A stretch of 64,000 bases of DNA, from the NCBI GenBank assembly GCA_937995655.1, contig CALKJI010000011.1:1-64000 (forward strand). Reading direction: 5' to 3'. Positions 1-64,000 of the stretch are shown piece after piece. The position numbers and the translations under genes were made by a program. The notes under the pieces are model-generated. The model saw only the letters and a list, made by a program, of their open reading frames with translations. It was not told where the DNA came from and did no database searches. The stretch comes from an uncultured Pseudothermotoga sp. (GTDB lineage: Bacteria; Thermotogota; Thermotogae; Thermotogales; DSM-5069). Position 1 is the first letter of the stretch. The number at the start of each line of letters is the position of its first letter.

Positions 1-628
1 ATGCCCAGTTCAAATAGAGTCCAGAGTAATTGCCGATGTATTTTTGTGCCTCTTTGAAATACATTTCACTTTTTGCATAATCGTTGAGTGGCCAGGGTGG
101 TGTCATGTAACGCACACCAAGTCCCATGAATGCTAAACCTACGTAAAGGTCGTCTTGCAGATTTTCAAGGGCTTTTTCCATGTATTTGTCGAATTGCTGT
201 AAAAGGACAAGTTTTTGGAATACATTGACAAATTCAATAATCTGTGAAGTTGCCAATGCTGCGATAAAGTATGCCTTCCCATTGGCAGGTTGATTTTTTA
301 TAACTTCCTCCGACAGTTTCAGTGATATTTCTACGTATGCCCTTTTTTCCTTTTGGTTCCTTGCAAGATTCCCAGCTTCTAAGTAAGCCTCGGCAAGAAG
401 AGTCTTGAAATCAAATACATGAGGATTTTCAACAGTTGGTATATATCTCTCAAGAGTTTGTATGATACTTTCTATCTGCTGGATGTTTTGATAAGATCTC
501 GCAGACAAGAAGCTTTGGTACATTTCATCATAGTTAACATTACTCGAAAAAGCCGACGTTAAGAAAAATGTAGCCAACAAAAATAAAGAAATTTTGATCT
601 TTTCGATTCTCAAGATTTTGAATTTCAT
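1..628 (-). CDS. exported helical-repeat (TPR-like) protein, C-terminus off window
   Basis: The frame is open from an ATG at 628 to the window edge, giving 209 codons without a stop. The start is preceded by GGGAGG at good spacing. The N-terminus has basic residues and a hydrophobic stretch ending near SAFS, which looks like a signal peptide, so the protein is probably exported. The rest is helical, with alternating AYLEAG, AYFIAAL and LAFMGLG segments of the sort seen in TPR-like repeats, but I cannot define repeat boundaries. A short hairpin (CATCTT/AAGATG, 640-654) sits just upstream of the SD. It lies downstream of uvsE on the same strand. Function not recognised. Confidence 0.75.
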   Translation of the reverse strand, partial: MKFKILRIEKIKISLFLLATFFLTSAFSSNVNYDEMYQSFLSARSYQNIQQIESIIQTLERYIPTVENPHVFDFKTLLAEAYLEAGNLARNQKEKRAYVEISLKLSEEVIKNQPANGKAYFIAALATSQIIEFVNVFQKLVLLQQFDKYMEKALENLQDDLYVGLAFMGLGVRYMTPPWPLNDYAKSEMYFKEAQKYIGNYSGLYLNWA

Positions 629-673
629 AATCAGCCTCCCATCTTTGAAAGATGCCAAACATGGCTCGGATAT

Positions 674-700
674 TGATCTATACCTTTAAAATATAGATCA
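674..700. repeat. 9-bp inverted repeat over the uvsE stop
   Basis: TGATCTATA (674-682) and TATAGATCA (692-700) form a perfect 9-bp inverted repeat around a 9-nt loop and include the uvsE stop codon. No T-run follows on the minus strand, so it is not a classical terminator. It may mark the 3' end of the uvsE transcript or act on the downstream gene. Confidence 0.4.
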
Positions 701-1627
701 CAGAGTTATTCTAAGTGTTGCCTCCTCATTCAGCTGCAATTTGGTTAGCTCGTCTCTAAGCCGCCTTATCGCCAACTCTTTTTTCTTTGCCTCGATCATT
801 ATATGAACTTTGTCTATACCAGTCTGAGACAGTATGTTCCACAGATTTATGAAATCTTCAATACGGATGTAATCTCCATGCAATCTAAATTCACCTTCTC
901 TACCTGAAGAAAGATGAACCTTTGGTGTTCTTGCAGAACTCCAGGTCTCAAAAACTTCTTTGAGAGATATTTCAGATTGATTTAAAGTATGATGGAAATA
1001 ATCAAAAACAAATGGTATTCTCAGAGTTTGAGAGATTTGAAGGACATCCTGGGCATTGAATAGACTTTCATCGTTTTCAACGGCAAGTCGCTCCTTGAGC
1101 CAGCTGTTTTTCTCTACGGTGTCTATAAATTTTTCGATAGCTCTTTGTTTGTCTTCATAAACACCACCAACGTGAACTATGACTACACCATCCTCACCTA
1201 TACCGAGTCTGTCGAGGAGCCAAAAATGGTACTGCAGTTCTCTAATTGACCTTTCCAGAACTTCCTTGATGGGAGAATTGAGCACTACGAATTGACCTGG
1301 ATGCATCGTTATTCTGATATTGTATTCTCTCCTTATTCGTTTACCCGCTTCCACTAGTAAAGGTTCTAGCTTGTTCAACCATTTTTCTTCAAATTTGTCA
1401 TGAGATGCGAAAGGAATGAACCTTGAACCAAGTCTGAAGACTTGAATGTTTTCCGATTTGCATAAATCTAGGAGCTTGAAAAGATCGTTCAAGTTCATCA
1501 GAAAAGCTTTGAACAAGCTGTCGAAATTCAAATTCTGGAGTCTAAGAGTGTGATTTGTACTCATCGTACTATGGGCATTTGAACAAAAAGTTCCAAAACC
1601 TATCTTTATCATACTGCACATACACAA
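698..1627 (-). CDS. uvsE: UV damage endonuclease UvsE/UvdE
   Basis: UvsE nicks DNA 5' of cyclobutane dimers and 6-4 photoproducts, starting an excision route independent of UvrABC. The TIM-barrel metal-site segments are visible: MHPGQFVVLNS, VIVHVGG, LAVENDE, FVFDYFHH, VHLSSGR...HGDY and HIMIEAKKKE. The length is near the short end of the family. The TTG at 1627 lies 7 nt after an AAAGGAG SD. Homologues usually begin at the in-frame ATG at 1612 (MIKIGFGTF), which is the alternative start. It closes the GT2-PlsY-Rieske operon on the minus strand, about 210 nt after the Rieske gene. With the photolyase near 32 kb, this is the second UV-repair enzyme in the window. Confidence 0.93.
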   Translation of the reverse strand: MCMCSMIKIGFGTFCSNAHSTMSTNHTLRLQNLNFDSLFKAFLMNLNDLFKLLDLCKSENIQVFRLGSRFIPFASHDKFEEKWLNKLEPLLVEAGKRIRREYNIRITMHPGQFVVLNSPIKEVLERSIRELQYHFWLLDRLGIGEDGVVIVHVGGVYEDKQRAIEKFIDTVEKNSWLKERLAVENDESLFNAQDVLQISQTLRIPFVFDYFHHTLNQSEISLKEVFETWSSARTPKVHLSSGREGEFRLHGDYIRIEDFINLWNILSQTGIDKVHIMIEAKKKELAIRRLRDELTKLQLNEEATLRITL

Positions 1628-1835
1628 GAAAGAACTCCTTTAGCTGAGATACCGCCTTTGTTTAAACTTCTTTTTCGGGCAGGGTGTAAATCCGGCGCGA
1701 ATTTGGCTATAAGGGTAAAATAGGTGCCTTGAACACTTCTTTTTCCCATGTTGTGTATTTTCTTGCAGGGTTCTGTCAATGTTACTTTCAGGAAATTTAA
1801 ATTCATAAATTTCATGAAAAGAACTTCTTTCAATC

Positions 1836-2816
1836 TCATAGTATACTAAGATTCTTCAGCTCTTCCCTCCTTTTTCTGTATTCAATTATGGGAGCATCTC
1901 CAGGTATGAGATTTTCATCCATTCTCAGTTCACTCTTCTTTGGAAGTTGTTTTTCAACGACTCTCTTATCTTGGTGTAAAACTATTTTGTTGAAAGGCAT
2001 GCCAAGCTTGGCGATGAGCTTGTTTAACAAGAAAGATTTTGTAAAACCAACGTAAAACCTAAGGTATATCATCGTGTGCTCTTGATCAATCGGCACAAAG
2101 GCAGCTGTTACTCGCAATTTCTTGTCTATGTGGTTCTGCCAGATGTTTGGAAACTTGAATTCTAAATAGGCTTTAGTTTTTTCTATATCCAATTGTTCAG
2201 GCTTCTTTGCCAATGTTCCATCGTCTACTCTGCTAAAGACATAGAAAAAGAATATCGTTTCATCGATCCACTTTACGATTGGACCGTCAACAATTGTTCT
2301 GTTTCCACGACCTATGGTGTTGTAATGAACAAAAGGTAAATGCACGGGATCAAGTTGGTTTTCAATCGCTCTCGAATAGTGGACATTCCAAACTTCTTTG
2401 AATTCGCTGTAGGATAAATCGTTTGTTATATCTTCGAAGTACTTTGGGGTTGTGTTTGGCGTTTTTTCACCATACCAGAGCCATATGAACCCAGCTGTTT
2501 CATAGGTAGTGTATGATTGAACTTTGAAATTTTTTGGAACAGGAGCCTTTCTACCATTTGCTGGGATTACCTTAACATGTCCTGTTGGGTCGTATTCAAA
2601 ACCGTGAAAGGGGCACCTGACTCTTTCACCACCACCGATTAGCTTTCCGTGGGATATGGAAGCACCCCTATGGCAACATATGTCTGAGATACAATGGACA
2701 TTTCCCCCTTCATCACGCCAGAAGGCGAGGTTTACACCGAATCTTTTAACACCTATCAATTGACCTTTTTTTAATTCTTTCGAAGACAAGACGATATACC
2801 ATTGGTTTCTAATCAT
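1836..2816 (-). CDS. Rieske-type mononuclear iron oxygenase
   Basis: This is the terminal-oxygenase architecture of ring-hydroxylating and O-demethylating oxygenases, in 326 aa. The Rieske [2Fe-2S] ligands are C47-x-H49 and C68-x2-H71. The catalytic-domain signature follows at about residues 152-164 (E-N-x2-D-x2-H159-x4-H164) and would bind mononuclear Fe(II). No reductase or ferredoxin gene adjoins it. Related families include vanillate O-demethylase, pheophorbide a oxygenase and sterol desaturases; the substrate cannot be read from the sequence. The gene follows the PlsY-like gene by 50 nt and has an AGGAGG SD, so it is co-transcribed with GT2 and PlsY. An O2-using enzyme is unexpected in an anaerobic fermenter. 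Confidence 0.9.
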   Translation of the reverse strand: MIRNQWYIVLSSKELKKGQLIGVKRFGVNLAFWRDEGGNVHCISDICCHRGASISHGKLIGGGERVRCPFHGFEYDPTGHVKVIPANGRKAPVPKNFKVQSYTTYETAGFIWLWYGEKTPNTTPKYFEDITNDLSYSEFKEVWNVHYSRAIENQLDPVHLPFVHYNTIGRGNRTIVDGPIVKWIDETIFFFYVFSRVDDGTLAKKPEQLDIEKTKAYLEFKFPNIWQNHIDKKLRVTAAFVPIDQEHTMIYLRFYVGFTKSFLLNKLIAKLGMPFNKIVLHQDKRVVEKQLPKKSELRMDENLIPGDAPIIEYRKRREELKNLSIL

Positions 2817-2866
2817 AATAAAGCCTCCTGAAAGTTTCTACAATATTGATGAGATTTTTGAAATCA

Positions 2867-3493
2867 TCAATCTTTTTGTTCGACGAGTTTCTTGATTTCC
2901 AATCTGTTTTTATAGAGTATAATTCCTAAATTGCCAGCATAGAGTATCAAGAGCTCAAATCTACCTTGAAAAACTCTCCAAACCACGTAGAAAAAAAGCA
3001 CTAAGAAGCCTATAAGAACGCGTAAAGTGTCTTCTTCAGGAGTAGTTTTCCCTTTTCCTTTGATTTTGTTCCACAAAGAGAACAGGGTGAACACCGTTCC
3101 AAGCAAAGTTGGTGCTTCCCATTTTGTCAGCACCGACCAAGCACCAAAGGTTGTAGCAACAGCCTTTCCGCCTTTGAATTTCAAAAATGGAGAAAAGGCA
3201 TGACCTGCGATAGCTGCAAGGGCCGCAAGACATACGACAAAGGGAGTGACATTAACAAAGTTATTCCAGCTAAAAAATGCCAATGGAAAAACCCCTTTAG
3301 AATAATCCAACAGAAGCGCGGTAAAGCCCCACTTGAAACCTGCGGCACGCCAGAGATTAGTTGAACCGGGATTACCGTCCCTGATTTGTTTGAGGTCGAT
3401 ACCCTTCGCCTTAGCTAATAAATAGGAATACATGACGCTGCCAGATAGAAATTGGAGTATTATTATGAAAATGTAAGTTACAAAGTTATACAT
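2867..3493 (-). CDS. PlsY-family acyltransferase (membrane)
   Basis: PlsY transfers an acyl group from acyl-phosphate to glycerol-3-phosphate. This 208-aa membrane protein keeps the family motifs: GS..YSYLLAK (18-28), GNPGSTNLWR (40-49) and GHAFSPFLKFKGGKAVAT (97-114). It is divergent elsewhere and carries a polar cytosolic stretch (about 145-160), so it may be a paralogue rather than the housekeeping PlsY. The ATG lies inside the end of the GT2 gene (8-nt overlap) with a GGAAGG SD, so translation is probably coupled. Its glycosyltransferase partner suggests acylation of a glycosylated lipid or sugar, by analogy with glycosyl-carotenoid pathways. That is inference. Confidence 0.82.
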   Translation of the reverse strand: MYNFVTYIFIIILQFLSGSVMYSYLLAKAKGIDLKQIRDGNPGSTNLWRAAGFKWGFTALLLDYSKGVFPLAFFSWNNFVNVTPFVVCLAALAAIAGHAFSPFLKFKGGKAVATTFGAWSVLTKWEAPTLLGTVFTLFSLWNKIKGKGKTTPEEDTLRVLIGFLVLFFYVVWRVFQGRFELLILYAGNLGIILYKNRLEIKKLVEQKD

Positions 3494-4568
3494 CTATCTT
3501 CCTTCCTTTCCAACTAACCTTCTTCACGATAATTGTTTGGTAAAGTGAGTATAAAAATACTACTATGAAGAATAGAAAGTGAAGTGGATAGAGTAAAGCG
3601 TCATACCAACGATAATCGCCAGTTCGCTTCAAAAGTAGGTAGAAGAAGAAGGACAAGGTGAGATATCTGATAACAGAATAGCCTACAGAAAGATCAAGGC
3701 TAGAAAAGGATGAATAATAACCTGCCATCCACAAAAGAAAGAGTAAAAAAGTAACTGTTCCTCCCGACGTGGCGCCAGAGGACATATTCTTTGAAAAGCC
3801 TTCAAAAAGTTGCTTAAAACCACTGGGGTACATTCGAAATTTGATTATGCCGTTTCCTAGAAAGTTTGTGACCTGCAAGCCCTTTCCGACGTAAAGTCTA
3901 CCAAGTTTTATATCTTCAAGTACAGAATCCTTTATTGCCTGATGGCCACCAGTGTATTCGTAATCCTTTCTTGAGGTTAGAATTACAGGGCCAAAAGAAC
4001 CCGATGGTATCCTTTTGGGAAAACCTAAGGTATTACTACCGTATATCACAAGAATGTTGAAAACCGCTGTGAAATGTTCGTAAAAGCTTTCAAACCTTTG
4101 ATAGGGCCAGACGGAGATAAGGCCGCCGTACTTCTCGTACTTTTGAATCAAAACTTCCACGGTTCTTTTGCCCGGCTCAACGTCAGCGTCCATGAAGATG
4201 AGAATATTACCTGTTGAACATAGAAAACCGTTCCAGATCGCCCAGGATTTTCCTACCCAACCTTTTGGTGGATCTTCTTTGAGTTCTAGAACCTTCACTT
4301 TTTGAAAACTCCTTGCGATTTGTGAAGTTTTATCGGAGGAGTTGTCATCTACAACGACAATTTCATGGGGCGGGACGGTTTGTTCTTGCAGTAGAGTAAG
4401 AATTTTTCCAATGTTTTTTTCCTCATTTCGAGCTGGAATGATTATGGATATGCTGTGGTTTTTTTGGTCAGTATTCTCAGAAATTCTAAGGATTCTCCTT
4501 GAAGTGGCAAAGATCGAAACAAGGGATATTACCACTGTCAGTAAGAAAAGAAAAATGTACATGAACAC
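3486..4568 (-). CDS. family 2 glycosyltransferase, membrane-anchored (CrtQ/HpnB-like)
   Basis: GT2 enzyme of 360 aa: N-terminal membrane anchor (about 5-22), GT-A domain opening with IIIPARNEE (43-50), DDNSSD (74-79) for nucleotide-sugar binding and DAD (127-129) as the DxD metal site. Two or three membrane helices follow at about 265-350. The architecture and the PKGWVGKSWA segment resemble glycosyltransferases acting on isoprenoid lipids (4,4'-diaponeurosporenoate or hopanoid type), but no crtM/crtN-like gene is nearby. The GTG start follows GAGGAGG by 5 nt. First gene of the GT2-PlsY-Rieske-uvsE operon. Confidence 0.85.
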   Translation of the reverse strand: MFMYIFLFLLTVVISLVSIFATSRRILRISENTDQKNHSISIIIPARNEEKNIGKILTLLQEQTVPPHEIVVVDDNSSDKTSQIARSFQKVKVLELKEDPPKGWVGKSWAIWNGFLCSTGNILIFMDADVEPGKRTVEVLIQKYEKYGGLISVWPYQRFESFYEHFTAVFNILVIYGSNTLGFPKRIPSGSFGPVILTSRKDYEYTGGHQAIKDSVLEDIKLGRLYVGKGLQVTNFLGNGIIKFRMYPSGFKQLFEGFSKNMSSGATSGGTVTFLLFLLWMAGYYSSFSSLDLSVGYSVIRYLTLSFFFYLLLKRTGDYRWYDALLYPLHFLFFIVVFLYSLYQTIIVKKVSWKGRKIDV

Positions 4569-4586
4569 AAAAACCTCCTCAGAATT

Positions 4587-4608
4587 GTGCCGTATCTTGG
4601 CACCTTTT
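4587..4608. other. hairpin in the GT2 / MFS divergent intergenic region
   Basis: GTGCC (4587-4591) pairs with GGCAC (4599-4603) and is followed by CTTTTT on the plus strand. On the minus strand it lies in the 5' leader of the GT2 operon, just upstream of the SD. It could be a terminator blocking plus-strand read-through, or a leader structure. Confidence 0.35.
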
Positions 4609-4716
4609 TAAATAAATTTTATCATAAGGAACAAAGTAGAAGAAATATAAAACTGTAATAATTTCAAACGTAAATATTTAACACATTTTACAGTAATATA
4701 CAAAAGGAGGATGACT

Positions 4717-5913
4717 ATGACACAAATCAAAGGTTCGAAGAACATACTTTTAACGCTTTTCTTAATAGTTTTTGCCGACATGGTTGGTTTTGGTCTTATC
4801 ATTCCGCTGTTACCTTATTATGCGAAGCAATTTGGTGCAACAGATATTCTTGTTGGTTTCTTGTCGACGGTTTATCCATTAGGACAAATCTTTGCTGCCC
4901 CACTGATTGGTAGGTTGTCAGACAAATTTGGAAGAAAGATAGCTCTTCTTTTGAGTATAGGTGGGACTTTCTTTTCTCTTCTTATTCTGGGGTTTGCAAG
5001 GTCTTTGACTCTGATCTTTATTTCACGTCTTCTAGATGGGCTCACTGGTGGAAATATAGCCGTTGCTCAGTCCTATATCAGTGATTTTTCAGACGAGAAG
5101 TCTCGCTCCAAAAATCTTGGTTTGATCGGTGCAGCCTTTGGTTTGGGCTTCATATTGGGGCCTGCTATCGGTGGATTTTTGAGCAAGTGGGGATTTTCGG
5201 TGCCAGCTTTCTTCGCCTCGGCGCTGGCCTTCATGAACCTCATCAATATAGTCGTTTTCTTGCCTGATTCCAGACCAGCAGCAGATCATAAAAAGGTACC
5301 ATATACCTTCGAAGAGTTGGTAAAAACTTTCAGTCAGCCAAAAGTGGCTTCGCTTTTGTTTACAAGGTTGTTCTATTCTCTTGGCTTTACAACTTTTGAA
5401 TCGTCTTTCACACTTTTTGCCATCAGAAGGCTGAATCTTGAGCTTTCTCAAACAGGTTTCGTACTGGCATATATAGGTGTTGTTCTCGTCATAACACAGG
5501 GCTTGTTAGTAGGAAAGGTGGCAAAGAAGTTTGCAGAATATGTGGTGATCAAGTATCTCATGCCACTTGCGATTTTATTACTTGCAGTTTATTCCTTTTC
5601 GAGTAACCTGGCAACCTTGGTTTTATTTTTAACCCCACTTTCGATTTCTTCGGGTTTAATAGGTGTTTCTATAACTTCCCTTACCACAAAATCAGTTTCG
5701 AAAGATAAGTTGGGTGGAACCTTGGGAATTTTTAGTTCTGCAGACAGCTTGGTACGAATTGTTAGTCCCTTGATCGGAGCAATAGTTATACAGTATGTTG
5801 GTTCTAGATTTTTGGGGGTAGTTGTCGCCATCTTCGTATCAATAGGGTTTGTAATCTTCCGTACCAAATTTTTGCCAAATCTAGCTACCATGACCGAACA
5901 TACCACAATCTAA
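4717..5913 (+). CDS. MFS multidrug/tetracycline-type efflux transporter
   Basis: Twelve-helix major facilitator, about 398 aa. The opening GFGLIIPLLPYYAKQFGA is typical of the TetA/DHA1 drug:H+ antiporter group. Motif A in the loop between helices 2 and 3 is intact (GRLSDKFGRK, about 65-74), and a motif-C-like GAAFGLGFILGPAIGG lies in helix 5. I chose the ATG at 4717 because AAAGGAGG directly abuts the ATG at 4711, leaving 6 nt to the second ATG. Divergent from the GT2 operon and probably monocistronic. The substrate cannot be predicted. Confidence 0.9.
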   Translation: MTQIKGSKNILLTLFLIVFADMVGFGLIIPLLPYYAKQFGATDILVGFLSTVYPLGQIFAAPLIGRLSDKFGRKIALLLSIGGTFFSLLILGFARSLTLIFISRLLDGLTGGNIAVAQSYISDFSDEKSRSKNLGLIGAAFGLGFILGPAIGGFLSKWGFSVPAFFASALAFMNLINIVVFLPDSRPAADHKKVPYTFEELVKTFSQPKVASLLFTRLFYSLGFTTFESSFTLFAIRRLNLELSQTGFVLAYIGVVLVITQGLLVGKVAKKFAEYVVIKYLMPLAILLLAVYSFSSNLATLVLFLTPLSISSGLIGVSITSLTTKSVSKDKLGGTLGIFSSADSLVRIVSPLIGAIVIQYVGSRFLGVVVAIFVSIGFVIFRTKFLPNLATMTEHTTI

Positions 5914-6267
5914 GATGGTTGGTAAAGGACTTAAAAACCTTTTAATATTTGTGAATCCTTTGAATTTTTGCCTTATTCATCGTGTTGCTGGTCGGTTTTT
6001 ATGATCCTTGGCTTAACTTTTAGAACGTTGATTTAAAAGGTCAGGTTTACGCTCTTTTACCAAGGTCGTTTTAAGTATGGTCCGACTCAGCGCACGATTC
6101 GTGCTCGAATGTGTTGTTAGAATCTTGGCAAAATCTTTTAAAAGTGAGATATATCGTACCTTTTAGTGTGCCCGACCAAATGAGTGATATTTCACCTTTT
6201 CGCAATTTTCAAACTATGCGTGTATAACTCAAACTGCCTATTGTGAAAGTAGCTCTTTTCAAATCAA
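5914..6267. other. intergenic region, no gene seen
   Basis: The region lies between convergent genes (MFS plus, rmuC minus). Both strands are broken by frequent stops. A weak inverted repeat (TAAAGG...CCTTTTA) just after the MFS stop could be a terminator, but it has no clear U-tract. I see no other feature. Confidence 0.5.
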
Positions 6268-7569
6268 TCATCGTTTGAGAGTATCATCTTCAAAGGACGA
6301 AGAAATGGGAAGGAATTCTTCGGCTTTCTCAATGGGCATTTCTTCAACATTCTGCAGTTTCCTTTCTACGATTCCAGTCTTTTTCATCGCATCTCCTATT
6401 ACCTTTTGGGTTTCTTGTAGTTTCTTGCTCACCTTCTCTAGCAACTCGCTGAACTTCTTTACTTCCACTTTAATAGCCGAGAGGAGATTCCATACCTCTT
6501 CTGCTTTCTTTTCTATGGTGAATATCTTAAGACCCAGTCTGAGAATGTTCAACACAGCCGAGAGCGTCGTGGGACCTGTAATCAGGACTTTGTGCTCCCT
6601 GTGAATGTCTTGTATAAAGCCGGGTTTTCTGAGCGCTTCTGCATACAAACTTTCCGTTGGCAGAAACATCAGAGCGAAGTCTGTTGTATGAGGTGGGCAA
6701 ATGTATTTGTCTCTTATGTCTCTGGCTGACTGTTTCAAACGATTCTCCAGCTCTTTCCTAAGTCTTTCGCGGCCCGCACTGTCAGCCGTCTCTTCTGCTT
6801 CTACGATCCTTTCAAAGTCTTCCATGGGAAATTTTGCGTCTACTGGGAGCCAAATGTAATTTCTATTGCTGTCGCTTTCTACAGGTATCTTTATTGCAAA
6901 TTCTACAGTCTCGGTGCTCTGGGGATTTACTCTTACGTTCTTATCATATTGGTTGGGTGCCAATATATCTTGGAGTATCGCCTCCAACTGAATTTCTCCG
7001 AGAATCCCTCTTGTCTTTATGTTGGAAAGCACCTTCTTGAGGTCGCTGACGCCATTTACCAAGCCTTGAATTTGCCCCAGACCACTATGAACTTGCTCCA
7101 GCCTCTCACTTACTAGCTTGAATGATTCAGTTAATCTCATGTTAAGTGTGGAGTGAAGCTTTTCGTCTACCGTTTGTCTCATCTGTTCAAGTCTATTGCT
7201 GTTTTCATCCTGGATTTCCTTTAGTTTAAATTCTATAGTGTCCCTCATTTTGCTAAGTCTCTCTTCGGTCTTTTCCGTTAGAGAGATTAAAGTGTCAGAG
7301 AGATTCTTCATGAGATTCTGTTGAGATCTACTCATCTCGTTGATGGTTGTTGTGAGTGTTTGATTTAACTTCGATACAAGATTCGTCATTTCTTCTCTAT
7401 TTGACTTCATTTCTTGTGATATGTGCACATTTAAGTTTTTTTCAAAATTTAGGAGAACTTTCGCAAAATCAACATCTTTCATTGGGTGTCTTCGAAGAAA
7501 GTGGAGAACCACTTGTAAAATTGATGTCGCAGTAAGGACTATAAGAAGCAACAAAAGTATGCCTTGCAA
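6268..7569 (-). CDS. rmuC: DNA recombination protein RmuC
   Basis: RmuC-family protein, 433 aa. It has an N-terminal membrane anchor (about 2-24), a long coiled coil (about 35-180, rich in MSRSQQNLMKNL-type heptads) and a C-terminal PD-(D/E)XK-like RmuC domain containing RGILGEIQLEAIL, WLPVDAKFP and FALMFLPTESLYAEAL. RmuC limits inversions at repeats and has a nuclease-like fold. The TTG start is preceded by a GGGGG-rich sequence. Monocistronic, with a short gap to the divergent flavodoxin gene. Confidence 0.93.
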   Translation of the reverse strand: MQGILLLLLIVLTATSILQVVLHFLRRHPMKDVDFAKVLLNFEKNLNVHISQEMKSNREEMTNLVSKLNQTLTTTINEMSRSQQNLMKNLSDTLISLTEKTEERLSKMRDTIEFKLKEIQDENSNRLEQMRQTVDEKLHSTLNMRLTESFKLVSERLEQVHSGLGQIQGLVNGVSDLKKVLSNIKTRGILGEIQLEAILQDILAPNQYDKNVRVNPQSTETVEFAIKIPVESDSNRNYIWLPVDAKFPMEDFERIVEAEETADSAGRERLRKELENRLKQSARDIRDKYICPPHTTDFALMFLPTESLYAEALRKPGFIQDIHREHKVLITGPTTLSAVLNILRLGLKIFTIEKKAEEVWNLLSAIKVEVKKFSELLEKVSKKLQETQKVIGDAMKKTGIVERKLQNVEEMPIEKAEEFLPISSSFEDDTLKR

Positions 7570-7853
7570 CTTTAACCCCCCTTGATATGACGATACATTA
7601 ATATCGTATCATAGCATTGAACAGGCAAAGAACTTTATATTTAAATGTTACTTTAAATGCTCAGGTGTAGAAATATTGAAGTATTAAAATATTATTTAGG
7701 TATATCAGTCTGGATTTGTTACGCTACTGGACGCATTTTGAAACTCAGCGTATATGAAGTTTTAAGCTGTCTGGTTGACAAAAAAGTATCGAAGATTTTC
7801 AATAACAATGTACTGTGGTATTAGAAAGAAAACTTAGGATAGGAGGGAATGTC

Positions 7854-8309
7854 ATGTCTTGTATTGTCGTTTATCTTTCCAAACACAGAGGAAACACAAA
7901 GAAAATAGCCCAAGTGATTGCGGAGGAATTGAAATGTGAGGCAAAGAGCGCTGATGAAGTCAAGCCAGGTGAGCTTGACCAATACGACATCATAGGTATT
8001 GGTTCGGGTATCTACGCCTTCCGTATGGATGGAAGGTTGAAAAAATTGTTGAAAGGATTGAAGGATCCAAAGAGTAAAGGGATTTTTCTTTTCTCCACAT
8101 CGGCAGATCCAGATGGTACCAAGTACCACAAGGGAATGAAAAAGTTCGTTGAAAAGTTAGGTTTAAAATTGTTGGGAGAATTCAATTGTCAAGGTCTTTA
8201 CGAAATGTGGTTCTTTGGTAAAAAATCTTGGAACCATGGTAGGCCAAACGAAGATGATCTGAAAAAAGCAAGAGAATTTGCAAGCAGCATTGTTCCAAGT
8301 TCACGTTAA
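7854..8309 (+). CDS. flavodoxin-family protein
   Basis: 151-aa single-domain protein beginning with a beta-strand and an FMN phosphate-binding loop (SKHRGNTKKIA, about 8-18). GIGSGIYAFRMD and LFSTSADPDG correspond to the second and third FMN loops. It probably carries FMN and acts as a low-potential carrier or a flavodoxin-like reductase. The ATG at 7854 follows AGGAGGGAATGTC; the in-frame upstream codons lack an SD. No operon partner. Confidence 0.85.
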   Translation: MSCIVVYLSKHRGNTKKIAQVIAEELKCEAKSADEVKPGELDQYDIIGIGSGIYAFRMDGRLKKLLKGLKDPKSKGIFLFSTSADPDGTKYHKGMKKFVEKLGLKLLGEFNCQGLYEMWFFGKKSWNHGRPNEDDLKKAREFASSIVPSSR

Positions 8310-8791
8310 AGTTTTGAAAAATTCTTATTGAACATTTCAAATCATTCTTTGTTAAGTTGGTTTTTTTTAAAACACTTCAGCAAGTTCTTTCATCAAAGTT
8401 CATTGAGTTTCTTAAAATGTGAACAGACATTGCTTGCCTTTGCTACCAATGTTTTGCATCATCATTCTACTCATACTCTGACTTTTCAGGTGCAACAAGA
8501 TCTTATTTATGGTGATCTGATGGCAAAGAGCGTACTAGAGTCTGTTAGCTCTCAATCTGAATTTTATAAGACAAATTACAAGGATACGAAAAGAGTTAGG
8601 GAAGAAGCGTGGGTCATGATACTTTTGCATAATGAGAGAATATTAGTTTTTTGGCCAAGGGTTAGTCAATCTCCTGAAAAATCATTTTTTCAAAGTTTGA
8701 GATCTTGTCAGATCTACTCCAGAGTTTACCAACATAAGGACAACTCTTGGTATAGACAATGGCAAAATTTTGTGCCTGAACTTTCATTTAG
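8310..8791. other. intergenic region with one doubtful open frame
   Basis: The region lies between the convergent flavodoxin and radical SAM genes. A plus-strand frame stays open from a TTG at 8328 to 8804 (158 codons). It has no SD and no recognisable motif, and it overlaps the end of the opposite gene. It may be the remnant of a gene, but I do not support it as a CDS. No terminator or RNA gene was recognised. Confidence 0.4.
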
Positions 8792-9721
8792 TTATCTCAC
8801 GTAACTATAGGCTTGAATGAATTTGTCCTTTTCAATGAGATGTTTTCTTACATACTGACCACAATTGCTGCCTATTTGGTTTTCTTCAAGTTCTCCTATG
8901 CTCAAGATCACTTGGTAACCGCTCATAAGGAGTTCTTCCACAAAGTCCTTGTGTGTCATGGGCATTCCAGTTTGAAGATCTACGTCTGAAGCAATAGAAT
9001 TTTTCAGAGCATTGTGAGTGGGATTCACTGGAGTGATCTTGATCAGAAATTTGGCTGGGTCAAAGAACCTTATGATCACTTTGGGGTCAAGTTGATAATT
9101 TTTTGCGACAGCAAAGTTCAGTGTTATTTTTCTATCGCCATCAGATACAAATTTGTTTCCATATTCAGAAATCTTTTCAAAGGACCACTTTTTGATTGGA
9201 ATGATTTGATTGCGTTCTGTTTCGTCCGTAGAATGAATTGAAAACTGCAATTGAAACTTCCCAGGGTAGTATATGTTTTTAAGTTCTAGGAGCCTTTCGA
9301 AAAATACATCGGTGCCCTCAGGCGCCACCGTTGAAATAGACGGAAGCAGATTTTCATAACAAGACAGCTTCTTTAAGACTACAAGTACGTTCTGGTTAAA
9401 AGCGGGCTCACCTACCCTTGCAAACTGTATTTTGAACTTCTTGGTTTCAACTTTTTTGGTTGGAAAGTAATATTCCATTAAGAACTCAATTTGCTCCATA
9501 ATATCTTCAGCTGAGAGTTTTCCTTCATAGTAAGAACCTGCGTCACACATCAAGCAACCCACAGGACAACCACGAAGCGTAGAGACAATGAGGACCCATT
9601 TTTCGCTTCGATCCAATGGAGGTTGCAAAGACTGAACAAACTCAACTAAAACCCCTGAAGAGGTTTCACCAAGAAAAACAGTTGCCAAATCATCCTTACC
9701 GTACTTGGCAAGTATCTTCAA
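8792..9721 (-). CDS. RlmN/Cfr-like radical SAM protein
   Basis: Radical SAM protein of 309 aa with the CxxxCxxC cluster motif C52-PVG-C56-LM-C59, the spacing shared with RlmN and Cfr. Other RlmN-like features are FSIHSTDETERNQIIPIKKW, an ITPVNPTHNAL segment, and near the C-terminus SN-C287-GQ, matching the region of the RlmN catalytic methyl-carrying cysteine (AACGQ). It is shorter than normal RlmN (about 340-390 aa) and seems to lack much of the N-terminal RNA-binding part. It could be a truncated RNA methyltransferase paralogue or an enzyme for another substrate. The TTG start follows GGAGGTG and overlaps the FAD gene stop by 4 nt (TTGA). Last gene of a three-gene operon. Confidence 0.82.
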   Translation of the reverse strand: MKILAKYGKDDLATVFLGETSSGVLVEFVQSLQPPLDRSEKWVLIVSTLRGCPVGCLMCDAGSYYEGKLSAEDIMEQIEFLMEYYFPTKKVETKKFKIQFARVGEPAFNQNVLVVLKKLSCYENLLPSISTVAPEGTDVFFERLLELKNIYYPGKFQLQFSIHSTDETERNQIIPIKKWSFEKISEYGNKFVSDGDRKITLNFAVAKNYQLDPKVIIRFFDPAKFLIKITPVNPTHNALKNSIASDVDLQTGMPMTHKDFVEELLMSGYQVILSIGELEENQIGSNCGQYVRKHLIEKDKFIQAYSYVR

Positions 9722-10509
9722 TTCTTATTCACCTCCGAAATTATCTGCATTGCCGTTCCTACAGCGTTCCCAACGGCTATACTCATCTGCCTGAAACCTC
9801 CACAAGCATCACCAACAATGTGCAGATCTTTTGACGATGTTTTGATAAAATCTGTGTTTGGTTTCCTTCCAGCACATATGAGTAGAGCATCGAAATTGTA
9901 TTCAGCTTTATTTGTGAATATCTTTAAGCCACTTTCAACCTTTTCAATTGGCTCGCCTTCGTGGTAGATTATTCCAGAGCTTTCGGCATATTCAACCAAC
10001 TTTGGTAACGCTTTGATTTCCCTTGTTCGGTTGAACAAATGGACAAACGGTACACCCTTTTCTTTTGCTTTCAAAGCTGAGTCAAATGCAACATCACCGG
10101 CTCCATAAATAGCAAGAGAAGTCAAGCTTTCTGGTAAAAATCTGTATTCGTATACGACCTTTGGATCAACTTCAAATTGTGTGAGTCTGACTGGGATCGT
10201 CCCACTTGCCACTATCAACTTGTCAAATTCATATGAATTTGACTTGGTTTTGGCAACGGTACCTTGAACTTCAACCACTTCTTCAAAGATAACCTTGACT
10301 GTGCTTGATAACAATCTGTTTTTCAAGATTTCAACCACTGCTTCACCTGGAAGTGGATAGAAAACTGGAAAATTTTCCACTCGCCATGCGTTAACAATTA
10401 AACCTCCTATCGTATCCTTTTCAAAAATAGTGACCTGAAAATTGTACCTGCACAGAAAGACAGCTGCTGTAATTCCAGCAGGTCCTGCTCCTACGACTCC
10501 AACTCGCAC
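9718..10509 (-). CDS. small FAD-dependent NAD(P) oxidoreductase, TrxB-like without CxxC
   Basis: 263-aa two-dinucleotide-domain flavoprotein of the thioredoxin-reductase/ferredoxin-NADP reductase superfamily. It has an N-terminal FAD loop GAGPAG (7-12), an NAD(P)-domain loop YGAGDVA, and a C-terminal ATG/GDA-type motif ICAGRKPNTDF...IVGDACGG. The redox CxxC that thioredoxin reductases carry in the NADPH domain is absent, so it is unlikely to reduce thioredoxin. The GTG at 10509 follows GAGGAG by 5 nt and lies inside the preceding isochorismatase gene (19-nt overlap), so I reject longer starts. It probably supplies or removes electrons for its operon partners. Confidence 0.83.
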   Translation of the reverse strand: MRVGVVGAGPAGITAAVFLCRYNFQVTIFEKDTIGGLIVNAWRVENFPVFYPLPGEAVVEILKNRLLSSTVKVIFEEVVEVQGTVAKTKSNSYEFDKLIVASGTIPVRLTQFEVDPKVVYEYRFLPESLTSLAIYGAGDVAFDSALKAKEKGVPFVHLFNRTREIKALPKLVEYAESSGIIYHEGEPIEKVESGLKIFTNKAEYNFDALLICAGRKPNTDFIKTSSKDLHIVGDACGGFRQMSIAVGNAVGTAMQIISEVNKN

Positions 10510-11060
10510 AGTATCTCCTCGGCTTTGCAAACCACGGCAAAACCGTGGGCAAGATTCTTTAGAGATGCAAAATGGTACCAATCACTCTTGTCCCAAGTGC
10601 CATCCTCAACTACAACGACTTCAAAGCCTCTCACAAAGGCAGTTCTTGCCGTTGTCTCAACGCAAAGGTGTGTCATTACACCAGTGATTATGAGCTGGTC
10701 TACGTTTTGTTTAACCAAAATTTTCTGTAGGTTCGTTTGGTAGAAAGCGTCGTAAGTGCTTTTGTAAACTACATGTGTTGGGTCAGGTTTCAAACAAAAT
10801 TCTGCCCAATGCTGGGAAATTTCGTTGCCCCACCAACTTTTCATCCTTTTACTGGCTCCAACATGGAGAGTAGCTATGACTGGCTTATTTTTCTGAAGAA
10901 ATTTGACCATCAAGTTCTCCACTACAGGAAAGATTTTTTCAACACCATGTAAGTAAGCCGATGAAGCTTTGTTGCAAAAGTAATTTTGCAAGTCTACAAC
11001 AACCAAAGCCGGGCTTGAGAGTTTAAACTTGTGTTTGCCTTTTTCATCTTTGAAGAACAT
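10491..11060 (-). CDS. isochorismatase-family cysteine hydrolase (nicotinamidase-like)
   Basis: 189-aa alpha/beta hydrolase of the isochorismatase/nicotinamidase superfamily with the full catalytic triad: D23 (VVDLQNYF), K100 (VYKSTYDAF) and C133 (MTHLCVETTAR). GVMTH carries the usual cis-peptide before the nucleophile loop. A nicotinamidase metal site (D-x-H-x-H) is not obvious, so an amide or imide other than nicotinamide is possible. First gene of the operon with the FAD oxidoreductase and the radical SAM protein, overlapping the former by 19 nt. The ATG is preceded by GGTGATCTC. Confidence 0.85.
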   Translation of the reverse strand: MFFKDEKGKHKFKLSSPALVVVDLQNYFCNKASSAYLHGVEKIFPVVENLMVKFLQKNKPVIATLHVGASKRMKSWWGNEISQHWAEFCLKPDPTHVVYKSTYDAFYQTNLQKILVKQNVDQLIITGVMTHLCVETTARTAFVRGFEVVVVEDGTWDKSDWYHFASLKNLAHGFAVVCKAEEILCELES

Positions 11061-11482
11061 GAGATCACCAACTCTATTTTAACAATAAAACAACCGTTGG
11101 ACTGGGCTTACGGCAAGCAACGTAAGTATTTGATGATAGGAATTTGTGTCTGATTTTTCATTTTCATCTTTACATCGATAACTTTCGAAAGCCTTGCCAG
11201 CGCAATAGTTCTTCACTTGTAATGAATTCATAGTTCCTATGAAGGGCTTTTGATTTTTCTTTTCTGTGATGGACTGCTACATTTACTGTTGTCCATGAGC
11301 TTCATATTCATGATCATGGCGATCTTTTCAACACCCTTTTGATAAACATATAGATTTACCTGTTTTTCGAGAGTTTGTTTACAACAATCTATCCTTTAAA
11401 GGTAAGAGGGGCTTGTACCCTTACAAACTCTTGCCAAAGCAATTTGGTTGTCAGTAAAAAATATAGGCGTCTAAGATTTCAA
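11061..11482. other. intergenic region, no gene seen
   Basis: The gap downstream of malG and upstream of the isochorismatase operon should hold the promoter of the latter on the minus strand. Minus-strand frames show short coding-like runs broken by stops. I recognise no family, RNA or terminator with a U-tract. Confidence 0.45.
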
Positions 11483-13960
11483 CTACTCTTTCACTGCACC
11501 GCGCGTCAAGCCACTGACTAAAAACCGTTGCATCGACAAGAACAAAATCACCATGGGCATCATTCCCAGCAATGCTGCAGCTGTGAACAGACCCCACTCG
11601 GTTTCGTATGGTCCAACAGCGAAGGTTTGAAGCCCTAAAGCATAGGTATAATTTCTGACGTTTTGAAGAACTATTCTAGCGACAACAAACTCGTTGAAGG
11701 TTCCTATAAAAACAAGTAAGAAAACAACAACAAGAATTGGTCTTGCAAGCGGAAGGATTATTTTGTAGAAACTTTGGAACCTTGTCGCACCGTCCACTAT
11801 GGCCGCTTCTTCCAGTGACGGTGGTATCGTATCATAGAAACCCTTCATTAGATACATGTTGTAGGCAATACCAGTGAGATATGAAAAGATCAGACCACCC
11901 AGAGTGTCGATGCCCAAGAAAGTAACATATCTACCAAGAAAGTTCAATAAATTGTAGATGGCTATCATGAAGATAACGGCGGGGAACATTTGAATCAAAA
12001 GGAAGCTAAGTAAACCGTATTTTCTACCTCTGAACCTCATTCTACTGAAAGGATAAGCTGCCACAGCACAGACAAGTGTCGTTATCACACCTACTACACT
12101 GGCCACAATGATTGAGTTTAAAACCCAGTTCAAAAAGTAGTGCTTTGGCTTTTGTTTCCAGATATTGTCAATTCTGTATAATTGCTTGTCGATGCGCTTG
12201 TAATCATTCTTCAAAAAGGCTAGCGGAGACTTGTCCATGAGAATTCCTGCTCTTCGACTGGCAACTGTCATATCAGCTTTTACTTTGCTGGAGAATTCCA
12301 TCGCTACTAAGTCAGAGAGCCTGGTCAAAACATCAGATCTGACAAAAGTGCCACTGAAAGAAATCGATAATAGCCCTTCGTAAGAAGTCTTGAAGTCTTT
12401 CAGTAAAGCCCGACAGCTAGCTAAAACTCCGTCTAAGTTCTTGGAAGTGTTTTCGAACCTTCTCAAAAAGTCTCTGTACTCCTCGATCCATCTTAGATCA
12501 CTCACTGTCTTGGACAACTGCGAAGAAATTTGGTCCTTGAACTCGTAAGAGTTTGCAAAGTTTCGAATGAATGTCAAGACAGCGGAATATCTTGTCAAGT
12601 CTGCTGAAGAAAGGGATTTTATGTTGCCAACTGCGATTATTCTCTCACCAAGTTGGTTCTTGAATAGTTGCAACTCTACATACCTTCTGTATTCAGTAAG
12701 AGATTCACCTATTTCCTTGATTTGTGATTCAAGGTTTGATTTTCTCAAAGATTTTTCCTTAATTTCCTCCTGAATCTCAACATATTTTTCGTTCAGATTC
12801 CTCAAAAGTATTATCTTCTCACCAGTTTCTTCAAAGATTTCTTTTGTTTGCATCAAAACTCTCTCAAGCCTTGGCCTCAAGTTTTCATAAAGTTCGAGAA
12901 ATTGGTTGTATTGTGCCTTCTTCGTTATTGATTCATCACGATTGATGATTTCTGTGAAGGTTTTCTCAAGAGTTGTCAGAATTTTGACCAGCTCTTCATA
13001 ATCCACATAGGCTCTCAAAATGTTCAAAGTTGACAAAATTTCTTCAAGCAGTCCTTGTGCAGTTGAAAGCATTTTTGAGTCGTCTATTGGAATCATAGAA
13101 AGAGTGGTCGTTGCGTAAATCTTAGTTTTTAGATCAACCAAGCTCTGGAAAACTTCAGATAGAGACTTCATTTCAGGTAAGATGGCTTCGGAGAGGAAAA
13201 GGTTTGTTGTCAAAACCTCACTTTGCAACGTGGAGATCCTCTTGTTCAATTCCTGGGCAACGAAGTTAAGTTCGGATAGTTTTTTATCGTAGATTTTAAA
13301 CTCTTCTACGTATAAACCAACTTTGGTTTTGTAGATCTCGCTCAATTGCCAAAGAGCCTGAACATAGGTATCAGCATTATCTATTTGATATCCTGTTAAG
13401 CTTTCAAGATCTTGCTTTAGGATGTTAAAAGTTGTTGAATTAAATCGCTCGTTCTGCAGTTTTTCATAAAGTACTGCTGCATAAGAATCATTTAAGGAAA
13501 TCCTTGGTACATTAGTTTGCACTGTTTCACTGAGTTTCTTGAGGCTTTCGATCAGATCACTCTTTATCTTTTCAGCATTTTCCTGCATCTTTATTGATAT
13601 ATTATTGAAAGACTGCTTTGCCAAGGCGTGTCTGGTTTCCGTCTCGTCAAAATAAGATTCCATCCTCTTTATATATTTGTCTATCATCTCTCGAGAACGT
13701 TGCTGAGTAATTCTATCGTACGGCTTAACCCTAGAAATCAAGTTCTGGAGTTCCTGAACAAGAACTGGTACATTCTTCTCTGGTGTCAAAAGATCTATGT
13801 AATTTTGAAGTGTTACCCTGGATGTAAACAACTTTGTAGAAAAGGCTGCTTCGTCTCTTCGTATAGAGGTAGATACAACCCAAACAACGGGAAAGAGTAT
13901 TAAGATTATCAGCAGTATCATTACTCCATGAGTGAGAATTGGAAATCTTCTTTGGACCAT
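11483..13960 (-). CDS. malG: maltose/maltodextrin ABC permease MalG with large coiled-coil insertion
   Basis: Inner-membrane permease of the maltodextrin importer. It is 825 aa against roughly 280-300 aa in most bacteria. TM1 is at about 12-32, followed by a normal first loop; then about 530-540 residues (about 60-600) of charged, heptad-rich helix are inserted before the transport core resumes at FLNWVLNSIIVASVVG. The EAA loop that docks on the ATPase is intact (EEAAIVDGATRFQSFYKIILPLARP). By topology the insertion should be extracellular, on the binding-protein side. From memory, Thermotoga MalG proteins are similarly long. The start overlaps the malF stop by 1 nt (TAATG). No ATPase gene is present, so the operon probably shares one encoded elsewhere. 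Confidence 0.92.
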   Translation of the reverse strand: MVQRRFPILTHGVMILLIILILFPVVWVVSTSIRRDEAAFSTKLFTSRVTLQNYIDLLTPEKNVPVLVQELQNLISRVKPYDRITQQRSREMIDKYIKRMESYFDETETRHALAKQSFNNISIKMQENAEKIKSDLIESLKKLSETVQTNVPRISLNDSYAAVLYEKLQNERFNSTTFNILKQDLESLTGYQIDNADTYVQALWQLSEIYKTKVGLYVEEFKIYDKKLSELNFVAQELNKRISTLQSEVLTTNLFLSEAILPEMKSLSEVFQSLVDLKTKIYATTTLSMIPIDDSKMLSTAQGLLEEILSTLNILRAYVDYEELVKILTTLEKTFTEIINRDESITKKAQYNQFLELYENLRPRLERVLMQTKEIFEETGEKIILLRNLNEKYVEIQEEIKEKSLRKSNLESQIKEIGESLTEYRRYVELQLFKNQLGERIIAVGNIKSLSSADLTRYSAVLTFIRNFANSYEFKDQISSQLSKTVSDLRWIEEYRDFLRRFENTSKNLDGVLASCRALLKDFKTSYEGLLSISFSGTFVRSDVLTRLSDLVAMEFSSKVKADMTVASRRAGILMDKSPLAFLKNDYKRIDKQLYRIDNIWKQKPKHYFLNWVLNSIIVASVVGVITTLVCAVAAYPFSRMRFRGRKYGLLSFLLIQMFPAVIFMIAIYNLLNFLGRYVTFLGIDTLGGLIFSYLTGIAYNMYLMKGFYDTIPPSLEEAAIVDGATRFQSFYKIILPLARPILVVVFLLVFIGTFNEFVVARIVLQNVRNYTYALGLQTFAVGPYETEWGLFTAAALLGMMPMVILFLSMQRFLVSGLTRGAVKE

Positions 13961-15699
13961 TATCTGCCCACCTCTTCAAAGGCACCAGAAAATTTAAAGT
14001 TGAAAAGGCTTATGGTTCCAACAAGCAAGAAAATCATGATAGAAATTGCACTTGCAAAACCAAAATCTTGACCAGTTCCAGCCTGAAACGCGAGTTTGTA
14101 GACGTAAGACATGAGGATATCTGTATAACCCGTTGGTGTCACTGAACCGGGAATCGGAGGACCGCCCGCAGTGATAAGAAAGATGATGGTGAAATTGTTA
14201 AAACTGAAGGCAAAGCTGCTAACCAAGAGGGGCCCTATTACCGTCATCAAAAGTGGAAAGGTTATCCTTGAAAAGCGTCTGAGTTTACCAGCACCATCTA
14301 CTGTGGCTGCCTCGTAGAGTTCAACGGGTATGGACTGTAAAGCACCTAAGGAGATCGTCATCATGTAAGGGAATGTCAACCAGATGTTTACAAGCAAAAC
14401 ACCGACACGAGCCCAAAATGGGTCGTTGAACCACCTTATGGGGTCCAAACTGAACAGGGGCAACAAAAACTTATTGAAAAGTCCGTAAGTTTCGTTCAAA
14501 AGTCCATTGCGCCAGACCAAGGCTGATATGAAAGCCGGGATAGCCCACGGAATTATCAAAAGGGTCCTGTAAAGGTTTCTTCCTCTCAACCTTGGATCGT
14601 TCAAAACCAATGCGAAGGGCAGACCAACCGACAGAGAGAGAACCACACTTAGTGCAGCCCAGGCAAAGGTCCAACCAAAGATGCTCAAGAATGGTCCCGT
14701 GACTCTTGGATCGGTGATTATTCGAATGAAATTCTTCCGTCCTATGTAATCTATGAAACCAACGAGAAAGATCTCCTCGCCCTTATCGTTTACATCGTAG
14801 AAGACTCCGTCCTTCTCCTGAACCCTTTGATTCGTAACATTGTTTACCAAGATCATCTTCAACTTCATACGCCCATCTTCGTAAACTTCTTCGTATGCCA
14901 ATCTATAAAGTCTTTCTATTCGTACAAATCCCCAGCTTCCATCAGGAAGAATTCGCAGGGCATATTTTTTACCTGAAAATGGTTCAATGAAATCGGTGTT
15001 CGCCAGGTGAGTCTGTGCAATTCGCGTTTTGAAGTAAGGTGCATTTATATCTAGTAGTTGATCATCAAAAGCGTAGAAAAGTTTATAAGATTTTCCCTCA
15101 GTAGTGAGTAGTTTGATCTCCTGGAAAAGACTAGGCCAGGGAACAATTTTGAAACGCTGCCCTTCATAAAGAAAGGTCTCACTTTCAATTCTCTGTAGAA
15201 TTCCTTCACTGAGTATTACATCTCTACCTTTTCTTCTAACGGGCACAGGTTTTTTAGATATGAAGATCTGATCGTCGATACTGAATAAGATTATGAAATC
15301 ATCAGTTGGATTTATTCCATCGTAAGCCATGAACACGCGGTAAGAAACAACTTCGTTGCTTGGAACAATGTAGGTGTACTTTGTACTGTACAATAATCGT
15401 TCTATAGCTTCTTCCTTGGGCATAAAATGTCCAGTTCCATAATTTGTAAAAGCGGTTTTGATAGTGAAGTAAATAGGATAGAGAACGAGGATGAACAGTA
15501 AAACCAAAGCCGGAATGATGTATCTGTAAGGGTAACCTTTTGGGTTGAATACAAAAAAGTCTATCAAAAAAATCAATACAGCAAAGGTTATTCCAAGTTC
15601 ATAGTACCTGTTTTGAATCAAAAAGGCAGTCATCCAGAAAAAGCTAATATTTAACAGCAGAAGGAAAAACCAAAGGAAAAGCTTCATCAATTTTTTCAC
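13960..15699 (-). CDS. malF: maltose/maltodextrin ABC permease MalF
   Basis: 579-aa permease. Two or three N-terminal helices (about 8-85) are followed by a long external domain (about 90-310, P2-like) and the transport core from about 325 (FGWTFAWAALSVVLSLSVGLPFALVLN). The EAA motif is ELYEAATVDGAGKLRRFSRITFPLL. It forms the pore with MalG and receives sugar from MalE. It lies downstream of malE across a strong hairpin and overlaps malG by 1 nt. Confidence 0.93.
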   Translation of the reverse strand: MKKLMKLFLWFFLLLLNISFFWMTAFLIQNRYYELGITFAVLIFLIDFFVFNPKGYPYRYIIPALVLLFILVLYPIYFTIKTAFTNYGTGHFMPKEEAIERLLYSTKYTYIVPSNEVVSYRVFMAYDGINPTDDFIILFSIDDQIFISKKPVPVRRKGRDVILSEGILQRIESETFLYEGQRFKIVPWPSLFQEIKLLTTEGKSYKLFYAFDDQLLDINAPYFKTRIAQTHLANTDFIEPFSGKKYALRILPDGSWGFVRIERLYRLAYEEVYEDGRMKLKMILVNNVTNQRVQEKDGVFYDVNDKGEEIFLVGFIDYIGRKNFIRIITDPRVTGPFLSIFGWTFAWAALSVVLSLSVGLPFALVLNDPRLRGRNLYRTLLIIPWAIPAFISALVWRNGLLNETYGLFNKFLLPLFSLDPIRWFNDPFWARVGVLLVNIWLTFPYMMTISLGALQSIPVELYEAATVDGAGKLRRFSRITFPLLMTVIGPLLVSSFAFSFNNFTIIFLITAGGPPIPGSVTPTGYTDILMSYVYKLAFQAGTGQDFGFASAISIMIFLLVGTISLFNFKFSGAFEEVGR

Positions 15700-15723
15700 T
15701 CTTGTTTGCCTCCTCGAAGCTGA

Positions 15724-15749
15724 AAAACCCGGGGTGGACCCCGGGTTTT
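15724..15749 (-). terminator. hairpin terminator/attenuator between malE and malF
   Basis: AAAACCCGGGG (15724-15734), loop TGGA, CCCCGGGTTTT (15739-15749): an 11-bp perfect stem. On the minus strand the stem runs into a T-run (GGGTTTTTC), as in an intrinsic terminator. Because malF follows, partial termination or 3' protection would favour malE over malFG. Confidence 0.85.
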
Positions 15750-15753
15750 GAGT

Positions 15754-16929
15754 TTATTGAGTTTGAGCTTTTATCCTTTCAACGGCGTTCCTTGCAGCTT
15801 CTGCTGGAGTTGCACGTCCATTAACTACCAGGTTCAGTGCGTCATCCATAGCGCCCCAAACGAACCCCATCTGTGGCACATTGGGCATTGGGATTCCATT
15901 TCCAGCACTCATAGTGAAGGCAACAACATCTGGATTGTCCTTTACAAGTTCCAAGACATCCTTTCTGGCTGGCAACCTTGGATCGGCAAGGTAAATGCGA
16001 TGCATTGTATCTCTCTTAGCAATGTAGTTGATAAGGAACTCTTTTGCGAGCAAAAGATTTGCTGACTTGGTATTGATCATGAATCCCTGAACTCCCACGA
16101 ATGGTCTAGCCACAAGATTGGGTGCCACGTCAGGAATGAGCGCAACACCGTAATCTATCCCGGCGTCGGCATAGGCCTTGGTTGCCCAAGGACCATTGAT
16201 GATCATCGCGGCTCTACCGTCCCTAAACATTGAATCCATTATTTCGTAATTGTCACCAGGTGTTATGATTCCTTCGTCGACGAATCTTTTCAGCAAGGAC
16301 AGGCCCTTTACAGCACCTTCATTAGCAAGACCAATGTCCTTAACATCCAAGCCGGTCGGCGTACTCTTAAAGACGTATCCCCCATGACCGAAGATAAATG
16401 GTACGACAAAGTAGAAGGTCGTCGCTGGGAAGATAAGCCCTCTAACCTCTGTGCCGAATTCTTTTTGAATGTTCTTCGCCATTGTAATGAGTTCTTCTAT
16501 AGTCTTAGGAGGCTGTGGGATGTAATCTTTGTTATAAATGAGAGCGATTGCTTCAAGAGCATAGGGCAAACCATAGAGTTTTCCACCGTAAGAAAAGGCT
16601 TCCAGTCCGGACTCAAAGAATTGGTTGATTTCTGCAAAGGCTGGAATTGGCTCAAGAAGTCCATTTGCAACGAGTTCTCCTACCCAGTCATGAGCACCAA
16701 CAATGATGTCAGCGCCTTGTCCTTGAGGGGCAGCTGTTAAGAATTTTGGTTTGATGTCCCCAAAAGGCACGTATTGAACCTCAACGTCGACTCCATATCT
16801 TGCTTTAAACTCTTGGCCAAGAGCTTGCAGAATACCTACCTGTTTTTCTGAGGTCCAGACAACGAGTTTTTGCTGAGCAAAGACAAAAACCGCCATGGCA
16901 ACAAGAAGCAACGCTGCAAACTTTCTCAC
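15754..16929 (-). CDS. malE: maltose/maltodextrin-binding protein MalE
   Basis: 391-aa family-1 solute-binding protein with a signal peptide (RKFAALLLVAMAVFVFAQ). Mature-protein landmarks include KLVVWTSEKQ, GADIIVGAHDWVGELV, YGLPYALEAIALIYNKDY, AAMIINGPWATKAY and a C-terminal DALNLVVNGRATPAEA. It delivers maltodextrins to MalFG. GTG start 6-7 nt after GGAGGTG. A good promoter lies about 35 nt upstream. Confidence 0.93.
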   Translation of the reverse strand: MRKFAALLLVAMAVFVFAQQKLVVWTSEKQVGILQALGQEFKARYGVDVEVQYVPFGDIKPKFLTAAPQGQGADIIVGAHDWVGELVANGLLEPIPAFAEINQFFESGLEAFSYGGKLYGLPYALEAIALIYNKDYIPQPPKTIEELITMAKNIQKEFGTEVRGLIFPATTFYFVVPFIFGHGGYVFKSTPTGLDVKDIGLANEGAVKGLSLLKRFVDEGIITPGDNYEIMDSMFRDGRAAMIINGPWATKAYADAGIDYGVALIPDVAPNLVARPFVGVQGFMINTKSANLLLAKEFLINYIAKRDTMHRIYLADPRLPARKDVLELVKDNPDVVAFTMSAGNGIPMPNVPQMGFVWGAMDDALNLVVNGRATPAEAARNAVERIKAQTQ

Positions 16930-16962
16930 AAAATCACCTCCTTGTAATACTCCTGCACAACG

Positions 16963-16992
16963 ATTATATCAGAATCTTAATTTTAATTTCAA
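16963..16992 (-). promoter_or_regulatory. malE promoter
   Basis: On the minus strand, TTGAAA (16987-16992) and TATAAT (16963-16968) are separated by 18 nt, with the AGGAGGTGA SD and GTG start of malE following. A close match to the sigma-70/SigA consensus. Confidence 0.7.
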
Positions 16993-17418
16993 TTTTAATA
17001 CACAAAAAGAATCGCAACGATCATTGATGAACAAACTATAGATTGCCTTAGTTGTGTTTGCCCTGGGATCTTTTGTAAGTAATTTCTTTCGTGAACGTGA
17101 TCGACCCTATTTTTATTGGAATCCCTACAATTGTACAGTGGTTAAGAACATCTCATTGTTAATCAATTTGCCCTGTTTTGTGGTTCAATGAAAGTTAAGA
17201 ACACTCGCTTAATAACTTGAGTTGCTGAAAAATCAGTGGAAATCTTTTGTGGCTTCCCTTTTCTCCAAGATTAAGCAAAAGTGGGTTATCACTTGGTCTT
17301 TCTCCTCTTTCAAAAAAGACACCTTGTCAATAAAGTCGTCAAACAATGAGGAGAGTTGTCTATTTTTAGCTTTTCGGTTAACTTTTTGAAGAACCTCAGT
17401 TGAATTCCTAACGATACT
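16993..17418. other. intergenic region, no gene seen
   Basis: Lies downstream of the GH3 gene and upstream of the malE promoter. One minus-strand frame just after the GH3 stop is open for about 55 codons (Lys/Glu rich) and then broken by stops. There is no SD and no recognisable family. No terminator was found for the GH3 gene. Confidence 0.4.
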
Positions 17419-19569
17419 TCAATTTAAAAGAATCCTTGACCTCAACCTTATATCTCTGGAGGAGCTACCGACTCTAAGTTCATACTCTCCTTTCTCAAGA
17501 ATCCAATCTGAGCCAGAAAAACTTCGAAGATCACTCAAGTCTAACCGTACTTCAATCTTTTCGACCTCCCCGGGCTTCAAAAGCTTCGTTTTGTGGAATG
17601 TCTTAAGCTCTTGCAAAGGTTTGCCGATTTTTCCTAAAGGAGCTTTAATATACACTTGCGCCACCTCTTTACCAGCAAAGCTGCCAACGTTCTTGATTTC
17701 AAAGGAAATCTTTATTGAATTGTTCAGAGATGAAACGTTGAGATTGTCGTATCTGAACGTCGTATATGACAAACCGTAACCAAACTCATAGGCTGGCTCA
17801 ACTCGGAAAGTATCGTAATATCTGTAACCTACGTATATATCCTCGTCGTAACTTATGGTCAAAGGATCGTTCACAGGTTCTCCTGGGAAGTTCTTCGAAG
17901 GGATATCGTTGTAATCTTTTGGAAATGTTGTGGGTAATTTACCGCTGGGGTTAACTTTACCCACGAGAATGTCCCCCAAGATTTTTCCTGTTTCCTGACC
18001 TGCTTGCCAGAGCAAAACAATTGCATCGATTTTGTCCCTCCAACTGGCTATTTCGATAACTCCTCCTATGTTAAGAACGACTATCACTTTCTTTCCTTGT
18101 GAGTGAAATCTTGAGGATACCCTATTGATCAAATTAATTTCATCATCTGATAGGTAGAAATCACCCTTTTCAGGTTTTCTGTCGTAACCCTCACCCGAAG
18201 TGCGACTTATAACCAACAAAGCCATATCATTTGAAGAAGCAAATCTTTCAATATCTTCATCACTCAAGAAATCCTGGGGCAAAAGAGGTATCAACGGCCA
18301 ACCCCAAGGAAGTTGTTGAATTTTGTATTCCTCGGTTTGTCTCATCTTTTCAATGTAATTTTCATAGATGACCCGAAGTTTTTCATCAATTCTCAAACCA
18401 GCTTCCTTCAAACCATCGATTATGTTGATCACATACCTTGGATTCGTATCACCACTGCCGGTCCCACCCTTGATAGTCTCCAGCTGACTTGTTCCAAAGA
18501 CTGCCAACTTTGTATCTAAAGATATTGGCAAGACCATATCATTTTTCAAAAGGATCACACCCTCGCAACCAGCTTCGTATGATATTTTGGCATTTTCAGT
18601 GAGATTTGGCTTGTTGGAGTAAGCGTAATTTTTGAATGAAGGTGTCTTTATCAACACTCTGAGTATGTTTTTTACAGCTTGATCAAGAAGTTGTTCTTTG
18701 AGCTCTCCTGATGCCACTGCTTTGAGAATTTCTTCAACCTCGTCCTTTCTACCAAATGGGATTGCCTGATAGGCTTTGCCAGGCATTATCATATCGTTGC
18801 CGGCTTTGATCTGCTCTATCGGGTTGTCGCCAGCGTACCAGTCTGTCATGACAAAGCCTTCGAATCCCCAGTCCTTTCTCAAAACTTCGGTTAAAAGCCA
18901 ATAGTTTTGAGAACAGTATACTCCATTGAGTTTGTTGTAAGCGCTCATGACAGACCAGGGTTTTGCTTTTCTTACAACTATTTCGAAGGCTTTCAGATAT
19001 ATCTCTCTCAATGCCCTTTGTGAAACAAGTGTGTCAATTTGCATTCTTCCTGTTTCTTGTTCGTTTGCTACGAAGTGTTTGACACAGGCACCAACACCTT
19101 GAGATTGAACACCTTTGACGAAAGCGGCTGCGATTTCACCACTCAGAACAGGATCTTCTGAGTAATATTCAAAGTTTCTACCACAGAGCGGGTTTCGATG
19201 TATGTTCAGTGCTGGCGCAAGGAGGATGTCAACACCGTATTCTCTTGTTTCATTTCCTATAGCCATTCCAACTCTCTCTACAACTTCTTTGTTCCAAGTT
19301 GAAGCCAACATGCTAGCAATTGGAAAGGCAGTTGCATAGTAAGTTTCTCCTGTCTCTTCTCTTTTTGGTTTGATCCTCAATCCAGCAGGCCCATCGGCAA
19401 GTCTTACAGAGGGAATCTTCAAACGATCGATTGAATGTGTTTCACCGGCTACCCCATCAACTTTTGAAGGAGGGTTGTCAAAAATACCAGGCATGCCTAT
19501 ACCCACAAGGAAAGACACCTTTTCCTCAACTGTCATTTTTGAAATAATGTCTTCACATTTTTCTTCCAT
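17419..19569 (-). CDS. family GH3 beta-glucosidase
   Basis: 716-aa three-domain GH3 enzyme releasing glucose from beta-linked gluco-oligosaccharides (cellobiose, laminaribiose type). The (beta/alpha)8 domain holds LADGPAGLRI, PALNIHRNPLCGRNFEYYSEDP, KHFVANEQE and the nucleophile D243 in GFVMTDWYAG, essentially the position reported for Thermotoga neapolitana Bgl3B. The second domain includes GTGSGDTNP. A fibronectin-III-like C-terminal domain follows AYEFGYGLSYTTF. It has no signal peptide, so it is cytoplasmic and acts on imported sugars. Start: ATG at 19569, 8 nt after GGAGG; the ATG at 19575 is too close to the SD. Divergent from the ABC importer at 19829, matching the layout I recall for the T. 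maritima beta-glucoside locus. Confidence 0.94.
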   Translation of the reverse strand: MEEKCEDIISKMTVEEKVSFLVGIGMPGIFDNPPSKVDGVAGETHSIDRLKIPSVRLADGPAGLRIKPKREETGETYYATAFPIASMLASTWNKEVVERVGMAIGNETREYGVDILLAPALNIHRNPLCGRNFEYYSEDPVLSGEIAAAFVKGVQSQGVGACVKHFVANEQETGRMQIDTLVSQRALREIYLKAFEIVVRKAKPWSVMSAYNKLNGVYCSQNYWLLTEVLRKDWGFEGFVMTDWYAGDNPIEQIKAGNDMIMPGKAYQAIPFGRKDEVEEILKAVASGELKEQLLDQAVKNILRVLIKTPSFKNYAYSNKPNLTENAKISYEAGCEGVILLKNDMVLPISLDTKLAVFGTSQLETIKGGTGSGDTNPRYVINIIDGLKEAGLRIDEKLRVIYENYIEKMRQTEEYKIQQLPWGWPLIPLLPQDFLSDEDIERFASSNDMALLVISRTSGEGYDRKPEKGDFYLSDDEINLINRVSSRFHSQGKKVIVVLNIGGVIEIASWRDKIDAIVLLWQAGQETGKILGDILVGKVNPSGKLPTTFPKDYNDIPSKNFPGEPVNDPLTISYDEDIYVGYRYYDTFRVEPAYEFGYGLSYTTFRYDNLNVSSLNNSIKISFEIKNVGSFAGKEVAQVYIKAPLGKIGKPLQELKTFHKTKLLKPGEVEKIEVRLDLSDLRSFSGSDWILEKGEYELRVGSSSRDIRLRSRILLN

Positions 19570-19590
19570 TTTCATCGCCTCCGTTTTTGT

Positions 19591-19628
19591 TATTGTAACA
19601 GTAGAGCACACTAAAAAGTATTGTAACA
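19591..19628. repeat. 10-bp direct repeat in the GH3 upstream region
   Basis: TATTGTAACA occurs at 19591-19600 and again at 19619-19628, 28 bp apart, in the leader/promoter region of the GH3 gene. It could be a pair of regulator half-sites. I did not find a convincing -35/-10 pair to place it. Confidence 0.45.
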
Positions 19629-19726
19629 ACACGGTGAAAATGGAAGAAAAAAGAAGATAAAGACAGCTTAGGCTAAAATTGACTGTTCAGTTCGATCACA
19701 TGGGATTAAAATGTAATATCCGAGGG

Positions 19727-19753
19727 TTGTTATGAAAACATTTTCATTATATT
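19727..19753 (+). promoter_or_regulatory. importer promoter with LacI-type operator
   Basis: ATGAAAACATTTTCAT (19732-19747) is a 16-bp palindrome with only the central pair mismatched and resembles LacI/GalR-family operators. It fills the space between a possible -35 (TTGTTA, 19727-19732) and -10 (TATATT, 19748-19753; spacer 15 nt, slightly short). The LacI gene at the end of this operon is the obvious candidate repressor. Confidence 0.5.
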
Positions 19754-19828
19754 TTCATTTTCGTGGAAAGGGTGAAAAGACGCAACACATTTTTCAGAAT
19801 GCCAACTCTGAGGGGAGGTGTACGTTGG

Positions 19829-21505
19829 ATGAAAAGGTTGATTGTTTTATTGCTAATTGCGCTAACAATCGTTGCTTTTGCACAAACCTTCGATCGCAGC
19901 AAAACGGTATTTGTAGGTGGAGGAATGTGGTCACCACCGTCAAACTGGAGCCCCTTCACACCATGGAACGCTGTCACTGGAACGATTGGACTGGTCTACG
20001 AAACTCTTTTCCTCTATGACCCTCTCACTGGTAAATTTGAACCGTGGCTGGCAGAAAGCGGAAGCTGGATAAGTGACTCGGTCTTTCAAATCAAGCTTAG
20101 AAATGGCTTAACTTGGCAGGATGGTAAACCCTTAACAATCGATGATGTCCTATTCACCTTTGAAATTGCGAAAAAGCACACTGGTATTAACTACAGTCCA
20201 ATTTGGAACTGGCTTGAAAGAATTGTGAAAGTCGACGAGCGTACTCTGAACTTTGTCTTCTCAGATCCAAGGTATCACGAGTGGGGACAAAACCTTATAT
20301 CAATTGCCATCATTCCAAAACATGTGTGGGAAGGTAAAACTCAAGATGAGATTCTCCAAAGTGCAAACGAAAAGCCTCTGGGCTCAGGCTCTTACTTTGT
20401 TGAAACCTGGGACAGTGACAGAAACGTTTTCAAAAAGAATCCAAACTGGTGGGGTATCAAATTACTTGGGCTCGATCCCAAACCTGAGAGAGTAGTCGTT
20501 GTGAGGATCCTCAGCAACAATGTTGCCATTGGAATGTTGATGAAAGGTGAATTGGACTGGAGCAACTTCTTCTTGCCAGGAATTCCAACACTCAGGAAGG
20601 CTTACGGCGTACACACCTGGTATGAATCTGCACCATACATGTTGCCCGCAAACACTACTGGAATTTTTCTCAACGTGAATAAGTACCCACTGAGCATTCC
20701 CGAGTTCAGAAGAGCTATGGCATTTGCTATTGACACTTCCAAAATAGTCGATAGAGCGTTCGAAAGAATGGTAACTGCCTCGAATCCTGTTGGTATAATG
20801 CCTATACCAGGGTTCATCAAGTACTATCCCGAGGAAGTGGCAAAGCAATTTGGATTCAAATACGACCCTGCCATGGCAAACAAGATCTTAGACGAACTTG
20901 GTTTCAAAGATGTCAACAAAGATGGGTTCAGAGAAGACCCAAACGGTCGTCCCTTCAAACTCACTATACAGTGTCCGTACGGATGGACTGACTGGATGGT
21001 TTCGATTCAGTCGATTGCAGAAGACCTTAGAAAAGTTGGGCTCAATGTGGAGCCGATCTATCCGGATGCTTCAAAATACAACGACGATCTCTTTGCTGGT
21101 AGATTCGATATAATTCTCAATAACTATCCCACAGGAGTATCCAGCACGGTTTGGTCATATTTCAACGCGGTCTTCTATCCGGCTGCTGCCGAATCAGAAT
21201 ATTCATATTCTGGAAACTTTGGAAAGTATAAAAATCCTGAGGTAACTGAATTGCTCGATCAAATGAACAGAACGCCTCTGACAAATGAGGAGGGCATCAA
21301 AAAAGTTGTTGCAAAACTTTCAGAGATTCTTCTAAAGGAACTACCTTTCATACCGTTGTGGTATAACGGAGCATGGTTCCAAGCATCAGATGCTGTTTGG
21401 AAGGCTTGGCCCTCTGAAAAGAATCCTTATGCATGGCCCATCAGCTGGGGTGGCCACTGGCAACTCGGCGGAATTAAGGTATTGTTTGGGATAAAATCCG
21501 AATAA
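19829..21505 (+). CDS. family-5 solute-binding protein, oligosaccharide/peptide type
   Basis: 558-aa periplasmic binding protein of the Opp/Dpp family with a signal peptide (MKRLIVLLLIALTIVAFAQ). Landmarks are GLVYETLFLYDPLTGKFEPWLAES, KLRNGLTWQDGKPLTIDDVLFTFE and EFRRAMAFAIDTSKIV. In Thermotogota many family-5 proteins bind oligosaccharides; with a GH3 beta-glucosidase opposite and a LacI repressor in the operon, a beta-gluco-oligosaccharide ligand is likely. The ATG at 19829 follows GGGGAGG by about 10 nt; earlier in-frame codons would put the signal peptide far from the N-terminus. Confidence 0.9.
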   Translation: MKRLIVLLLIALTIVAFAQTFDRSKTVFVGGGMWSPPSNWSPFTPWNAVTGTIGLVYETLFLYDPLTGKFEPWLAESGSWISDSVFQIKLRNGLTWQDGKPLTIDDVLFTFEIAKKHTGINYSPIWNWLERIVKVDERTLNFVFSDPRYHEWGQNLISIAIIPKHVWEGKTQDEILQSANEKPLGSGSYFVETWDSDRNVFKKNPNWWGIKLLGLDPKPERVVVVRILSNNVAIGMLMKGELDWSNFFLPGIPTLRKAYGVHTWYESAPYMLPANTTGIFLNVNKYPLSIPEFRRAMAFAIDTSKIVDRAFERMVTASNPVGIMPIPGFIKYYPEEVAKQFGFKYDPAMANKILDELGFKDVNKDGFREDPNGRPFKLTIQCPYGWTDWMVSIQSIAEDLRKVGLNVEPIYPDASKYNDDLFAGRFDIILNNYPTGVSSTVWSYFNAVFYPAAAESEYSYSGNFGKYKNPEVTELLDQMNRTPLTNEEGIKKVVAKLSEILLKELPFIPLWYNGAWFQASDAVWKAWPSEKNPYAWPISWGGHWQLGGIKVLFGIKSE

Positions 21506-21523
21506 ATTTTCCCTACAGGATAC

Positions 21524-21545
21524 CCCCGCCCGTTGGTGGGCGGGG
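21524..21545 (+). terminator. GC-rich hairpin between binding-protein and permease genes
   Basis: CCCCGCCC (21524-21531) pairs with GGGCGGGG (21538-21545) around a 6-nt loop. The tail is TTAAAATT, a weak U-tract, so partial termination or mRNA 3' protection is more likely than full termination. Confidence 0.75.
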
Positions 21546-21571
21546 TTAAAATTATCAAGGGAGTGAAAATC

Positions 21572-22561
21572 TTGCAAAAGTATCTCACACGCAAAATAGT
21601 GGTATATCTTTTGACCTTTTTTTTCGCTGTGACGATCGATTGGGCCATCCCACGTTTCATGCCCGGTAACCCCATAAATGTCTTAGTTTCACGTTTTGCA
21701 GCCCTACCAGAATCAATAAAAGTTATGCAGAGTTATTTTACACAGGCTTTTGGATTAGACAGACCACTTTTGGAACAATACACAAGCTTTTGGAAGGCAC
21801 TCTTTCGTGGTGATTTGGGCATAAGTATTTATCTATATCCACAACCTGTGTTAAAGGTTATTCTTGAGGCTTTACCTTACACTATTGCGGTTTTGCTACC
21901 AGCTATCTTCGTGAGCTTTATGGTTGGTAACAGGTTGGGTGCGTTCGTCGCAAGAAAGAAACGATTGGATAACACGGCACTTCCTATCTTTTACACTCTC
22001 ACGGCTTCTCCATATTTCTGGTTTGGAATATTACTGGCTTGGTTTTTTGGAGTTGTGCTTAAATGGTTTCCAATTGCTGGTGCATACAGTTACTTGTTGA
22101 GACGTTCTTTTTCCTGGACCTTCATAAAGAGTTTTCTATATCATTGGATACTGCCGTTCTCGTCTTTGGTTTTAGTAATGCTCGGTGGTTGGGCGATTGG
22201 GATGAGAAATATGATCATCTATGAGTTGGAAGCGAATTATTCGAGGTATCTCGAAAGCTGTGGTGCCTCCCAGAAGCTGATTCGAAAATATTCTTACAGA
22301 AACGCTATTCTACCCCAGGTGACTGGCCTTGCAATTCAGCTTGGAACAGCCGTTGCTGGCACGTTAACGACCGAAATAGTTTTTTCTTACCCAGGGATTG
22401 GCTATATACTGATGCAGGGAATACTCAACCAAGATTACTTTCTTATACAAGGGTGCTTTCTGTTTATAGTGATCGGGGTGTTGCTTGCAAATTTCATAGT
22501 CGACCTGTTCTATCTAATTCTTGACCCAAGGATAAGAAAGACCTACACTGGGGAGGTTTGA
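21572..22561 (+). CDS. ABC permease, DppB/OppB type
   Basis: 329-aa permease of the importer. N-terminal helix, then IPRFMPGNPINVLVSRF and a periplasmic loop; the core carries the coupling segment (YSRYLESCGASQKLIRKYSYRNAILPQ). The TTG at 21572 lies 8 nt after GGGAG. It pairs with the following permease, the stop and next SD being interleaved. Confidence 0.9.
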   Translation: MQKYLTRKIVVYLLTFFFAVTIDWAIPRFMPGNPINVLVSRFAALPESIKVMQSYFTQAFGLDRPLLEQYTSFWKALFRGDLGISIYLYPQPVLKVILEALPYTIAVLLPAIFVSFMVGNRLGAFVARKKRLDNTALPIFYTLTASPYFWFGILLAWFFGVVLKWFPIAGAYSYLLRRSFSWTFIKSFLYHWILPFSSLVLVMLGGWAIGMRNMIIYELEANYSRYLESCGASQKLIRKYSYRNAILPQVTGLAIQLGTAVAGTLTTEIVFSYPGIGYILMQGILNQDYFLIQGCFLFIVIGVLLANFIVDLFYLILDPRIRKTYTGEV

Positions 22562-22563
22562 GA

Positions 22564-23409
22564 ATGACAAGAAAGGAATTCATCTACTTTATTTTGAGAA
22601 ATAAAAAGTTCGTCTTTTCATTTTGTGTTTTGACCTTTCTTGCCGTCCTCGCAACCTTTGGTCCAATGCTCACACCATATGATCCTTTGGAGTTTGCATC
22701 TTTTCCTTACCAGCCACCGAATAGGGATCATTGGCTTGGTACCAACACCTTTGGTCAAGATCTGTTCACACAGTTGGTCTATGGTTTGAGAAGTTCGTTG
22801 CTGGTTGGTCTGCTGGGAGGTGGTTTAGCCACATTCATAGGTCTTTCGATAGGTTTTGCTGCAGGATACAAAGGAGGTTGGCTTGATGAATTTCTAATGA
22901 TGCTCTCTAACATTCTGATGGTTTTGCCAACCTTAGCTCTGTTGATAATAATTGCTGCATATCTTCCGTACAGAGGCGTTGCGATTCAGAGTGTTATCAT
23001 TGGCTTCACCGCCTGGCCTTGGACAGCAAGGGCAGTGAGAGCACAAACTATGACTCTCAAGACAAGAGAATTTGTGGATCTTGCAAGAATAACAGGCTGT
23101 AACAATCTAAAGATCATTTGGCAGGAGATCATGCCAAATATGATGTCTTATGTTTTCATGGTTTTTATACTTCAGTTTGGTGGAGCAATTTTGGCAGCAA
23201 CAGGTTTGGACTTCATAGGCCTTGGCCCAACGAGGGGTATCTCGCTGGGAATAATGATGCAGCAGGCAACACTTTGGAGCGCTATTCAGCTTGGCATGTG
23301 GTGGTGGGCGATAACACCTGGTGCCGTGATCACCCTAATAGTCGCCTCGTTGTACATAATGAATACTGGACTCGATGAAATTTTCAACCCAAGACTGAGG
23401 GAGTTGTGA
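22564..23409 (+). CDS. ABC permease, DppC/OppC type
   Basis: 281-aa second permease. It has the characteristic N-terminal TPYDPLEFASFPYQPPNRDHWLGTNTFGQDLFTQL segment of the DppC family, followed by five core helices and a coupling loop (TREFVDLARITGCNNLKIIWQEIMPN). The ATG at 22564 follows GGGGAGG by 7 nt; the upstream TTG at 22558 is too close. Confidence 0.9.
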   Translation: MTRKEFIYFILRNKKFVFSFCVLTFLAVLATFGPMLTPYDPLEFASFPYQPPNRDHWLGTNTFGQDLFTQLVYGLRSSLLVGLLGGGLATFIGLSIGFAAGYKGGWLDEFLMMLSNILMVLPTLALLIIIAAYLPYRGVAIQSVIIGFTAWPWTARAVRAQTMTLKTREFVDLARITGCNNLKIIWQEIMPNMMSYVFMVFILQFGGAILAATGLDFIGLGPTRGISLGIMMQQATLWSAIQLGMWWWAITPGAVITLIVASLYIMNTGLDEIFNPRLREL

Positions 23410-23412
23410 AAG

Positions 23413-24387
23413 ATGAGTGATGTAGTTTTGAAAGTCAAAAGTTTGAAGGTCTATTACAGCACATTACATGGGAACGTGAAAGCCGTTGATGATGTGGACT
23501 TTGAGATCGTCAGAAAGGAAGTCTTGGGCATTGCTGGGGAATCTGGGTGTGGAAAATCAACGCTGGGCAATGCGTTGATCCTCTTGAAGCCACCGATGAG
23601 ATATCACGGTGGTGAAGCAATAATGGATGAAAAGAATCTCATGACTCTTCCAAAAAAGGAAATGAGGAAAGTGAGATATAGAAAGATTTCCATTATCCCG
23701 CAGTATGCGATGGATGCATTGAACCCGACAAAGAAAATCAGAGAAATCATGCAGGACTTGCTTAAAGAACATGGTGAGAATCTGGAGAAAAAACTCGACA
23801 TTGTCGATGAGCGATTGCAAATTGTGAATCTCCCAAAGGCTGTACTCAACATGTATCCTGTTGAGTTATCGGGCGGAATGAAACAGAGAGTCGTAATGGT
23901 GATTTCAACACTCCTGAATCCAGATCTTCTGATAGCTGACGAGATAACTTCAGCGCTGGACGTGAGTAGCCAAAAGGCGGTGGTTCAGATGCTTCATCGC
24001 ATGAAAGAAGAAAGGATTGTGGGTTCCATAGCTTTCGTAACACACGATTTGGCAGTTCTCTATCAAATAGCGCAGAGAATAATGATCATGTACGCCGGAA
24101 AAGTTGCCGAAATCTCTCCGACAGAAAAAATCGTTAATCAACCTTTACATCCTTACACTAAGATGCTCATGGCTTCTCTGCCAAAGATGGGGGTAAGATA
24201 CAACGAAATTAAATTGAAGGGAATATCTGGCTATCCTCCAAACTTGCTCAACATTGGCCCGGGTTGTAGATTTATGGGAAGATGTCCCTTTGCTTTCGAG
24301 CTGTGTACCAAAGATCCTCCGCTATTCGACATCGATGGTCGAAAGGTGGCATGCTGGATATACAGAAGCGAGGGTGATGAAATTTGA
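23413..24387 (+). CDS. ABC ATPase, DppD/OppD type
   Basis: 324-aa nucleotide-binding subunit: Walker A GESGCGKST, signature LSGGMKQR, Walker B LLIADEITSALD, switch histidine in FVTHDL. The C-terminal oligopeptide-type extension has three cysteines (CRFMGRCPFAFELC), as in the [4Fe-4S]-binding OppD/OppF family. Overlaps the next ATPase gene by 4 nt. Confidence 0.92.
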   Translation: MSDVVLKVKSLKVYYSTLHGNVKAVDDVDFEIVRKEVLGIAGESGCGKSTLGNALILLKPPMRYHGGEAIMDEKNLMTLPKKEMRKVRYRKISIIPQYAMDALNPTKKIREIMQDLLKEHGENLEKKLDIVDERLQIVNLPKAVLNMYPVELSGGMKQRVVMVISTLLNPDLLIADEITSALDVSSQKAVVQMLHRMKEERIVGSIAFVTHDLAVLYQIAQRIMIMYAGKVAEISPTEKIVNQPLHPYTKMLMASLPKMGVRYNEIKLKGISGYPPNLLNIGPGCRFMGRCPFAFELCTKDPPLFDIDGRKVACWIYRSEGDEI

Positions 24388-25379
24388 GTCTAATTGAAGT
24401 CAAGAACCTTACCAAGGAGTTCCCACTGGGTTTTCTTGGAAGGATAAAACTCAAGGCTGTGGATAACGTGTCTTTCGAACTGGATGAATCAAAGCTAATA
24501 TCGGTCATAGGTGAAAGCGGTAGTGGTAAGACAACAATAGGAAAACTGATTCTTCGATTGCTCAAACCAACGGGAGGACAGATCATTTTCAATGGAAAAG
24601 ACATAAAAAGTTTTAAACCAAAGGATTACTACAGAAACGTTCAAGGTATTTTCCAAGATCCTTATTCTTCATTCAATCCTGTATATAAGATCGATCGAAT
24701 CTTTGAGTTAGTTTTTGATGAATTCATGCCTCAATTGCATAGAAATCAGCGACAGAAAGAAATCGAAGAGATTCTCATAAGCGTTGGGATGAACCCGTCG
24801 CAGATCTTGGGAAAGTATCCTCATCAACTCAGTGGTGGCCAACTTCAGAGAATTCTGATTGCAAGAACCCTTTTGTTGAAACCAAAAGTCCTCATAGCCG
24901 ATGAAATAATAAGCATGCTCGACGCATCCACGAGAGTAGATATCTTGGGCTTCTTAGGAGAACTTAAGCAAAAAGGTATGTCCGTTATATTCATAACGCA
25001 TGATCTTTCATTTGGATATTATATAAGCGATGAAACAATCATTCTTTACAAGGGAAGCATAATGGAAATGGGTGATACAATAAAGGTCTTTCACAATCCC
25101 ATGCATCCTTACACAAGAATGCTTCTAGAATCTGTGCCAAGTATTGAAAAGAAATGGGACTTGGAAAAGTTTTTTGTGCCAGAGATAGTTCACAAAGAGA
25201 TTTCTGGATGCAAATTCTACGAAAGGTGTTCAGAAGCAACAGATGAATGTAAAAGGCAAGTTCCGCAGTTAGTCGAAATCGAAGAAAACCACAGGGTTGC
25301 ATGTATCAAATCTGACGTTTCTGTGAGGACAGAGTGGAAAAATTTCGAGAGTTCTCGTAAGAGCGACAGCGTGGGGTGA
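24384..25379 (+). CDS. ABC ATPase, DppF/OppF type
   Basis: 331-aa second ATPase with Walker A GESGSGKTT, signature LSGGQLQR, Walker B VLIADEIISMLD and ITHDL. A C-terminal Cys group (CKFYERCSEATDEC) is also present. TTG start (TTGAGT overlapping the previous TGA). The D-loop MLDAS departs slightly from the usual consensus. Confidence 0.92.
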   Translation: MSLIEVKNLTKEFPLGFLGRIKLKAVDNVSFELDESKLISVIGESGSGKTTIGKLILRLLKPTGGQIIFNGKDIKSFKPKDYYRNVQGIFQDPYSSFNPVYKIDRIFELVFDEFMPQLHRNQRQKEIEEILISVGMNPSQILGKYPHQLSGGQLQRILIARTLLLKPKVLIADEIISMLDASTRVDILGFLGELKQKGMSVIFITHDLSFGYYISDETIILYKGSIMEMGDTIKVFHNPMHPYTRMLLESVPSIEKKWDLEKFFVPEIVHKEISGCKFYERCSEATDECKRQVPQLVEIEENHRVACIKSDVSVRTEWKNFESSRKSDSVG

Positions 25380-25385
25380 GAAAGT

Positions 25386-26381
25386 TTGGTGACAATAAAG
25401 GATGTTGCGAAAGTTGCAAATGTCTCTATTGCCACGGTTTCGAGGGTCATTAATGGGTATGACAATGTAGATGAAAAGACCCGCAAGAAGGTCCTGAAGG
25501 CAATAAGAGAATTGAATTACAAACCAAGGATGCATTATGGTCTGAACGGGACCCTTTTAAGAACAGTAGGTGTTCTACTGCCAGATCTTGGTGGGTATCA
25601 CTACGGTGAAATATTGACAGGTATTGAAGAGTATTGTTTCGAAAACAATTTTGACGTCATGATTTCACTGACCAGAAGCTTACCAGATGTTGAAAAAGAA
25701 GTGCTTGATCAGTACTTCAAAAGAAAGGTTGATGGAATCTTGGTTTGTACTCTGTCGGGAGAGGAGAAACTCTTGGAAAGGTTTCTGAACAGCGGTGTAA
25801 CCATTGTAGCAATTGATTCGAAAATCGATGAGCTCAGAGTCGACTCGGTAAACGTGGATAATTTCAACGGTGCTTACTATGCGATGAAGTATCTTTACGA
25901 AAGAAGACATCGTAGGATTCTTTACATACCAGGGCCACAGAATGCTCATGCAGCCTTTGAAAGAGAAAAGGCAATCGAAAAGTTTATGATAAAACACAAA
26001 GTTAAGGTGATGATAAGTGAAGAGAGAGGTTTTCAACCAGAAACAGGATATAGTGCGATAAAAAATTACTTGAAAAAGCATGGGAAAGATTTCACAGCAA
26101 TCTTTTGTGTCAACGACTACGTTGCACTGGGCGCATTGAATGCCTTGAATGATGCTGGTATAAATGTGCCTGAAGAGGTCTCGATAATAGGTTTTGACGA
26201 TTCTCCTTTTGCCTCATACACTATACCACCTCTGACAACTGTTTCTCAACCACGTTGGCTCATGGGAAAATTGGGGGCACAACTCTTGCTTGATAAATTG
26301 AACAATCCGTTCAAATCTTCTTTCAGGACTATCGTCCTTCCTGTCCAAGTTACGGAAAGAAAGTCTGTTAAAGCTTTGTGA
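25386..26381 (+). CDS. LacI/GalR-family transcriptional regulator
   Basis: 331-aa repressor: N-terminal HTH (TIKDVAKVANVSIATVSRVINGYDNVDEKTRKKV, hinge NYKPR), then a type-I periplasmic-binding-like sensor domain (AIDSKIDELRVDSVNVDNFNGAYYAMKYL, GFDDSPFASYTIPPLTTVSQP). Six nt after the ATPase gene; start TTG at 25386 or GTG at 25389. As last gene of the importer operon it is probably autoregulated and likely binds the palindrome at 19732-19747. The effector would be an imported or hydrolysed oligosaccharide. Confidence 0.93.
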   Translation: MVTIKDVAKVANVSIATVSRVINGYDNVDEKTRKKVLKAIRELNYKPRMHYGLNGTLLRTVGVLLPDLGGYHYGEILTGIEEYCFENNFDVMISLTRSLPDVEKEVLDQYFKRKVDGILVCTLSGEEKLLERFLNSGVTIVAIDSKIDELRVDSVNVDNFNGAYYAMKYLYERRHRRILYIPGPQNAHAAFEREKAIEKFMIKHKVKVMISEERGFQPETGYSAIKNYLKKHGKDFTAIFCVNDYVALGALNALNDAGINVPEEVSIIGFDDSPFASYTIPPLTTVSQPRWLMGKLGAQLLLDKLNNPFKSSFRTIVLPVQVTERKSVKAL

Positions 26382-26411
26382 TGACACTGCTAGGGTAAAT
26401 CTTGTTTCCTC

Positions 26412-26537
26412 TTGATCTTCGCTGTTTTGTGGTAATATCTATGTAGATGTTTCGGAGAGCTAACAAACATTCTTCTTGACAACAAAAAGGGAGGCAAGCA
26501 GTGCACCGAACGATAAAACCTTGGTGCCGACGGGTGA
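26412..26537 (+). promoter_or_regulatory. promoter and structured leader of the MATE gene
   Basis: TTGATC (from about 26412) and an extended -10 (TGGTAATAT) about 15 nt later could be the promoter. The roughly 90-nt leader holds GCACC (26503-26507) pairing with GGTGC (26523-26527) just upstream of the weak SD GGGTGA at the ATG. An unidentified cis-regulatory RNA is possible; I could not match it to a known riboswitch class. Confidence 0.3.
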
Positions 26538-27920
26538 ATGGCAAGAGTTGATATTCTAAACTACAGAATAGAAAAATCTCTCTTTTTGCTCGCTTGGCCG
26601 CTGGTTCTTTCTAGTGCTTTTCAGACGATTTATAACATGGTCGATTCTTATTTCTTGGGTAAACTTGGACCGGTTGAATTTTCTGCATCGACTATCGTTT
26701 GGCCAGTAATCTTTGTGTTCTTATCGCTCGCCATTGGCTTTTCAAATGCCGGTATATCTTTGATATCACAGTTCTATGGCAAGAGAGATTACAAAAATGC
26801 CAGGCTTTCCATGGTGCAGTTGTATGCAGTAACCGTCTCAGTCGGTGTGGTTTCGACAGTTGTGGGAATCATATTGGCTGATCCTATAATTCGGGCTATT
26901 GCAGGTAATTCTCAGGAAAGGTTGATAAAACTTGCCATCGAGTACTATGTGATCGACATGATAGGACTACCTTTTGTCTTTATCTTCAACAGTACAACAG
27001 CTGTGGCAAGGGCGGTTGGTGACTCGAAGTTCTCTATGAGAATCATGGGTTTGATGAACCTCATAAACCTTGTTTTTGATCCACTTCTAATCTTTGGCAT
27101 AGGTTTCTTTCCAAAGCTTGGAGTTGCTGGAGCCGCTTGGGCTTCAAATATAGGACGATTTTTCGCCGCAGCTTACTCGATGTACTACATCTTGAAAAAA
27201 GACCATTTACTGAAAATTGAGAGAGACCTAATGAAAGTGGAATTAAAGCTGGTCAAAAAGATAATAGCCATTGGCTTGCCAAATTCTTTAGGGGCTTCTC
27301 TCACTTCGGCAGGTTTTGCAGTTGTAATGAGATATGTAGCGCAATTCGGGCCAGCTGTTATAAGTGCCTACGGGATAGGAAACAGGGTCACCAATCTTGT
27401 AAACATGTTTTCTTTCGGGATAGGCGGGGCTGTAGCTGTTATGGTTGGCCAGTTTATTGGTGCAAGAAGATATGAAGGCGCTGAAAAAACTGTTTTTACG
27501 GCCTTTCTTATAAATCTGGCCGTTATCGGTACCGTTTGCACAATGGTTTTCTTTTTTGCGCCACAGATAACAAAGTTTTTCATAAACGATCCTCAGGTGA
27601 TTGACATGGGAAGGATTTATTTTAGATACATTTCATTCTCCATTCCCATCTTCACTTCTTACATGGTTTACAACAACGCACTGATCGGTGCAGGCAAGGG
27701 TGTCCTCATAATGATTCAAGACATCTTAAGACTCTGGGGTATAAGAATCCCTATCATCGCTGCTTTGTCCACTAGTTTTGGTTTCAAAGGAGTTTTCGTC
27801 GGAATGATTATAAGTAACCTTTGCATTTTTGTTCTCTCCTACATCTTCTTCAAATTTTCGAACTGGCGAAAAGGTGTCGTTGATGAAAAGGTAACTTATA
27901 CTGAAAAGATTACACAATGA
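26538..27920 (+). CDS. MATE-family multidrug/sodium antiporter
   Basis: 460-aa 12-helix protein with two MATE repeats: first repeat opening SLFLLAWPLVLSSAFQTIYNMVDSYFLGKLGPVEFSAST, second from about residue 235 (IIAIGLPNSLGASLTSAGFAVVMRYVAQFGP...). The NMVDSYFLG segment is diagnostic of the NorM/DinF group. It exports cationic compounds using Na+ or H+. Monocistronic; a 12-bp inverted repeat overlaps its stop. Confidence 0.92.
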   Translation: MARVDILNYRIEKSLFLLAWPLVLSSAFQTIYNMVDSYFLGKLGPVEFSASTIVWPVIFVFLSLAIGFSNAGISLISQFYGKRDYKNARLSMVQLYAVTVSVGVVSTVVGIILADPIIRAIAGNSQERLIKLAIEYYVIDMIGLPFVFIFNSTTAVARAVGDSKFSMRIMGLMNLINLVFDPLLIFGIGFFPKLGVAGAAWASNIGRFFAAAYSMYYILKKDHLLKIERDLMKVELKLVKKIIAIGLPNSLGASLTSAGFAVVMRYVAQFGPAVISAYGIGNRVTNLVNMFSFGIGGAVAVMVGQFIGARRYEGAEKTVFTAFLINLAVIGTVCTMVFFFAPQITKFFINDPQVIDMGRIYFRYISFSIPIFTSYMVYNNALIGAGKGVLIMIQDILRLWGIRIPIIAALSTSFGFKGVFVGMIISNLCIFVLSYIFFKFSNWRKGVVDEKVTYTEKITQ

Positions 27921-27965
27921 AAGTACAGATTATGATTTGCCATCAAAGAAGCAGTACTTTCATTG
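27915..27965 (+). terminator. 12-bp inverted repeat over the MATE stop codon
   Basis: CAATGAAAGTAC (27915-27926) and GTACTTTCATTG (27954-27965) are perfect complements around a 27-nt loop, with the MATE TGA inside the left arm. GATCCTTTTTG follows. It could be a terminator or mRNA-stabilising stem. The remaining stretch to 28222 holds no gene I can see. Confidence 0.5.
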
Positions 27966-28222
27966 GTGATCCTTTTTGCCACAGATTCTAACTAACAAAG
28001 AGAAAACGACATAATCGACTCGCGTTGGAAGCTCTTGAATTATCATATTCCCGTTGAAATAGCAAGCACAATGAACGGAGCAACCACTGAATAATCATTG
28101 TTTCTCTAATAAAGGCGATATCATGGACGTTGAATCACCAAACAGTGGGATTATTTTCAATTCTAAATAGAGAGATCAGTTGCGAATGATAAAATCAAAT
28201 AGAAAGGAGGCAATATCAAAGT

Positions 28223-30847
28223 ATGATGAGGTCGATTCTCAAAATAGCCTTTCGAAACTTCAAGATGCACTTCAAGACTGCTCTGGTTTTGATTGTTGGC
28301 ATTGGTGTTCCAGCGATGCTAATAGTCGGTGGACTTTCCATAAATGACACTATTAAAAATTGGATTGTCTCGAGTTTTTCCAAGAACTTTGGATCTGCCG
28401 ATGCCTACGTTGAGAGTCGAAGAAATAACATCTTTATGAAGATCAACTTGGACGAACAAACTATCGTTGCTCTAAAGGAGTTTCCCGATGTTATCAAAAT
28501 TCTGCCGGTTTCGGAAGCCCTGGGCAGGGTTGAATCCAAAGATAAAATGATCGATTGTCTGATTTTGGGGCTGAACCCAAGTGACCTGGAAGATTTCATA
28601 GAAAAGAGAATAACTCTTTCCAAAGGTGAAATAATTGTCTCAAAGACGATTGCCGATTCCTTGAAACTTTCCAAAGGTGAAAAAATTACCGTCAACATTG
28701 GTGCTGGTGAAAAGCAATTTGAGGTTAAAGAAGTTGGAGAAGAAGGTTTTCTGAACTTCCGTGGCGAAAACTTTAATTACAGCGGAACTGCTTTTATTCA
28801 CATAGACGATTTTCTTGGTCCTGGAGGCTTTCCAACTCGCCTGTATCTGAATTTGCACGGTGATATCAGCGAACATCAAACAATAGTTGAAGAACTCAGG
28901 AAAAATCTGAACGTGAGAGCAGTCGCCATGAAAGCCGACCTGCTCAATTCGCCAGCCAACAGGGCCCTGGGTTATTTGACTATAGCCTTCAGCGGTTTTT
29001 CGATTTTAGCATCCTTCGTTCTGGTATACCTTTTTGCTCAAAGTTTTGTCGAAGAGAGAACAACAGTCATGGCAACTTTGAGAATATTAGGAATGAAGAC
29101 AGATCATATAGCCTCGATACTCTTGATAGAAGGCTTGTCCTATTTGGCTGTATCGGGAATCTTTGGAGGAACGCTGGGAATCTTATTGGCTAAATATTTG
29201 TTGAACAGGTTTCTTGCAACAAGTAATGTTCTCAGTGCCAGACTTGGAGTAGGTTTTGGTGAAATTGAACTTCATGTTTCAGCTTTCACAACTCTTCTGG
29301 GTGTCTTTTCTGGTTTGATTGTTCCAGCCTTCATATTCGCAAAAAGAATTTGGCAAATAACCAGAAAATCTCCGGTGCAGATGCTTTCAATTTACCAATC
29401 TGACTTGCAAGATTCTATTTTTGAAAAGATTAGAAAAGCCATGGGTATAGGACTGTGCGTCTTTGGTATCATTGTCATCGTTGCCATGAAGAATCTTTGG
29501 CTGTTTGGTCTGCTCTCTGCCTTTGTGGGATTGTATCTAGCGATTTTCCATCCGGCGGTGAGTTTGTTACTCGGAAGCATCATGATCGGTATGGTGAGCT
29601 ATTTTGCCCCGAGCGAAAGCGCTGGTGGATGGGAGATCCTTCAAAGAGCGGCTATTTTTTTCATTGGTAGCTGGTTGGTTTTCATATACGCCGTTGTTTT
29701 AATAAGAAAGCTCTTTTCAAAAGCTTTCCTGAAAAGATCTGTATCGAGTTTCATAGCTTTTTCTTACGTTGAAAGAAATATTACAAACTCCTTCATCATA
29801 GCTTCCATGTTCAGTTTGATTGTCTTTGTCATGACCCTGGTTGTGACGATTCCTTATAATGTTCAAAATTTCGTTCGAAATCGACTGGAGAGTGGCCTTT
29901 TTGGCTACGATTTCATGGTGATCCGCAATCCCTTGAAGTTGATTTTTTCAAAAAGTGAACTTGAAGTTGCAGAGAGCTTGACTAGTTACTCGAGGGTCTA
30001 CATTGCAGAATTTGAAAATGACCTGATAGCCTTTGTCGATGAAAACTTTTTACAAAAGGCTTTTTTACCATTTGAAACCAACGAACAGTGGCGCGAAAAG
30101 TTGCTTGAACCGGGCAAGGCGATCGCTGGGTACTTACGGAAAGATGATTCATCACAAATGACCGGAAAAACAGTCACAGGAAGAGTGCGATCCCCTTTCA
30201 GAATAGGTGGAACAAAGGTTATGGATTTTGAAATTATCGATGGTTTCGACATGAGGCAGGCGATGATTCCAGTCAAATATGTCACATCAATTAACAGCAT
30301 TCCTAAGGAAGTTCGTGTAATACCTGTGTTATTAGCCAAAGTTGAACCTCAAAAAGTTGCACAAGTAAAAAACTTCTACAATAAACTTTTTGACTTCCCT
30401 GTTTACATCACGGAAGAGCTCAACAGGCTTTTCACTGGAATAAACATGCTAATTCAAACAGCTATTGCCTTGTTGTACTTTGGATTGATAAGTGGCTTCA
30501 GTGGCATTGCCTTCCATTCGCTCAGAAGCGTGATCGTTAGACAGCGCTTGACAGGTACGCTGAGAGCCGTTGGAATGTCCAGCAAGAGTGTCTCCTTAGC
30601 CTTTATCGTTGAAAATATTGTTATAGCATCTTTAGGAATTTTGGTTGGATGTTTCGCAGGTTATTTAGAATCGAGAGATGTTTCTAAGCTGATCTTTAAA
30701 CTCTTTGGCTCTGGCAATTTTGTTTTTCCATTCAAAAATTTTTTCCTTTTGCTTGGTGCCATCTATGCAGTGATCTTTGTTGTAGTTTCATTACCAGTTA
30801 TCTTGACAAAAAAGAGTCCTGCCGAGGCCTTGAGGGCACCTGAATGA
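28223..30847 (+). CDS. FtsX/MacB-like ABC transporter permease (large)
   Basis: 874-aa membrane protein with two FtsX-type cores: N-terminal anchor and MacB-like extracytoplasmic domain (about 18-240), a helix block at about 250-380, further helices at about 410-545, a second soluble domain, and a final FtsX block at about 745-870 ending in the coupling segment VVSLPVILTKKSPAEALRAPE. This two-core layout matches LolC/E- or peptide/macrolide-efflux-type transporters. ATGATG start; the AAAGGAGG SD is about 12 nt upstream, slightly far. Followed by its ATPase after 18 nt. Confidence 0.88.
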   Translation: MMRSILKIAFRNFKMHFKTALVLIVGIGVPAMLIVGGLSINDTIKNWIVSSFSKNFGSADAYVESRRNNIFMKINLDEQTIVALKEFPDVIKILPVSEALGRVESKDKMIDCLILGLNPSDLEDFIEKRITLSKGEIIVSKTIADSLKLSKGEKITVNIGAGEKQFEVKEVGEEGFLNFRGENFNYSGTAFIHIDDFLGPGGFPTRLYLNLHGDISEHQTIVEELRKNLNVRAVAMKADLLNSPANRALGYLTIAFSGFSILASFVLVYLFAQSFVEERTTVMATLRILGMKTDHIASILLIEGLSYLAVSGIFGGTLGILLAKYLLNRFLATSNVLSARLGVGFGEIELHVSAFTTLLGVFSGLIVPAFIFAKRIWQITRKSPVQMLSIYQSDLQDSIFEKIRKAMGIGLCVFGIIVIVAMKNLWLFGLLSAFVGLYLAIFHPAVSLLLGSIMIGMVSYFAPSESAGGWEILQRAAIFFIGSWLVFIYAVVLIRKLFSKAFLKRSVSSFIAFSYVERNITNSFIIASMFSLIVFVMTLVVTIPYNVQNFVRNRLESGLFGYDFMVIRNPLKLIFSKSELEVAESLTSYSRVYIAEFENDLIAFVDENFLQKAFLPFETNEQWREKLLEPGKAIAGYLRKDDSSQMTGKTVTGRVRSPFRIGGTKVMDFEIIDGFDMRQAMIPVKYVTSINSIPKEVRVIPVLLAKVEPQKVAQVKNFYNKLFDFPVYITEELNRLFTGINMLIQTAIALLYFGLISGFSGIAFHSLRSVIVRQRLTGTLRAVGMSSKSVSLAFIVENIVIASLGILVGCFAGYLESRDVSKLIFKLFGSGNFVFPFKNFFLLLGAIYAVIFVVVSLPVILTKKSPAEALRAPE

Positions 30848-30865
30848 TTTGAGGGAGGAAAGGAC

Positions 30866-31564
30866 ATGATAGTGGTCAAAAATCTCTGGAAGGTCTATGG
30901 CAAAGGTGAAAAAAGAGTAGAGGCTTTGAAAGGCGTAGATTTTCAAATAGAGCAGGGTGAGTTTATCGCAATACTTGGTCCGTCTGGCTCTGGTAAGACA
31001 ACTTTGTTGAATTGTTTGTCTGGCATAGATTCACCAACTAAAGGAGAAATTTTCTTTGATGGTGTTGAATTCCACCGCCTCAGTGAGGAGGAAAAAACAA
31101 AATTCAGAGCTCAGAACATGGGCTTCATTTTTCAGTTTTTCAATCTGATACCCGTTTTGACCGTTCTCGAAAACGTCGAGCTGCCGTTGCGGATCCTTGG
31201 CCAGAAAGGGCGAGAGGTCAAAGAACGGGCAGCCGAAATGCTGAAAAAAGTTGGTCTTTCTGGAAAAGAAGATAAGTTCCCATCACAACTCTCTGGTGGC
31301 GAACAACAAAGGGTTGCAATTTCAAGGGCATTGGTTCATAACCCTAAAATTGTCTGGGCAGATGAACCTACTGGAAATCTCGATTCAGAAACTGGTGCGG
31401 CAATTATTGCTCTGCTAGAAAGAATACGTCTAGAAAATAGAACAACCTTAATTGTTGTCACTCACGATGAAAAAATTGCTCAGAGGGCTAACAGAATCTT
31501 TGTAGTTAGAGATGGGAAGATACTTAAGGTAATTGATAGAAAGGACGAAGTGATGGAGGTGTAG
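30866..31564 (+). CDS. ABC ATPase, LolD/MacB type
   Basis: 232-aa ATPase: Walker A GPSGSGKTT, Q-loop FIFQFFNLIP, signature LSGGEQQR, Walker B IVWADEPTGNLDSETG, switch H in VVTHDE. The GNLDS D-loop and LIPVLTVLENVELPL segment are typical of the LolD/FtsE/MacB group. Pairs with the preceding permease to export or mechanically release lipids, peptides or drugs. Confidence 0.92.
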   Translation: MIVVKNLWKVYGKGEKRVEALKGVDFQIEQGEFIAILGPSGSGKTTLLNCLSGIDSPTKGEIFFDGVEFHRLSEEEKTKFRAQNMGFIFQFFNLIPVLTVLENVELPLRILGQKGREVKERAAEMLKKVGLSGKEDKFPSQLSGGEQQRVAISRALVHNPKIVWADEPTGNLDSETGAAIIALLERIRLENRTTLIVVTHDEKIAQRANRIFVVRDGKILKVIDRKDEVMEV

Positions 31565-31568
31565 CACT

Positions 31569-32846
31569 TTGAAAGCAAAGCGGATAAACATTTGGTGGAT
31601 CAGAAGAGATATTAGATTGATTGACAATGCCGTTTTGAACAAGGCAGCCCAAGAGGATGGTGAAATAGTCCCAGTTTACATCTTGGATCCATCAATGTTT
31701 TCCGGAAAGGGACAAGAAAAGAAGTTGTCTTTCATTTTCCGTCAACTTTGGGATTTGAACAGGCGACTTTCCACCTTTGGAACAGCAATTATGGTTTTTC
31801 ATGGAAAAGGTAGTGATGTTTTCAGATGGTTGAAATCGCAGTTCTCTCAGGCAAAGATTTTCACCAGTCTGGAACTTGGATATGTCGGTCAAGAGATGCT
31901 CAAAGAAGCTAAGAAGTATTTTCAGACTGAAACTGTCTTTGAAGGTTACCTTTTGAACTTTGACAGGGTACGATCGAAGGAAGGAAAGGTTTTCAGGACA
32001 TTCTTTCACTTCAAGAATGCGGCGTACAAGTGGATTGAAAAAATGGTTTGGAAGGAGGAAGAGAATCTACAGTTCAAATGGTACAGCCTTTCTACCCCCA
32101 GTCTTTACAGAATAGACGGTTATAGGATTGAAAAACTTGATTTTTCTTTAGAATCACTTGGCTTGCCAGAGATTCAGCTGTATCACGAAGGAGCTATAAG
32201 ATCCCCAGAAGAACTGTTAAAGCGGTTTGAAATGGTCTTGCCTAGCTATAATAAGTTGAGGGATTTTCCAGCAAAGAATGCCACTTCACTTTTGAGTGTT
32301 CACTTGCGTTACGGCACAATCTGTGTAAGAGAGGTTCTTAAGTGGGCTCTAGGCAAATCGAACTCTACAAAATTCATAGACGAGATTCTTTGGAGAGAAT
32401 TTTTTAGCTACCTTTTGTACCATTATCCAGAGAGTGAATTCCAAGATTTGAGAAGGAACTATGAAAGAATTTGGATTAAGCCATCTAGGGAAGATTTGAC
32501 TAAGCTTGAAAGTGCTCAATTTGGGATACCAATAATCGACGCAGGATTAAATCAACTTTATTTGGAAGGCTTTGTTCACAACCGAGTCAGGATGATAATA
32601 GCAAGTTACCTTACCAAAGATCTTCAATGGGATTGGAGAATAGGCGAAAGACTTTTTGCACAGCATTTGATAGACTATGATCCGGCTTTGAACGTAGGTA
32701 ATTGGCAGTGGAATGCAGGGGTTGGAGTCGATCCAAAATCGATGTATCGAAGATTCAACCCCTTTTTGCAGGCTGAAAAATTCGATCACGAAGGTGAATA
32801 CATAAACCGATATTTGAAAGCAGGTCCAGTAGGGTATCAGTCATGA
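31569..32846 (+). CDS. phrB: deoxyribodipyrimidine photolyase, short C-terminus
   Basis: 425-aa FAD photolyase that reverses cyclobutane pyrimidine dimers with blue light. The antenna-binding N-terminal domain starts INIWWIRRDIRLIDNAVL. The FAD/DNA domain has FIDEILWREFFSYLLY, FGIPIIDAGLNQLYLEGFVHNRVRMIIASYLTKDLQWDWRIGERLF and DYDPALNVGNWQWNAGVGVDPKSMYRRFNP. It ends at EYINRYLKAGPVGYQS, where class I enzymes normally continue with a VPEL-type tail of 20-40 residues, so the C-terminus is clipped or divergent. The TTG start lies 8 nt after GGAGG. It follows the ABC pair by 4 nt, so it is probably co-transcribed. Confidence 0.92.
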   Translation: MKAKRINIWWIRRDIRLIDNAVLNKAAQEDGEIVPVYILDPSMFSGKGQEKKLSFIFRQLWDLNRRLSTFGTAIMVFHGKGSDVFRWLKSQFSQAKIFTSLELGYVGQEMLKEAKKYFQTETVFEGYLLNFDRVRSKEGKVFRTFFHFKNAAYKWIEKMVWKEEENLQFKWYSLSTPSLYRIDGYRIEKLDFSLESLGLPEIQLYHEGAIRSPEELLKRFEMVLPSYNKLRDFPAKNATSLLSVHLRYGTICVREVLKWALGKSNSTKFIDEILWREFFSYLLYHYPESEFQDLRRNYERIWIKPSREDLTKLESAQFGIPIIDAGLNQLYLEGFVHNRVRMIIASYLTKDLQWDWRIGERLFAQHLIDYDPALNVGNWQWNAGVGVDPKSMYRRFNPFLQAEKFDHEGEYINRYLKAGPVGYQS

Positions 32847-33270
32847 ATCTGTAAAAGTAGATCGCGGAAAATGCGACTTTTGTACAAGATCGGCCATTGA
32901 CTATGATAACTCCAAAGTAATTTTGCATCATCTTTGATTTTACAAGATTGAGCCAAGTTTGACAATTCTGTCATCTTTTTGTTCTTCTTTCTTCCTTCTG
33001 TCTTACTCGTTGGGCATCGGACTAAAAGAAAGCGTGTTTTTCTAAGAACCGAGACAATCTTTATACGTCCAGCACCCAGCCGTAGGATTTGCAGAGACTT
33101 TACGGTCAAAGCCAAGCTGATTTACCAACTCAAAGGTCTTCCATGCTGCACTTTTATGGTATATGCAAGCTTTACCATATCGTAATGAAAAATAACCGTG
33201 ATGTAAAAAAGCAGTGTTACTATTTTGATGGAAATATTGAGTAATTTTTCACAATTAGGAGGTGAGATAT
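32847..33270. other. intergenic region upstream of tusA
   Basis: Contains a 7-bp inverted repeat (TATGGTA...TACCATA, near 33158-33182) and an AT-rich stretch that should hold the tusA promoter. I found no convincing -35/-10 pair, although TACTAT near 33221 could be a -10. A minus-strand frame at 32837-33115 has no SD and no recognisable domain. Confidence 0.45.
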
Positions 33271-33510
33271 ATGGCAAAGTATCAGGTTACAAAAACTTTG
33301 GATGTCAGAGGAGAGGTATGTCCAGTTCCAGATGTAGAGACCAGCAGAGCACTCAAGAGTATGAAATCTGGTGAGATCTTAGAGGTGTGGATTGACTACC
33401 CAATGTCCAAGGAAAGAATTCCAGAGACCGTGAAAAAGCTAGGACACGAACTGTTGGAGATTGAAGAAATTGGCCCAAGTGAATGGAAGCTTTACATCAA
33501 AGTAAAATGA
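33271..33510 (+). CDS. tusA: TusA-family sulfur carrier protein
   Basis: 79-aa single-domain TusA. It has the LDVRGEVCPVPDV motif with the persulfide-carrying C17 of the CPxP box, followed by DYPMSKERIPETVKKLGHELLEIEEIGPSEW. It accepts sulfane sulfur as a cysteine persulfide and hands it on. Start ATG at 33271, 7 nt after AGGAGGTG; the upstream in-frame GTG lies within the SD. First gene of tusA-yeeE-dsrE-dsrF-dsrH. Its TusA domain is clearly paralogous to the C-terminal domain of the regulator at 35626. Confidence 0.93.
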   Translation: MAKYQVTKTLDVRGEVCPVPDVETSRALKSMKSGEILEVWIDYPMSKERIPETVKKLGHELLEIEEIGPSEWKLYIKVK

Positions 33511-33525
33511 GGAGGTGCAGGCGCT

Positions 33526-34524
33526 GTGGTATGGACCGGGCTTGTGATCGGGATTATCTTCGGTGTAGTTCTTCAGCGTGGTAGGATTTGTTTTAACTCT
33601 GCCTTTAGAGATGTTTTGATTTTCAAAGACAATTATTTGATGAGGCTTGCAGCTTTGACCCTGGGTCTTCAGTCTATCACCTTTCTCATTTTCGCTCAGG
33701 CTGGTTTAATAAAACTTGCCCCAATGCCCTTAAATTGGATTGCTAACATCGTTGGTGGATATATCTTTGGCGTTGGAATGGTTCTTGGTGGCGGTTGTGC
33801 TTCTGGTGTAACCTATCGAATTGGTGAAGGTATGACGACAGCTTGGCTTGCAGCTTTGGCGTTCGGCTTGACAGCACGTGCCACAGAGGCAGGCTTGTTC
33901 TCAAAGTGGATAAGCTGGCTGCGCAGTTACAACGTCACAGTTCAGAATACAACGGCTCTCTATGCTCCCAAAACAGGCCCAAGTGTGGCAACCATTCTTG
34001 GAATAAGCCCATGGATCGTTTCAGTAATCTTTGCTTTGCTCATGCTTTGGTATGCCTTTGGTGTGAAGAACAAATCTCAAAGACCTTCCAGACTCAACTG
34101 GATTGCTGCCTCAGTTCTCATCGCAATATTGGCTCCCATCGCCTGGTGGGCAAGTGCTAAGGCTGGTAGGAATTACGGACTTGGAATCACTGGGGGATGG
34201 ACCAATATTATATCGGTTTACACGGGAAACGTAAAGTTGAGCTGGATAGGTGCAGAGGTTCTGGGAATAATCATTGGCTCAGCCATATCTGCAATCATTG
34301 GCAAAGAGTTCAAGCTTAGAATGCCGAAGGATCCAAAAACCTATGTCCAAGTTCTCGCTGGAGGTTTTCTGATGGGCTTTGGTGCGGCAACAGCTGGTGG
34401 ATGCAACATAGGCCACTTCTTAACTGGTGTACCGCTCTTGGCAATTTCGTCGATAGTGGCATCGGTTTTCTTCATTCTTGGGAACTGGACAATGGCTTGG
34501 TTTTTGTACGGTAGGCAGAAATGA
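33526..34524 (+). CDS. YeeE/YedE-family thiosulfate (sulfur) transporter
   Basis: 332-aa multi-helix membrane protein with two pseudo-repeats. Conserved cysteines: C22 (RICFNS), C91 (GGGCASG) and C293 (AGGCNIGH). These match the three cysteines I recall as lining the thiosulfate path in the Spirochaeta thermophila YeeE structure. It imports thiosulfate by relaying it across Cys thiols. GTG start after GGAGGTG. Between tusA and dsrE, so imported sulfur would feed the cytoplasmic relay directly. Confidence 0.9.
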   Translation: MVWTGLVIGIIFGVVLQRGRICFNSAFRDVLIFKDNYLMRLAALTLGLQSITFLIFAQAGLIKLAPMPLNWIANIVGGYIFGVGMVLGGGCASGVTYRIGEGMTTAWLAALAFGLTARATEAGLFSKWISWLRSYNVTVQNTTALYAPKTGPSVATILGISPWIVSVIFALLMLWYAFGVKNKSQRPSRLNWIAASVLIAILAPIAWWASAKAGRNYGLGITGGWTNIISVYTGNVKLSWIGAEVLGIIIGSAISAIIGKEFKLRMPKDPKTYVQVLAGGFLMGFGAATAGGCNIGHFLTGVPLLAISSIVASVFFILGNWTMAWFLYGRQK

Positions 34525-34546
34525 TCTTTCAGAAGGAGGAAAAAAT

Positions 34547-34903
34547 ATGAAACTAGGGATCCAGGTGATGGTGCCGCCTTATACTTACCAAGATCTTGAT
34601 ACTGCTATAAAGATTGCTGAGGCAGCACTTGAAAAAGGACACGAAGTAACTTTGTTTCTCTTTGCAGATTCTGTTATATGTACCAACAAAAACATTAAAC
34701 CACTTAGAATTGACAGAAATATTCCACAAAAATTGATAGAACTGATGAAGAACAATAAATTTCAAGTTCACATCTGTGGTATTTGCATGGATTACAGGGG
34801 TATAACCACAGAGATGATAATAGAAGGTTCAAAACCAAGCGGTCTTCCAGAACTTGCAAATCTTTTGTACACCTGTGACAGGTTTGTAAATCTAATGGCT
34901 TGA
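34547..34903 (+). CDS. DsrE/TusD-like sulfur relay protein
   Basis: 118-aa DsrE-fold protein. KLGIQVMVPPYTYQDLDTAIKIAEAALEKGHEVTLFLFADSV is the usual N-terminal half, and HICGICMDYRGI holds the likely acceptor cysteines. DsrE/TusD takes sulfur from TusA within a DsrEFH (TusBCD) complex. Start ATG at 34547, 6 nt after AGAAGGAGG; earlier in-frame codons overlap the transporter gene without an SD. No dsrC/tusE is present in the window. Confidence 0.88.
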   Translation: MKLGIQVMVPPYTYQDLDTAIKIAEAALEKGHEVTLFLFADSVICTNKNIKPLRIDRNIPQKLIELMKNNKFQVHICGICMDYRGITTEMIIEGSKPSGLPELANLLYTCDRFVNLMA

Positions 34904-34912
34904 GGTGGGACT

Positions 34913-35266
34913 ATGAAAAAACTGCTCTTTGTGGCTTATCAATCACCTGTTGGAAGTATCTGGGTCAATGAAACTTTTAGAACTGCTTTTGGTATGTATG
35001 GAGAAGATCTAGATCCGAGTGTTCTTTTGATCGATGAAGCTTCGGTTGCTCTATCAAAAGGTACGAAACCTGAAACGATTGGTTTGTTACCACTGTCGAT
35101 TTGCCATAAATACATCAAGAACTATGGGACAAAGGTATACACAATCAAACAACACCTTGAGAAATTCAAAGTGAAAGAACTAGATGAGAACTTCAAAGCA
35201 GAGATAATAGATGAGGCTGATTTGGCTGACTTTTTACACAGTTTCGACTACGTTATTTTTATGTGA
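34913..35266 (+). CDS. DsrF/TusC-like protein
   Basis: 117-aa DsrE-superfamily protein. KLLFVAYQSPVGSIWVNETFRTAFGMYGED is the TusC/DsrF opening, and the C-terminal half predicts alternating strands and helices ending FDYVIFM. It has a single cysteine (SICHKY), not at the DsrE acceptor position, so it is probably structural. Ten nt after dsrE. Confidence 0.85.
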   Translation: MKKLLFVAYQSPVGSIWVNETFRTAFGMYGEDLDPSVLLIDEASVALSKGTKPETIGLLPLSICHKYIKNYGTKVYTIKQHLEKFKVKELDENFKAEIIDEADLADFLHSFDYVIFM

Positions 35267-35277
35267 GGTGACTGAAA

Positions 35278-35541
35278 ATGGCATTAATACTCGTCAAGTA
35301 CGGAACGAACCATCCTGCTGAAAAGCTCAAAATAAGATCTGCCAGGGCTGAAGACAAAGTTGTTCTGGTACAAAACGGTGTTTATTGGGCTTTGGAAAGC
35401 CTTCAGACACCGGCAAAGGTTTATGCCATAAAAGATGATTTTTTTGCAAGGGGATATTCCCAGACAGATTCAAAAGTATCTTTGATCACTTACGGAGAAT
35501 TTATTGATTTGCTGGAAGGTGAGAAAAAGTTCATAGGATAG
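35278..35541 (+). CDS. DsrH/TusB-like protein
   Basis: 87-aa protein of the DsrH/TusB family (VVLVQNGVYWAL, VYAIKDDFFARGY, LITYGEFIDLL). It contains no cysteine, so in the presumed DsrEFH complex it would not itself carry sulfur. Last gene of the operon before the terminator; SD GTGAGGTGA. Confidence 0.82.
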   Translation: MALILVKYGTNHPAEKLKIRSARAEDKVVLVQNGVYWALESLQTPAKVYAIKDDFFARGYSQTDSKVSLITYGEFIDLLEGEKKFIG

Positions 35542-35586
35542 GGATATCAAAAAGTGGTAAAATGAAAATACAGAAAGGGTAATGAG

Positions 35587-35608
35587 CCGCGGCTAGTCCG
35601 CGGTTTTT
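35587..35608 (+). terminator. intrinsic terminator of the tus/dsr operon
   Basis: CCGCGG (35587-35592), loop CTAGT, CCGCGG (35598-35603), then TTTTTG. It sits between dsrH and the ArsR-TusA gene, 18 nt before the latter's start. A TAAAAT at 35558-35563 could be a -10 for the downstream gene, which would make this an attenuator. Confidence 0.82.
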
Positions 35609-35625
35609 GTAAAAGGGGAATTTTT

Positions 35626-36201
35626 ATGAAGCGCAGTAAAGATGTACTGACCATTTTCAAGATTTTGTCGAACCAGACAAGGCTCGACATTCTGATGCTT
35701 TTGAGAGACAGTTGTCTCACAGCTTCAGAGGTGGCTGAAAAGTTGGGAATAGATCTTTCAACTGCCTACAGATATTTGAACCAAATGGTTGAGAATGGCA
35801 TACTCAGTGTCATTAAGGCTCCGAATGGAGATAGGTTTGATTTTTCTTCCATTCATATACTCAAAATACTCGAAGAGGCTGTGGGATTGATATACGACAT
35901 GGACGGAAGAGAAAACCTCAAAGCCAACAGTTTCGTAGTCCAAGAGATCGACAAAGTATCTGAGCCGAAGAGATTTGTTGATATGCGTGGTCAGATATGT
36001 CCTGTGCCAGAAATCATGACCAGGAAGGAATTGGCCAAGCTCAAACCTGGTGAGACACTGGTTGTCATCTGTGACTACCCGCTCTCAAAAGAGAGAATCA
36101 CAAGCTTTGCATCAAGAGAAGGCTACACAGTAAAGGTCGAAGAAATTGGACCAATCTCGAAAATCTATATACAAAGATCAGCGCGTGACGTTGAAAAGTA
36201 G
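35626..36201 (+). CDS. ArsR-type HTH fused to a TusA domain, putative persulfide-sensing regulator
   Basis: 191 aa in two parts. Residues 1-75 form a winged HTH of the ArsR group (FKILSNQTRLDILMLLRDSCLTASEVAEKLGIDLSTAYRYLNQMVENGIL...). A helical linker (about 76-115) follows, then a full TusA domain (about 117-186) with the persulfide cysteine intact (MRGQICPVPEI, C125). The TusA part shares CPVP, DYP-x-SKERI and EEIGP with the neighbouring TusA, pointing to domain duplication. I infer that DNA binding responds to persulfide loading of C125 by the same sulfur relay. C30 in the HTH is a possible partner thiol. Alternatives: a constitutive repressor using TusA only for dimerisation. SD AAAAGGGGAA. 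Confidence 0.88.
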   Translation: MKRSKDVLTIFKILSNQTRLDILMLLRDSCLTASEVAEKLGIDLSTAYRYLNQMVENGILSVIKAPNGDRFDFSSIHILKILEEAVGLIYDMDGRENLKANSFVVQEIDKVSEPKRFVDMRGQICPVPEIMTRKELAKLKPGETLVVICDYPLSKERITSFASREGYTVKVEEIGPISKIYIQRSARDVEK

Positions 36202-36602
36202 GAACAAGAGACCTTTTTCATGGATACAGATATTTTCATTGCACAGGCCTTTTTCTTGTGACTTTACAAGCACATATATATTTTCTACCTTATGATGGGA
36301 CAAAAGGGTCGAATGGTGCATAAAAAACAATGAAGCAGGTTGTGATCTTTAGCCGCCTCTGATGTGTTATTGTCCTTGGAAAGTTCGATCTCTTTTTTGC
36401 TGATAAAATATTTCAGTATTTTGCACGTATGGGAAGTTACTAAAGATTTAACCTGACCTTTGGTGATGTGGGCAAGATGGGTATGAAGGGGCTTGCAGCA
36501 AATTTAGATGAGATATGTTTAATTTTCGTCAGATTCTAAGAAACCCTTTGGTATAATCAAGTAATGTAATAATACTTTTATCTCATTAGTGGAGGTGTTG
36601 TT
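36202..36602 (+). promoter_or_regulatory. intergenic region with promoter of the TRAP operon
   Basis: The region shows no gene. Near its end is an extended -10, TGGTATAAT (36549-36557), about 45 nt before the GTG of the TAXI receptor, with no clear -35. The rest is AT-rich and I cannot assign anything to it. Confidence 0.5.
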
Positions 36603-37571
36603 GTGAAGGTCAAAGTAGTCCTACTGCTGCTGTTTATTCTTTCAACCCTCATTTTTGCTCAGACAAAGTGGCCCAGCCAGATTAGGTTAGTTTCTGGTCC
36701 ATCCGGAGGAACTTGGTTTGCACTGGGTGGTACATTGGCCAACATATGGACACAGGATGTCGTTCAGACAACAAGTGGTACTGGTGGCGGAACAAGCAAC
36801 ATAGTTGTTATATCTAGAGGTCAGGCCGATGTTGGCTTGACTACTCTGGCGATCTTCAACGCCGCACTCAAGGGTATTGGCCCATTTGCACCAAATCCCG
36901 TCAAGGGAACCGTTTTGTTTGCTAACCTCTATAGACAATACACATATTTCATAATGAGGAAAGATTTTGCATTAAAGTATGGTGTGAAGAGCTTGAAAGA
37001 CATAGTGGAAAAGAAATTGCCTATAAGGTTTGCCACCCTCACACCTGGTACAGCTAGCGAATACGTTATCAGAACTATTTTTGAGGCTGGGTATGGTATT
37101 AACTGGGAAACAATTAGATCTTGGCGTGGAAGAGTTGAGTTTGCTTCTTACAGTGATGGAGCAAATTTGCTCGCAGACAATAACATCGATTGTTTTGCAT
37201 TTCAAATCAGCCGCGTAGCATCTGTAATAATGGACATTGAAAGTAGGGTTGACGTCGTTTTACTACCCGTTGATGACGAAGCAATTGAGAAAGTTGCAGC
37301 GGTGTTGGGAACAAAGAAATTCTTCATTGAACCTGGAATTTACAAATCTGTGACCGAGCCAGTGCAAACGGTTGGGGATTACACATGTCTTGTTATAAGA
37401 GAAACATTGCCCGAGGATCTTGTGTACAAACTTGCAGAATCTCTATGGAAGAGGAAGGAAGAAATATCGAAAGCTTTCGTAGATATGGCTGAACTCAATG
37501 CCGAAGAAGCTGTCTTTGAAGGTGTCTTAGCGCATTCTGGTGCAGCTAAGTTCTGGACATCGATAAAGTGA
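36603..37571 (+). CDS. TAXI-family TRAP transporter solute receptor
   Basis: 322-aa periplasmic receptor with a signal peptide (LLLLFILSTLIFAQ). TAXI hallmarks: IRLVSGPSGGTWFALGGTLANIW, GGGTSNIVVISRGQADVGLTT and TPGTASEYVIRTIFEAGYG. It binds an organic acid or amino acid and delivers it to the fused TRAP permease downstream, driven by an ion gradient. GTG start with SD GGAGGTG. Ligand unknown; glutamate-like or dicarboxylate ligands are the family precedent. Confidence 0.92.
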   Translation: MKVKVVLLLLFILSTLIFAQTKWPSQIRLVSGPSGGTWFALGGTLANIWTQDVVQTTSGTGGGTSNIVVISRGQADVGLTTLAIFNAALKGIGPFAPNPVKGTVLFANLYRQYTYFIMRKDFALKYGVKSLKDIVEKKLPIRFATLTPGTASEYVIRTIFEAGYGINWETIRSWRGRVEFASYSDGANLLADNNIDCFAFQISRVASVIMDIESRVDVVLLPVDDEAIEKVAAVLGTKKFFIEPGIYKSVTEPVQTVGDYTCLVIRETLPEDLVYKLAESLWKRKEEISKAFVDMAELNAEEAVFEGVLAHSGAAKFWTSIK

Positions 37572-37587
37572 ACCCTTTTAATCTTGA

Positions 37588-37618
37588 CTCTCCTGGTGAT
37601 CCGTGGTTGCCAGGAGAG
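37588..37618 (+). terminator. hairpin between TAXI receptor and TRAP permease genes
   Basis: CTCTCCTGG (37588-37596) pairs perfectly with CCAGGAGAG (37610-37618) around a 13-nt loop, followed by ATTTTTAT. Its position after the binding-protein gene matches the hairpins after malE and after both Opp-type binding-protein genes that head operons. Confidence 0.75.
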
Positions 37619-37641
37619 ATTTTTATATCGGAGGGACACCA

Positions 37642-39507
37642 ATGAGATCTTTAAAGGGTTGGCCGTATTACATCGGTTATTTTTCACTAATTGCACTAGG
37701 TGTTTTTCACCTTTATACTGCAATCTTTGGTACATTTGAAGCTTATTTACAGAGAAATATTCACCTACTGTTCGCGTTACCCCTCGTTTATATTTATTTT
37801 CCCTTTTCAAAAAAAGGTCCGAAAGATAAGGTACCTTGGTATGACTGGCTACTGTGTATTATGTCCTCATTGCCATCTTTGTATGCGGTTTTCAATTATC
37901 AGCGCATAATTTACAGGATGGTGCAAGTTGAAATCGTTCGAACTGAAGAACTGCTCCTTGGTACGATCCTCGTAGTTACCCTTCTTGAAGCAGCACGAAG
38001 AGTCGTTGGACTTGGTCTTACTATTCTAGCTTCTGCGATGATATTCTATATGTACTTTGGTTATCTATTACCTGGTGATTGGAGAGGCATGTATGTTCCA
38101 TTTGACAGAATCATTGAACACCTTTATCTGACAGGAGAAGGTATTTTCTCAACACCGCTTGGTGTTTCTGCAACATTCGTTATCATAATGCTTATTTTTG
38201 GGGGTTTCCTTGAAAAAAGTGGTACGGGAGATTATTTTATGGATCTGTCAAAAGCCGTGGCTGGGAAGGCAGCTGGTGGACCTGCTAAAATAGCCGTCAT
38301 AAGTTCGGGTTTGTTTGGTAGCATATCAGGTTCAGCTGTTGCAAACGTTTATGCTACGGGGACCTTTACCATACCAATGATGAAACAGCTAGGTTTTTCG
38401 AATGCCTTTGCCGGAGCTGTAGAAGCAGTTGCAAGTTCGGGTGGTCAGATAATGCCTCCAGTCATGGGAGCTGCCGCATTTATCATGGCATCTTTTTTGG
38501 GAATTCCGTACAGTAGTATCGTCGTAGCAGGTATCGTACCAGCTTTGCTTTATTACATAGGGGTCTACGCAATGGTTGATGCAAGGGCAAAAAAACTCGG
38601 TTTAAAAGGCTTGACGAGTGAACAGATACCTTCCATCGGTGATGTTCTCAAGAAGCTGTACATAATCATCCCCGTTGTTGTTTTCGTATTGATGATTCTT
38701 CGTGGGAACACACCTATGAGATCGGCAACTGTAGGCATTCTTGTTTGCTGGTTTTTGAGTTTGCTGAACAAAGGTAAAAGAATGGGACCTCTTCAAATAA
38801 TTGATGCGATCTATCTTGGAACAAAGAATGTTTTTGTCGTAGCCATAGCTTGTGCTGCAGCTGGTATCGTCGTTGGTGCAGTGAGCTTGACAGGCGTTGG
38901 ATTCAAAATAGCAAGTTCGATTTTCTCACTGGCTGGGAACAACAGCTTTATGGCATTAGTAATGGTTGCAGTACTTTCCTTGATACTGGGAATGGGTCTT
39001 CCAACCACAGCTGCATACATCGTGGCATCAGCTTTAGCTGTTCCAGCATTGATAAAACTTGGATTTTTGCCCTTATCATCGCACATGTTTGTCTTCTATT
39101 TCGCAGTATTTTCGGCGATAACACCACCTGTTGCTTTGGCTGCTTATGCGGCTAGTTCTATAAGTGGTGCTACACCAAATGAGACAGGCTTTCAGGCTCT
39201 GAGATTGGGTATTGTGGCAATTGTGTTACCCTTCGCCTTTTGTTTTGATAAATCTTTTCTTTTGCAGTCAAATCCGTGGTTAAATTTATTTTCACTACTC
39301 TCTGGTATATGTGCTGCGATATTTTTGGGCACGGGTATAGAAGGGTATCTACGCGGAAATATAGGAATTGTTTTTCGTTCGGGGCTTGTGATTTTTGGTT
39401 TGCTCTCACTTTGGCCTCAGATATTTGTTCGAATTATTGCGATACTAATCGGTTTCGCTACAATGACATATCTTTACCTTGTACAAAAAGATCAAACCGT
39501 CTCCTAA
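37642..39507 (+). CDS. TRAP transporter fused permease (4TM+12TM)
   Basis: 621-aa fused small and large TRAP membrane subunits. The small-subunit region has about four helices up to residue 145. The large subunit contains FGGFLEKSGTGDYFMDLSKAVAGKAAGGPAKIAVISSGLFGSISGSAVANVYATGTFTIPMM and GMGLPTTAAYIVASALAVPALIKLG, typical of TAXI-TRAP permeases. Additional helices lie at the C-terminus. Start ATG at 37642 after GGAGGG; the longer upstream frame overlaps the hairpin. Confidence 0.92.
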   Translation: MRSLKGWPYYIGYFSLIALGVFHLYTAIFGTFEAYLQRNIHLLFALPLVYIYFPFSKKGPKDKVPWYDWLLCIMSSLPSLYAVFNYQRIIYRMVQVEIVRTEELLLGTILVVTLLEAARRVVGLGLTILASAMIFYMYFGYLLPGDWRGMYVPFDRIIEHLYLTGEGIFSTPLGVSATFVIIMLIFGGFLEKSGTGDYFMDLSKAVAGKAAGGPAKIAVISSGLFGSISGSAVANVYATGTFTIPMMKQLGFSNAFAGAVEAVASSGGQIMPPVMGAAAFIMASFLGIPYSSIVVAGIVPALLYYIGVYAMVDARAKKLGLKGLTSEQIPSIGDVLKKLYIIIPVVVFVLMILRGNTPMRSATVGILVCWFLSLLNKGKRMGPLQIIDAIYLGTKNVFVVAIACAAAGIVVGAVSLTGVGFKIASSIFSLAGNNSFMALVMVAVLSLILGMGLPTTAAYIVASALAVPALIKLGFLPLSSHMFVFYFAVFSAITPPVALAAYAASSISGATPNETGFQALRLGIVAIVLPFAFCFDKSFLLQSNPWLNLFSLLSGICAAIFLGTGIEGYLRGNIGIVFRSGLVIFGLLSLWPQIFVRIIAILIGFATMTYLYLVQKDQTVS

Positions 39508-39512
39508 ATTCG

Positions 39513-39529
39513 GGGCGCACAGAGCGCCC
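39513..39529. terminator. short GC hairpin between convergent genes
   Basis: GGGCGC (39513-39518), loop ACAGA, GCGCCC (39524-39529). The tail TTACTGCTTTTAC is only moderately U-rich. It probably ends the TRAP operon transcript. Confidence 0.55.
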
Positions 39530-39610
39530 TTACTGCTTTTACAGAAAGAAAGATTTCGAATTTTCATATTTGACCAACCTAGAGATGAAAAAATCTTTGA
39601 AAATGAAATC

Positions 39611-41581
39611 TCACATTTTGTATTTGGACACCAAATATTGTAAATCAGCAACCAATCGATTGAGATCATCTACAACGGAGGAGAGTTGCTTTGTTTCGCT
39701 GACTTGCCGCTCGACCAATGCTGAAACATCTGAGAAAGTATGTTTCAATAGTTCTGCACTTCGCACAATTTTCTCACTGGCTGTTACGAGTTCCTGAACC
39801 GCGCCACTCTGCTCTTCGCTTGTGGCCGCTAAATCATTGGTGAGAGAGACGAATTTGTCAATCTCATGTAGTATCTGGCCGATGTCTCCACTCGTTTCGT
39901 CCATTTTCTTGATGCTGTTTTTAAGTTCTTCGGCGATTTGTACTCCACCATTCGCAACAGCGGTTACGAGCTCGCTCAGCTCTTTCAAAGTATCTGAGAT
40001 TGTTTGTGTTGATCTTCTGCTTTGTTCAGCCAGTTTTCTTATCTCATCGGCAACAACAGCAAATCCTCGACCAGCTTCGCCAGCCCTCGCAGCTTCAATC
40101 GCTGCGTTCAAAGCTAGAAGATTTGTCTGTTCAGCAATGCTGTATATGGTTGCGGTGACTGTTTCAATATGCTTTGACATTTGTAATAGTTTTTCTGTAA
40201 CCGCCATAGAATCTCGACTAACCCTGGCAACCTGGTCAATATTCTTGGCTAGGTTCTCTATCGAAGAAGATGCTTTCTGACCTTTTTGTGTTAGTCTTTC
40301 TGCACTTTCGGCAAGTTTCGTTGCGTTTTTGGCCACATTCTCAGCTCCCGATGATATTTCTTCGATCCCGCTATTGATATTGGCAATAGATGCTGAAATT
40401 TCATCGATTAGTCTTGTTGTTTGCTCGGTCATTTGGTCTACCTGTTGAGACATATCAGAAGCTTTTTGAATGTTGTTATTCAGTTTATCTGAAAAAATAG
40501 TTGCACTCTCTCTAATCTCAATCGCTTTGTTAACAGTGCCTTTGATGTCCTCCACTAAGGAGAAGAATGCATTCGAAAGTTGTCCTATTTCATCTTTACC
40601 CCTTGTACTAAAACTGGTCGTGAAATCACCGGTAGCTGCTCTCTTTGCTACATTCGTAAGTGTAACTATTGGCTTGGTGATTGCCCTGCCAAAGAATAAT
40701 CCTACAAAAACACTGACCAGAACGACGACTGCCGTAGTCAAAAGACTTTTTTTGAGTGAAGCAATAAAAGGTTCGTTGAGCTCAGATTCCAATATAGCAA
40801 CAGAGACTACCCAGTCGGCACTTTTTGAAGGCACCATAGCCACCCATCTTTTTATTTTGTCAAATACATATGAGATACTCGAAGCAACTCGTTTTTTGGC
40901 TTGGTCCTCAACTGTTTTTAGCGACGAGTCTATTTCAGATAATTTTCTTGAAATGTAATCCTCTTTTGGATGTGCAACTACCGTGCCAGCATGGTCTAAG
41001 ATGTAACCATACCCTGTTTTTCCATATTTGATAGATGAGACATAATCTTGTAAAACCTTCTGAGGCATAACAGCGGCGAAAACTCCTTCTGCGTTGCCTT
41101 CATAAGAATATACAGGCACCGCAAATACAATCGATTTCATTCCTTTCCAATTCAAGTTTGCTGAGAGAAAATGTGTTCTGCCATCGTGTACAATTGCCTT
41201 AAAGAAATCAGTTTGGGATAGGTCTATTTCCTCGCCTTGAAAAGTGATAGCCACACCTCGAACATTGATCATGAACCAGTCAAAAAATCCCAAGGATTTC
41301 AACTGTTCATCCCTGGCTTTAAGAGATGTAGATATAAAAGTAGGATCAAAAAGCACCAAAAAAGTTTGGAGGTCAGATGAGATAGTATTCAAAACAGTCA
41401 ATTTCTTTTCGTTGATGCTATCCAGATTCAGTACCTCTCTGTCTGCTTTTTGCCGCAAGGCATCTGTCGCAAAATTGAGAGTTTGTGTTCTCAGCTCGAG
41501 AAGGTTTATCATCGTTATGACAGCTGCAGTCAATATAACCAGCAGGAGTATAATAGCCAGTACTTTAGAACGGATTCCCAT
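39611..41581 (-). CDS. methyl-accepting chemotaxis protein with dCache-type sensor
   Basis: 656-aa transducer. TM1 (about 8-28), a periplasmic dCache-like domain (about 35-275, with [29 protein letters not shown] and [15 protein letters not shown]), TM2 (about 280-300), HAMP (about 302-355) and a cytoplasmic coiled coil with the conserved tip [38 protein letters not shown]. It lacks a C-terminal CheR-tethering pentapeptide. It senses a small ligand, possibly an amino acid or organic acid by dCache precedent, and controls CheA. SD GGAGGTGATCAC. Converges on the TRAP operon. Confidence 0.94.
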
Positions 41582-42115
41582 GTGATCACCTCCATGGTTG
41601 AGAGATATTGGTAAGTGCTAGGTTATATTTACATTATAAAATTTGTTTAGATATTACCTGTTTAAGATTAATCTCTTTTACGCTATTAAAATTAAAAGAT
41701 TATTTACACGTATGATTATATCATAAAAATTCTTACTTTTACAAAAATGTTTGAACAGATATATTTGATGTTTTATTCAATAGATGAATTTTTTGCATTT
41801 TCTGAATAGTCCGTAGGGAAGCTCTCTAGATATCTCCCAAAGTTATCTGTGAGAAAAAGTCAGCGGGTTTAAAGGTGAGCCCTTAGGGAAAATCCAAACG
41901 AAGTGTGGTTCTTTCCCAAATGAGAGTGATTATAAAGAGAGTTTTAATTATAGACACATGTACTTAGCGATTCCCTAGCATCTTGGCCTTAAAAGATCTT
42001 GCCAATTGAGTACAAGGTCAAGAATAAAGTTTCAAATATTATCTTAACCTAAGAATAAGGTACAAAGGGGTATTTGTTTAGTAGTTCGTCTTGTTTGTCC
42101 AGTATTTGTAACTAA
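41582..42115. other. intergenic region, no gene seen
   Basis: AT-rich (about 41630-41800), then mixed sequence downstream of the GH5-like gene. A TATAAT on the minus strand near 41633-41638 could be the chemoreceptor -10, but without a good -35. I found no motility-sigma-factor-like promoter, RNA gene or coding frame. Confidence 0.45.
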
Positions 42116-43960
42116 TTACGATAATCGGATGAATGGGTCTCTTATGCATTTATACTCTTTAGGTTCAAGATGTGTCTTTACAGAGTATAACAAAGAATCA
42201 TCGATTATGAAGCTGACAAACTCATCGTTCCAAGAGACGTTTTGGAGCAAATAGATCTTTCCTTTCAATGTGTTTAGCCTTCTAACTCGAACCTTGGTGT
42301 TGTCTGAATAACAGGTGCGTAACGAAAGTTGTGTCGCAATGTATCTGTAGAACAGATGGCTCTGATCTGTAAAGTTTATGTTTTCTTCAACAGAAAGAAT
42401 ATGCTCCAAGGGAAAGTTCAAAAAGAAAACAACCCCTTTACCAACTTTGTTCTTAATTAAACTCAGACCAGACTCACCGATTACCATCTTTTCGGCGGTA
42501 TCGGTGGTAGCTGACAATGATGCATAGCTTTTACTCCAAATTCCACATCTTTCAGTACTCAGATACCATGTTGTTCCTGCAAAGGTCAAAGCAACTTTCA
42601 GAGGTAATGTTCTTGTCAAACCGTACCTGAGATCGAGCTTGCAGCCGATTAAACTCTCAAGGTTGTGCGACCAGATACCTTGATGAAAATCATACTTTCC
42701 ACAATAATAATTCAGATAAACATTTCCGCCGGCGTGCAAGTACTCCTTCAAATTTTCCCAAGTCGTGGCAAGATATTTTCGTTCACTGGGTAATATCACT
42801 AACCTGTAGTCTTTCCACTTTTCAAATTTTTCTTCTTCGACGAAATCTACTTCGAATCCTGCCTTTGCACAGAGTACAGCTGCCTGTAACATGTGTTTGT
42901 AAGTTTCTCTGGGATCATCAAAGCTGAATGGATAACTCTTGTTGTAGTAACTAGGTACTATCACAGCTGCCTGTGCTTTGTTTGGTTTAAAATCGTCCAG
43001 GTTGTCGATGAACTTTCTAAAACTGGCAATCTCTAACGCTGCTGGTTTTGGAGTTCCTTCTTCATCGAGTACTCCGAACCTGAGTTCAAAAGGATGATGA
43101 ACATAAGGCTTGATGTTGGTGTAGCTGAAATCGTTCAGACACCATCCAAGTGCCCCGATTGCACCGTTGACCAAAGCGTTTATTAGGACTTCTCGGTAGT
43201 ACAAAGCGATGTTTTCATCCGAAGCTTGGGAAGAAGAAGCACCGAATTCCTCGAAGATTATGGGAAGGTCGTACTGAGAGAGGTATCTGATTGTAAACTC
43301 AGGAATCATGGAATGTCTGTACTCATCTATTTCACTGAGATAGACATGTGGTCCAAAATAATCGATGATCTTAGAGAGTTCATTGAGATTGAATCCATTT
43401 TCACCACCGAAAATGTTCCAACAGCCGTCTCCGGTACCTACAGGCTTGGTTGAATCAACTGACTTTATCGTTTCAACCAACCTTCTTGCCCAGTTCAAAA
43501 CCTTTTGTGGTTCAGCCTGTCCACCGTACAGAGGCATTTCGTTGGAGAGTATGTAACCATAGAGGGCAGAAGAACTCTTGACTCGCTCTGTAACAGATTT
43601 GATGAAGAAACATTGCTGCTCTAACATTAGCTCATCGGTGTATAAGTCTTTATTATTTCTGAAAGGTGGGTCAAAGTTTTCCCCCGACATATGGCCAACA
43701 ATGAAAGTCAAAAGAGTTTTTAAGCCATGCTTTTCACACAATTGCAAGAATTTAAGGTATTTCGCAATGTGTTTTTCACTCAGTTGATTTGGTTTTGGAA
43801 AGAACGTTGGAAGAAAAAGAAAACTTCGGCACAGGTTCATACCCAGGTTCTTCATCTGAATAATTTCATCCTCAATTATTGTTTCGTTGAAATACTGATC
43901 TTCCCACATGTACATAGCTCCACTTCTTGACCAATAATTGATACCAAGTAGGAAATTCAT
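42116..43960 (-). CDS. GH5-like glycoside hydrolase with a GATase-like C-terminal domain
   Basis: 614 aa, no signal peptide, so probably cytoplasmic. Residues 1-320 form a clan GH-A (beta/alpha)8 domain: acid/base E141 in YILSNEMP and nucleophile E238 in IIFEEFG; TGDGCW and GWCLNDFSY lie between or after. Residues about 335-420 are a Rossmann-like class I glutamine amidotransferase fold (VIVPSYYNKSYP...LVILPSERKYLATTWENLKEYLHAGGNVYLNYY), as in the trimerisation domain of GH42 beta-galactosidases, followed by a beta-rich tail. The combination sits between GH5 and GH42. Likely substrates are imported manno-, gluco- or galacto-oligosaccharides from the divergent ABC importer. SD AGGTGA. Confidence 0.82.
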   Translation of the reverse strand: MNFLLGINYWSRSGAMYMWEDQYFNETIIEDEIIQMKNLGMNLCRSFLFLPTFFPKPNQLSEKHIAKYLKFLQLCEKHGLKTLLTFIVGHMSGENFDPPFRNNKDLYTDELMLEQQCFFIKSVTERVKSSSALYGYILSNEMPLYGGQAEPQKVLNWARRLVETIKSVDSTKPVGTGDGCWNIFGGENGFNLNELSKIIDYFGPHVYLSEIDEYRHSMIPEFTIRYLSQYDLPIIFEEFGASSSQASDENIALYYREVLINALVNGAIGALGWCLNDFSYTNIKPYVHHPFELRFGVLDEEGTPKPAALEIASFRKFIDNLDDFKPNKAQAAVIVPSYYNKSYPFSFDDPRETYKHMLQAAVLCAKAGFEVDFVEEEKFEKWKDYRLVILPSERKYLATTWENLKEYLHAGGNVYLNYYCGKYDFHQGIWSHNLESLIGCKLDLRYGLTRTLPLKVALTFAGTTWYLSTERCGIWSKSYASLSATTDTAEKMVIGESGLSLIKNKVGKGVVFFLNFPLEHILSVEENINFTDQSHLFYRYIATQLSLRTCYSDNTKVRVRRLNTLKGKIYLLQNVSWNDEFVSFIIDDSLLYSVKTHLEPKEYKCIRDPFIRLS

Positions 43961-44111
43961 CTCCTTTCACCTCATAAAGAAGAATAGCAAAATGAAGAAA
44001 AAGTTTCAATAAAGTACAGAAATAGTAGTCGATCTTTAGACCGATTAATAAAGAAAGACAGTCTTGCGATCCATCTTGTTGTTAAGTGGATGTCAAAATA
44101 TTTGGGCTTGA

Positions 44112-44147
44112 TATGATATGAGATAAAAACAATTAAGTAATATCATA
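44112..44147. promoter_or_regulatory. inverted repeat in the GH5-like / importer divergent region
   Basis: TATGATAT (44112-44119) and ATATCATA (44140-44147) are inverted repeats 20 nt apart. A possible -10, TATAAT (44146-44151), overlaps the right arm about 45 nt before the binding-protein start. It could be an operator shared by the divergent genes. No regulator gene is adjacent. Confidence 0.35.
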
Positions 44148-44193
44148 TAATATATTGGTAGGAAATCTTCAAAAGCTGAGGGGAGGTATTATC

Positions 44194-45780
44194 ATGAAAA
44201 GGTTCTTAGTAGTGCTTTTCTTAGCTCTGGCACTTGGAACAGTTTTATCCAGCGAATTGACCATGATACTCTCGGTTACGGGTCCTCATCCAAAAAATTT
44301 TAACCCCTATCTCTCAACAGGTCCCGGACCAAATTATGCGGCAGCGGGATTAATTTATGAGACCCTCTACTACGTTAACAACTACACGGGAGAGTTTGTT
44401 CCATGGCTTGCAACGGCATACAAATGGAGTGAAGATTTGAAGGCATTGATGCTGGAAATTCGACAAAAGGTTCAATGGTCTGACGGCGTGGACTTCACAG
44501 TTGAAGATGTTCTCTTCACCTTTGAAATGCTTAAGAAGTTCCCTGCGCTTGATGTTACGGGCGTTTGGAGATCTGGTCTGAGCAGCGTTGAGAAAGTTGA
44601 TAACAAGACGATAAAATTTGTCCTTTCAGACGTCAACACGATGTTCTTGTACAATTTGTTTGGTGTTTACATAGTTCCAAAACATCTGTGGGAGAAGGTA
44701 GAAGATCCATCGAAGTTTGCCAACGAGGGACCGATTGGTACCGGGGCATACCTTTTGGAAAGCTTCACACCGCAAGTTTTTGTTTTGAAGAAAAACCCCA
44801 ACTACTGGCAGGCTGACAAAATTAAAGTGGAGCGGATAAGAGTGCCAGCTTTCAGTGGTAATGAGTCCGCACAACTTGCTGTTGCCAACGGTGAGATCGA
44901 CTGGGCTGGGATAAACTATCCCCGCATTGAGAATATTCCAAACCCAGATATAAAATACTGGTTTGTGGGTGGAAACCCTGTCTTTGTATTCTTCAACTTG
45001 GAAAGAGAACCATTCAACGATGTGAGGTTCAGAAAGGCCGTTGCACAGGCCATTGACACTGACCAACTGATCAAAATTGCTATGACCAATTATGCGGTTA
45101 GGATAAACCCTGTTGGGATCAAGGATGGGTACTCCTATTTGATTAACGAAAATCTCAAGAACAAATGGTGGTCCTACAATGCACAAGAAGCCACAAAGAT
45201 ACTCGAGCAGATGGGATACAAAAAGGGTAAGGACGGCATTTATGAAAAGGAAGGTAGAAGGTTGTCTTATAACATTATAGTTCCTGCTGGTTGGACAGAC
45301 TGGATTGCCGTCTGTGAACTTGTTTCACAACAAGTCAAGAAGATTGGTTTGGAATTCAAGACAACACCCGTTGATTTTGGACAGTATCTAGATATGATCA
45401 GGAACAAGAACTTTGATGTTGCACTCAGCTGGGCAAATTATGGTGCAAACCCCTACATTTTTTACGACAATTTCTTGAATTCATCAAACGCCTATAGGGG
45501 TAGCAACAGAGGTGGATGGATTGACAAAGAAACGGACGAATTACTAGCAAAACTGAAGTTAACAGATGATCTCTCCTCAAGGAAAGCCACGATGGCAAGG
45601 CTTCAGGAAATAGTTGTTAACAATATACCGGCTGTGCCACTCTTTTATAACCCGGTTTGGTTCATCTATTCTGAAAAGAATTTCACAGGTTGGCCCAATG
45701 AGAAGAATGCTTTCGTCGAACCAAGGACACCCGGAATGGATAAGATATATCTGATCATGAGGTTAACTCCCAAGAAGTAA
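44194..45780 (+). CDS. family-5 solute-binding protein, oligosaccharide type
   Basis: 528-aa Opp/Dpp-type binding protein. Signal peptide (KRFLVVLFLALALGTVLSS), then GPHPKNFNPYLSTGPGPNYAAAGLIYETLYYVNNYTGEFVPWLA, WSDGVDFTVEDVLFTFEMLKKF and DVRFRKAVAQAIDTDQLIKIA. The WTDWIAVCELVSQQVKKIGL segment parallels the binding protein at 19829 and suggests a saccharide ligand. ATG at 44194 after GGGGAGG. Divergent from a GH5-like hydrolase. Confidence 0.9.
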   Translation: MKRFLVVLFLALALGTVLSSELTMILSVTGPHPKNFNPYLSTGPGPNYAAAGLIYETLYYVNNYTGEFVPWLATAYKWSEDLKALMLEIRQKVQWSDGVDFTVEDVLFTFEMLKKFPALDVTGVWRSGLSSVEKVDNKTIKFVLSDVNTMFLYNLFGVYIVPKHLWEKVEDPSKFANEGPIGTGAYLLESFTPQVFVLKKNPNYWQADKIKVERIRVPAFSGNESAQLAVANGEIDWAGINYPRIENIPNPDIKYWFVGGNPVFVFFNLEREPFNDVRFRKAVAQAIDTDQLIKIAMTNYAVRINPVGIKDGYSYLINENLKNKWWSYNAQEATKILEQMGYKKGKDGIYEKEGRRLSYNIIVPAGWTDWIAVCELVSQQVKKIGLEFKTTPVDFGQYLDMIRNKNFDVALSWANYGANPYIFYDNFLNSSNAYRGSNRGGWIDKETDELLAKLKLTDDLSSRKATMARLQEIVVNNIPAVPLFYNPVWFIYSEKNFTGWPNEKNAFVEPRTPGMDKIYLIMRLTPKK

Positions 45781-45822
45781 CCACTGAAGATTCAAATGTG
45801 TATGGTTGAACTTCGTAACATA

Positions 45823-45850
45823 GAACCTCAGCTCTTATGAGCTGAGGTTC
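45823..45850 (+). terminator. hairpin between binding-protein and permease genes
   Basis: GAACCTCAGCTC (45823-45834), loop TTAT, GAGCTGAGGTTC (45839-45850): a perfect 12-bp stem followed only by TTG. The short U-tail argues for mRNA 3'-end protection or weak termination rather than a full stop. Confidence 0.75.
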
Positions 45851-45872
45851 TTGCCAAGAGGAGAGGATCTTA

Positions 45873-46841
45873 GTGAAGTATTTCCTTCAACGAATGTTGT
45901 TTTATCTGTTCACTATTTTTGTTGCCATAACTTTGAACTTTTTGATTCCTCGTCTGATGCCTGGAGATCCAGCTGAAAGGATACTTTCAAGGTACGAAGC
46001 AGATCCCAATGCAATCGCAGCCATGAAAATAGCCTTAGGAATAGAAACGGACAAACCGTTGCTCGATCAATATGTTGAGTACCTCAAGAACACGCTGAGT
46101 GGTAATTTTGGGATCTCCTATGTTTACTATCCCGTGAAGGTCCAGCAAGTAATCCAGAATGCTTTACCTTGGACTGTGGGGCTTGTAGGAATATCTACTT
46201 TGATAAGTTTTGTGATAGGTACTTTGTTGGGAGTCTATGCGGGTTGGAACAGGGAAAGGGCTTCTGGGATATCCCTTTTGATGATTTCCATACTCCTAAG
46301 ATCAATACCTTACTTTTGGCTGGCAATGCTCATGGTTTATGTGTTTGGTTTCAGGTTAAAATGGTTCCCAATCGCTGGTGCGTACTCTTCAAGACAAATC
46401 ATGGAGGGTTTTCAGTTTGTCAAGAATGTGCTCTTTCATGGTTTTTTGCCCAGTATTACCCTGATCATAGCATCCTTAGGTGGATGGATTCTAACGATGA
46501 GAAACAACATGGTTGCTATTCTGTCTGAAGATTTTGTTCTTCTTGCTGAAGCCAAAGGACTCAAGAAAAAGGACATTCTGTTACGTTACGCTGCGAGAAA
46601 TGCCATGCTACCCAGTTTTACTGCTTTTGGATTATCACTTGGTTTTGTCGTCAGTGGTGCATTATTGACAGAAATTGTCTTCTCTTACCCGGGCGTAGGC
46701 TTTACTCTCTACAGGGCAGTGATAAGTCAAGATTATCCACTGATTCAAGGTCTTTTTCTAATAATCTCTCTTTCCGTTTTAACGGCAAACTTGATAGTTG
46801 ATCTCACCTACGGTTTCCTTGACCCGAGAGTGAGAGTGTAA
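45873..46841 (+). CDS. ABC permease, DppB/OppB type
   Basis: 322-aa permease with IPRLMPGDPAERILSRYEADPNAIAAMK, a periplasmic loop and the coupling segment SEDFVLLAEAKGLKKKDILLRYAARNAMLPSFT. GTG start after GAGGAGAGGATCTTA. First permease of the second Opp-type importer. Confidence 0.9.
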   Translation: MKYFLQRMLFYLFTIFVAITLNFLIPRLMPGDPAERILSRYEADPNAIAAMKIALGIETDKPLLDQYVEYLKNTLSGNFGISYVYYPVKVQQVIQNALPWTVGLVGISTLISFVIGTLLGVYAGWNRERASGISLLMISILLRSIPYFWLAMLMVYVFGFRLKWFPIAGAYSSRQIMEGFQFVKNVLFHGFLPSITLIIASLGGWILTMRNNMVAILSEDFVLLAEAKGLKKKDILLRYAARNAMLPSFTAFGLSLGFVVSGALLTEIVFSYPGVGFTLYRAVISQDYPLIQGLFLIISLSVLTANLIVDLTYGFLDPRVRV

Positions 46842-46858
46842 TTTCTGGAGGGTTATTG

Positions 46859-47668
46859 ATGAGAAAATTGTATGTTGCGATAGCTATTCTGGGAATTCAC
46901 TTAATAATCGCTGCTTTTGCTGATCTTATTGCCCCATATGATCCCAGCGAGATTGTGAACCTACCCTATCAACCGCCTTCGAAGGAACACCTTTTGGGGA
47001 CTGATCGACTTGGGAGAGACATCCTCTCTCAACTTTTGCACGGATCAAGACTATCCATATTCATTGGCGTTTCCGTTGGAGCTTTGATGACACTCCTTTC
47101 AACTACGATTGGCATGTTAAGTGGTTATTATGGCGGTGTGGTTGACAGGATTTTATCAACATTAACTGATGTCTTTTTGGTCATTCCTGGACTGCCGTTG
47201 ATGATCGTCATCTCGGCATATATCAGAGTTCGAGGACCTTTGGTTGTAATTTTAGTCATAGCCTTGACCAGTTGGGGCGGGGGCACGAGGATAATCAGAT
47301 CACAGGTCATGTCTTTGAGGAACAGAGACTTTGTGATGGCTTTAAAATCCATAGGGGAAAGCAATTTCAGAATAATGTTTTTTGAGATGCTTCCAAATAT
47401 GTTTTCATTGATAGTTGCGAACTTTTTTTCGGCTGTGCTTTACGGGATACTTGGCGAGGCTTCACTCTCCTTTCTTGGATTGAGCGATGTGAGTAAAATA
47501 ACCTGGGGGACGATGCTCTACTGGGCACAATCGGCGAACGCATTGTTGAATGGAATGTGGTACTGGGTCCTTGCCCCAGGTGTAGCGATAGCAAGCTTGG
47601 GAACGGCTTTTGCTTTGTTGAATTTCTACGTTGACGAACTCACAAACCCAAGGCTGAGAAGATCTTGA
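46859..47668 (+). CDS. ABC permease, DppC/OppC type
   Basis: 269-aa permease with the family segment APYDPSEIVNLPYQPPSKEHLLGTDRLGRDILSQLLHGSRLS and coupling loop NRDFVMALKSIGESNFRIMFFEMLPN. The ATG at 46859 lies 6 nt after GGAGGG; the TTG at 46856 is a poorer choice. Confidence 0.9.
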   Translation: MRKLYVAIAILGIHLIIAAFADLIAPYDPSEIVNLPYQPPSKEHLLGTDRLGRDILSQLLHGSRLSIFIGVSVGALMTLLSTTIGMLSGYYGGVVDRILSTLTDVFLVIPGLPLMIVISAYIRVRGPLVVILVIALTSWGGGTRIIRSQVMSLRNRDFVMALKSIGESNFRIMFFEMLPNMFSLIVANFFSAVLYGILGEASLSFLGLSDVSKITWGTMLYWAQSANALLNGMWYWVLAPGVAIASLGTAFALLNFYVDELTNPRLRRS

Positions 47669-47677
47669 GGTGATCTC

Positions 47678-48649
47678 ATGTCAAAAGAACCATTGCTTGA
47701 AGTGAAGAACTTGAATGCTGGATACTACAAGGGTAAGAAATTTTACCACGCCGTGCGAAATTGTTCTTTCGTACTTTACAGAAATGATTTCCTTGGTTTA
47801 GCTGGGGAGTCTGGTTGTGGAAAATCAACTCTTGCCTTGGCTATGCTAAGACTTTTGAAAGCTCCGGGAAAGATACTATCCGGAGAAATATACTTGGAAA
47901 AATTGAACCTACTGGAACTTCCCGATGAGGAACTTAGAAAAAGGCGCTGGCGGGATTTTTCTCTTGTCACACAAAGTTCTATGAACTCTCTCAATCCAGT
48001 TTTGAAAATCAAAGATCAGATGCTCGATGTCTATCTTGAACACAGTACAGACAAGAGCCGAGAAAGGGCAAACCAACGTTTGTTTGAAGTCATGAAATTA
48101 GTGAACGTTGATCTAAAATTCCTTGATTCTTACCCACACCAATTGTCTGGTGGAATGCGCCAAAGAATAGTGATTGCCATGGCTTTGCTTTTTTCTCCAA
48201 AGCTGGTGGTGTTAGACGAACCAACAACTGCACTGGATGTTGTCGTCCAGAGATCAATAATAGAACAGTTTCAAGAACTGTTTCATAAAGTCATGTTCTC
48301 GGCCATTCTCATAACCCATGACATATCGTTACTTTTTGAAATCACGAAACATATCGCCATAATGTATGCAGGTGACATAGTTGAGTACGGCGAATCTGGG
48401 GAGGTTCTTGAGGATCCAAAACATCCTTACACAAAGGCACTGCTTCAGGCTATTCCCAGCATTTCAGGTGAACTGAAAGAGTACAAGAGCATACCAGGTA
48501 GACCACCAGATCTATCTAAGCCGATCGTGGGCTGTTCGTACTTCGATAGATGTGATTATGCCTTTGAAAAATGCCAAGATGTTTATCCAGGCGCCATAAG
48601 GTTGTCGGAAAATGGAAGGTGGGTCAAATGTCATTTATACTCGAAGTAA
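47678..48649 (+). CDS. ABC ATPase, DppD/OppD type
   Basis: 323-aa ATPase: Walker A GESGCGKST, signature LSGGMRQR, Walker B LVVLDEPTTALD, LITHDI. C-terminal Cys group CSYFDRCDYAFEKC. Its last 22 nt overlap the next ATPase gene. Confidence 0.92.
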   Translation: MSKEPLLEVKNLNAGYYKGKKFYHAVRNCSFVLYRNDFLGLAGESGCGKSTLALAMLRLLKAPGKILSGEIYLEKLNLLELPDEELRKRRWRDFSLVTQSSMNSLNPVLKIKDQMLDVYLEHSTDKSRERANQRLFEVMKLVNVDLKFLDSYPHQLSGGMRQRIVIAMALLFSPKLVVLDEPTTALDVVVQRSIIEQFQELFHKVMFSAILITHDISLLFEITKHIAIMYAGDIVEYGESGEVLEDPKHPYTKALLQAIPSISGELKEYKSIPGRPPDLSKPIVGCSYFDRCDYAFEKCQDVYPGAIRLSENGRWVKCHLYSK

Positions 48650-49584
48650 GAGACGTTGAAAAGATTTTCACAATACGAAAAGGATTCAAAACCTTCAGGG
48701 TTATGGCACTGAGAGGTGCAACTTTGACTTTGTCTGAGGCAGAGATACTGTCTGTAGTTGGAGAGAGCGGTTCTGGCAAAACAACACTCTTGAGGGTTAT
48801 TGGGAGACTTTACAGCGAAAACAAAGGAGAAATAATTCTTTTCGGTTCCACAGTACCAAAGAAATTAAACAAAAAACAAGAGATAGATTTTCGAAGAAGG
48901 GTTCAGATAGTCTTTCAGGATCCATTCTCATCGATGAACCCCGTGAAACGTGTGAAATATATTTTAGAGAGGCCACTAAGGATTTATGGAATGAGAGAAA
49001 AAGATGAGATAAAACAAAAGCTTGAAGAGGTTTTGCAGGATGTGGAACTGTCTCCAGCAGAGATTTTCCTAGACAAATTTCCCCACGAACTTTCTGGGGG
49101 GCAACGACAAAGGGTTGCCTTCGCCCGTTCCATCATTACTGCACCTCGAATAATTCTTGCCGATGAACCAACCTCGATGCTCGATGTATCTATCAAATCA
49201 AGTATTTTAAACCTGATGCTGAAACTTAGGCAGGAACACAAAATAGCCTTTATACATGTTACGCACGATTTGGCTTCTGCAAGATACATCTCTGACAGAA
49301 TAATCGTCATGTATGCTGGCATGATCATGGAAGAAGGGAAGGCACAGGAAATTGTTAAGATGCCGCTGCATCCTTATACACAGTTGCTGCTTAAGGCCTT
49401 CCCAGATCCAAGGGGTGGAAAAGAAAAACTTTCAAATCTTGGGGAGCCACCAAGCTTGATTAGTCCACCTGAGGGCTGTCCCTTCCAGCCAAGATGCAAA
49501 TACCGCACAATTGAATGTGAGAATCTTCCTCCTCTCTACGATGTCGGCGGAAAGAAAGTTAGATGTGTATTGTACAAAATTTGA
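48628..49584 (+). CDS. ABC ATPase, DppF/OppF type
   Basis: 318-aa ATPase: Walker A GESGSGKTT, QIVFQDPFSSMNP, signature LSGGQRQR, Walker B IILADEPTSMLDVS, HVTHDL. C-terminal CPFQPRCKYRTIEC. The ATG at 48628 (MSFILEVRDV) follows GGAAGGTGG; upstream in-frame sequence is only a shadow of the preceding gene. Ends the second importer operon; unlike the first, no LacI gene follows. Confidence 0.9.
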   Translation: MSFILEVRDVEKIFTIRKGFKTFRVMALRGATLTLSEAEILSVVGESGSGKTTLLRVIGRLYSENKGEIILFGSTVPKKLNKKQEIDFRRRVQIVFQDPFSSMNPVKRVKYILERPLRIYGMREKDEIKQKLEEVLQDVELSPAEIFLDKFPHELSGGQRQRVAFARSIITAPRIILADEPTSMLDVSIKSSILNLMLKLRQEHKIAFIHVTHDLASARYISDRIIVMYAGMIMEEGKAQEIVKMPLHPYTQLLLKAFPDPRGGKEKLSNLGEPPSLISPPEGCPFQPRCKYRTIECENLPPLYDVGGKKVRCVLYKI

Positions 49585-49704
49585 TCGCAACAAGTGCTGG
49601 AGGTACTTTGAAGGGCAGTTTTACATGGGTAAAGAATATTCGGAGGAAATGACCTTGCTTCATGTTACTCAATTCAAATGAACAAGACATAATCATAGGT
49701 TATT

Positions 49705-50238
49705 TCAACCGTCCAACGTTTCATGGAACTTGAGAATTTGGGTCGGAGCACCAAGATTTGGAACGAGGACCTTTGATTGTGGTATCAAAAGCACGCATCT
49801 AAATAACATATGAAACGTGGGCGGATTGGTTTTACAAAAATCCGAAACTCTTGAACGTGGCAAGATAAGACTCATTTTCAGCAATGAGAGACGCCATATT
49901 TTGTTTTACTTTTTTAAAAAGCAACCTTCAGCTGGCTTTGATAAGTTGTCTTTGAGATGTTTGAGCAAAGATTTTTGGCAACCTGTTCTGGCGAGGTTTG
50001 GAATACCTAGATCTATGTTTTTGTTCAACCTTTTGTGCAAGTCCTAGAGCTTTTTTCGATGGAGTAGAAGATTTCTGAATGTCTCTATTAGGTTATTTGG
50101 GCAAGTTATTACATGAAAACTGCCAGTTTTTACAGACAAAGTTTTACTAAGAACAGGTTTTGGGTTTGTTTCTTTGCGCAATTTTTTGGCTGTGAACTTT
50201 TTAGAGCGACAATCCACCGTTGCTTCAGCACAAAACAA
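49705..50238 (-). pseudogene. possible decayed ORF, family unknown
   Basis: One minus-strand frame runs from 50238 to a TGA at 49705-49707, about 178 codons, with only two internal stops (at 50044 and near 49906), fewer than chance predicts for such AT-rich DNA. The first block (50238-50044) is Lys/Thr rich with a CPNNLIETFRNLLLHRKK segment; the second has LKHLKDNLSKPAEG. I do not recognise the family. A relic of a mobile-element gene is possible. Equally, the frame could be open by chance. Confidence 0.3.
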
Positions 50239-50588
50239 TTTGGTGCTTTCTTAAAGAATTTGTTTTGATGTCAAAGCTTCTAGTCAGTTCATCGATGCAA
50301 ATCTTTTCTCCATGAGATAAATAGGTTTTTAGGACGTGTTCTCTGATTCTTTCCAATAGTTAGTTTAATGAACTTCTTGTTTGATTTCCAAAGTCAGTTC
50401 TGTTTTATGGTCTGAATTTTTTTAGTGTTCTTAGGAATTCCCTACAATGCTTAGATGCATAGAGTTGGGTGATGTCGAAATTTAATAGCGCCTTGCTATG
50501 ATCTCTTCGTCGCCGGTAACCTAATGTAGGTTATTCTCGTGCTGGTCTTTATATACGAAATGGTTTTCGAGCTTTACCATTTTTGGAT

Positions 50589-50617
50589 TTGAAAGTGATA
50601 GATCGATGTGGTATAAT
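50589..50617 (+). promoter_or_regulatory. promoter of the orphan binding-protein gene
   Basis: TTGAAA (50589-50594), 17-nt spacer, TATAAT (50612-50617) with an upstream TG (TGTGGTATAAT). It lies 29 nt before the ATG. This is the best consensus promoter in the window. Confidence 0.8.
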
Positions 50618-50646
50618 TTGTTAAACCTTTAAGAGGGGGGCTTTAT

Positions 50647-52230
50647 ATGTGGAGAAAAGCTATGCTAGTGGTACTCACCCTGCTCGTTGCTTTGACAGGT
50701 TTTGCAAAGACGCCGAAGGACACTTTGGTCATAGCTGCGACTACACAGATCTTTATTACACTCGATCCCGCCGTATGTTACGAAACATTCGCCGCCGCTG
50801 TTGTGACGGCAGCTTATTCAGGTTTGACAAAATTGGAATCTGTCGACGGAGTCATAAAGGCTGTACCGGACCTTGCTGAAAGTTGGGATGTCGTTCAACA
50901 AGGAGACCAGCTAGTTTGGACCTTCAAGCTGAGGAAGGGACTAGTTTTCTCTAATGGGGATCCACTCACTGCTGAAGATGTTGTTTTCTCCTTCAAGCGC
51001 GTTTTGATGATCAACAAATCACCGGTGTGGTTATTCAATGAGCTCGGTTTTACGAAAGAAAACATGGATCAAACAATCGTTGCTGTTGATCCTCAAACTG
51101 TGGTCCTGAAAACTAAAATTTTGGCTAAGAACATAGTCCTGTCAGTTATAGCACCTCCTTGGGGTGGCATAGTGAACAAAAAGGTCGTACTCGCAAATGA
51201 GAAGGACGGAGATCTCGGTCAGGCATTCTTGCTGGATAAGTCTCCCGGAACCGGTGCTGGTCCCTATACGATAGTTGAGTGGAAACGGAACGAGCAGGTT
51301 TTACTACAATCCAATCCAAAGTACTGGGCTGGCGAGCCACCGGTCAAAAGAATCATAATCAGGGATGTACCTGAAGAGACAAACAGATTTTTGCTTGTTC
51401 AAAAAGGAGACGTAGATGTTGCCTGGGGTGTTACAACAGAGCAAGCTGCGCAGCTTAGAGAATCTAAGCCTAAGGGCATTAGATTAGTGACAACTCCTGG
51501 TCAGTCAAATGAGTACGTTGCCATGAACGTTGGATGGGGGCCCTTTAAAGATGTACGGGTAAGGCAAGCAATACGATATGCCATTGATTACGAAGCGATT
51601 ATAAACTCAGTGATGAGGGGATTTGCAATTTTGAATCAAAACTTCATGCCTATAGGATATTTCGGCTACGTTGAGACTAACCCCTTCAAGCGAGACGTCG
51701 CAAAGGCAAAGCAGCTTCTTGCCGAGGCGGGTTATCCGAACGGGTTCGAAGTAGAACTTTTGACAAACCCAACAGAGATCAGACAAAACGAAGCAATAAT
51801 TATTCAGGCAAACCTTGCAGAGATAGGTATCAAGGCAAATATCACCTTGATGCCAGCTTCTGAGATGTACGCAAAGTACAGACAGCAAGGCCACCAGATG
51901 ATTTTGGCAGGATGGGGCATCGATTATCCCGATCCAGATGCCCTGGCAAAACCTTTTGCAAACTATAGGGTCAGACAGCTTGCTTGGAGAAACATGTGGT
52001 ACGACGATTATGCTGCAGACCTTGCCGCCAGAGCCGGAGGAGAGCTCGATGAGGCAAAACGTTTGGAGCTCTATAGAGAGTTACAAGCATACTGGATAAA
52101 TAACAGTCCTTTTGCCATGCTCTATCAACCGATTCAGTTCTGGGTGGTAAGCGATGACGTCCTTGGATTTGAGAAAGCTTGCGAGGGTTACTCATTGGTT
52201 TTCGACTTCACCAAGATTTCTAAGAAATAA
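50647..52230 (+). CDS. family-5 solute-binding protein (DppA-like), orphan
   Basis: 527-aa binding protein: signal peptide (WRKAMLVVLTLLVALTGFAK), then TLDPAVCYETFAAAVVTAAYSGL, WTFKLRKGLVFSNGDPLTAEDVVFSFKRVL and DVRVRQAIRYAIDYEAII. The sequence looks closer to dipeptide/oligopeptide binders than the two sugar-type proteins here. It has its own strong promoter and a terminator directly after it, and no permease or ATPase genes adjoin it, so it must dock with a transporter encoded elsewhere. SD AGAGGGGGG. Confidence 0.9.
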   Translation: MWRKAMLVVLTLLVALTGFAKTPKDTLVIAATTQIFITLDPAVCYETFAAAVVTAAYSGLTKLESVDGVIKAVPDLAESWDVVQQGDQLVWTFKLRKGLVFSNGDPLTAEDVVFSFKRVLMINKSPVWLFNELGFTKENMDQTIVAVDPQTVVLKTKILAKNIVLSVIAPPWGGIVNKKVVLANEKDGDLGQAFLLDKSPGTGAGPYTIVEWKRNEQVLLQSNPKYWAGEPPVKRIIIRDVPEETNRFLLVQKGDVDVAWGVTTEQAAQLRESKPKGIRLVTTPGQSNEYVAMNVGWGPFKDVRVRQAIRYAIDYEAIINSVMRGFAILNQNFMPIGYFGYVETNPFKRDVAKAKQLLAEAGYPNGFEVELLTNPTEIRQNEAIIIQANLAEIGIKANITLMPASEMYAKYRQQGHQMILAGWGIDYPDPDALAKPFANYRVRQLAWRNMWYDDYAADLAARAGGELDEAKRLELYRELQAYWINNSPFAMLYQPIQFWVVSDDVLGFEKACEGYSLVFDFTKISKK

Positions 52231-52256
52231 AAAAGTCTATCGATAGCCCCGATTTG

Positions 52257-52290
52257 AGGGAAGGCTAGGAAGCCTTCCCTTTATTTTTTT
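52257..52290 (+). terminator. intrinsic terminator after the orphan binding-protein gene
   Basis: AGGGAAGGCT (52257-52266), loop AGGA, AGCCTTCCCT (52271-52280), then TTATTTTTTT. A textbook rho-independent terminator. Confidence 0.92.
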
Positions 52291-52633
52291 GTTCTCAAGG
52301 CCTTCAATGATCTTATTTGTATGAACTTCCTTTTTGCACCGGGCTATAAAAACTCTTAAAGCTGATTAAGGAATTCGATTTGAAGTCATTGATTTTAGTG
52401 TTTTACCAAGCCCTTTCCGGTGTTTGTTTAGCATTTGTGACACACTTTGCAGTTTTTGAGGATAGTCTATCGCGGTCGAAAGAAGTTATGAAAAATGTCA
52501 TCGAATTGAATCTTTCTCACGGTAACTTGATATAGTATATCGAGCATCTTTCTGTTTGTCACTTTTAACTATTCCTAAGTTTAGGTGATGATTTGTGTAA
52601 AATTAAATTAGCAGCGAGGATGGACTCTTTCAC
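52291..52633. other. intergenic region upstream of iorA
   Basis: No gene seen. A TAAAAT just before the leader could be the iorA -10; no good -35 is visible. A tiny ORF (ATG at 52620, nine codons, stop at 52647-52649) runs through the SD region of iorA in another frame. Confidence 0.4.
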
Positions 52634-52675
52634 GGGGAGGGAAGGATAAAAGCGACAGCTTTTTATCCACGACTT
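52634..52675 (+). promoter_or_regulatory. iorA initiation region with hairpin between SD and ATG
   Basis: The strong SD GGGGAGG (52634-52640) is 35 nt from the ATG at 52676. Between them GGATAAAAGC (52644-52653) pairs with GCTTTTTATCC (52658-52668; one bulged T) around GACA. Folding the hairpin leaves about 10 nt between SD and ATG. The alternative is an in-frame AUA start at 52646, 5 nt after the SD. Confidence 0.55.
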
Positions 52676-54517
52676 ATGAAGACACTTGGTGGAATCCTTG
52701 TTCAAAAAGGTCCTTTTGAAGAGATCGTTATCGGTAACACGGCGATAGTAAGAGCCATGATAGAAGGCGGTGTGAAGGTTGTTACATCTTATCCTGGTTC
52801 GCCAACACCCGAGATTGCAGAGGCTATAAATTCAATTCCAAAAGAAGTCAGGCCTTTTTATTTTGAGTTCTCTGTGAATGAAAAAGTTGCCCTCGAAGTC
52901 GCCTTTGGTGCAGCTCTCAACGGAAATACATCTTGTGTTTTTTTCAAAAGTGTTGGTATGAACGTCGTAGCCGATTCCTTTGTTCAGCTAAGTATGATGA
53001 GAATCCCAGGTGGAATGATCATAGTTGTTGGGGACGATCCTGGTGCCAACAGTTCGCAAAATGAGCAGGATAACAGACATTACATGAGAATGAGCTATAC
53101 ACCGGTCTTTGAACCCTGTAACGCTCAAGAAATTTACGATATGTTCCTGGAGGCCCTGAGGATCTCAAGAACTTTCGAATCAGCAATTGTTATAAGGTTA
53201 ACCACCCACACTGCTCACTTTAAACAAAAAGTTAGATTTGGTGAATACATACCAAACTCTACTTCAATGTCGATCTTCGATCCAAAGAAAAGGGGTCCTT
53301 ACATCCCCTTGGGTGAAGCTGTCTTTATGATGAAAAGAAGGGCACTAGAAAATCTCCAGAAATATTCTGAAATCTCTGAGAATCATGTCAAACTGATAGC
53401 AAAGGGCAACCAAAGAGGTATCATAACCGCAGGGCTTCCCTTCGCAACGATCCTAGATGTTCTTGGTGAGAGAGTTGATTATGTAGATATCTTGAAGCTC
53501 GGAATGATTCATCCCTTGCCCAGGAAAGCTGTTGTACAATTTTTGAAGAGTCATAAAGAAGTTAAAATAGTAGAGGAACTCGATGATTTTCTTGAAGAAA
53601 AGATCAAGGCGATTGCATATGATGAAGGGTTAGAAACAAAAATAATTGGTAAGCTGTCTATCGATGAATGGATAGGTGAATATCTACCAGACAAGGTTGA
53701 AGAAGTTCTTTTTGATACTTGGCCCGACTTGGTAGAAAAGCCAGAAGTACCAAAGATGAGTATAAAAACTGTGAAAAGAGTGCCACAGCTTTGCCCAGGC
53801 TGCGGTCACAGGGCAGCTTTTTACGTAATCTCAAAGGTTCTATCTGAGCGGGATATTTCTGTTGCCGATATAGGTTGCCATACGCTTGGCTACTTACCGC
53901 CTTACGAGGTAGGACAGGTGCTCTTGTGTATGGGTCATTCAAATGGTACCGCCTCAGGTCTGTCGCTTTTCAACAGTGAAAGAAAGGTAATAGCCTTGAT
54001 AGGTGATTCAACCTTCTTCCATGCCGGGTTGCCCGGTATAATAAATGCAGTTTACAATGATCACAAATACGTCTTAATTGTGATGGAGAATTACACCACA
54101 GCAATGACTGGTCACCAAGACCATGCTGGAAGTAAGATAAAGATCAAGAGTGTCTTGGAGGCTTTTGGAATCAAAAATATCTATGAAGTTGATACATACA
54201 ACTACGAAAGATTTGAGCAGGTGCTCAGAGAAGCCATTGCTGCACAAGGTTTCAGCGTAATTATAGCCAGGCATCCGTGTATGTTGAAATTCACAAGAGA
54301 AAGAAGGGTCAAAGGATTTGCCAAAGTTCGACAAGTAAGGGTAACAGAGAAATGTAATCTTGCAATGTCATGCATATCTATTTTTGGTTGTCCATCCTTT
54401 CAGAGAATTGAGGGCAACAGGGTCTTAGTACAAAAAGAGTTGTGTATTGGTGATGGTTCTTGCTTGGCAGTTTGTCCCAAGGGTGCCTTGGCTTATGAGG
54501 AAGGTGATCAAAGATGA
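52676..54517 (+). CDS. iorA: indolepyruvate:ferredoxin oxidoreductase alpha subunit
   Basis: 613-aa large subunit; oxidises aryl-pyruvates to aryl-acetyl-CoA, reducing ferredoxin, in amino-acid fermentation. N-terminal pyrimidine domain (TSYPGSPTPEIAEAI), middle domain, TPP domain (CPGCGHRAAFYVIS, GDSTFFHAGLPGIINAVYN) and a C-terminal ferredoxin-like domain. The latter departs from the 2[4Fe-4S] consensus: C560-x2-A563-x2-C566-x5-C572-P and C590-x2-D593-x2-C596-x3-C600-P, so each motif lacks its second cysteine. I checked this at codon level (GCA and GAT). The N-terminus is uncertain because no SD lies directly upstream of the ATG. iorB follows with a 4-nt overlap. Confidence 0.93.
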   Translation: MKTLGGILVQKGPFEEIVIGNTAIVRAMIEGGVKVVTSYPGSPTPEIAEAINSIPKEVRPFYFEFSVNEKVALEVAFGAALNGNTSCVFFKSVGMNVVADSFVQLSMMRIPGGMIIVVGDDPGANSSQNEQDNRHYMRMSYTPVFEPCNAQEIYDMFLEALRISRTFESAIVIRLTTHTAHFKQKVRFGEYIPNSTSMSIFDPKKRGPYIPLGEAVFMMKRRALENLQKYSEISENHVKLIAKGNQRGIITAGLPFATILDVLGERVDYVDILKLGMIHPLPRKAVVQFLKSHKEVKIVEELDDFLEEKIKAIAYDEGLETKIIGKLSIDEWIGEYLPDKVEEVLFDTWPDLVEKPEVPKMSIKTVKRVPQLCPGCGHRAAFYVISKVLSERDISVADIGCHTLGYLPPYEVGQVLLCMGHSNGTASGLSLFNSERKVIALIGDSTFFHAGLPGIINAVYNDHKYVLIVMENYTTAMTGHQDHAGSKIKIKSVLEAFGIKNIYEVDTYNYERFEQVLREAIAAQGFSVIIARHPCMLKFTRERRVKGFAKVRQVRVTEKCNLAMSCISIFGCPSFQRIEGNRVLVQKELCIGDGSCLAVCPKGALAYEEGDQR

Positions 54518-55074
54518 AAAGTTTCAACATATTCTTGATAGGTGTTGGAGGTCAAGGAATAGGTCTTTTGAGTGAAGTTATCGCTAGAGCCATCGATTAT
54601 TCCGGTCAAAGGGTTATAGGTGTGGATACACATGGTTTAGCACAAAGAGGTGGAACAGTTTCTTCACATATAAAAATTGGTGAAGCCGATAGCCCGTTGA
54701 TTAAAAAACACGATGCAGATCTCATACTTGCTCTTGAGAGACAAGAAGCAGCCAGAGCCATCGCAAACTATGCCAAAGTGGGTTGCATGGTGGTTTACTA
54801 CAATACGAGTTGGCAGCCCCTTGATGTGAGATTGGGAAGAGATAGGGAAATTACAGAAGATGATCTGGAAATTGCCAGATCTTTGGGTGTAAGGATATTC
54901 AAGGTTCGTGAAAGTCTTGAAGATGTGAGAATGCAAAACATTGTTCTGCTTAAAACAGTAGATGAGAACCGATTGATACCTGGCGTTAAGACGGAAAACT
55001 ATATTTTGGCAATGAAAGATTTGATGAATGAAAGTGTTTTCGAAAAGAACAGGACCGTGTTCTTGAATAGGTGA
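54514..55074 (+). CDS. iorB: indolepyruvate:ferredoxin oxidoreductase beta subunit
   Basis: 186-aa gamma-type subunit of the 2-oxoacid:acceptor oxidoreductase family: FLIGVGGQGIGLLSEVIARAI and GVDTHGLAQRGGTVSSHIKIG are diagnostic. It binds the CoA/oxoacid side of the complex with IorA. ATG overlaps the iorA stop by 4 nt (ATGA). A GTGCC...GGCAC repeat follows the stop at about 55077-55103. Confidence 0.93.
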   Translation: MKSFNIFLIGVGGQGIGLLSEVIARAIDYSGQRVIGVDTHGLAQRGGTVSSHIKIGEADSPLIKKHDADLILALERQEAARAIANYAKVGCMVVYYNTSWQPLDVRLGRDREITEDDLEIARSLGVRIFKVRESLEDVRMQNIVLLKTVDENRLIPGVKTENYILAMKDLMNESVFEKNRTVFLNR

Positions 55075-55559
55075 TTGTGCCTCATTACGGATTTTGGCAC
55101 ACAAAGAACTCAGGATACCCTGGGAGTATCTCAGTTGGAGTGTTCTTGATTGTTTAGGCTTGCTTTAGATATTCAGTTACATACCTGCTGAAATATTGAT
55201 GCAATCTATGAAATCTTTTGAACTATTTCGTTTGATAAATTGCTCTGCCATGCAGGTTTTCTTTTGAAAGATCTTGTGATCTTTGGGAGCTTATCGATGG
55301 GCTTTTTTGAGCACAAAAAAATGAAAGTTCTCACTTTTCATCAATTGTAGGTGAATACTCAAAGACGGTTCACTCTACTTGTATCACAAGAAGGTCAAAT
55401 CTCATATTAATCATGAAATAGTTTTGCTTGATACACAAATCCCTGGCTAGTAATCGGAGAAATAATACTATAACCGATGAGTTAATTATTTAGAACACAA
55501 ATCGATTTATAGATTTTTCGTTATAATTAGAGTTGTTACTAGTTGAAGGCTGGTGAAGC
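55075..55559. other. intergenic region between iorB and the diguanylate cyclase
   Basis: No gene seen. It contains small hairpins (GTGCC...GGCAC just after iorB; AAAGATC/GATCTTT around 55277-55294, followed further on by a T-run near 55308) and a -10-like TATAAT (55522-55527) about 33 nt before the next ATG. Confidence 0.45.
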
Positions 55560-57224
55560 ATGAAGAAATATTTTTTTACGTTCTTAGCGTTTTTTTCTCT
55601 GGTTTTTGTTTTTATATATTCAATAAGACAAAGTGACAGACTACGACGAATCGAAATGTTAAAGCCTTTGTATAAATCGATGATTGAGAGTAATCTAAAT
55701 TATATAAGTCTATCCTATTTTCAATGGGATGCCATGTACTATGCCGTCCAAATGAATCAACACGAGAGACTAAAAGCATTCTTCGATGAGTTGATCTCCT
55801 ATTATCCTTACGTTGAAAGTGTTCAGATAATGCCAGCGGATAAGATTAATTTTGAACTTTATGACATACGTTCAGAGGGAGATAAACTAAGTGTTCGGTT
55901 CAAAATATACAACGATGCCACCACCGATTATATAAAAGACAAGGTGGTGAGTGCTACTGTCGATCCCCAAATTGTCTTAGAATCTCTAATGATAGACTGG
56001 ATAAAAATTTCCAAAACTGGGAAAGATTTTGTTTTTGGTTTGAAATATGTACCAACAAGATCTGCCATTGATATTACATCTGTCTTGGGTTCTTTTCTAA
56101 TAGCCGTTTTGTCTGTCCTATATGTGTTATTCAATGAAGCTAGGTCAGAACTGAAGATTGTTCGGCAGTCCAAGGTGGAGGAGGAACTTCAAAGAAAGAT
56201 CAATCAAACTATCCTGGAGTTGTCAGTAGATTTGCTGAAACATCATGAAAATGAGGTAATCTACCAAAGGATGTTGGAAAAGATGATACAGGCGATACCC
56301 GGCGCACAAGGTGGGAGTTTATTGATAAGGAAGGATGATAGATTCGAATATGTAGCGGCTGTTGGATTTGATTTGAATGAACTGTCCAAAGTTTCTTTCC
56401 AAGAAAGTTTGGAAAGAGAATGGATAAAACCTCCTTACACTTTGAAGAAAAAAAGCGATATAAGAACCATTTATGAAAAGGGAGACTCAAATTTGGTTTC
56501 CACGCTTAGAAGGGTAGGAAGAATAGATGAAATTATGTGTACAGTGAGCGTACCTATTGAGATTGAAAAAGAGGTTGTAGCCATAATAAACTTTGACAAT
56601 TTTTCTGATGAAAATGCCTTCAGTGAAAGTTCGGTCGAGTTTGCATTGCTGTTTGCAAACTACATGGGAGTAATCTTTGAAAGAATACAGCTTGAAAAAA
56701 GAATTAAGGAGCAGAACGAGGAGTTGGTTTTTCTTTCATCCCACGATCCATTGACAGGTTTGCTAAACAGAAGGGCCTTTGGGGAACGTGCTGATACGAT
56801 CTTAGCTCTTGCCAAAAGAGAAAACAAGAAGGCCTCTCTGTTTTTCGTTGATCTTAACAACTTTAAGCAAGTTAACGATCGATACGGTCACTCTTTTGGC
56901 GATGAAATTCTTGGAGCAATAGGTCCTATGATAAAAGGATCGGTCAGGAAGAGCGATTTGGTAGCAAGAATTGGTGGTGACGAGTTTGTCATACTCGCGT
57001 ATGACTGTGCTGGGAAAGATGCATTGAATTTGGCCAAAAAGATAGCGCAATCTGTTGAAGGGCTCGTTGGATCAAAGGGAGAGTTGGTATCGCTTGGTGT
57101 AAGCATTGGCATAGCAACTTACCCTGATGACGCACAGGACCTTGATGGATTGATAAGATTGGCAGACATGGACATGTATAGATTCAAACAAAAGATAGAT
57201 GGGCCTGTGACTGACGTAAAATGA
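55560..57224 (+). CDS. membrane-anchored GAF-GGDEF diguanylate cyclase
   Basis: 554 aa. TM1 (about 4-22), an extracytoplasmic sensor of about 150 residues, TM2 (about 172-192), a linker coil, a GAF-like domain (about 215-375) and a C-terminal GGDEF domain (about 390-545). The active-site motif is intact (GGDEF, 472-476), and the product-inhibition site RxxD (R463-KS-D466) sits five residues upstream, so it should make c-di-GMP and be feedback-inhibited. The extracytoplasmic domain is not recognised. ATG at 55560 with a weak SD (GGTGAAGC). Overlaps the DUF4258 gene by 4 nt. Confidence 0.92.
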   Translation: MKKYFFTFLAFFSLVFVFIYSIRQSDRLRRIEMLKPLYKSMIESNLNYISLSYFQWDAMYYAVQMNQHERLKAFFDELISYYPYVESVQIMPADKINFELYDIRSEGDKLSVRFKIYNDATTDYIKDKVVSATVDPQIVLESLMIDWIKISKTGKDFVFGLKYVPTRSAIDITSVLGSFLIAVLSVLYVLFNEARSELKIVRQSKVEEELQRKINQTILELSVDLLKHHENEVIYQRMLEKMIQAIPGAQGGSLLIRKDDRFEYVAAVGFDLNELSKVSFQESLEREWIKPPYTLKKKSDIRTIYEKGDSNLVSTLRRVGRIDEIMCTVSVPIEIEKEVVAIINFDNFSDENAFSESSVEFALLFANYMGVIFERIQLEKRIKEQNEELVFLSSHDPLTGLLNRRAFGERADTILALAKRENKKASLFFVDLNNFKQVNDRYGHSFGDEILGAIGPMIKGSVRKSDLVARIGGDEFVILAYDCAGKDALNLAKKIAQSVEGLVGSKGELVSLGVSIGIATYPDDAQDLDGLIRLADMDMYRFKQKIDGPVTDVK

Positions 57225-57466
57225 TCATTCACCTTTCACTACTTGAAAAGGATCTTTTGTTAACACCTCACGCCTTTGAAAGAATGACCGAACGCGGTAT
57301 TGAGCTGGAGCAACTTGTTGAGCTTCTTGAATCTAAGAACGCCGAGGCATCTATTCAATACAACGAGAGGATCCGCATTACAAACGGCGAGATAACTGCT
57401 GTTCTACATCTCTCTGGTTCCGTTCTATATCTTGTAACTGTCTATAAGGAGAAACCTTTGAAATAA
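57221..57466 (+). CDS. DUF4258-like small protein
   Basis: 81-aa protein with the DUF4258 pattern: TPHAFERMTERGIELEQLVELLES, then strand-rich IRITNGEITAVLHLSGSVLYLVTVYKE. Such proteins resemble RelE/BrnT-like toxins but have no established role. No antitoxin-like partner is present; instead the gene is translationally coupled (ATGA) to the diguanylate cyclase. Convergent with tetR, with 3 nt between the stops. Confidence 0.75.
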   Translation: MIIHLSLLEKDLLLTPHAFERMTERGIELEQLVELLESKNAEASIQYNERIRITNGEITAVLHLSGSVLYLVTVYKEKPLK

Positions 57467-57469
57467 AAG

Positions 57470-58096
57470 TTATTTATCGATGATGCCGTGTTTTAGCATA
57501 TCAAGTATTTTGTCGGTTTGTATTTTTATCTCATCAAAATTTTCCAATACTTGCTGGGTTCTGTTTCGATATTGATTCAAGTAATACTCTGTAAGGCCAT
57601 CAAAAATCGCTTTTACAAAGATCATCGCATCTTCACAACTAATACCTTCTCGAAGCTTCACGGTTTTGATCTTTTCGTACAGTATACCGCTAAAACGTGA
57701 GAAACTTTCTCTGATCATATTCATAACAGTTCTGTGAATCTTTTCTGGTACATTGGATACGGACAACAAGAAATTGGTATAGAGGGGTTTTTCTGCGGCT
57801 AAGCTAATCTTTCTCAAACCCCAGTGTTTGAGAAATTCAAAAAAATCTTTATCAACCATTCTCTTAGAGAAATTCTCAAATTCCCTTTGGGACCAATTTA
57901 GCACGTGCTTATAACAAGCAAGGTAAAGAGTCTCTTTGTTCTTAAAGTAATGAAACAAAAGACCTTTGGCTGTCCCTGCCTTCTTAGTAATCTTATTTGT
58001 CGAAGCTGCTTGATAACCTTTGTGTGCAAATTCCTCTATCGCCGCTTCCAGAATTCGGAGAGTTACAGTTTTTCCAGTGGCGTTTTGCTCAGGCAT
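57470..58096 (-). CDS. TetR-family repressor of the ABC exporter operon
   Basis: 208 aa: N-terminal HTH (TLRILEAAIEEFAHKGYQAASTNKITKKAGTAKGLLFHYFKNKETLYLACY), then an all-helical ligand domain. The ATG at 58096 follows GGAAGGATATTT; a longer frame would extend into the permease gene without an SD. Last gene of ATPase-permease-tetR. The two palindromes ahead of the ATPase gene are its likely operators, so the operon is probably autorepressed and induced by a transported compound. Confidence 0.92.
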   Translation of the reverse strand: MPEQNATGKTVTLRILEAAIEEFAHKGYQAASTNKITKKAGTAKGLLFHYFKNKETLYLACYKHVLNWSQREFENFSKRMVDKDFFEFLKHWGLRKISLAAEKPLYTNFLLSVSNVPEKIHRTVMNMIRESFSRFSGILYEKIKTVKLREGISCEDAMIFVKAIFDGLTEYYLNQYRNRTQQVLENFDEIKIQTDKILDMLKHGIIDK

Positions 58097-58895
58097 AAAT
58101 ATCCTTCCTTGAATAGACTGTGAAAGAAATGAGTGTTGTAGCACTGTTTAGTAATAGATATAAAATCAGGAAAATAGGTTCCATACTGCCGTTCTTTACA
58201 ATCCTAACACCATCTGAATAGTAAAACGGCGTGAAATAACTCAAAAACCTTGCTTGTTCGGTGAGTTTGCTGATCATGGATAAAACGTATAGGACAAAGA
58301 CGCTACCTATGGTAAAAGAGATAGTATTCTCTTGTCTCTTGAGGCAAATGGTTATGCAAAGAACAAGATTTGCTATGCTGATGTGCAGAATGAGTTGGGA
58401 GAGCCAGAAAAGCCAAAATTTCCCATGATCATAACCACCAGATCCGAAATATTCCATGACTAGGAGGGAAAAGAGGCACAAAATGGCGTCCAAGATGAGT
58501 ATAGACGATAGTAACATAAGAAGTTTCTGCGACAAAATTTTGCTCCTTTTGACTGGCTTTGAAAGGAGAAACTCTGCGGTCTTCTCGCTTTCTTCTTTTG
58601 AAATCGTTTTCAAGGCAAGTAATGAGGCAAAGACGCTACCTAACAAGGTTACAAAGATTGAGGAAACGGTGGCAAGATAATTCAAAAGGTTTGTAAAGTC
58701 GAAATTTTCAAGCCCGAATATTCTCAAAAAAGTCCTCGGCATCATTTTCATTAGTCTAGAAAGCAGCTCGACATCCTTTGCCATGGAAGGATAAAAAGCT
58801 GCATACATAAGAAGTAAAGCAGTCAATATTGCAGTCCAAATCATGACAGATTTAATATTTCTTTTCATTTCCCATAGATAAACATTCATATTCAT
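58089..58895 (-). CDS. ABC-2 type exporter permease
   Basis: 268-aa membrane protein with six helices. N-terminal NVYLWEMKRNIKSVMIWTAILTALLLMYAAF and LKTISKEESEKTAEFLLSKPVKRSKILSQKLLMLL are typical of ABC-2 permeases. ATG overlaps the ATPase stop by 4 nt (ATGA), and its own stop overlaps tetR by 8 nt. Confidence 0.88.
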   Translation of the reverse strand: MNMNVYLWEMKRNIKSVMIWTAILTALLLMYAAFYPSMAKDVELLSRLMKMMPRTFLRIFGLENFDFTNLLNYLATVSSIFVTLLGSVFASLLALKTISKEESEKTAEFLLSKPVKRSKILSQKLLMLLSSILILDAILCLFSLLVMEYFGSGGYDHGKFWLFWLSQLILHISIANLVLCITICLKRQENTISFTIGSVFVLYVLSMISKLTEQARFLSYFTPFYYSDGVRIVKNGSMEPIFLILYLLLNSATTLISFTVYSRKDIYA

Positions 58896-59767
58896 ACCTC
58901 CTTATAAAAGTACATGAATAGATCTTCAATCGATGGGTCTTCTATCCAGATATTCTCTATTTGAATTCTCGATAGCTCCTTCAACAATTCTTCTATCTCT
59001 CCCATGTATTCAAATTTGATAACGGAATCTTCAGCAGTGACATTCACAGCATTTGTAATTCTCTCTACCTTGTCTTTCTGCGGCGTTTGAACTCTAACCA
59101 GTTTATAGTTCTTTTTTCTCAACGATTCTATGCTTTCGATTTTGATTATTTTCCCATCTTTGATCATGGCAAATCTGTCGCAAAGCCGTTGCACTTCAGC
59201 CAGGATATGGGAGGAAAAGAATACGGTCACACCTTGAGACTTAAGTTCTCCAAAGAGTTCGAAGAGTCTGTTTTGCATTATAGGATCTAGACCATTCGTT
59301 GGCTCATCGCATATGATCACCTTGGGCTTATGTAAGAGTGCCTGAACTATGGCCACTTTCTTTTTGTTACCTGTCGATAACTCACGGAACCTTTTCTTCC
59401 TGTCCAATTCGAATCTTTTGCAAAGTTCATCTATATATTTTGGGTCTACACAATCGTAAAAGCTTGCGGAATAGTTTAAGAGTTCACCGACTGTGGCTTG
59501 CGAATGGTAATTCACCTCCCCAGGGACATATCCCACTTGGGATCTTATTTCGAAACCGTCCATGATACAGTCTTTACCAAGAATTCTCGCAAAACCAGAA
59601 TCAGGAAAGATTAAACCTAAAAATATTCTTATCGTCGTTGATTTTCCTGCGCCATTTGGACCTATAAAGCCAAAAATCTCAGCTTCGTTGATTTCAAAGC
59701 TTACATCAATTATTCCCCTGTGTTTACCGTAGTACTTAGTTAAGTTTTCTGCTTGTATGATAAACAT
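58892..59767 (-). CDS. ABC-2 exporter ATPase
   Basis: 291-aa ATPase: Walker A GPNGAGKSTT, a signature in a modified form (LSTGNKKKVAIVQAL, where LSGGQ is usual), Walker B VIICDEPTNGLDP, SSHIL. The LSTGNKKK signature is common in the drug/antibiotic ABC-2 branch. First gene of the operon, SD AAGGAGGTG, directly preceded by TetR operators. Confidence 0.92.
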   Translation of the reverse strand: MFIIQAENLTKYYGKHRGIIDVSFEINEAEIFGFIGPNGAGKSTTIRIFLGLIFPDSGFARILGKDCIMDGFEIRSQVGYVPGEVNYHSQATVGELLNYSASFYDCVDPKYIDELCKRFELDRKKRFRELSTGNKKKVAIVQALLHKPKVIICDEPTNGLDPIMQNRLFELFGELKSQGVTVFFSSHILAEVQRLCDRFAMIKDGKIIKIESIESLRKKNYKLVRVQTPQKDKVERITNAVNVTAEDSVIKFEYMGEIEELLKELSRIQIENIWIEDPSIEDLFMYFYKEV

Positions 59768-59779
59768 TTTAGCACCTCC

Positions 59780-59828
59780 TTGACCATGTGGTCAAAAATA
59801 ATATAACACAGATTGACCGTGTGGTCAA
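59780..59828 (-). promoter_or_regulatory. promoter bracketed by two TetR operators
   Basis: TTGACCATGTGGTCAA (59780-59795) and TTGACCGTGTGGTCAA (59813-59828) share TTGACC-N4-GGTCAA, with centres 33 bp apart (three helical turns). The minus-strand promoter TTGACC (59823-59828), 17 nt, TATATT (59800-59805) has its -35 inside one operator, while the other covers the start-site region. Confidence 0.82.
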
Positions 59829-59891
59829 TAGGAAGAGAAACTCTTTCTTTGACAGTTCAAAAGGGTGAGAAATTAGGCAATCAAAGAGGAT

Positions 59892-60278
59892 TTACAAACC
59901 AAAGATAAAGATAATTTCTTGGGTTATGTCGCCTGGTTTTTGTTCGACTCTGATTTTCGCTTTTCTGTATCTAATTTGTTTTGACGCTACGGTTTTTGAA
60001 ACATTTTCAAAACTCAGGGAAGAAATCCTCGGGTATTGCACATTGCCGTTCCAATATAGATTGTTGATTGAAGCAGCAGTTACGTTGGAAATGTCGTTCC
60101 CTAAACCATATTTTGAAAGATACCCGTATGTGAAATTCAGCAACGAACTGACCTCAATCTTTGATTCCATCTTGTTACTTTGAGTCAAAGATAGAGAGAT
60201 GCCCTCAAATCCAAAGACCAAAAGGATCGATATCAGTAATAAGCTAATAACTGCTTCCATTAACAAACTGCCTCTCAT
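59892..60278 (-). CDS. prepilin-like protein (minor pilin/pseudopilin)
   Basis: 128 aa with a type IV prepilin-like N-terminus: short leader MRG, then SLLMEAVISLLLISILLVFG, with a Glu at position +5 of the presumed mature protein. The remainder is a small beta-rich domain without cysteines. Overlaps the previous gene by 1 nt (TGATG). Third gene of a three-gene pilin-like operon; probably a minor pilin or pseudopilin of the type IV/type II machinery encoded elsewhere. Confidence 0.72.
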   Translation of the reverse strand: MRGSLLMEAVISLLLISILLVFGFEGISLSLTQSNKMESKIEVSSLLNFTYGYLSKYGLGNDISNVTAASINNLYWNGNVQYPRISSLSFENVSKTVASKQIRYRKAKIRVEQKPGDITQEIIFIFGL

Positions 60279-61969
60279 CAGTAAACACCCCTGAGTGCCA
60301 AAATGATCATGTTTTCTCTCTTAGCAGGAGTCCCACCGAATGAACTGATACCTTCAAGGATCTTATCGTCGTAGATATAGTTTTTGTAGTAACCAGTGAC
60401 AATACTACTACCACTGAAGGTACCAACTGGACCTCGATAATTTTGCATCAAAGATCCAAAAATAGTTAACTGGCCTTGCGGATTTCCAGTGTTGTAATCT
60501 TGCACAGAAAAGCTATCATTGAAAGCATAGATACTCGCAGTTAGTTTCATGTTCTTTTGCTTATCTTTTATGATCACAGAATTATTAGCAACGATGTTCA
60601 GAAAATCTGAACGTGTTGAGCTTTTCATTTGATTGACTACTTGTTCGTTGACCACAATGTTATCTATGGTATTGTGTGGAAGAAGGTCTATAAAGTCTGC
60701 ATAGACTATGTGATCATATATTTCAACATTCTGCTGTGAATATATCGTGTATTTGCCATCGACGTACATAGGTTTATCATTGTTCGAGTTGTTTTTGAGG
60801 GCAACTGTAAGATTTGATTTGATAACTCCATTGAAATTCACATTCAATGTTTGTTGACCGCCACTGCCCTGTATATTGAGCCATTGGCGAGCATTTTCAC
60901 CATGTATAACCATCTGATAACCATCTTGATTTGGCCTTGGTTTCAACGTAAAAAGAGGATCGATTCCTGAGACTTGACCAGAGTACTCAACATAGACTTT
61001 CATGAACTGATCGCTTCCCTGACCTTGAGCACTCTTGAACTCGATCACCAACTTTGTCGCCGTGAGGGTTCTGTTGTTCCTCGTAATACTTCCAAGGTTT
61101 AGATCGATTCCAGTTTCGGTCACACTGTTGATAAAATCAGTTGGATTCTTTACCAATGTGACCAAGTCGCTAGAATAATTATTCGCTATCATCGACATTC
61201 TGTAAGAATCTATGTCCTGCTGGGTTAATATCTTTGGTGAAAAGGGATCATCGTATATAGGATTTCCCGAACGAATCTGCACGCCTTTGACTTCGACAGT
61301 CGATTTAAACCTTGGGTTGCCACTGATGTGAATGATATCGTTTGATCTCATGGGGCCATCTATGATCTCGCCGCTAATAAAGTAGATAGTTTGTCCACCA
61401 GGTCTGGTCTCCCTCTCGGTAAAATATGCATATTTATTCAAAAAATCTATGGCAACGATAGCAACAGAATAGGCTTCTATTTTATTGTTACTTGATCTGG
61501 CGACCACCAATACAGAATATGGATTGCCAGAAATTTGGTATGAACCTGTGATTGGTAATATTATTGAGGAGCCAGAGAGGTTGAGACTAGCGAGGTCCTG
61601 AGTAAATTCACTGACTGATGACAAATCGTAATACCTCTGTTCGTTCACTCGGCTGAAAAAATTTTGCCAGTAGCTTCCATCGGACTGTGAAACCATATAA
61701 TTTTTAAATCTATCCCACCATTCTACATTTTGACTCACATTCGCTGAAGTCCAATTAAGTGTTACACCAATGATGCCATTGAAATATGGCTTGATGTAAG
61801 CAAGAGAAAGTTGTAACACTTTCTGGGAAGATAGGTACAGATCGGTTCTCTCTAACTCATAGGAGCTGTTCCTAACATAAGATGCCGTATTTGTAAGAAG
61901 GGCAGCCGACAAAATTGATATCGCCACAGTTATGATAAGGGTATATACTAAAACGTAACCTCTTCTCAT
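60278..61969 (-). CDS. DUF4900-like/PilX-like exported protein
   Basis: 563 aa. N-terminal RRGYVLVYTLIITVAISILSAALLTNTA resembles PilX-type pilus-assembly proteins. A long beta-rich, Asn/Ser-rich extracellular region follows, with SGEIIDGPMRSNDIIHISGNPRFKSTVEVKGVQI, a segment I associate with DUF4900-type proteins. Few or no cysteines. It would be assembled into or carried by a pilus. SD AGGTGATAGTT; 11 nt after the PilW-like gene. Confidence 0.7.
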   Translation of the reverse strand: MRRGYVLVYTLIITVAISILSAALLTNTASYVRNSSYELERTDLYLSSQKVLQLSLAYIKPYFNGIIGVTLNWTSANVSQNVEWWDRFKNYMVSQSDGSYWQNFFSRVNEQRYYDLSSVSEFTQDLASLNLSGSSIILPITGSYQISGNPYSVLVVARSSNNKIEAYSVAIVAIDFLNKYAYFTERETRPGGQTIYFISGEIIDGPMRSNDIIHISGNPRFKSTVEVKGVQIRSGNPIYDDPFSPKILTQQDIDSYRMSMIANNYSSDLVTLVKNPTDFINSVTETGIDLNLGSITRNNRTLTATKLVIEFKSAQGQGSDQFMKVYVEYSGQVSGIDPLFTLKPRPNQDGYQMVIHGENARQWLNIQGSGGQQTLNVNFNGVIKSNLTVALKNNSNNDKPMYVDGKYTIYSQQNVEIYDHIVYADFIDLLPHNTIDNIVVNEQVVNQMKSSTRSDFLNIVANNSVIIKDKQKNMKLTASIYAFNDSFSVQDYNTGNPQGQLTIFGSLMQNYRGPVGTFSGSSIVTGYYKNYIYDDKILEGISSFGGTPAKRENMIILALRGVY

Positions 61970-61980
61970 TAACTATCACC

Positions 61981-62481
61981 TCATTTTATATTTGAAAGTA
62001 CTACGGAAGAATGTAGTTGGTAACTTTTTCCACCAACATTCTTACCAAGTGTGTAAGATATTACGCCCATGGCCGGACTTGAAAAGATACATTGGTCTAA
62101 ATGACCAATTTCTATAGATTTGTTGTATGACCCACCGATCTCCTCTATGCTCAGAACTAAGATACCATTTGAGAAGTTCAGAGAGTATTGAAGTTTTGCC
62201 GCTGATCCATAGATACCATAAGAGCCCTTGGAGAATGGAACCGTTGCCACGAAGGTTAATGAATTGTTCCCAACATTCAGACCTTCTATCGTGGGACCAG
62301 CCTTCGAAAGCTCACGACGAAGTATTGAATCAACTTTGGCAAGTTGATCTCTAACGTTCGTCCTCTGAATTACAATCTCAGAGTTTCTCATCACTTGGGT
62401 ATATATAAAGACTGAGATCCCAGTTACAACAAAAATGAGAATTGAGACTACCAACAGTTCGATCACTGTAAAGCCCTTCAC
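61981..62481 (-). CDS. prepilin-type protein (PilW/GspJ-like)
   Basis: 166 aa beginning VKGFTVIELLVVSILIFVVTG, a classic class III signal (cleavage after G, mature Phe, Glu at +5). The body resembles minor pilins (YTQVMRNSEIVIQRTNVRDQLAKVDSILRRELSKAG). I chose the GTG at 62481 because the leader is then two or three residues long and the SD AAGAAGGGAA is well placed. A longer form would carry an unlikely 17-residue leader encoded by duplicated DNA. Confidence 0.82.
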   Translation of the reverse strand: MKGFTVIELLVVSILIFVVTGISVFIYTQVMRNSEIVIQRTNVRDQLAKVDSILRRELSKAGPTIEGLNVGNNSLTFVATVPFSKGSYGIYGSAAKLQYSLNFSNGILVLSIEEIGGSYNKSIEIGHLDQCIFSSPAMGVISYTLGKNVGGKSYQLHSSVVLSNIK

Positions 62482-62485
62482 GTCA

Positions 62486-62519
62486 TTCCCTTCTTTTGTT
62501 ATCGTTCCCTTCTTTTGTT
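62486..62519 (-). repeat. tandem duplication of the SD-containing segment
   Basis: The 15-mer TTCCCTTCTTTTGTT occurs at 62486-62500 and 62505-62519, a 19-bp tandem unit. On the minus strand each copy supplies AAAAGAAGGGAA; only the proximal one is well spaced from the pilW-like GTG. Confidence 0.7.
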
Positions 62520-62584
62520 GCAATATTATATCACATAAATATGTTTTTTCTAATTATGTGAATAGTGATATTTTAATACAGGAT

Positions 62585-62628
62585 GCATTCAAAAGCATAC
62601 TCAAGCATAAGTGAGCATAAAATTGCAT
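62585..62628. repeat. five GCAT motifs at exact 10-bp spacing
   Basis: GCAT begins at 62585, 62595, 62605, 62615 and 62625, mostly as (A/T)NGCAT(A/T). The array lies between the divergent pilin operon and the gene at 62751, about 60 bp upstream of that gene's promoter. One-turn phasing suggests binding along one DNA face. Confidence 0.6.
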
Positions 62629-62686
62629 TCAAGGACCACATTATCTTTCATCTGTTTTCAGAGTCGAAGGGAAATATTTTTCAGAA

Positions 62687-62715
62687 GTGACAGAAACTGT
62701 GTAAATTGATATACT
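62687..62715 (+). promoter_or_regulatory. promoter of the cyclic-DPG synthetase-like gene
   Basis: GTGACA (62687-62692), 17-nt spacer, TATACT (62710-62715), ending 35 nt before the GTG start. Confidence 0.65.
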
Positions 62716-62750
62716 ACCATAGGAATTAAATTCTTCAGGAGGTGAATATT

Positions 62751-64000
62751 GTGCGCAGAAAGGTTATCATCATGGGTGCAGCAGGAAGAGATTTTCACAA
62801 CTTCAACACATATTTCAGAGACAACGAAGATTATGAAGTAGTAGCTTTCACGGCAACGCAGATACCCGACATCGAAGGTAGGGTTTATCCATCTCAGCTG
62901 GCTGGAAGACTCTACCCGAATGGAATACCCATCGAATCTGAGACGAACTTGGTTGAGCTTATCAAAAAATATGACGTGGATGAGGTAGTGCTTGCTTATA
63001 GTGATTTACCACACCAGTATGTCATGGAAAAAGCGGCCTTGGTAACCTCTGCTGGTGCTGATTTCAAACTCATGGGACCAAAGCATACGATGATCAGAGC
63101 CAAAAAACCTGTCGTCGCAGTTTGTGCTGTAAGAACTGGCTGTGGAAAAAGTCAGACTACAAGGAGGGTTCTTGACATACTAAGATCCAAGGGATTGAAG
63201 GTAATCTCTATAAGACATCCCATGCCCTATGGAAACCTTGTTGAACAAAAAGTACAAAGATTTGCCACGTATGAAGACCTTGACAGATATAACTGTACAA
63301 TTGAAGAGAGGGAGGAATATGAACCACACATAGACAGAAAGTCAGTTATCTACGCCGGGGTTGACTACCAAGCAATTCTCAATAGTGCAGAATCAGAAAA
63401 TCCAGATGTGATCCTTTGGGATGGTGGAAACAATGACTTTCCATTTTACAAACCAGACCTTCTAATTGTTGTTGCCGACCCACACAGACCTGGGCATGAA
63501 GTTACATATTACCCAGGCATGACGAATCTGTTGATGGCAAACGTTGTGATCATAAACAAAGAAGAAACAGCCGATCCACAGGGAATAGAAATCGTAAGGA
63601 GGAATATTGAGAAGTGGAATCCAAAGGCGATCGTGATAGATGCGAGTTCACCCATATTTGTGGAAGATTACTCAGTGATCAAAGGCAAAAGGGTGCTAGT
63701 TGTTGAAGATGGTCCAACTCTAACACATGGAGAAATGAAGTATGGTGCAGGTTTTGTTGCCGCCAAGAAATTTGGAGCCTCACAGATCATAGACCCAAGG
63801 CCATTTGCAGTGGGATCGATAGTGGAAACATATAGGAAGTACAACCACTTGGATTTGATTCTCCCTGCAATGGGATATGGTGAAAAGCAGATCAAAGAAC
63901 TTGAAAAAACGATTAATTCAGCGGATGCAGATCTTGTCATCATAGGAACACCGATAGATCTTAGAAGAGTTATGAAACTGAACAAGCCCGCAGTGCGTGT
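62751..64000 (+). CDS. cyclic 2,3-diphosphoglycerate synthetase-like P-loop protein, 3' end off window
   Basis: At least 416 codons, open to the right edge. An N-terminal NAD-like Rossmann region (VIIMGAAGRDFHNFNTYFRDNEDYEVVAFTATQIP) is followed by a P-loop domain (VVAVCAVRTGCGKSQTTRRV, then DVILWDGGNNDFPFYKPDLLIVVADPHRPGHE). This is the architecture of archaeal cyclic 2,3-diphosphoglycerate synthetases and their bacterial COG2403 homologues (often called predicted GTPases). In methanogens the product is a thermoprotectant; the role in bacteria is not established, so the name is tentative. GTG start after AGGAGGTGAATATT. Confidence 0.85.
   Translation, partial: MRRKVIIMGAAGRDFHNFNTYFRDNEDYEVVAFTATQIPDIEGRVYPSQLAGRLYPNGIPIESETNLVELIKKYDVDEVVLAYSDLPHQYVMEKAALVTSAGADFKLMGPKHTMIRAKKPVVAVCAVRTGCGKSQTTRRVLDILRSKGLKVISIRHPMPYGNLVEQKVQRFATYEDLDRYNCTIEEREEYEPHIDRKSVIYAGVDYQAILNSAESENPDVILWDGGNNDFPFYKPDLLIVVADPHRPGHEVTYYPGMTNLLMANVVIINKEETADPQGIEIVRRNIEKWNPKAIVIDASSPIFVEDYSVIKGKRVLVVEDGPTLTHGEMKYGAGFVAAKKFGASQIIDPRPFAVGSIVETYRKYNHLDLILPAMGYGEKQIKELEKTINSADADLVIIGTPIDLRRVMKLNKPAVR

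Follow-up and report, generated by a model that had tools for sequence, protein, structure and literature searches.

Persulfide sensors of the CstR/CsoR type control, in response to sulfane sulfur, an operon that holds a TusA-domain protein, the rhodanese-TusA enzyme CstA. SqrR, BigR, SoxR and sHdrR sense through two conserved cysteines in a winged helix-turn-helix (wHTH) protein (PMC12423496), and for SoxR and sHdrR it has been posed as an open question if such ArsR-type regulators receive their sulfur from TusA (PMC11582611). The TusA-related protein StYeeD reacts with thiosulfate through C17 and decomposes it; it binds YeeE with a KD of 1.6 uM, more weakly when thiosulfate is present, and this binding needs E15, V16, C17, D42, Y43, E48 and R49 (PMC11073785). 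In Thermotoga maritima, thiosulfate raises yeeE of a yeeE/dsrE/tusA unit 42.6-fold, S0 raises it slightly, and the part of that report drawn on here identifies no regulator of the thiosulfate induction (PMC9431562).

Here we describe a Thermotogota locus in which an ArsR-type wHTH and a TusA domain form one chain. The fusion shares with SqrR, BigR, SoxR and sHdrR the ArsR fold, the linkage to sulfur and YeeE-type genes and a proposed sulfane-sulfur input (PMC12423496, PMC11582611); unlike these dithiol sensors, it has one invariant cysteine, placed in the carrier domain, and an activator-like site. It shares with TsuB/YeeD and TM0983 the CPxP cysteine, the DYPxSxER motif and an adjacent partner tsuA gene, but those proteins are free carriers or enzymes, whereas TusA is here joined to a DNA-binding domain. 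Compared with CstR/CsoR, the DNA-binding fold is another one, and the TusA domain lies in the regulator rather than in an enzyme such as CstA. We consider it probable, judging from the sequence, that the fusion is a local one-component thiosulfate/sulfane-sulfur regulator with its TsuB-like carrier domain as sensor.

Gene organization of the locus

The window, the whole 64,000-nt stretch of DNA that was analyzed, comes from contig 11 in the 2.11-Mb genome of a heat-loving, fermenting member of the Thermotogota. It carries, in this order on the + strand, tusA, tsuA, dsrE, dsrF, dsrH and the ArsR-TusA fusion gene. The first gene (33271..33510; PF01206, 85 bits) encodes a TusA- or TsuB-like free sulfur carrier that is very similar to its best PDB relative, TM0983 (1jdq, E 1e-45), and also closely resembles TsuB as seen in the TsuA-TsuB complex of Spirochaeta (8j4c, E 5e-32). 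It is followed by tsuA, for a YeeE-type thiosulfate transporter (33526..34524; NCBIfam TsuA NF052577, 548 bits, cut-off 400), a dsrE/tusD-like gene (34547..34903; PF02635, 84.5 bits), a dsrF/tusC-like gene (34913..35266) and dsrH/tusB (35278..35541; PF04077, 48 bits; TIGR03011, 53.9 bits, cut-off 49.2). These family searches confirmed the gene neighborhood that the earlier note had described. The assignment of dsrF is the weakest among the operon genes (PF02635, 21.0 bits, under the cut-off of 22.7; TusC models, E 1e-6). An Rfam search of 32800-36700 gave no match.

The sixth gene (35626..36201, + strand) encodes the predicted ArsR-fold HTH-TusA regulator of 191 aa, with a wHTH (residues 7-92), a linker (93-115) and a TusA domain (116-184) that contains C125. 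PF01206 matched residues 117-184 with 71 bits (cut-off 28.6), and HTH_20 (41 bits) and HTH_5 (35 bits) both exceeded their cut-offs at residues 14-62, so that the fusion proposed in the earlier note is real. Equally real are the motifs CPVP, DYP-x-SKERI and EEIGP common to its TusA domain and the free TusA, and these two proteins are the only places in the source genome where PF01206 is present.

We modeled the fusion with AlphaFold2 from 12 sequences. The wHTH contained helices 7-14, 17-28, 33-40 and 44-56, a wing (60-73) and helix 76-92; residues 95-109 were disordered, and 116-183 adopted the TusA fold. The mean pLDDT was 78.7 and the pTM 0.56, and with these values the model says nothing on the mutual placing of the two domains. 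Foldseek related the wHTH to SmtB, CzrA and HlyU (TM_t 0.78-0.87 for CzrA/SmtB) and the second part to TusA and the TsuA-TsuB complex. The protein thus combines a winged helix with the C-terminal dimerization helix of the ArsR/SmtB family and a PF01206 domain with the CPxP cysteine of the TusA family. It scored under the NCBIfam TsuB cut-off (25 vs 147.5 bits), as did the free TusA of the operon (36 bits). A metalloregulator was rejected, as the fusion has no CxC, the metal-site motif expected in the recognition helix, and reached only 32.9 bits against the NF033788 cut-off of 55.

Distribution of the fusion gene

A full-length or near full-length fusion was found in 37 of 103 Thermotogota genomes, which dismisses the idea of a one-genome oddity. 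In almost all carriers the gene accompanies tusA-tsuA-dsrE-dsrF-dsrH at the operon end, codirectional or convergent, so the linkage to sulfur genes claimed earlier withstood comparison across the phylum. The clear exception is G046, where the fusion lies on another contig than the operon, beside genes for dihydrolipoyl dehydrogenase and GcvH; in G078 the locus is divided between contigs. Four genomes (G012, G013, G097 and G098) have a similar tusA without the canonical fusion, G028 has a truncated fusion with only a remnant of the TusA domain, and L061 and L062 carry two divergent fusions.

Beyond Thermotogota the fusion is rare, as judged from a contig scan and from phylum samples. The collection-wide scan of contigs outside Thermotogota found free TusA only, with patterns taken from the TusA of this subfamily, which distant fusions may escape. 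Among about 1,150 sampled genomes of five other phyla, some of them overlapping, the same subfamily-specific patterns, which can miss distant fusions, revealed one true fusion (L168). A second candidate, L169 from Chloroflexota, was rejected because its ArsR and TusA are two adjacent genes; the pair belongs to a sulfur cluster that also holds genes for DsrE-like, TusA and TsuA proteins.

The L168 fusion contains a TusA of a different subfamily, without the DYPxSxER motif, and its gene is divergent from dsrE-dsrF-dsrH-gcvH-lplA and two radical-SAM genes. Its relatives L203 and L204 have arsR-dsrE-dsrF-(dsrH)-tusA-gcvH-lplA, and L205 has arsR-dsrE-dsrF-dsrH-tusA. These ArsR-led clusters likewise hold ArsR and TusA together, but as separate proteins, whereas L168 has both in one chain. 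ArsR and TusA have therefore been joined at least twice, each time in a sulfur-relay cluster, and we take the second fusion as independent support for our reading.

Conservation of C125 and the TusA domain

C125 in the CPVP box, noted as intact in the earlier reading of this DNA, is invariant in 33 of 33 aligned fusions and is their sole invariant cysteine. C30 of the HTH is present in 19 of the 33, and C149, directly before the DYP motif, in 7, including the fusion of the window. The two-cysteine chemistry of SoxR, sHdrR, SqrR and BigR is therefore not available family-wide. A dithiol sensor of the SqrR/BigR type was rejected on the same ground, with no conserved second cysteine in the wHTH and 13 bits against the 155 of the BigR model; the contrast that the earlier note drew with the paired thiols of SqrR/BigR holds.

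In a weak tree with few columns, the TusA domains of fusions from 31 carriers form a group apart from free TusA (SH-aLRT 88), with those of L061 and L062 outside it. All aligned fusions have C125, D150, Y151, E156 and R157, which match C17, D42, Y43, E48 and R49 of StYeeD. Since this TusA resembles the TsuB type, which cleaves thiosulfate and docks on the transporter, what the fusion senses directly may be thiosulfate or the transporter and not the general sulfane-sulfur load.

The same residues raise the possibility that the regulator docks on the transporter. The fusion would be held on membrane TsuA without thiosulfate and freed when thiosulfate modifies C125, which would make TsuA part of the sensor. 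All five invariant residues are among those that StYeeD needs for YeeE binding, and that binding is weakened by thiosulfate (PMC11073785); moreover, SoxT1B, a YeeE-like transporter, is a signaling unit for SoxR (PMC11582611). However, the conservation of these residues may serve thiosulfate chemistry or the TusA fold, the position of StYeeD E15 is Q123 in the fusion of the window and that of V16 varies among fusions, free TsuB would compete for the transporter, and the independent fusion L168 does without DYPxSxER. We consider docking unlikely.

A conserved candidate operator upstream of tusA

The earlier note had proposed operators upstream of 33271 and 35626. Upstream of tusA, we found a conserved candidate operator, AGCTTTACCATATCGTAATGA (33168..33188, + strand), whose core TTTACCATATCGTAA (33171-33185) contains a TTAC-N6-GTAA dyad; the consensus is 15 bp long, TTTACCAwRTYGTAA. 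The core TTTACCANNTNGTAA occurs once only in the 2.1-Mb source genome and lies upstream of tusA in ten nearest-family genomes, including its own, among which there are two other matches. We built a position weight matrix (PWM) from twelve near sites, with leave-one-out and a threshold of p<0.05. The site at 33168..33188 was the only strong PWM match within the window, and the scan directly upstream of the fusion gene at 35626 was not significant. The first of the two proposed operators thus has a conserved candidate, while the second was not borne out in the window.

The PWM site was present in 25 of 28 canonical carriers, including genera outside the training set, in genomes that are related to one another; the three others (L045, L047 and L054) gave p>0.05. 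It was found in 0 of 7 genomes with no or a divergent fusion, a few related genomes, and the divergent-fusion genomes L061 and L062 lack it. Fisher's test by hand for co-occurrence of site and fusion gave about 2e-5, a value that rests on fewer independent events, as the genomes are related. G046, with its fusion gene away from the operon, has one copy of the site upstream of the operon and another upstream of the fusion gene (p=0.003 for either). This double site, a correlation, is the best evidence tying the candidate site to the fusion protein. A generic leader element is unlikely, given that the site is unique in the genome and absent without a canonical fusion in the seven genomes, few and related as they are.

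These data also bear on whether the TusA domain matters at all. It could be redundant or decaying on a generic HTH, with another protein exerting thiosulfate control at the TTTACCA site, and in fact the fused TusA evolves faster than free TusA, and G028 keeps the site with its mere TusA remnant. Yet, phylum-wide, C125 and the DYPxSxER core show little or no variation, the site follows the fusion where the two are unlinked (G046), and no other HTH gene is seen consistently alongside the operon. We regard this reading as very improbable.

Promoter geometry

A candidate −10 box, TACTAT (33218..33223, + strand), lies 32 bp after the operator with no recognizable −35, and a consensus promoter scan of the tusA upstream region gave no sigma-70 promoter on this strand. 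Of 26 upstream regions, 20 have their best −10 hexamer 31-33 bp past the site, and a −35 is missing in most. Activated promoters are usually laid out in this way, with a site some 45-60 bp upstream of the start and no −35. Because the site is upstream of a −10 that mostly has no −35, activation seems likelier than simple de-repression; from the site position, we lean slightly toward an activator over a repressor. ArsR-fold proteins are usually repressors, which we counted against our preferred explanation.

A classical repressor would bind in its sulfur-free form and be released by persulfidation of C125, the fused carrier replacing the dithiol of SqrR, SoxR and sHdrR. The ArsR fold itself speaks for this, and all cited ArsR-type sulfur sensors repress (PMC12423496), but a site that precedes the −35 position and keeps a constant 32-33 bp to a −10 mostly without −35 fits activation better. 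We therefore see repression as possible but rather doubtful.

A candidate Rex-like operator, TTGAGTAATTTTTCACAA (33237..33254, + strand), lies just before the ribosome-binding site and matches TTGTGAANNNNTTCACAA at 12 of 14 positions (p=0.002). This palindrome comes after the −10, overlaps the transcript start and resembles the T. maritima Rex site ATTTGAGAAATTTATCACAAAA (PMC8836258). The motif reached p<0.05 in 28 of 37 upstream regions, although TGTGA-N6-TCACA also resembles CRP/FNR sites. Rex-type genes are present in the source genome.

The region between dsrH and the fusion gene holds a candidate terminator or attenuator, a GC-rich hairpin with a U-run (35584..35606, + strand). Its fold of −14 kcal/mol (z −1.25) is not significantly stable in the window alone; similar hairpins occupy the same place in many carriers, with z from −0.5 to −3.5 in relatives. 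A candidate −10 for the regulator's own promoter (TGG-TAAAAT; 35558..35563, + strand) was recognized by visual inspection alone, in the nearest relatives. Given the hairpin and the −10-like box, the fusion gene may be partly insulated from the operon and not simply its last gene.

Proposed regulation and its implications

From features read directly in the sequence, namely the architecture, the linkage, the conservation of C125, the site with its co-occurrence and the promoter geometry, we infer a transcription regulator dedicated to the adjoining thiosulfate-uptake and sulfur-relay operon. Its ArsR-type winged helix would bind TTTACCA-NN-TCGTAA, about 45-60 bp upstream of the tusA-tsuA-dsrE-dsrF-dsrH transcript start. 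The TusA domain would act as sensor, with C125 taking sulfur directly from thiosulfate, like the related TsuB/YeeD, or alternatively from free TusA or DsrEFH, and the sulfur-loaded fusion would switch the tusA promoter on. Rex, at the transcript-start site, may add NADH/NAD+ control; combined with thiosulfate sensing, we propose, this would turn the operon on in over-reduced cells that have thiosulfate available. The repressor and docking readings are variants of this same regulator, so our confidences are not mutually exclusive and do not add up to one.

With little confidence, we also suggest a new class of one-component regulator, whose signal would be a carrier-borne sulfur atom instead of a small-molecule ligand or a dithiol, and for which the thiosulfate transporter would be co-sensor. 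In such a regulator, the TusA domain would dock on TsuA, be loaded by incoming thiosulfate and free the DNA-binding domain to activate the operon. Sulfur-sensing ArsR-fold regulators are known as a kind; the sensor design of this one appears to be undescribed in the literature searched. No described HTH-TusA regulator was found in the open-access literature searched.

For T. maritima, the fusion is a concrete candidate regulator for the 42.6-fold thiosulfate induction of the homologous operon, an induction that the consulted part of the report leaves unexplained (PMC9431562). G090-G093, which we took as genus Thermotoga, carry both fusion and site. The strong induction speaks for our preferred explanation, but it is that of a relative in which, as far as that part of the report goes, no regulator was tested, and we counted this against the explanation as well. 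T. maritima serves as a model for hydrogen production, and our work offers an operator prediction that can be tested. Since the fusion joins donor and regulator in one chain, sulfur transfer from TusA to an ArsR-type regulator becomes testable with a single purified protein and a single DNA fragment. If our reading is true, its own sulfur carrier may give the cell a direct measure of the thiosulfate supply.

Variation of the upstream site and of the fusion gene

Upstream of tusA in the Kosmotogaceae-type relatives (L043-L045, L071 and L072), we observed a weaker second TTTATCATTCTG-like copy, lying 3' of the main site and overlapping the -10 element. This copy may be a tandem site or the promoter.

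At the G028 locus (L066:6755-7429), a TusA-domain remnant of the fusion lies directly 3' of tusA. The tsuA-dsrEFH genes and the HTH are absent, but the upstream site is nonetheless retained; this gene loss is either a natural deletion or an assembly artefact. Two shorter, divergent fusions (L061:5587-6111 and L062:998-1483) are placed at the operon start and form a separate group in the TusA tree. The TTTACCA site, the candidate operator, is absent at both of these loci.

Gene neighborhoods and lipoyl genes

After the fusion gene, the window carries genes of TRAP transporter type (36603-39507), encoding an NMT1-like binding protein and a DctM membrane protein. Their counterparts were not found in the relatives' loci searched with the window proteins.

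In a phylum other than Thermotogota, the clusters of L168 (2715-7960) and its relatives L203-L205 comprise dsrE-dsrF-dsrH-gcvH-lplA and two radical-SAM genes, putatively LipS1/LipS2-like by resemblance, with ArsR or ArsR-TusA at the head.

Genes for a GcvH-like lipoyl protein and dihydrolipoyl dehydrogenase also lie within or adjoining the operon in many relatives, as in L054:7469-9193, L055:7045-8777, L064:7948-9746 and L049:5498-7824. This operon-associated GcvH is usually a second genomic copy; the window's genome has a single gcvH, located away from the operon. The lipoyl-linked sulfur route proposed for the relatives' operons would resemble sHdr-LbpA, but differs in that no shdr was seen in their vicinity. 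In these relatives, the GcvH-like protein and dihydrolipoyl dehydrogenase may provide a lipoyl-linked, NADH-driven reduction of the relayed sulfur.
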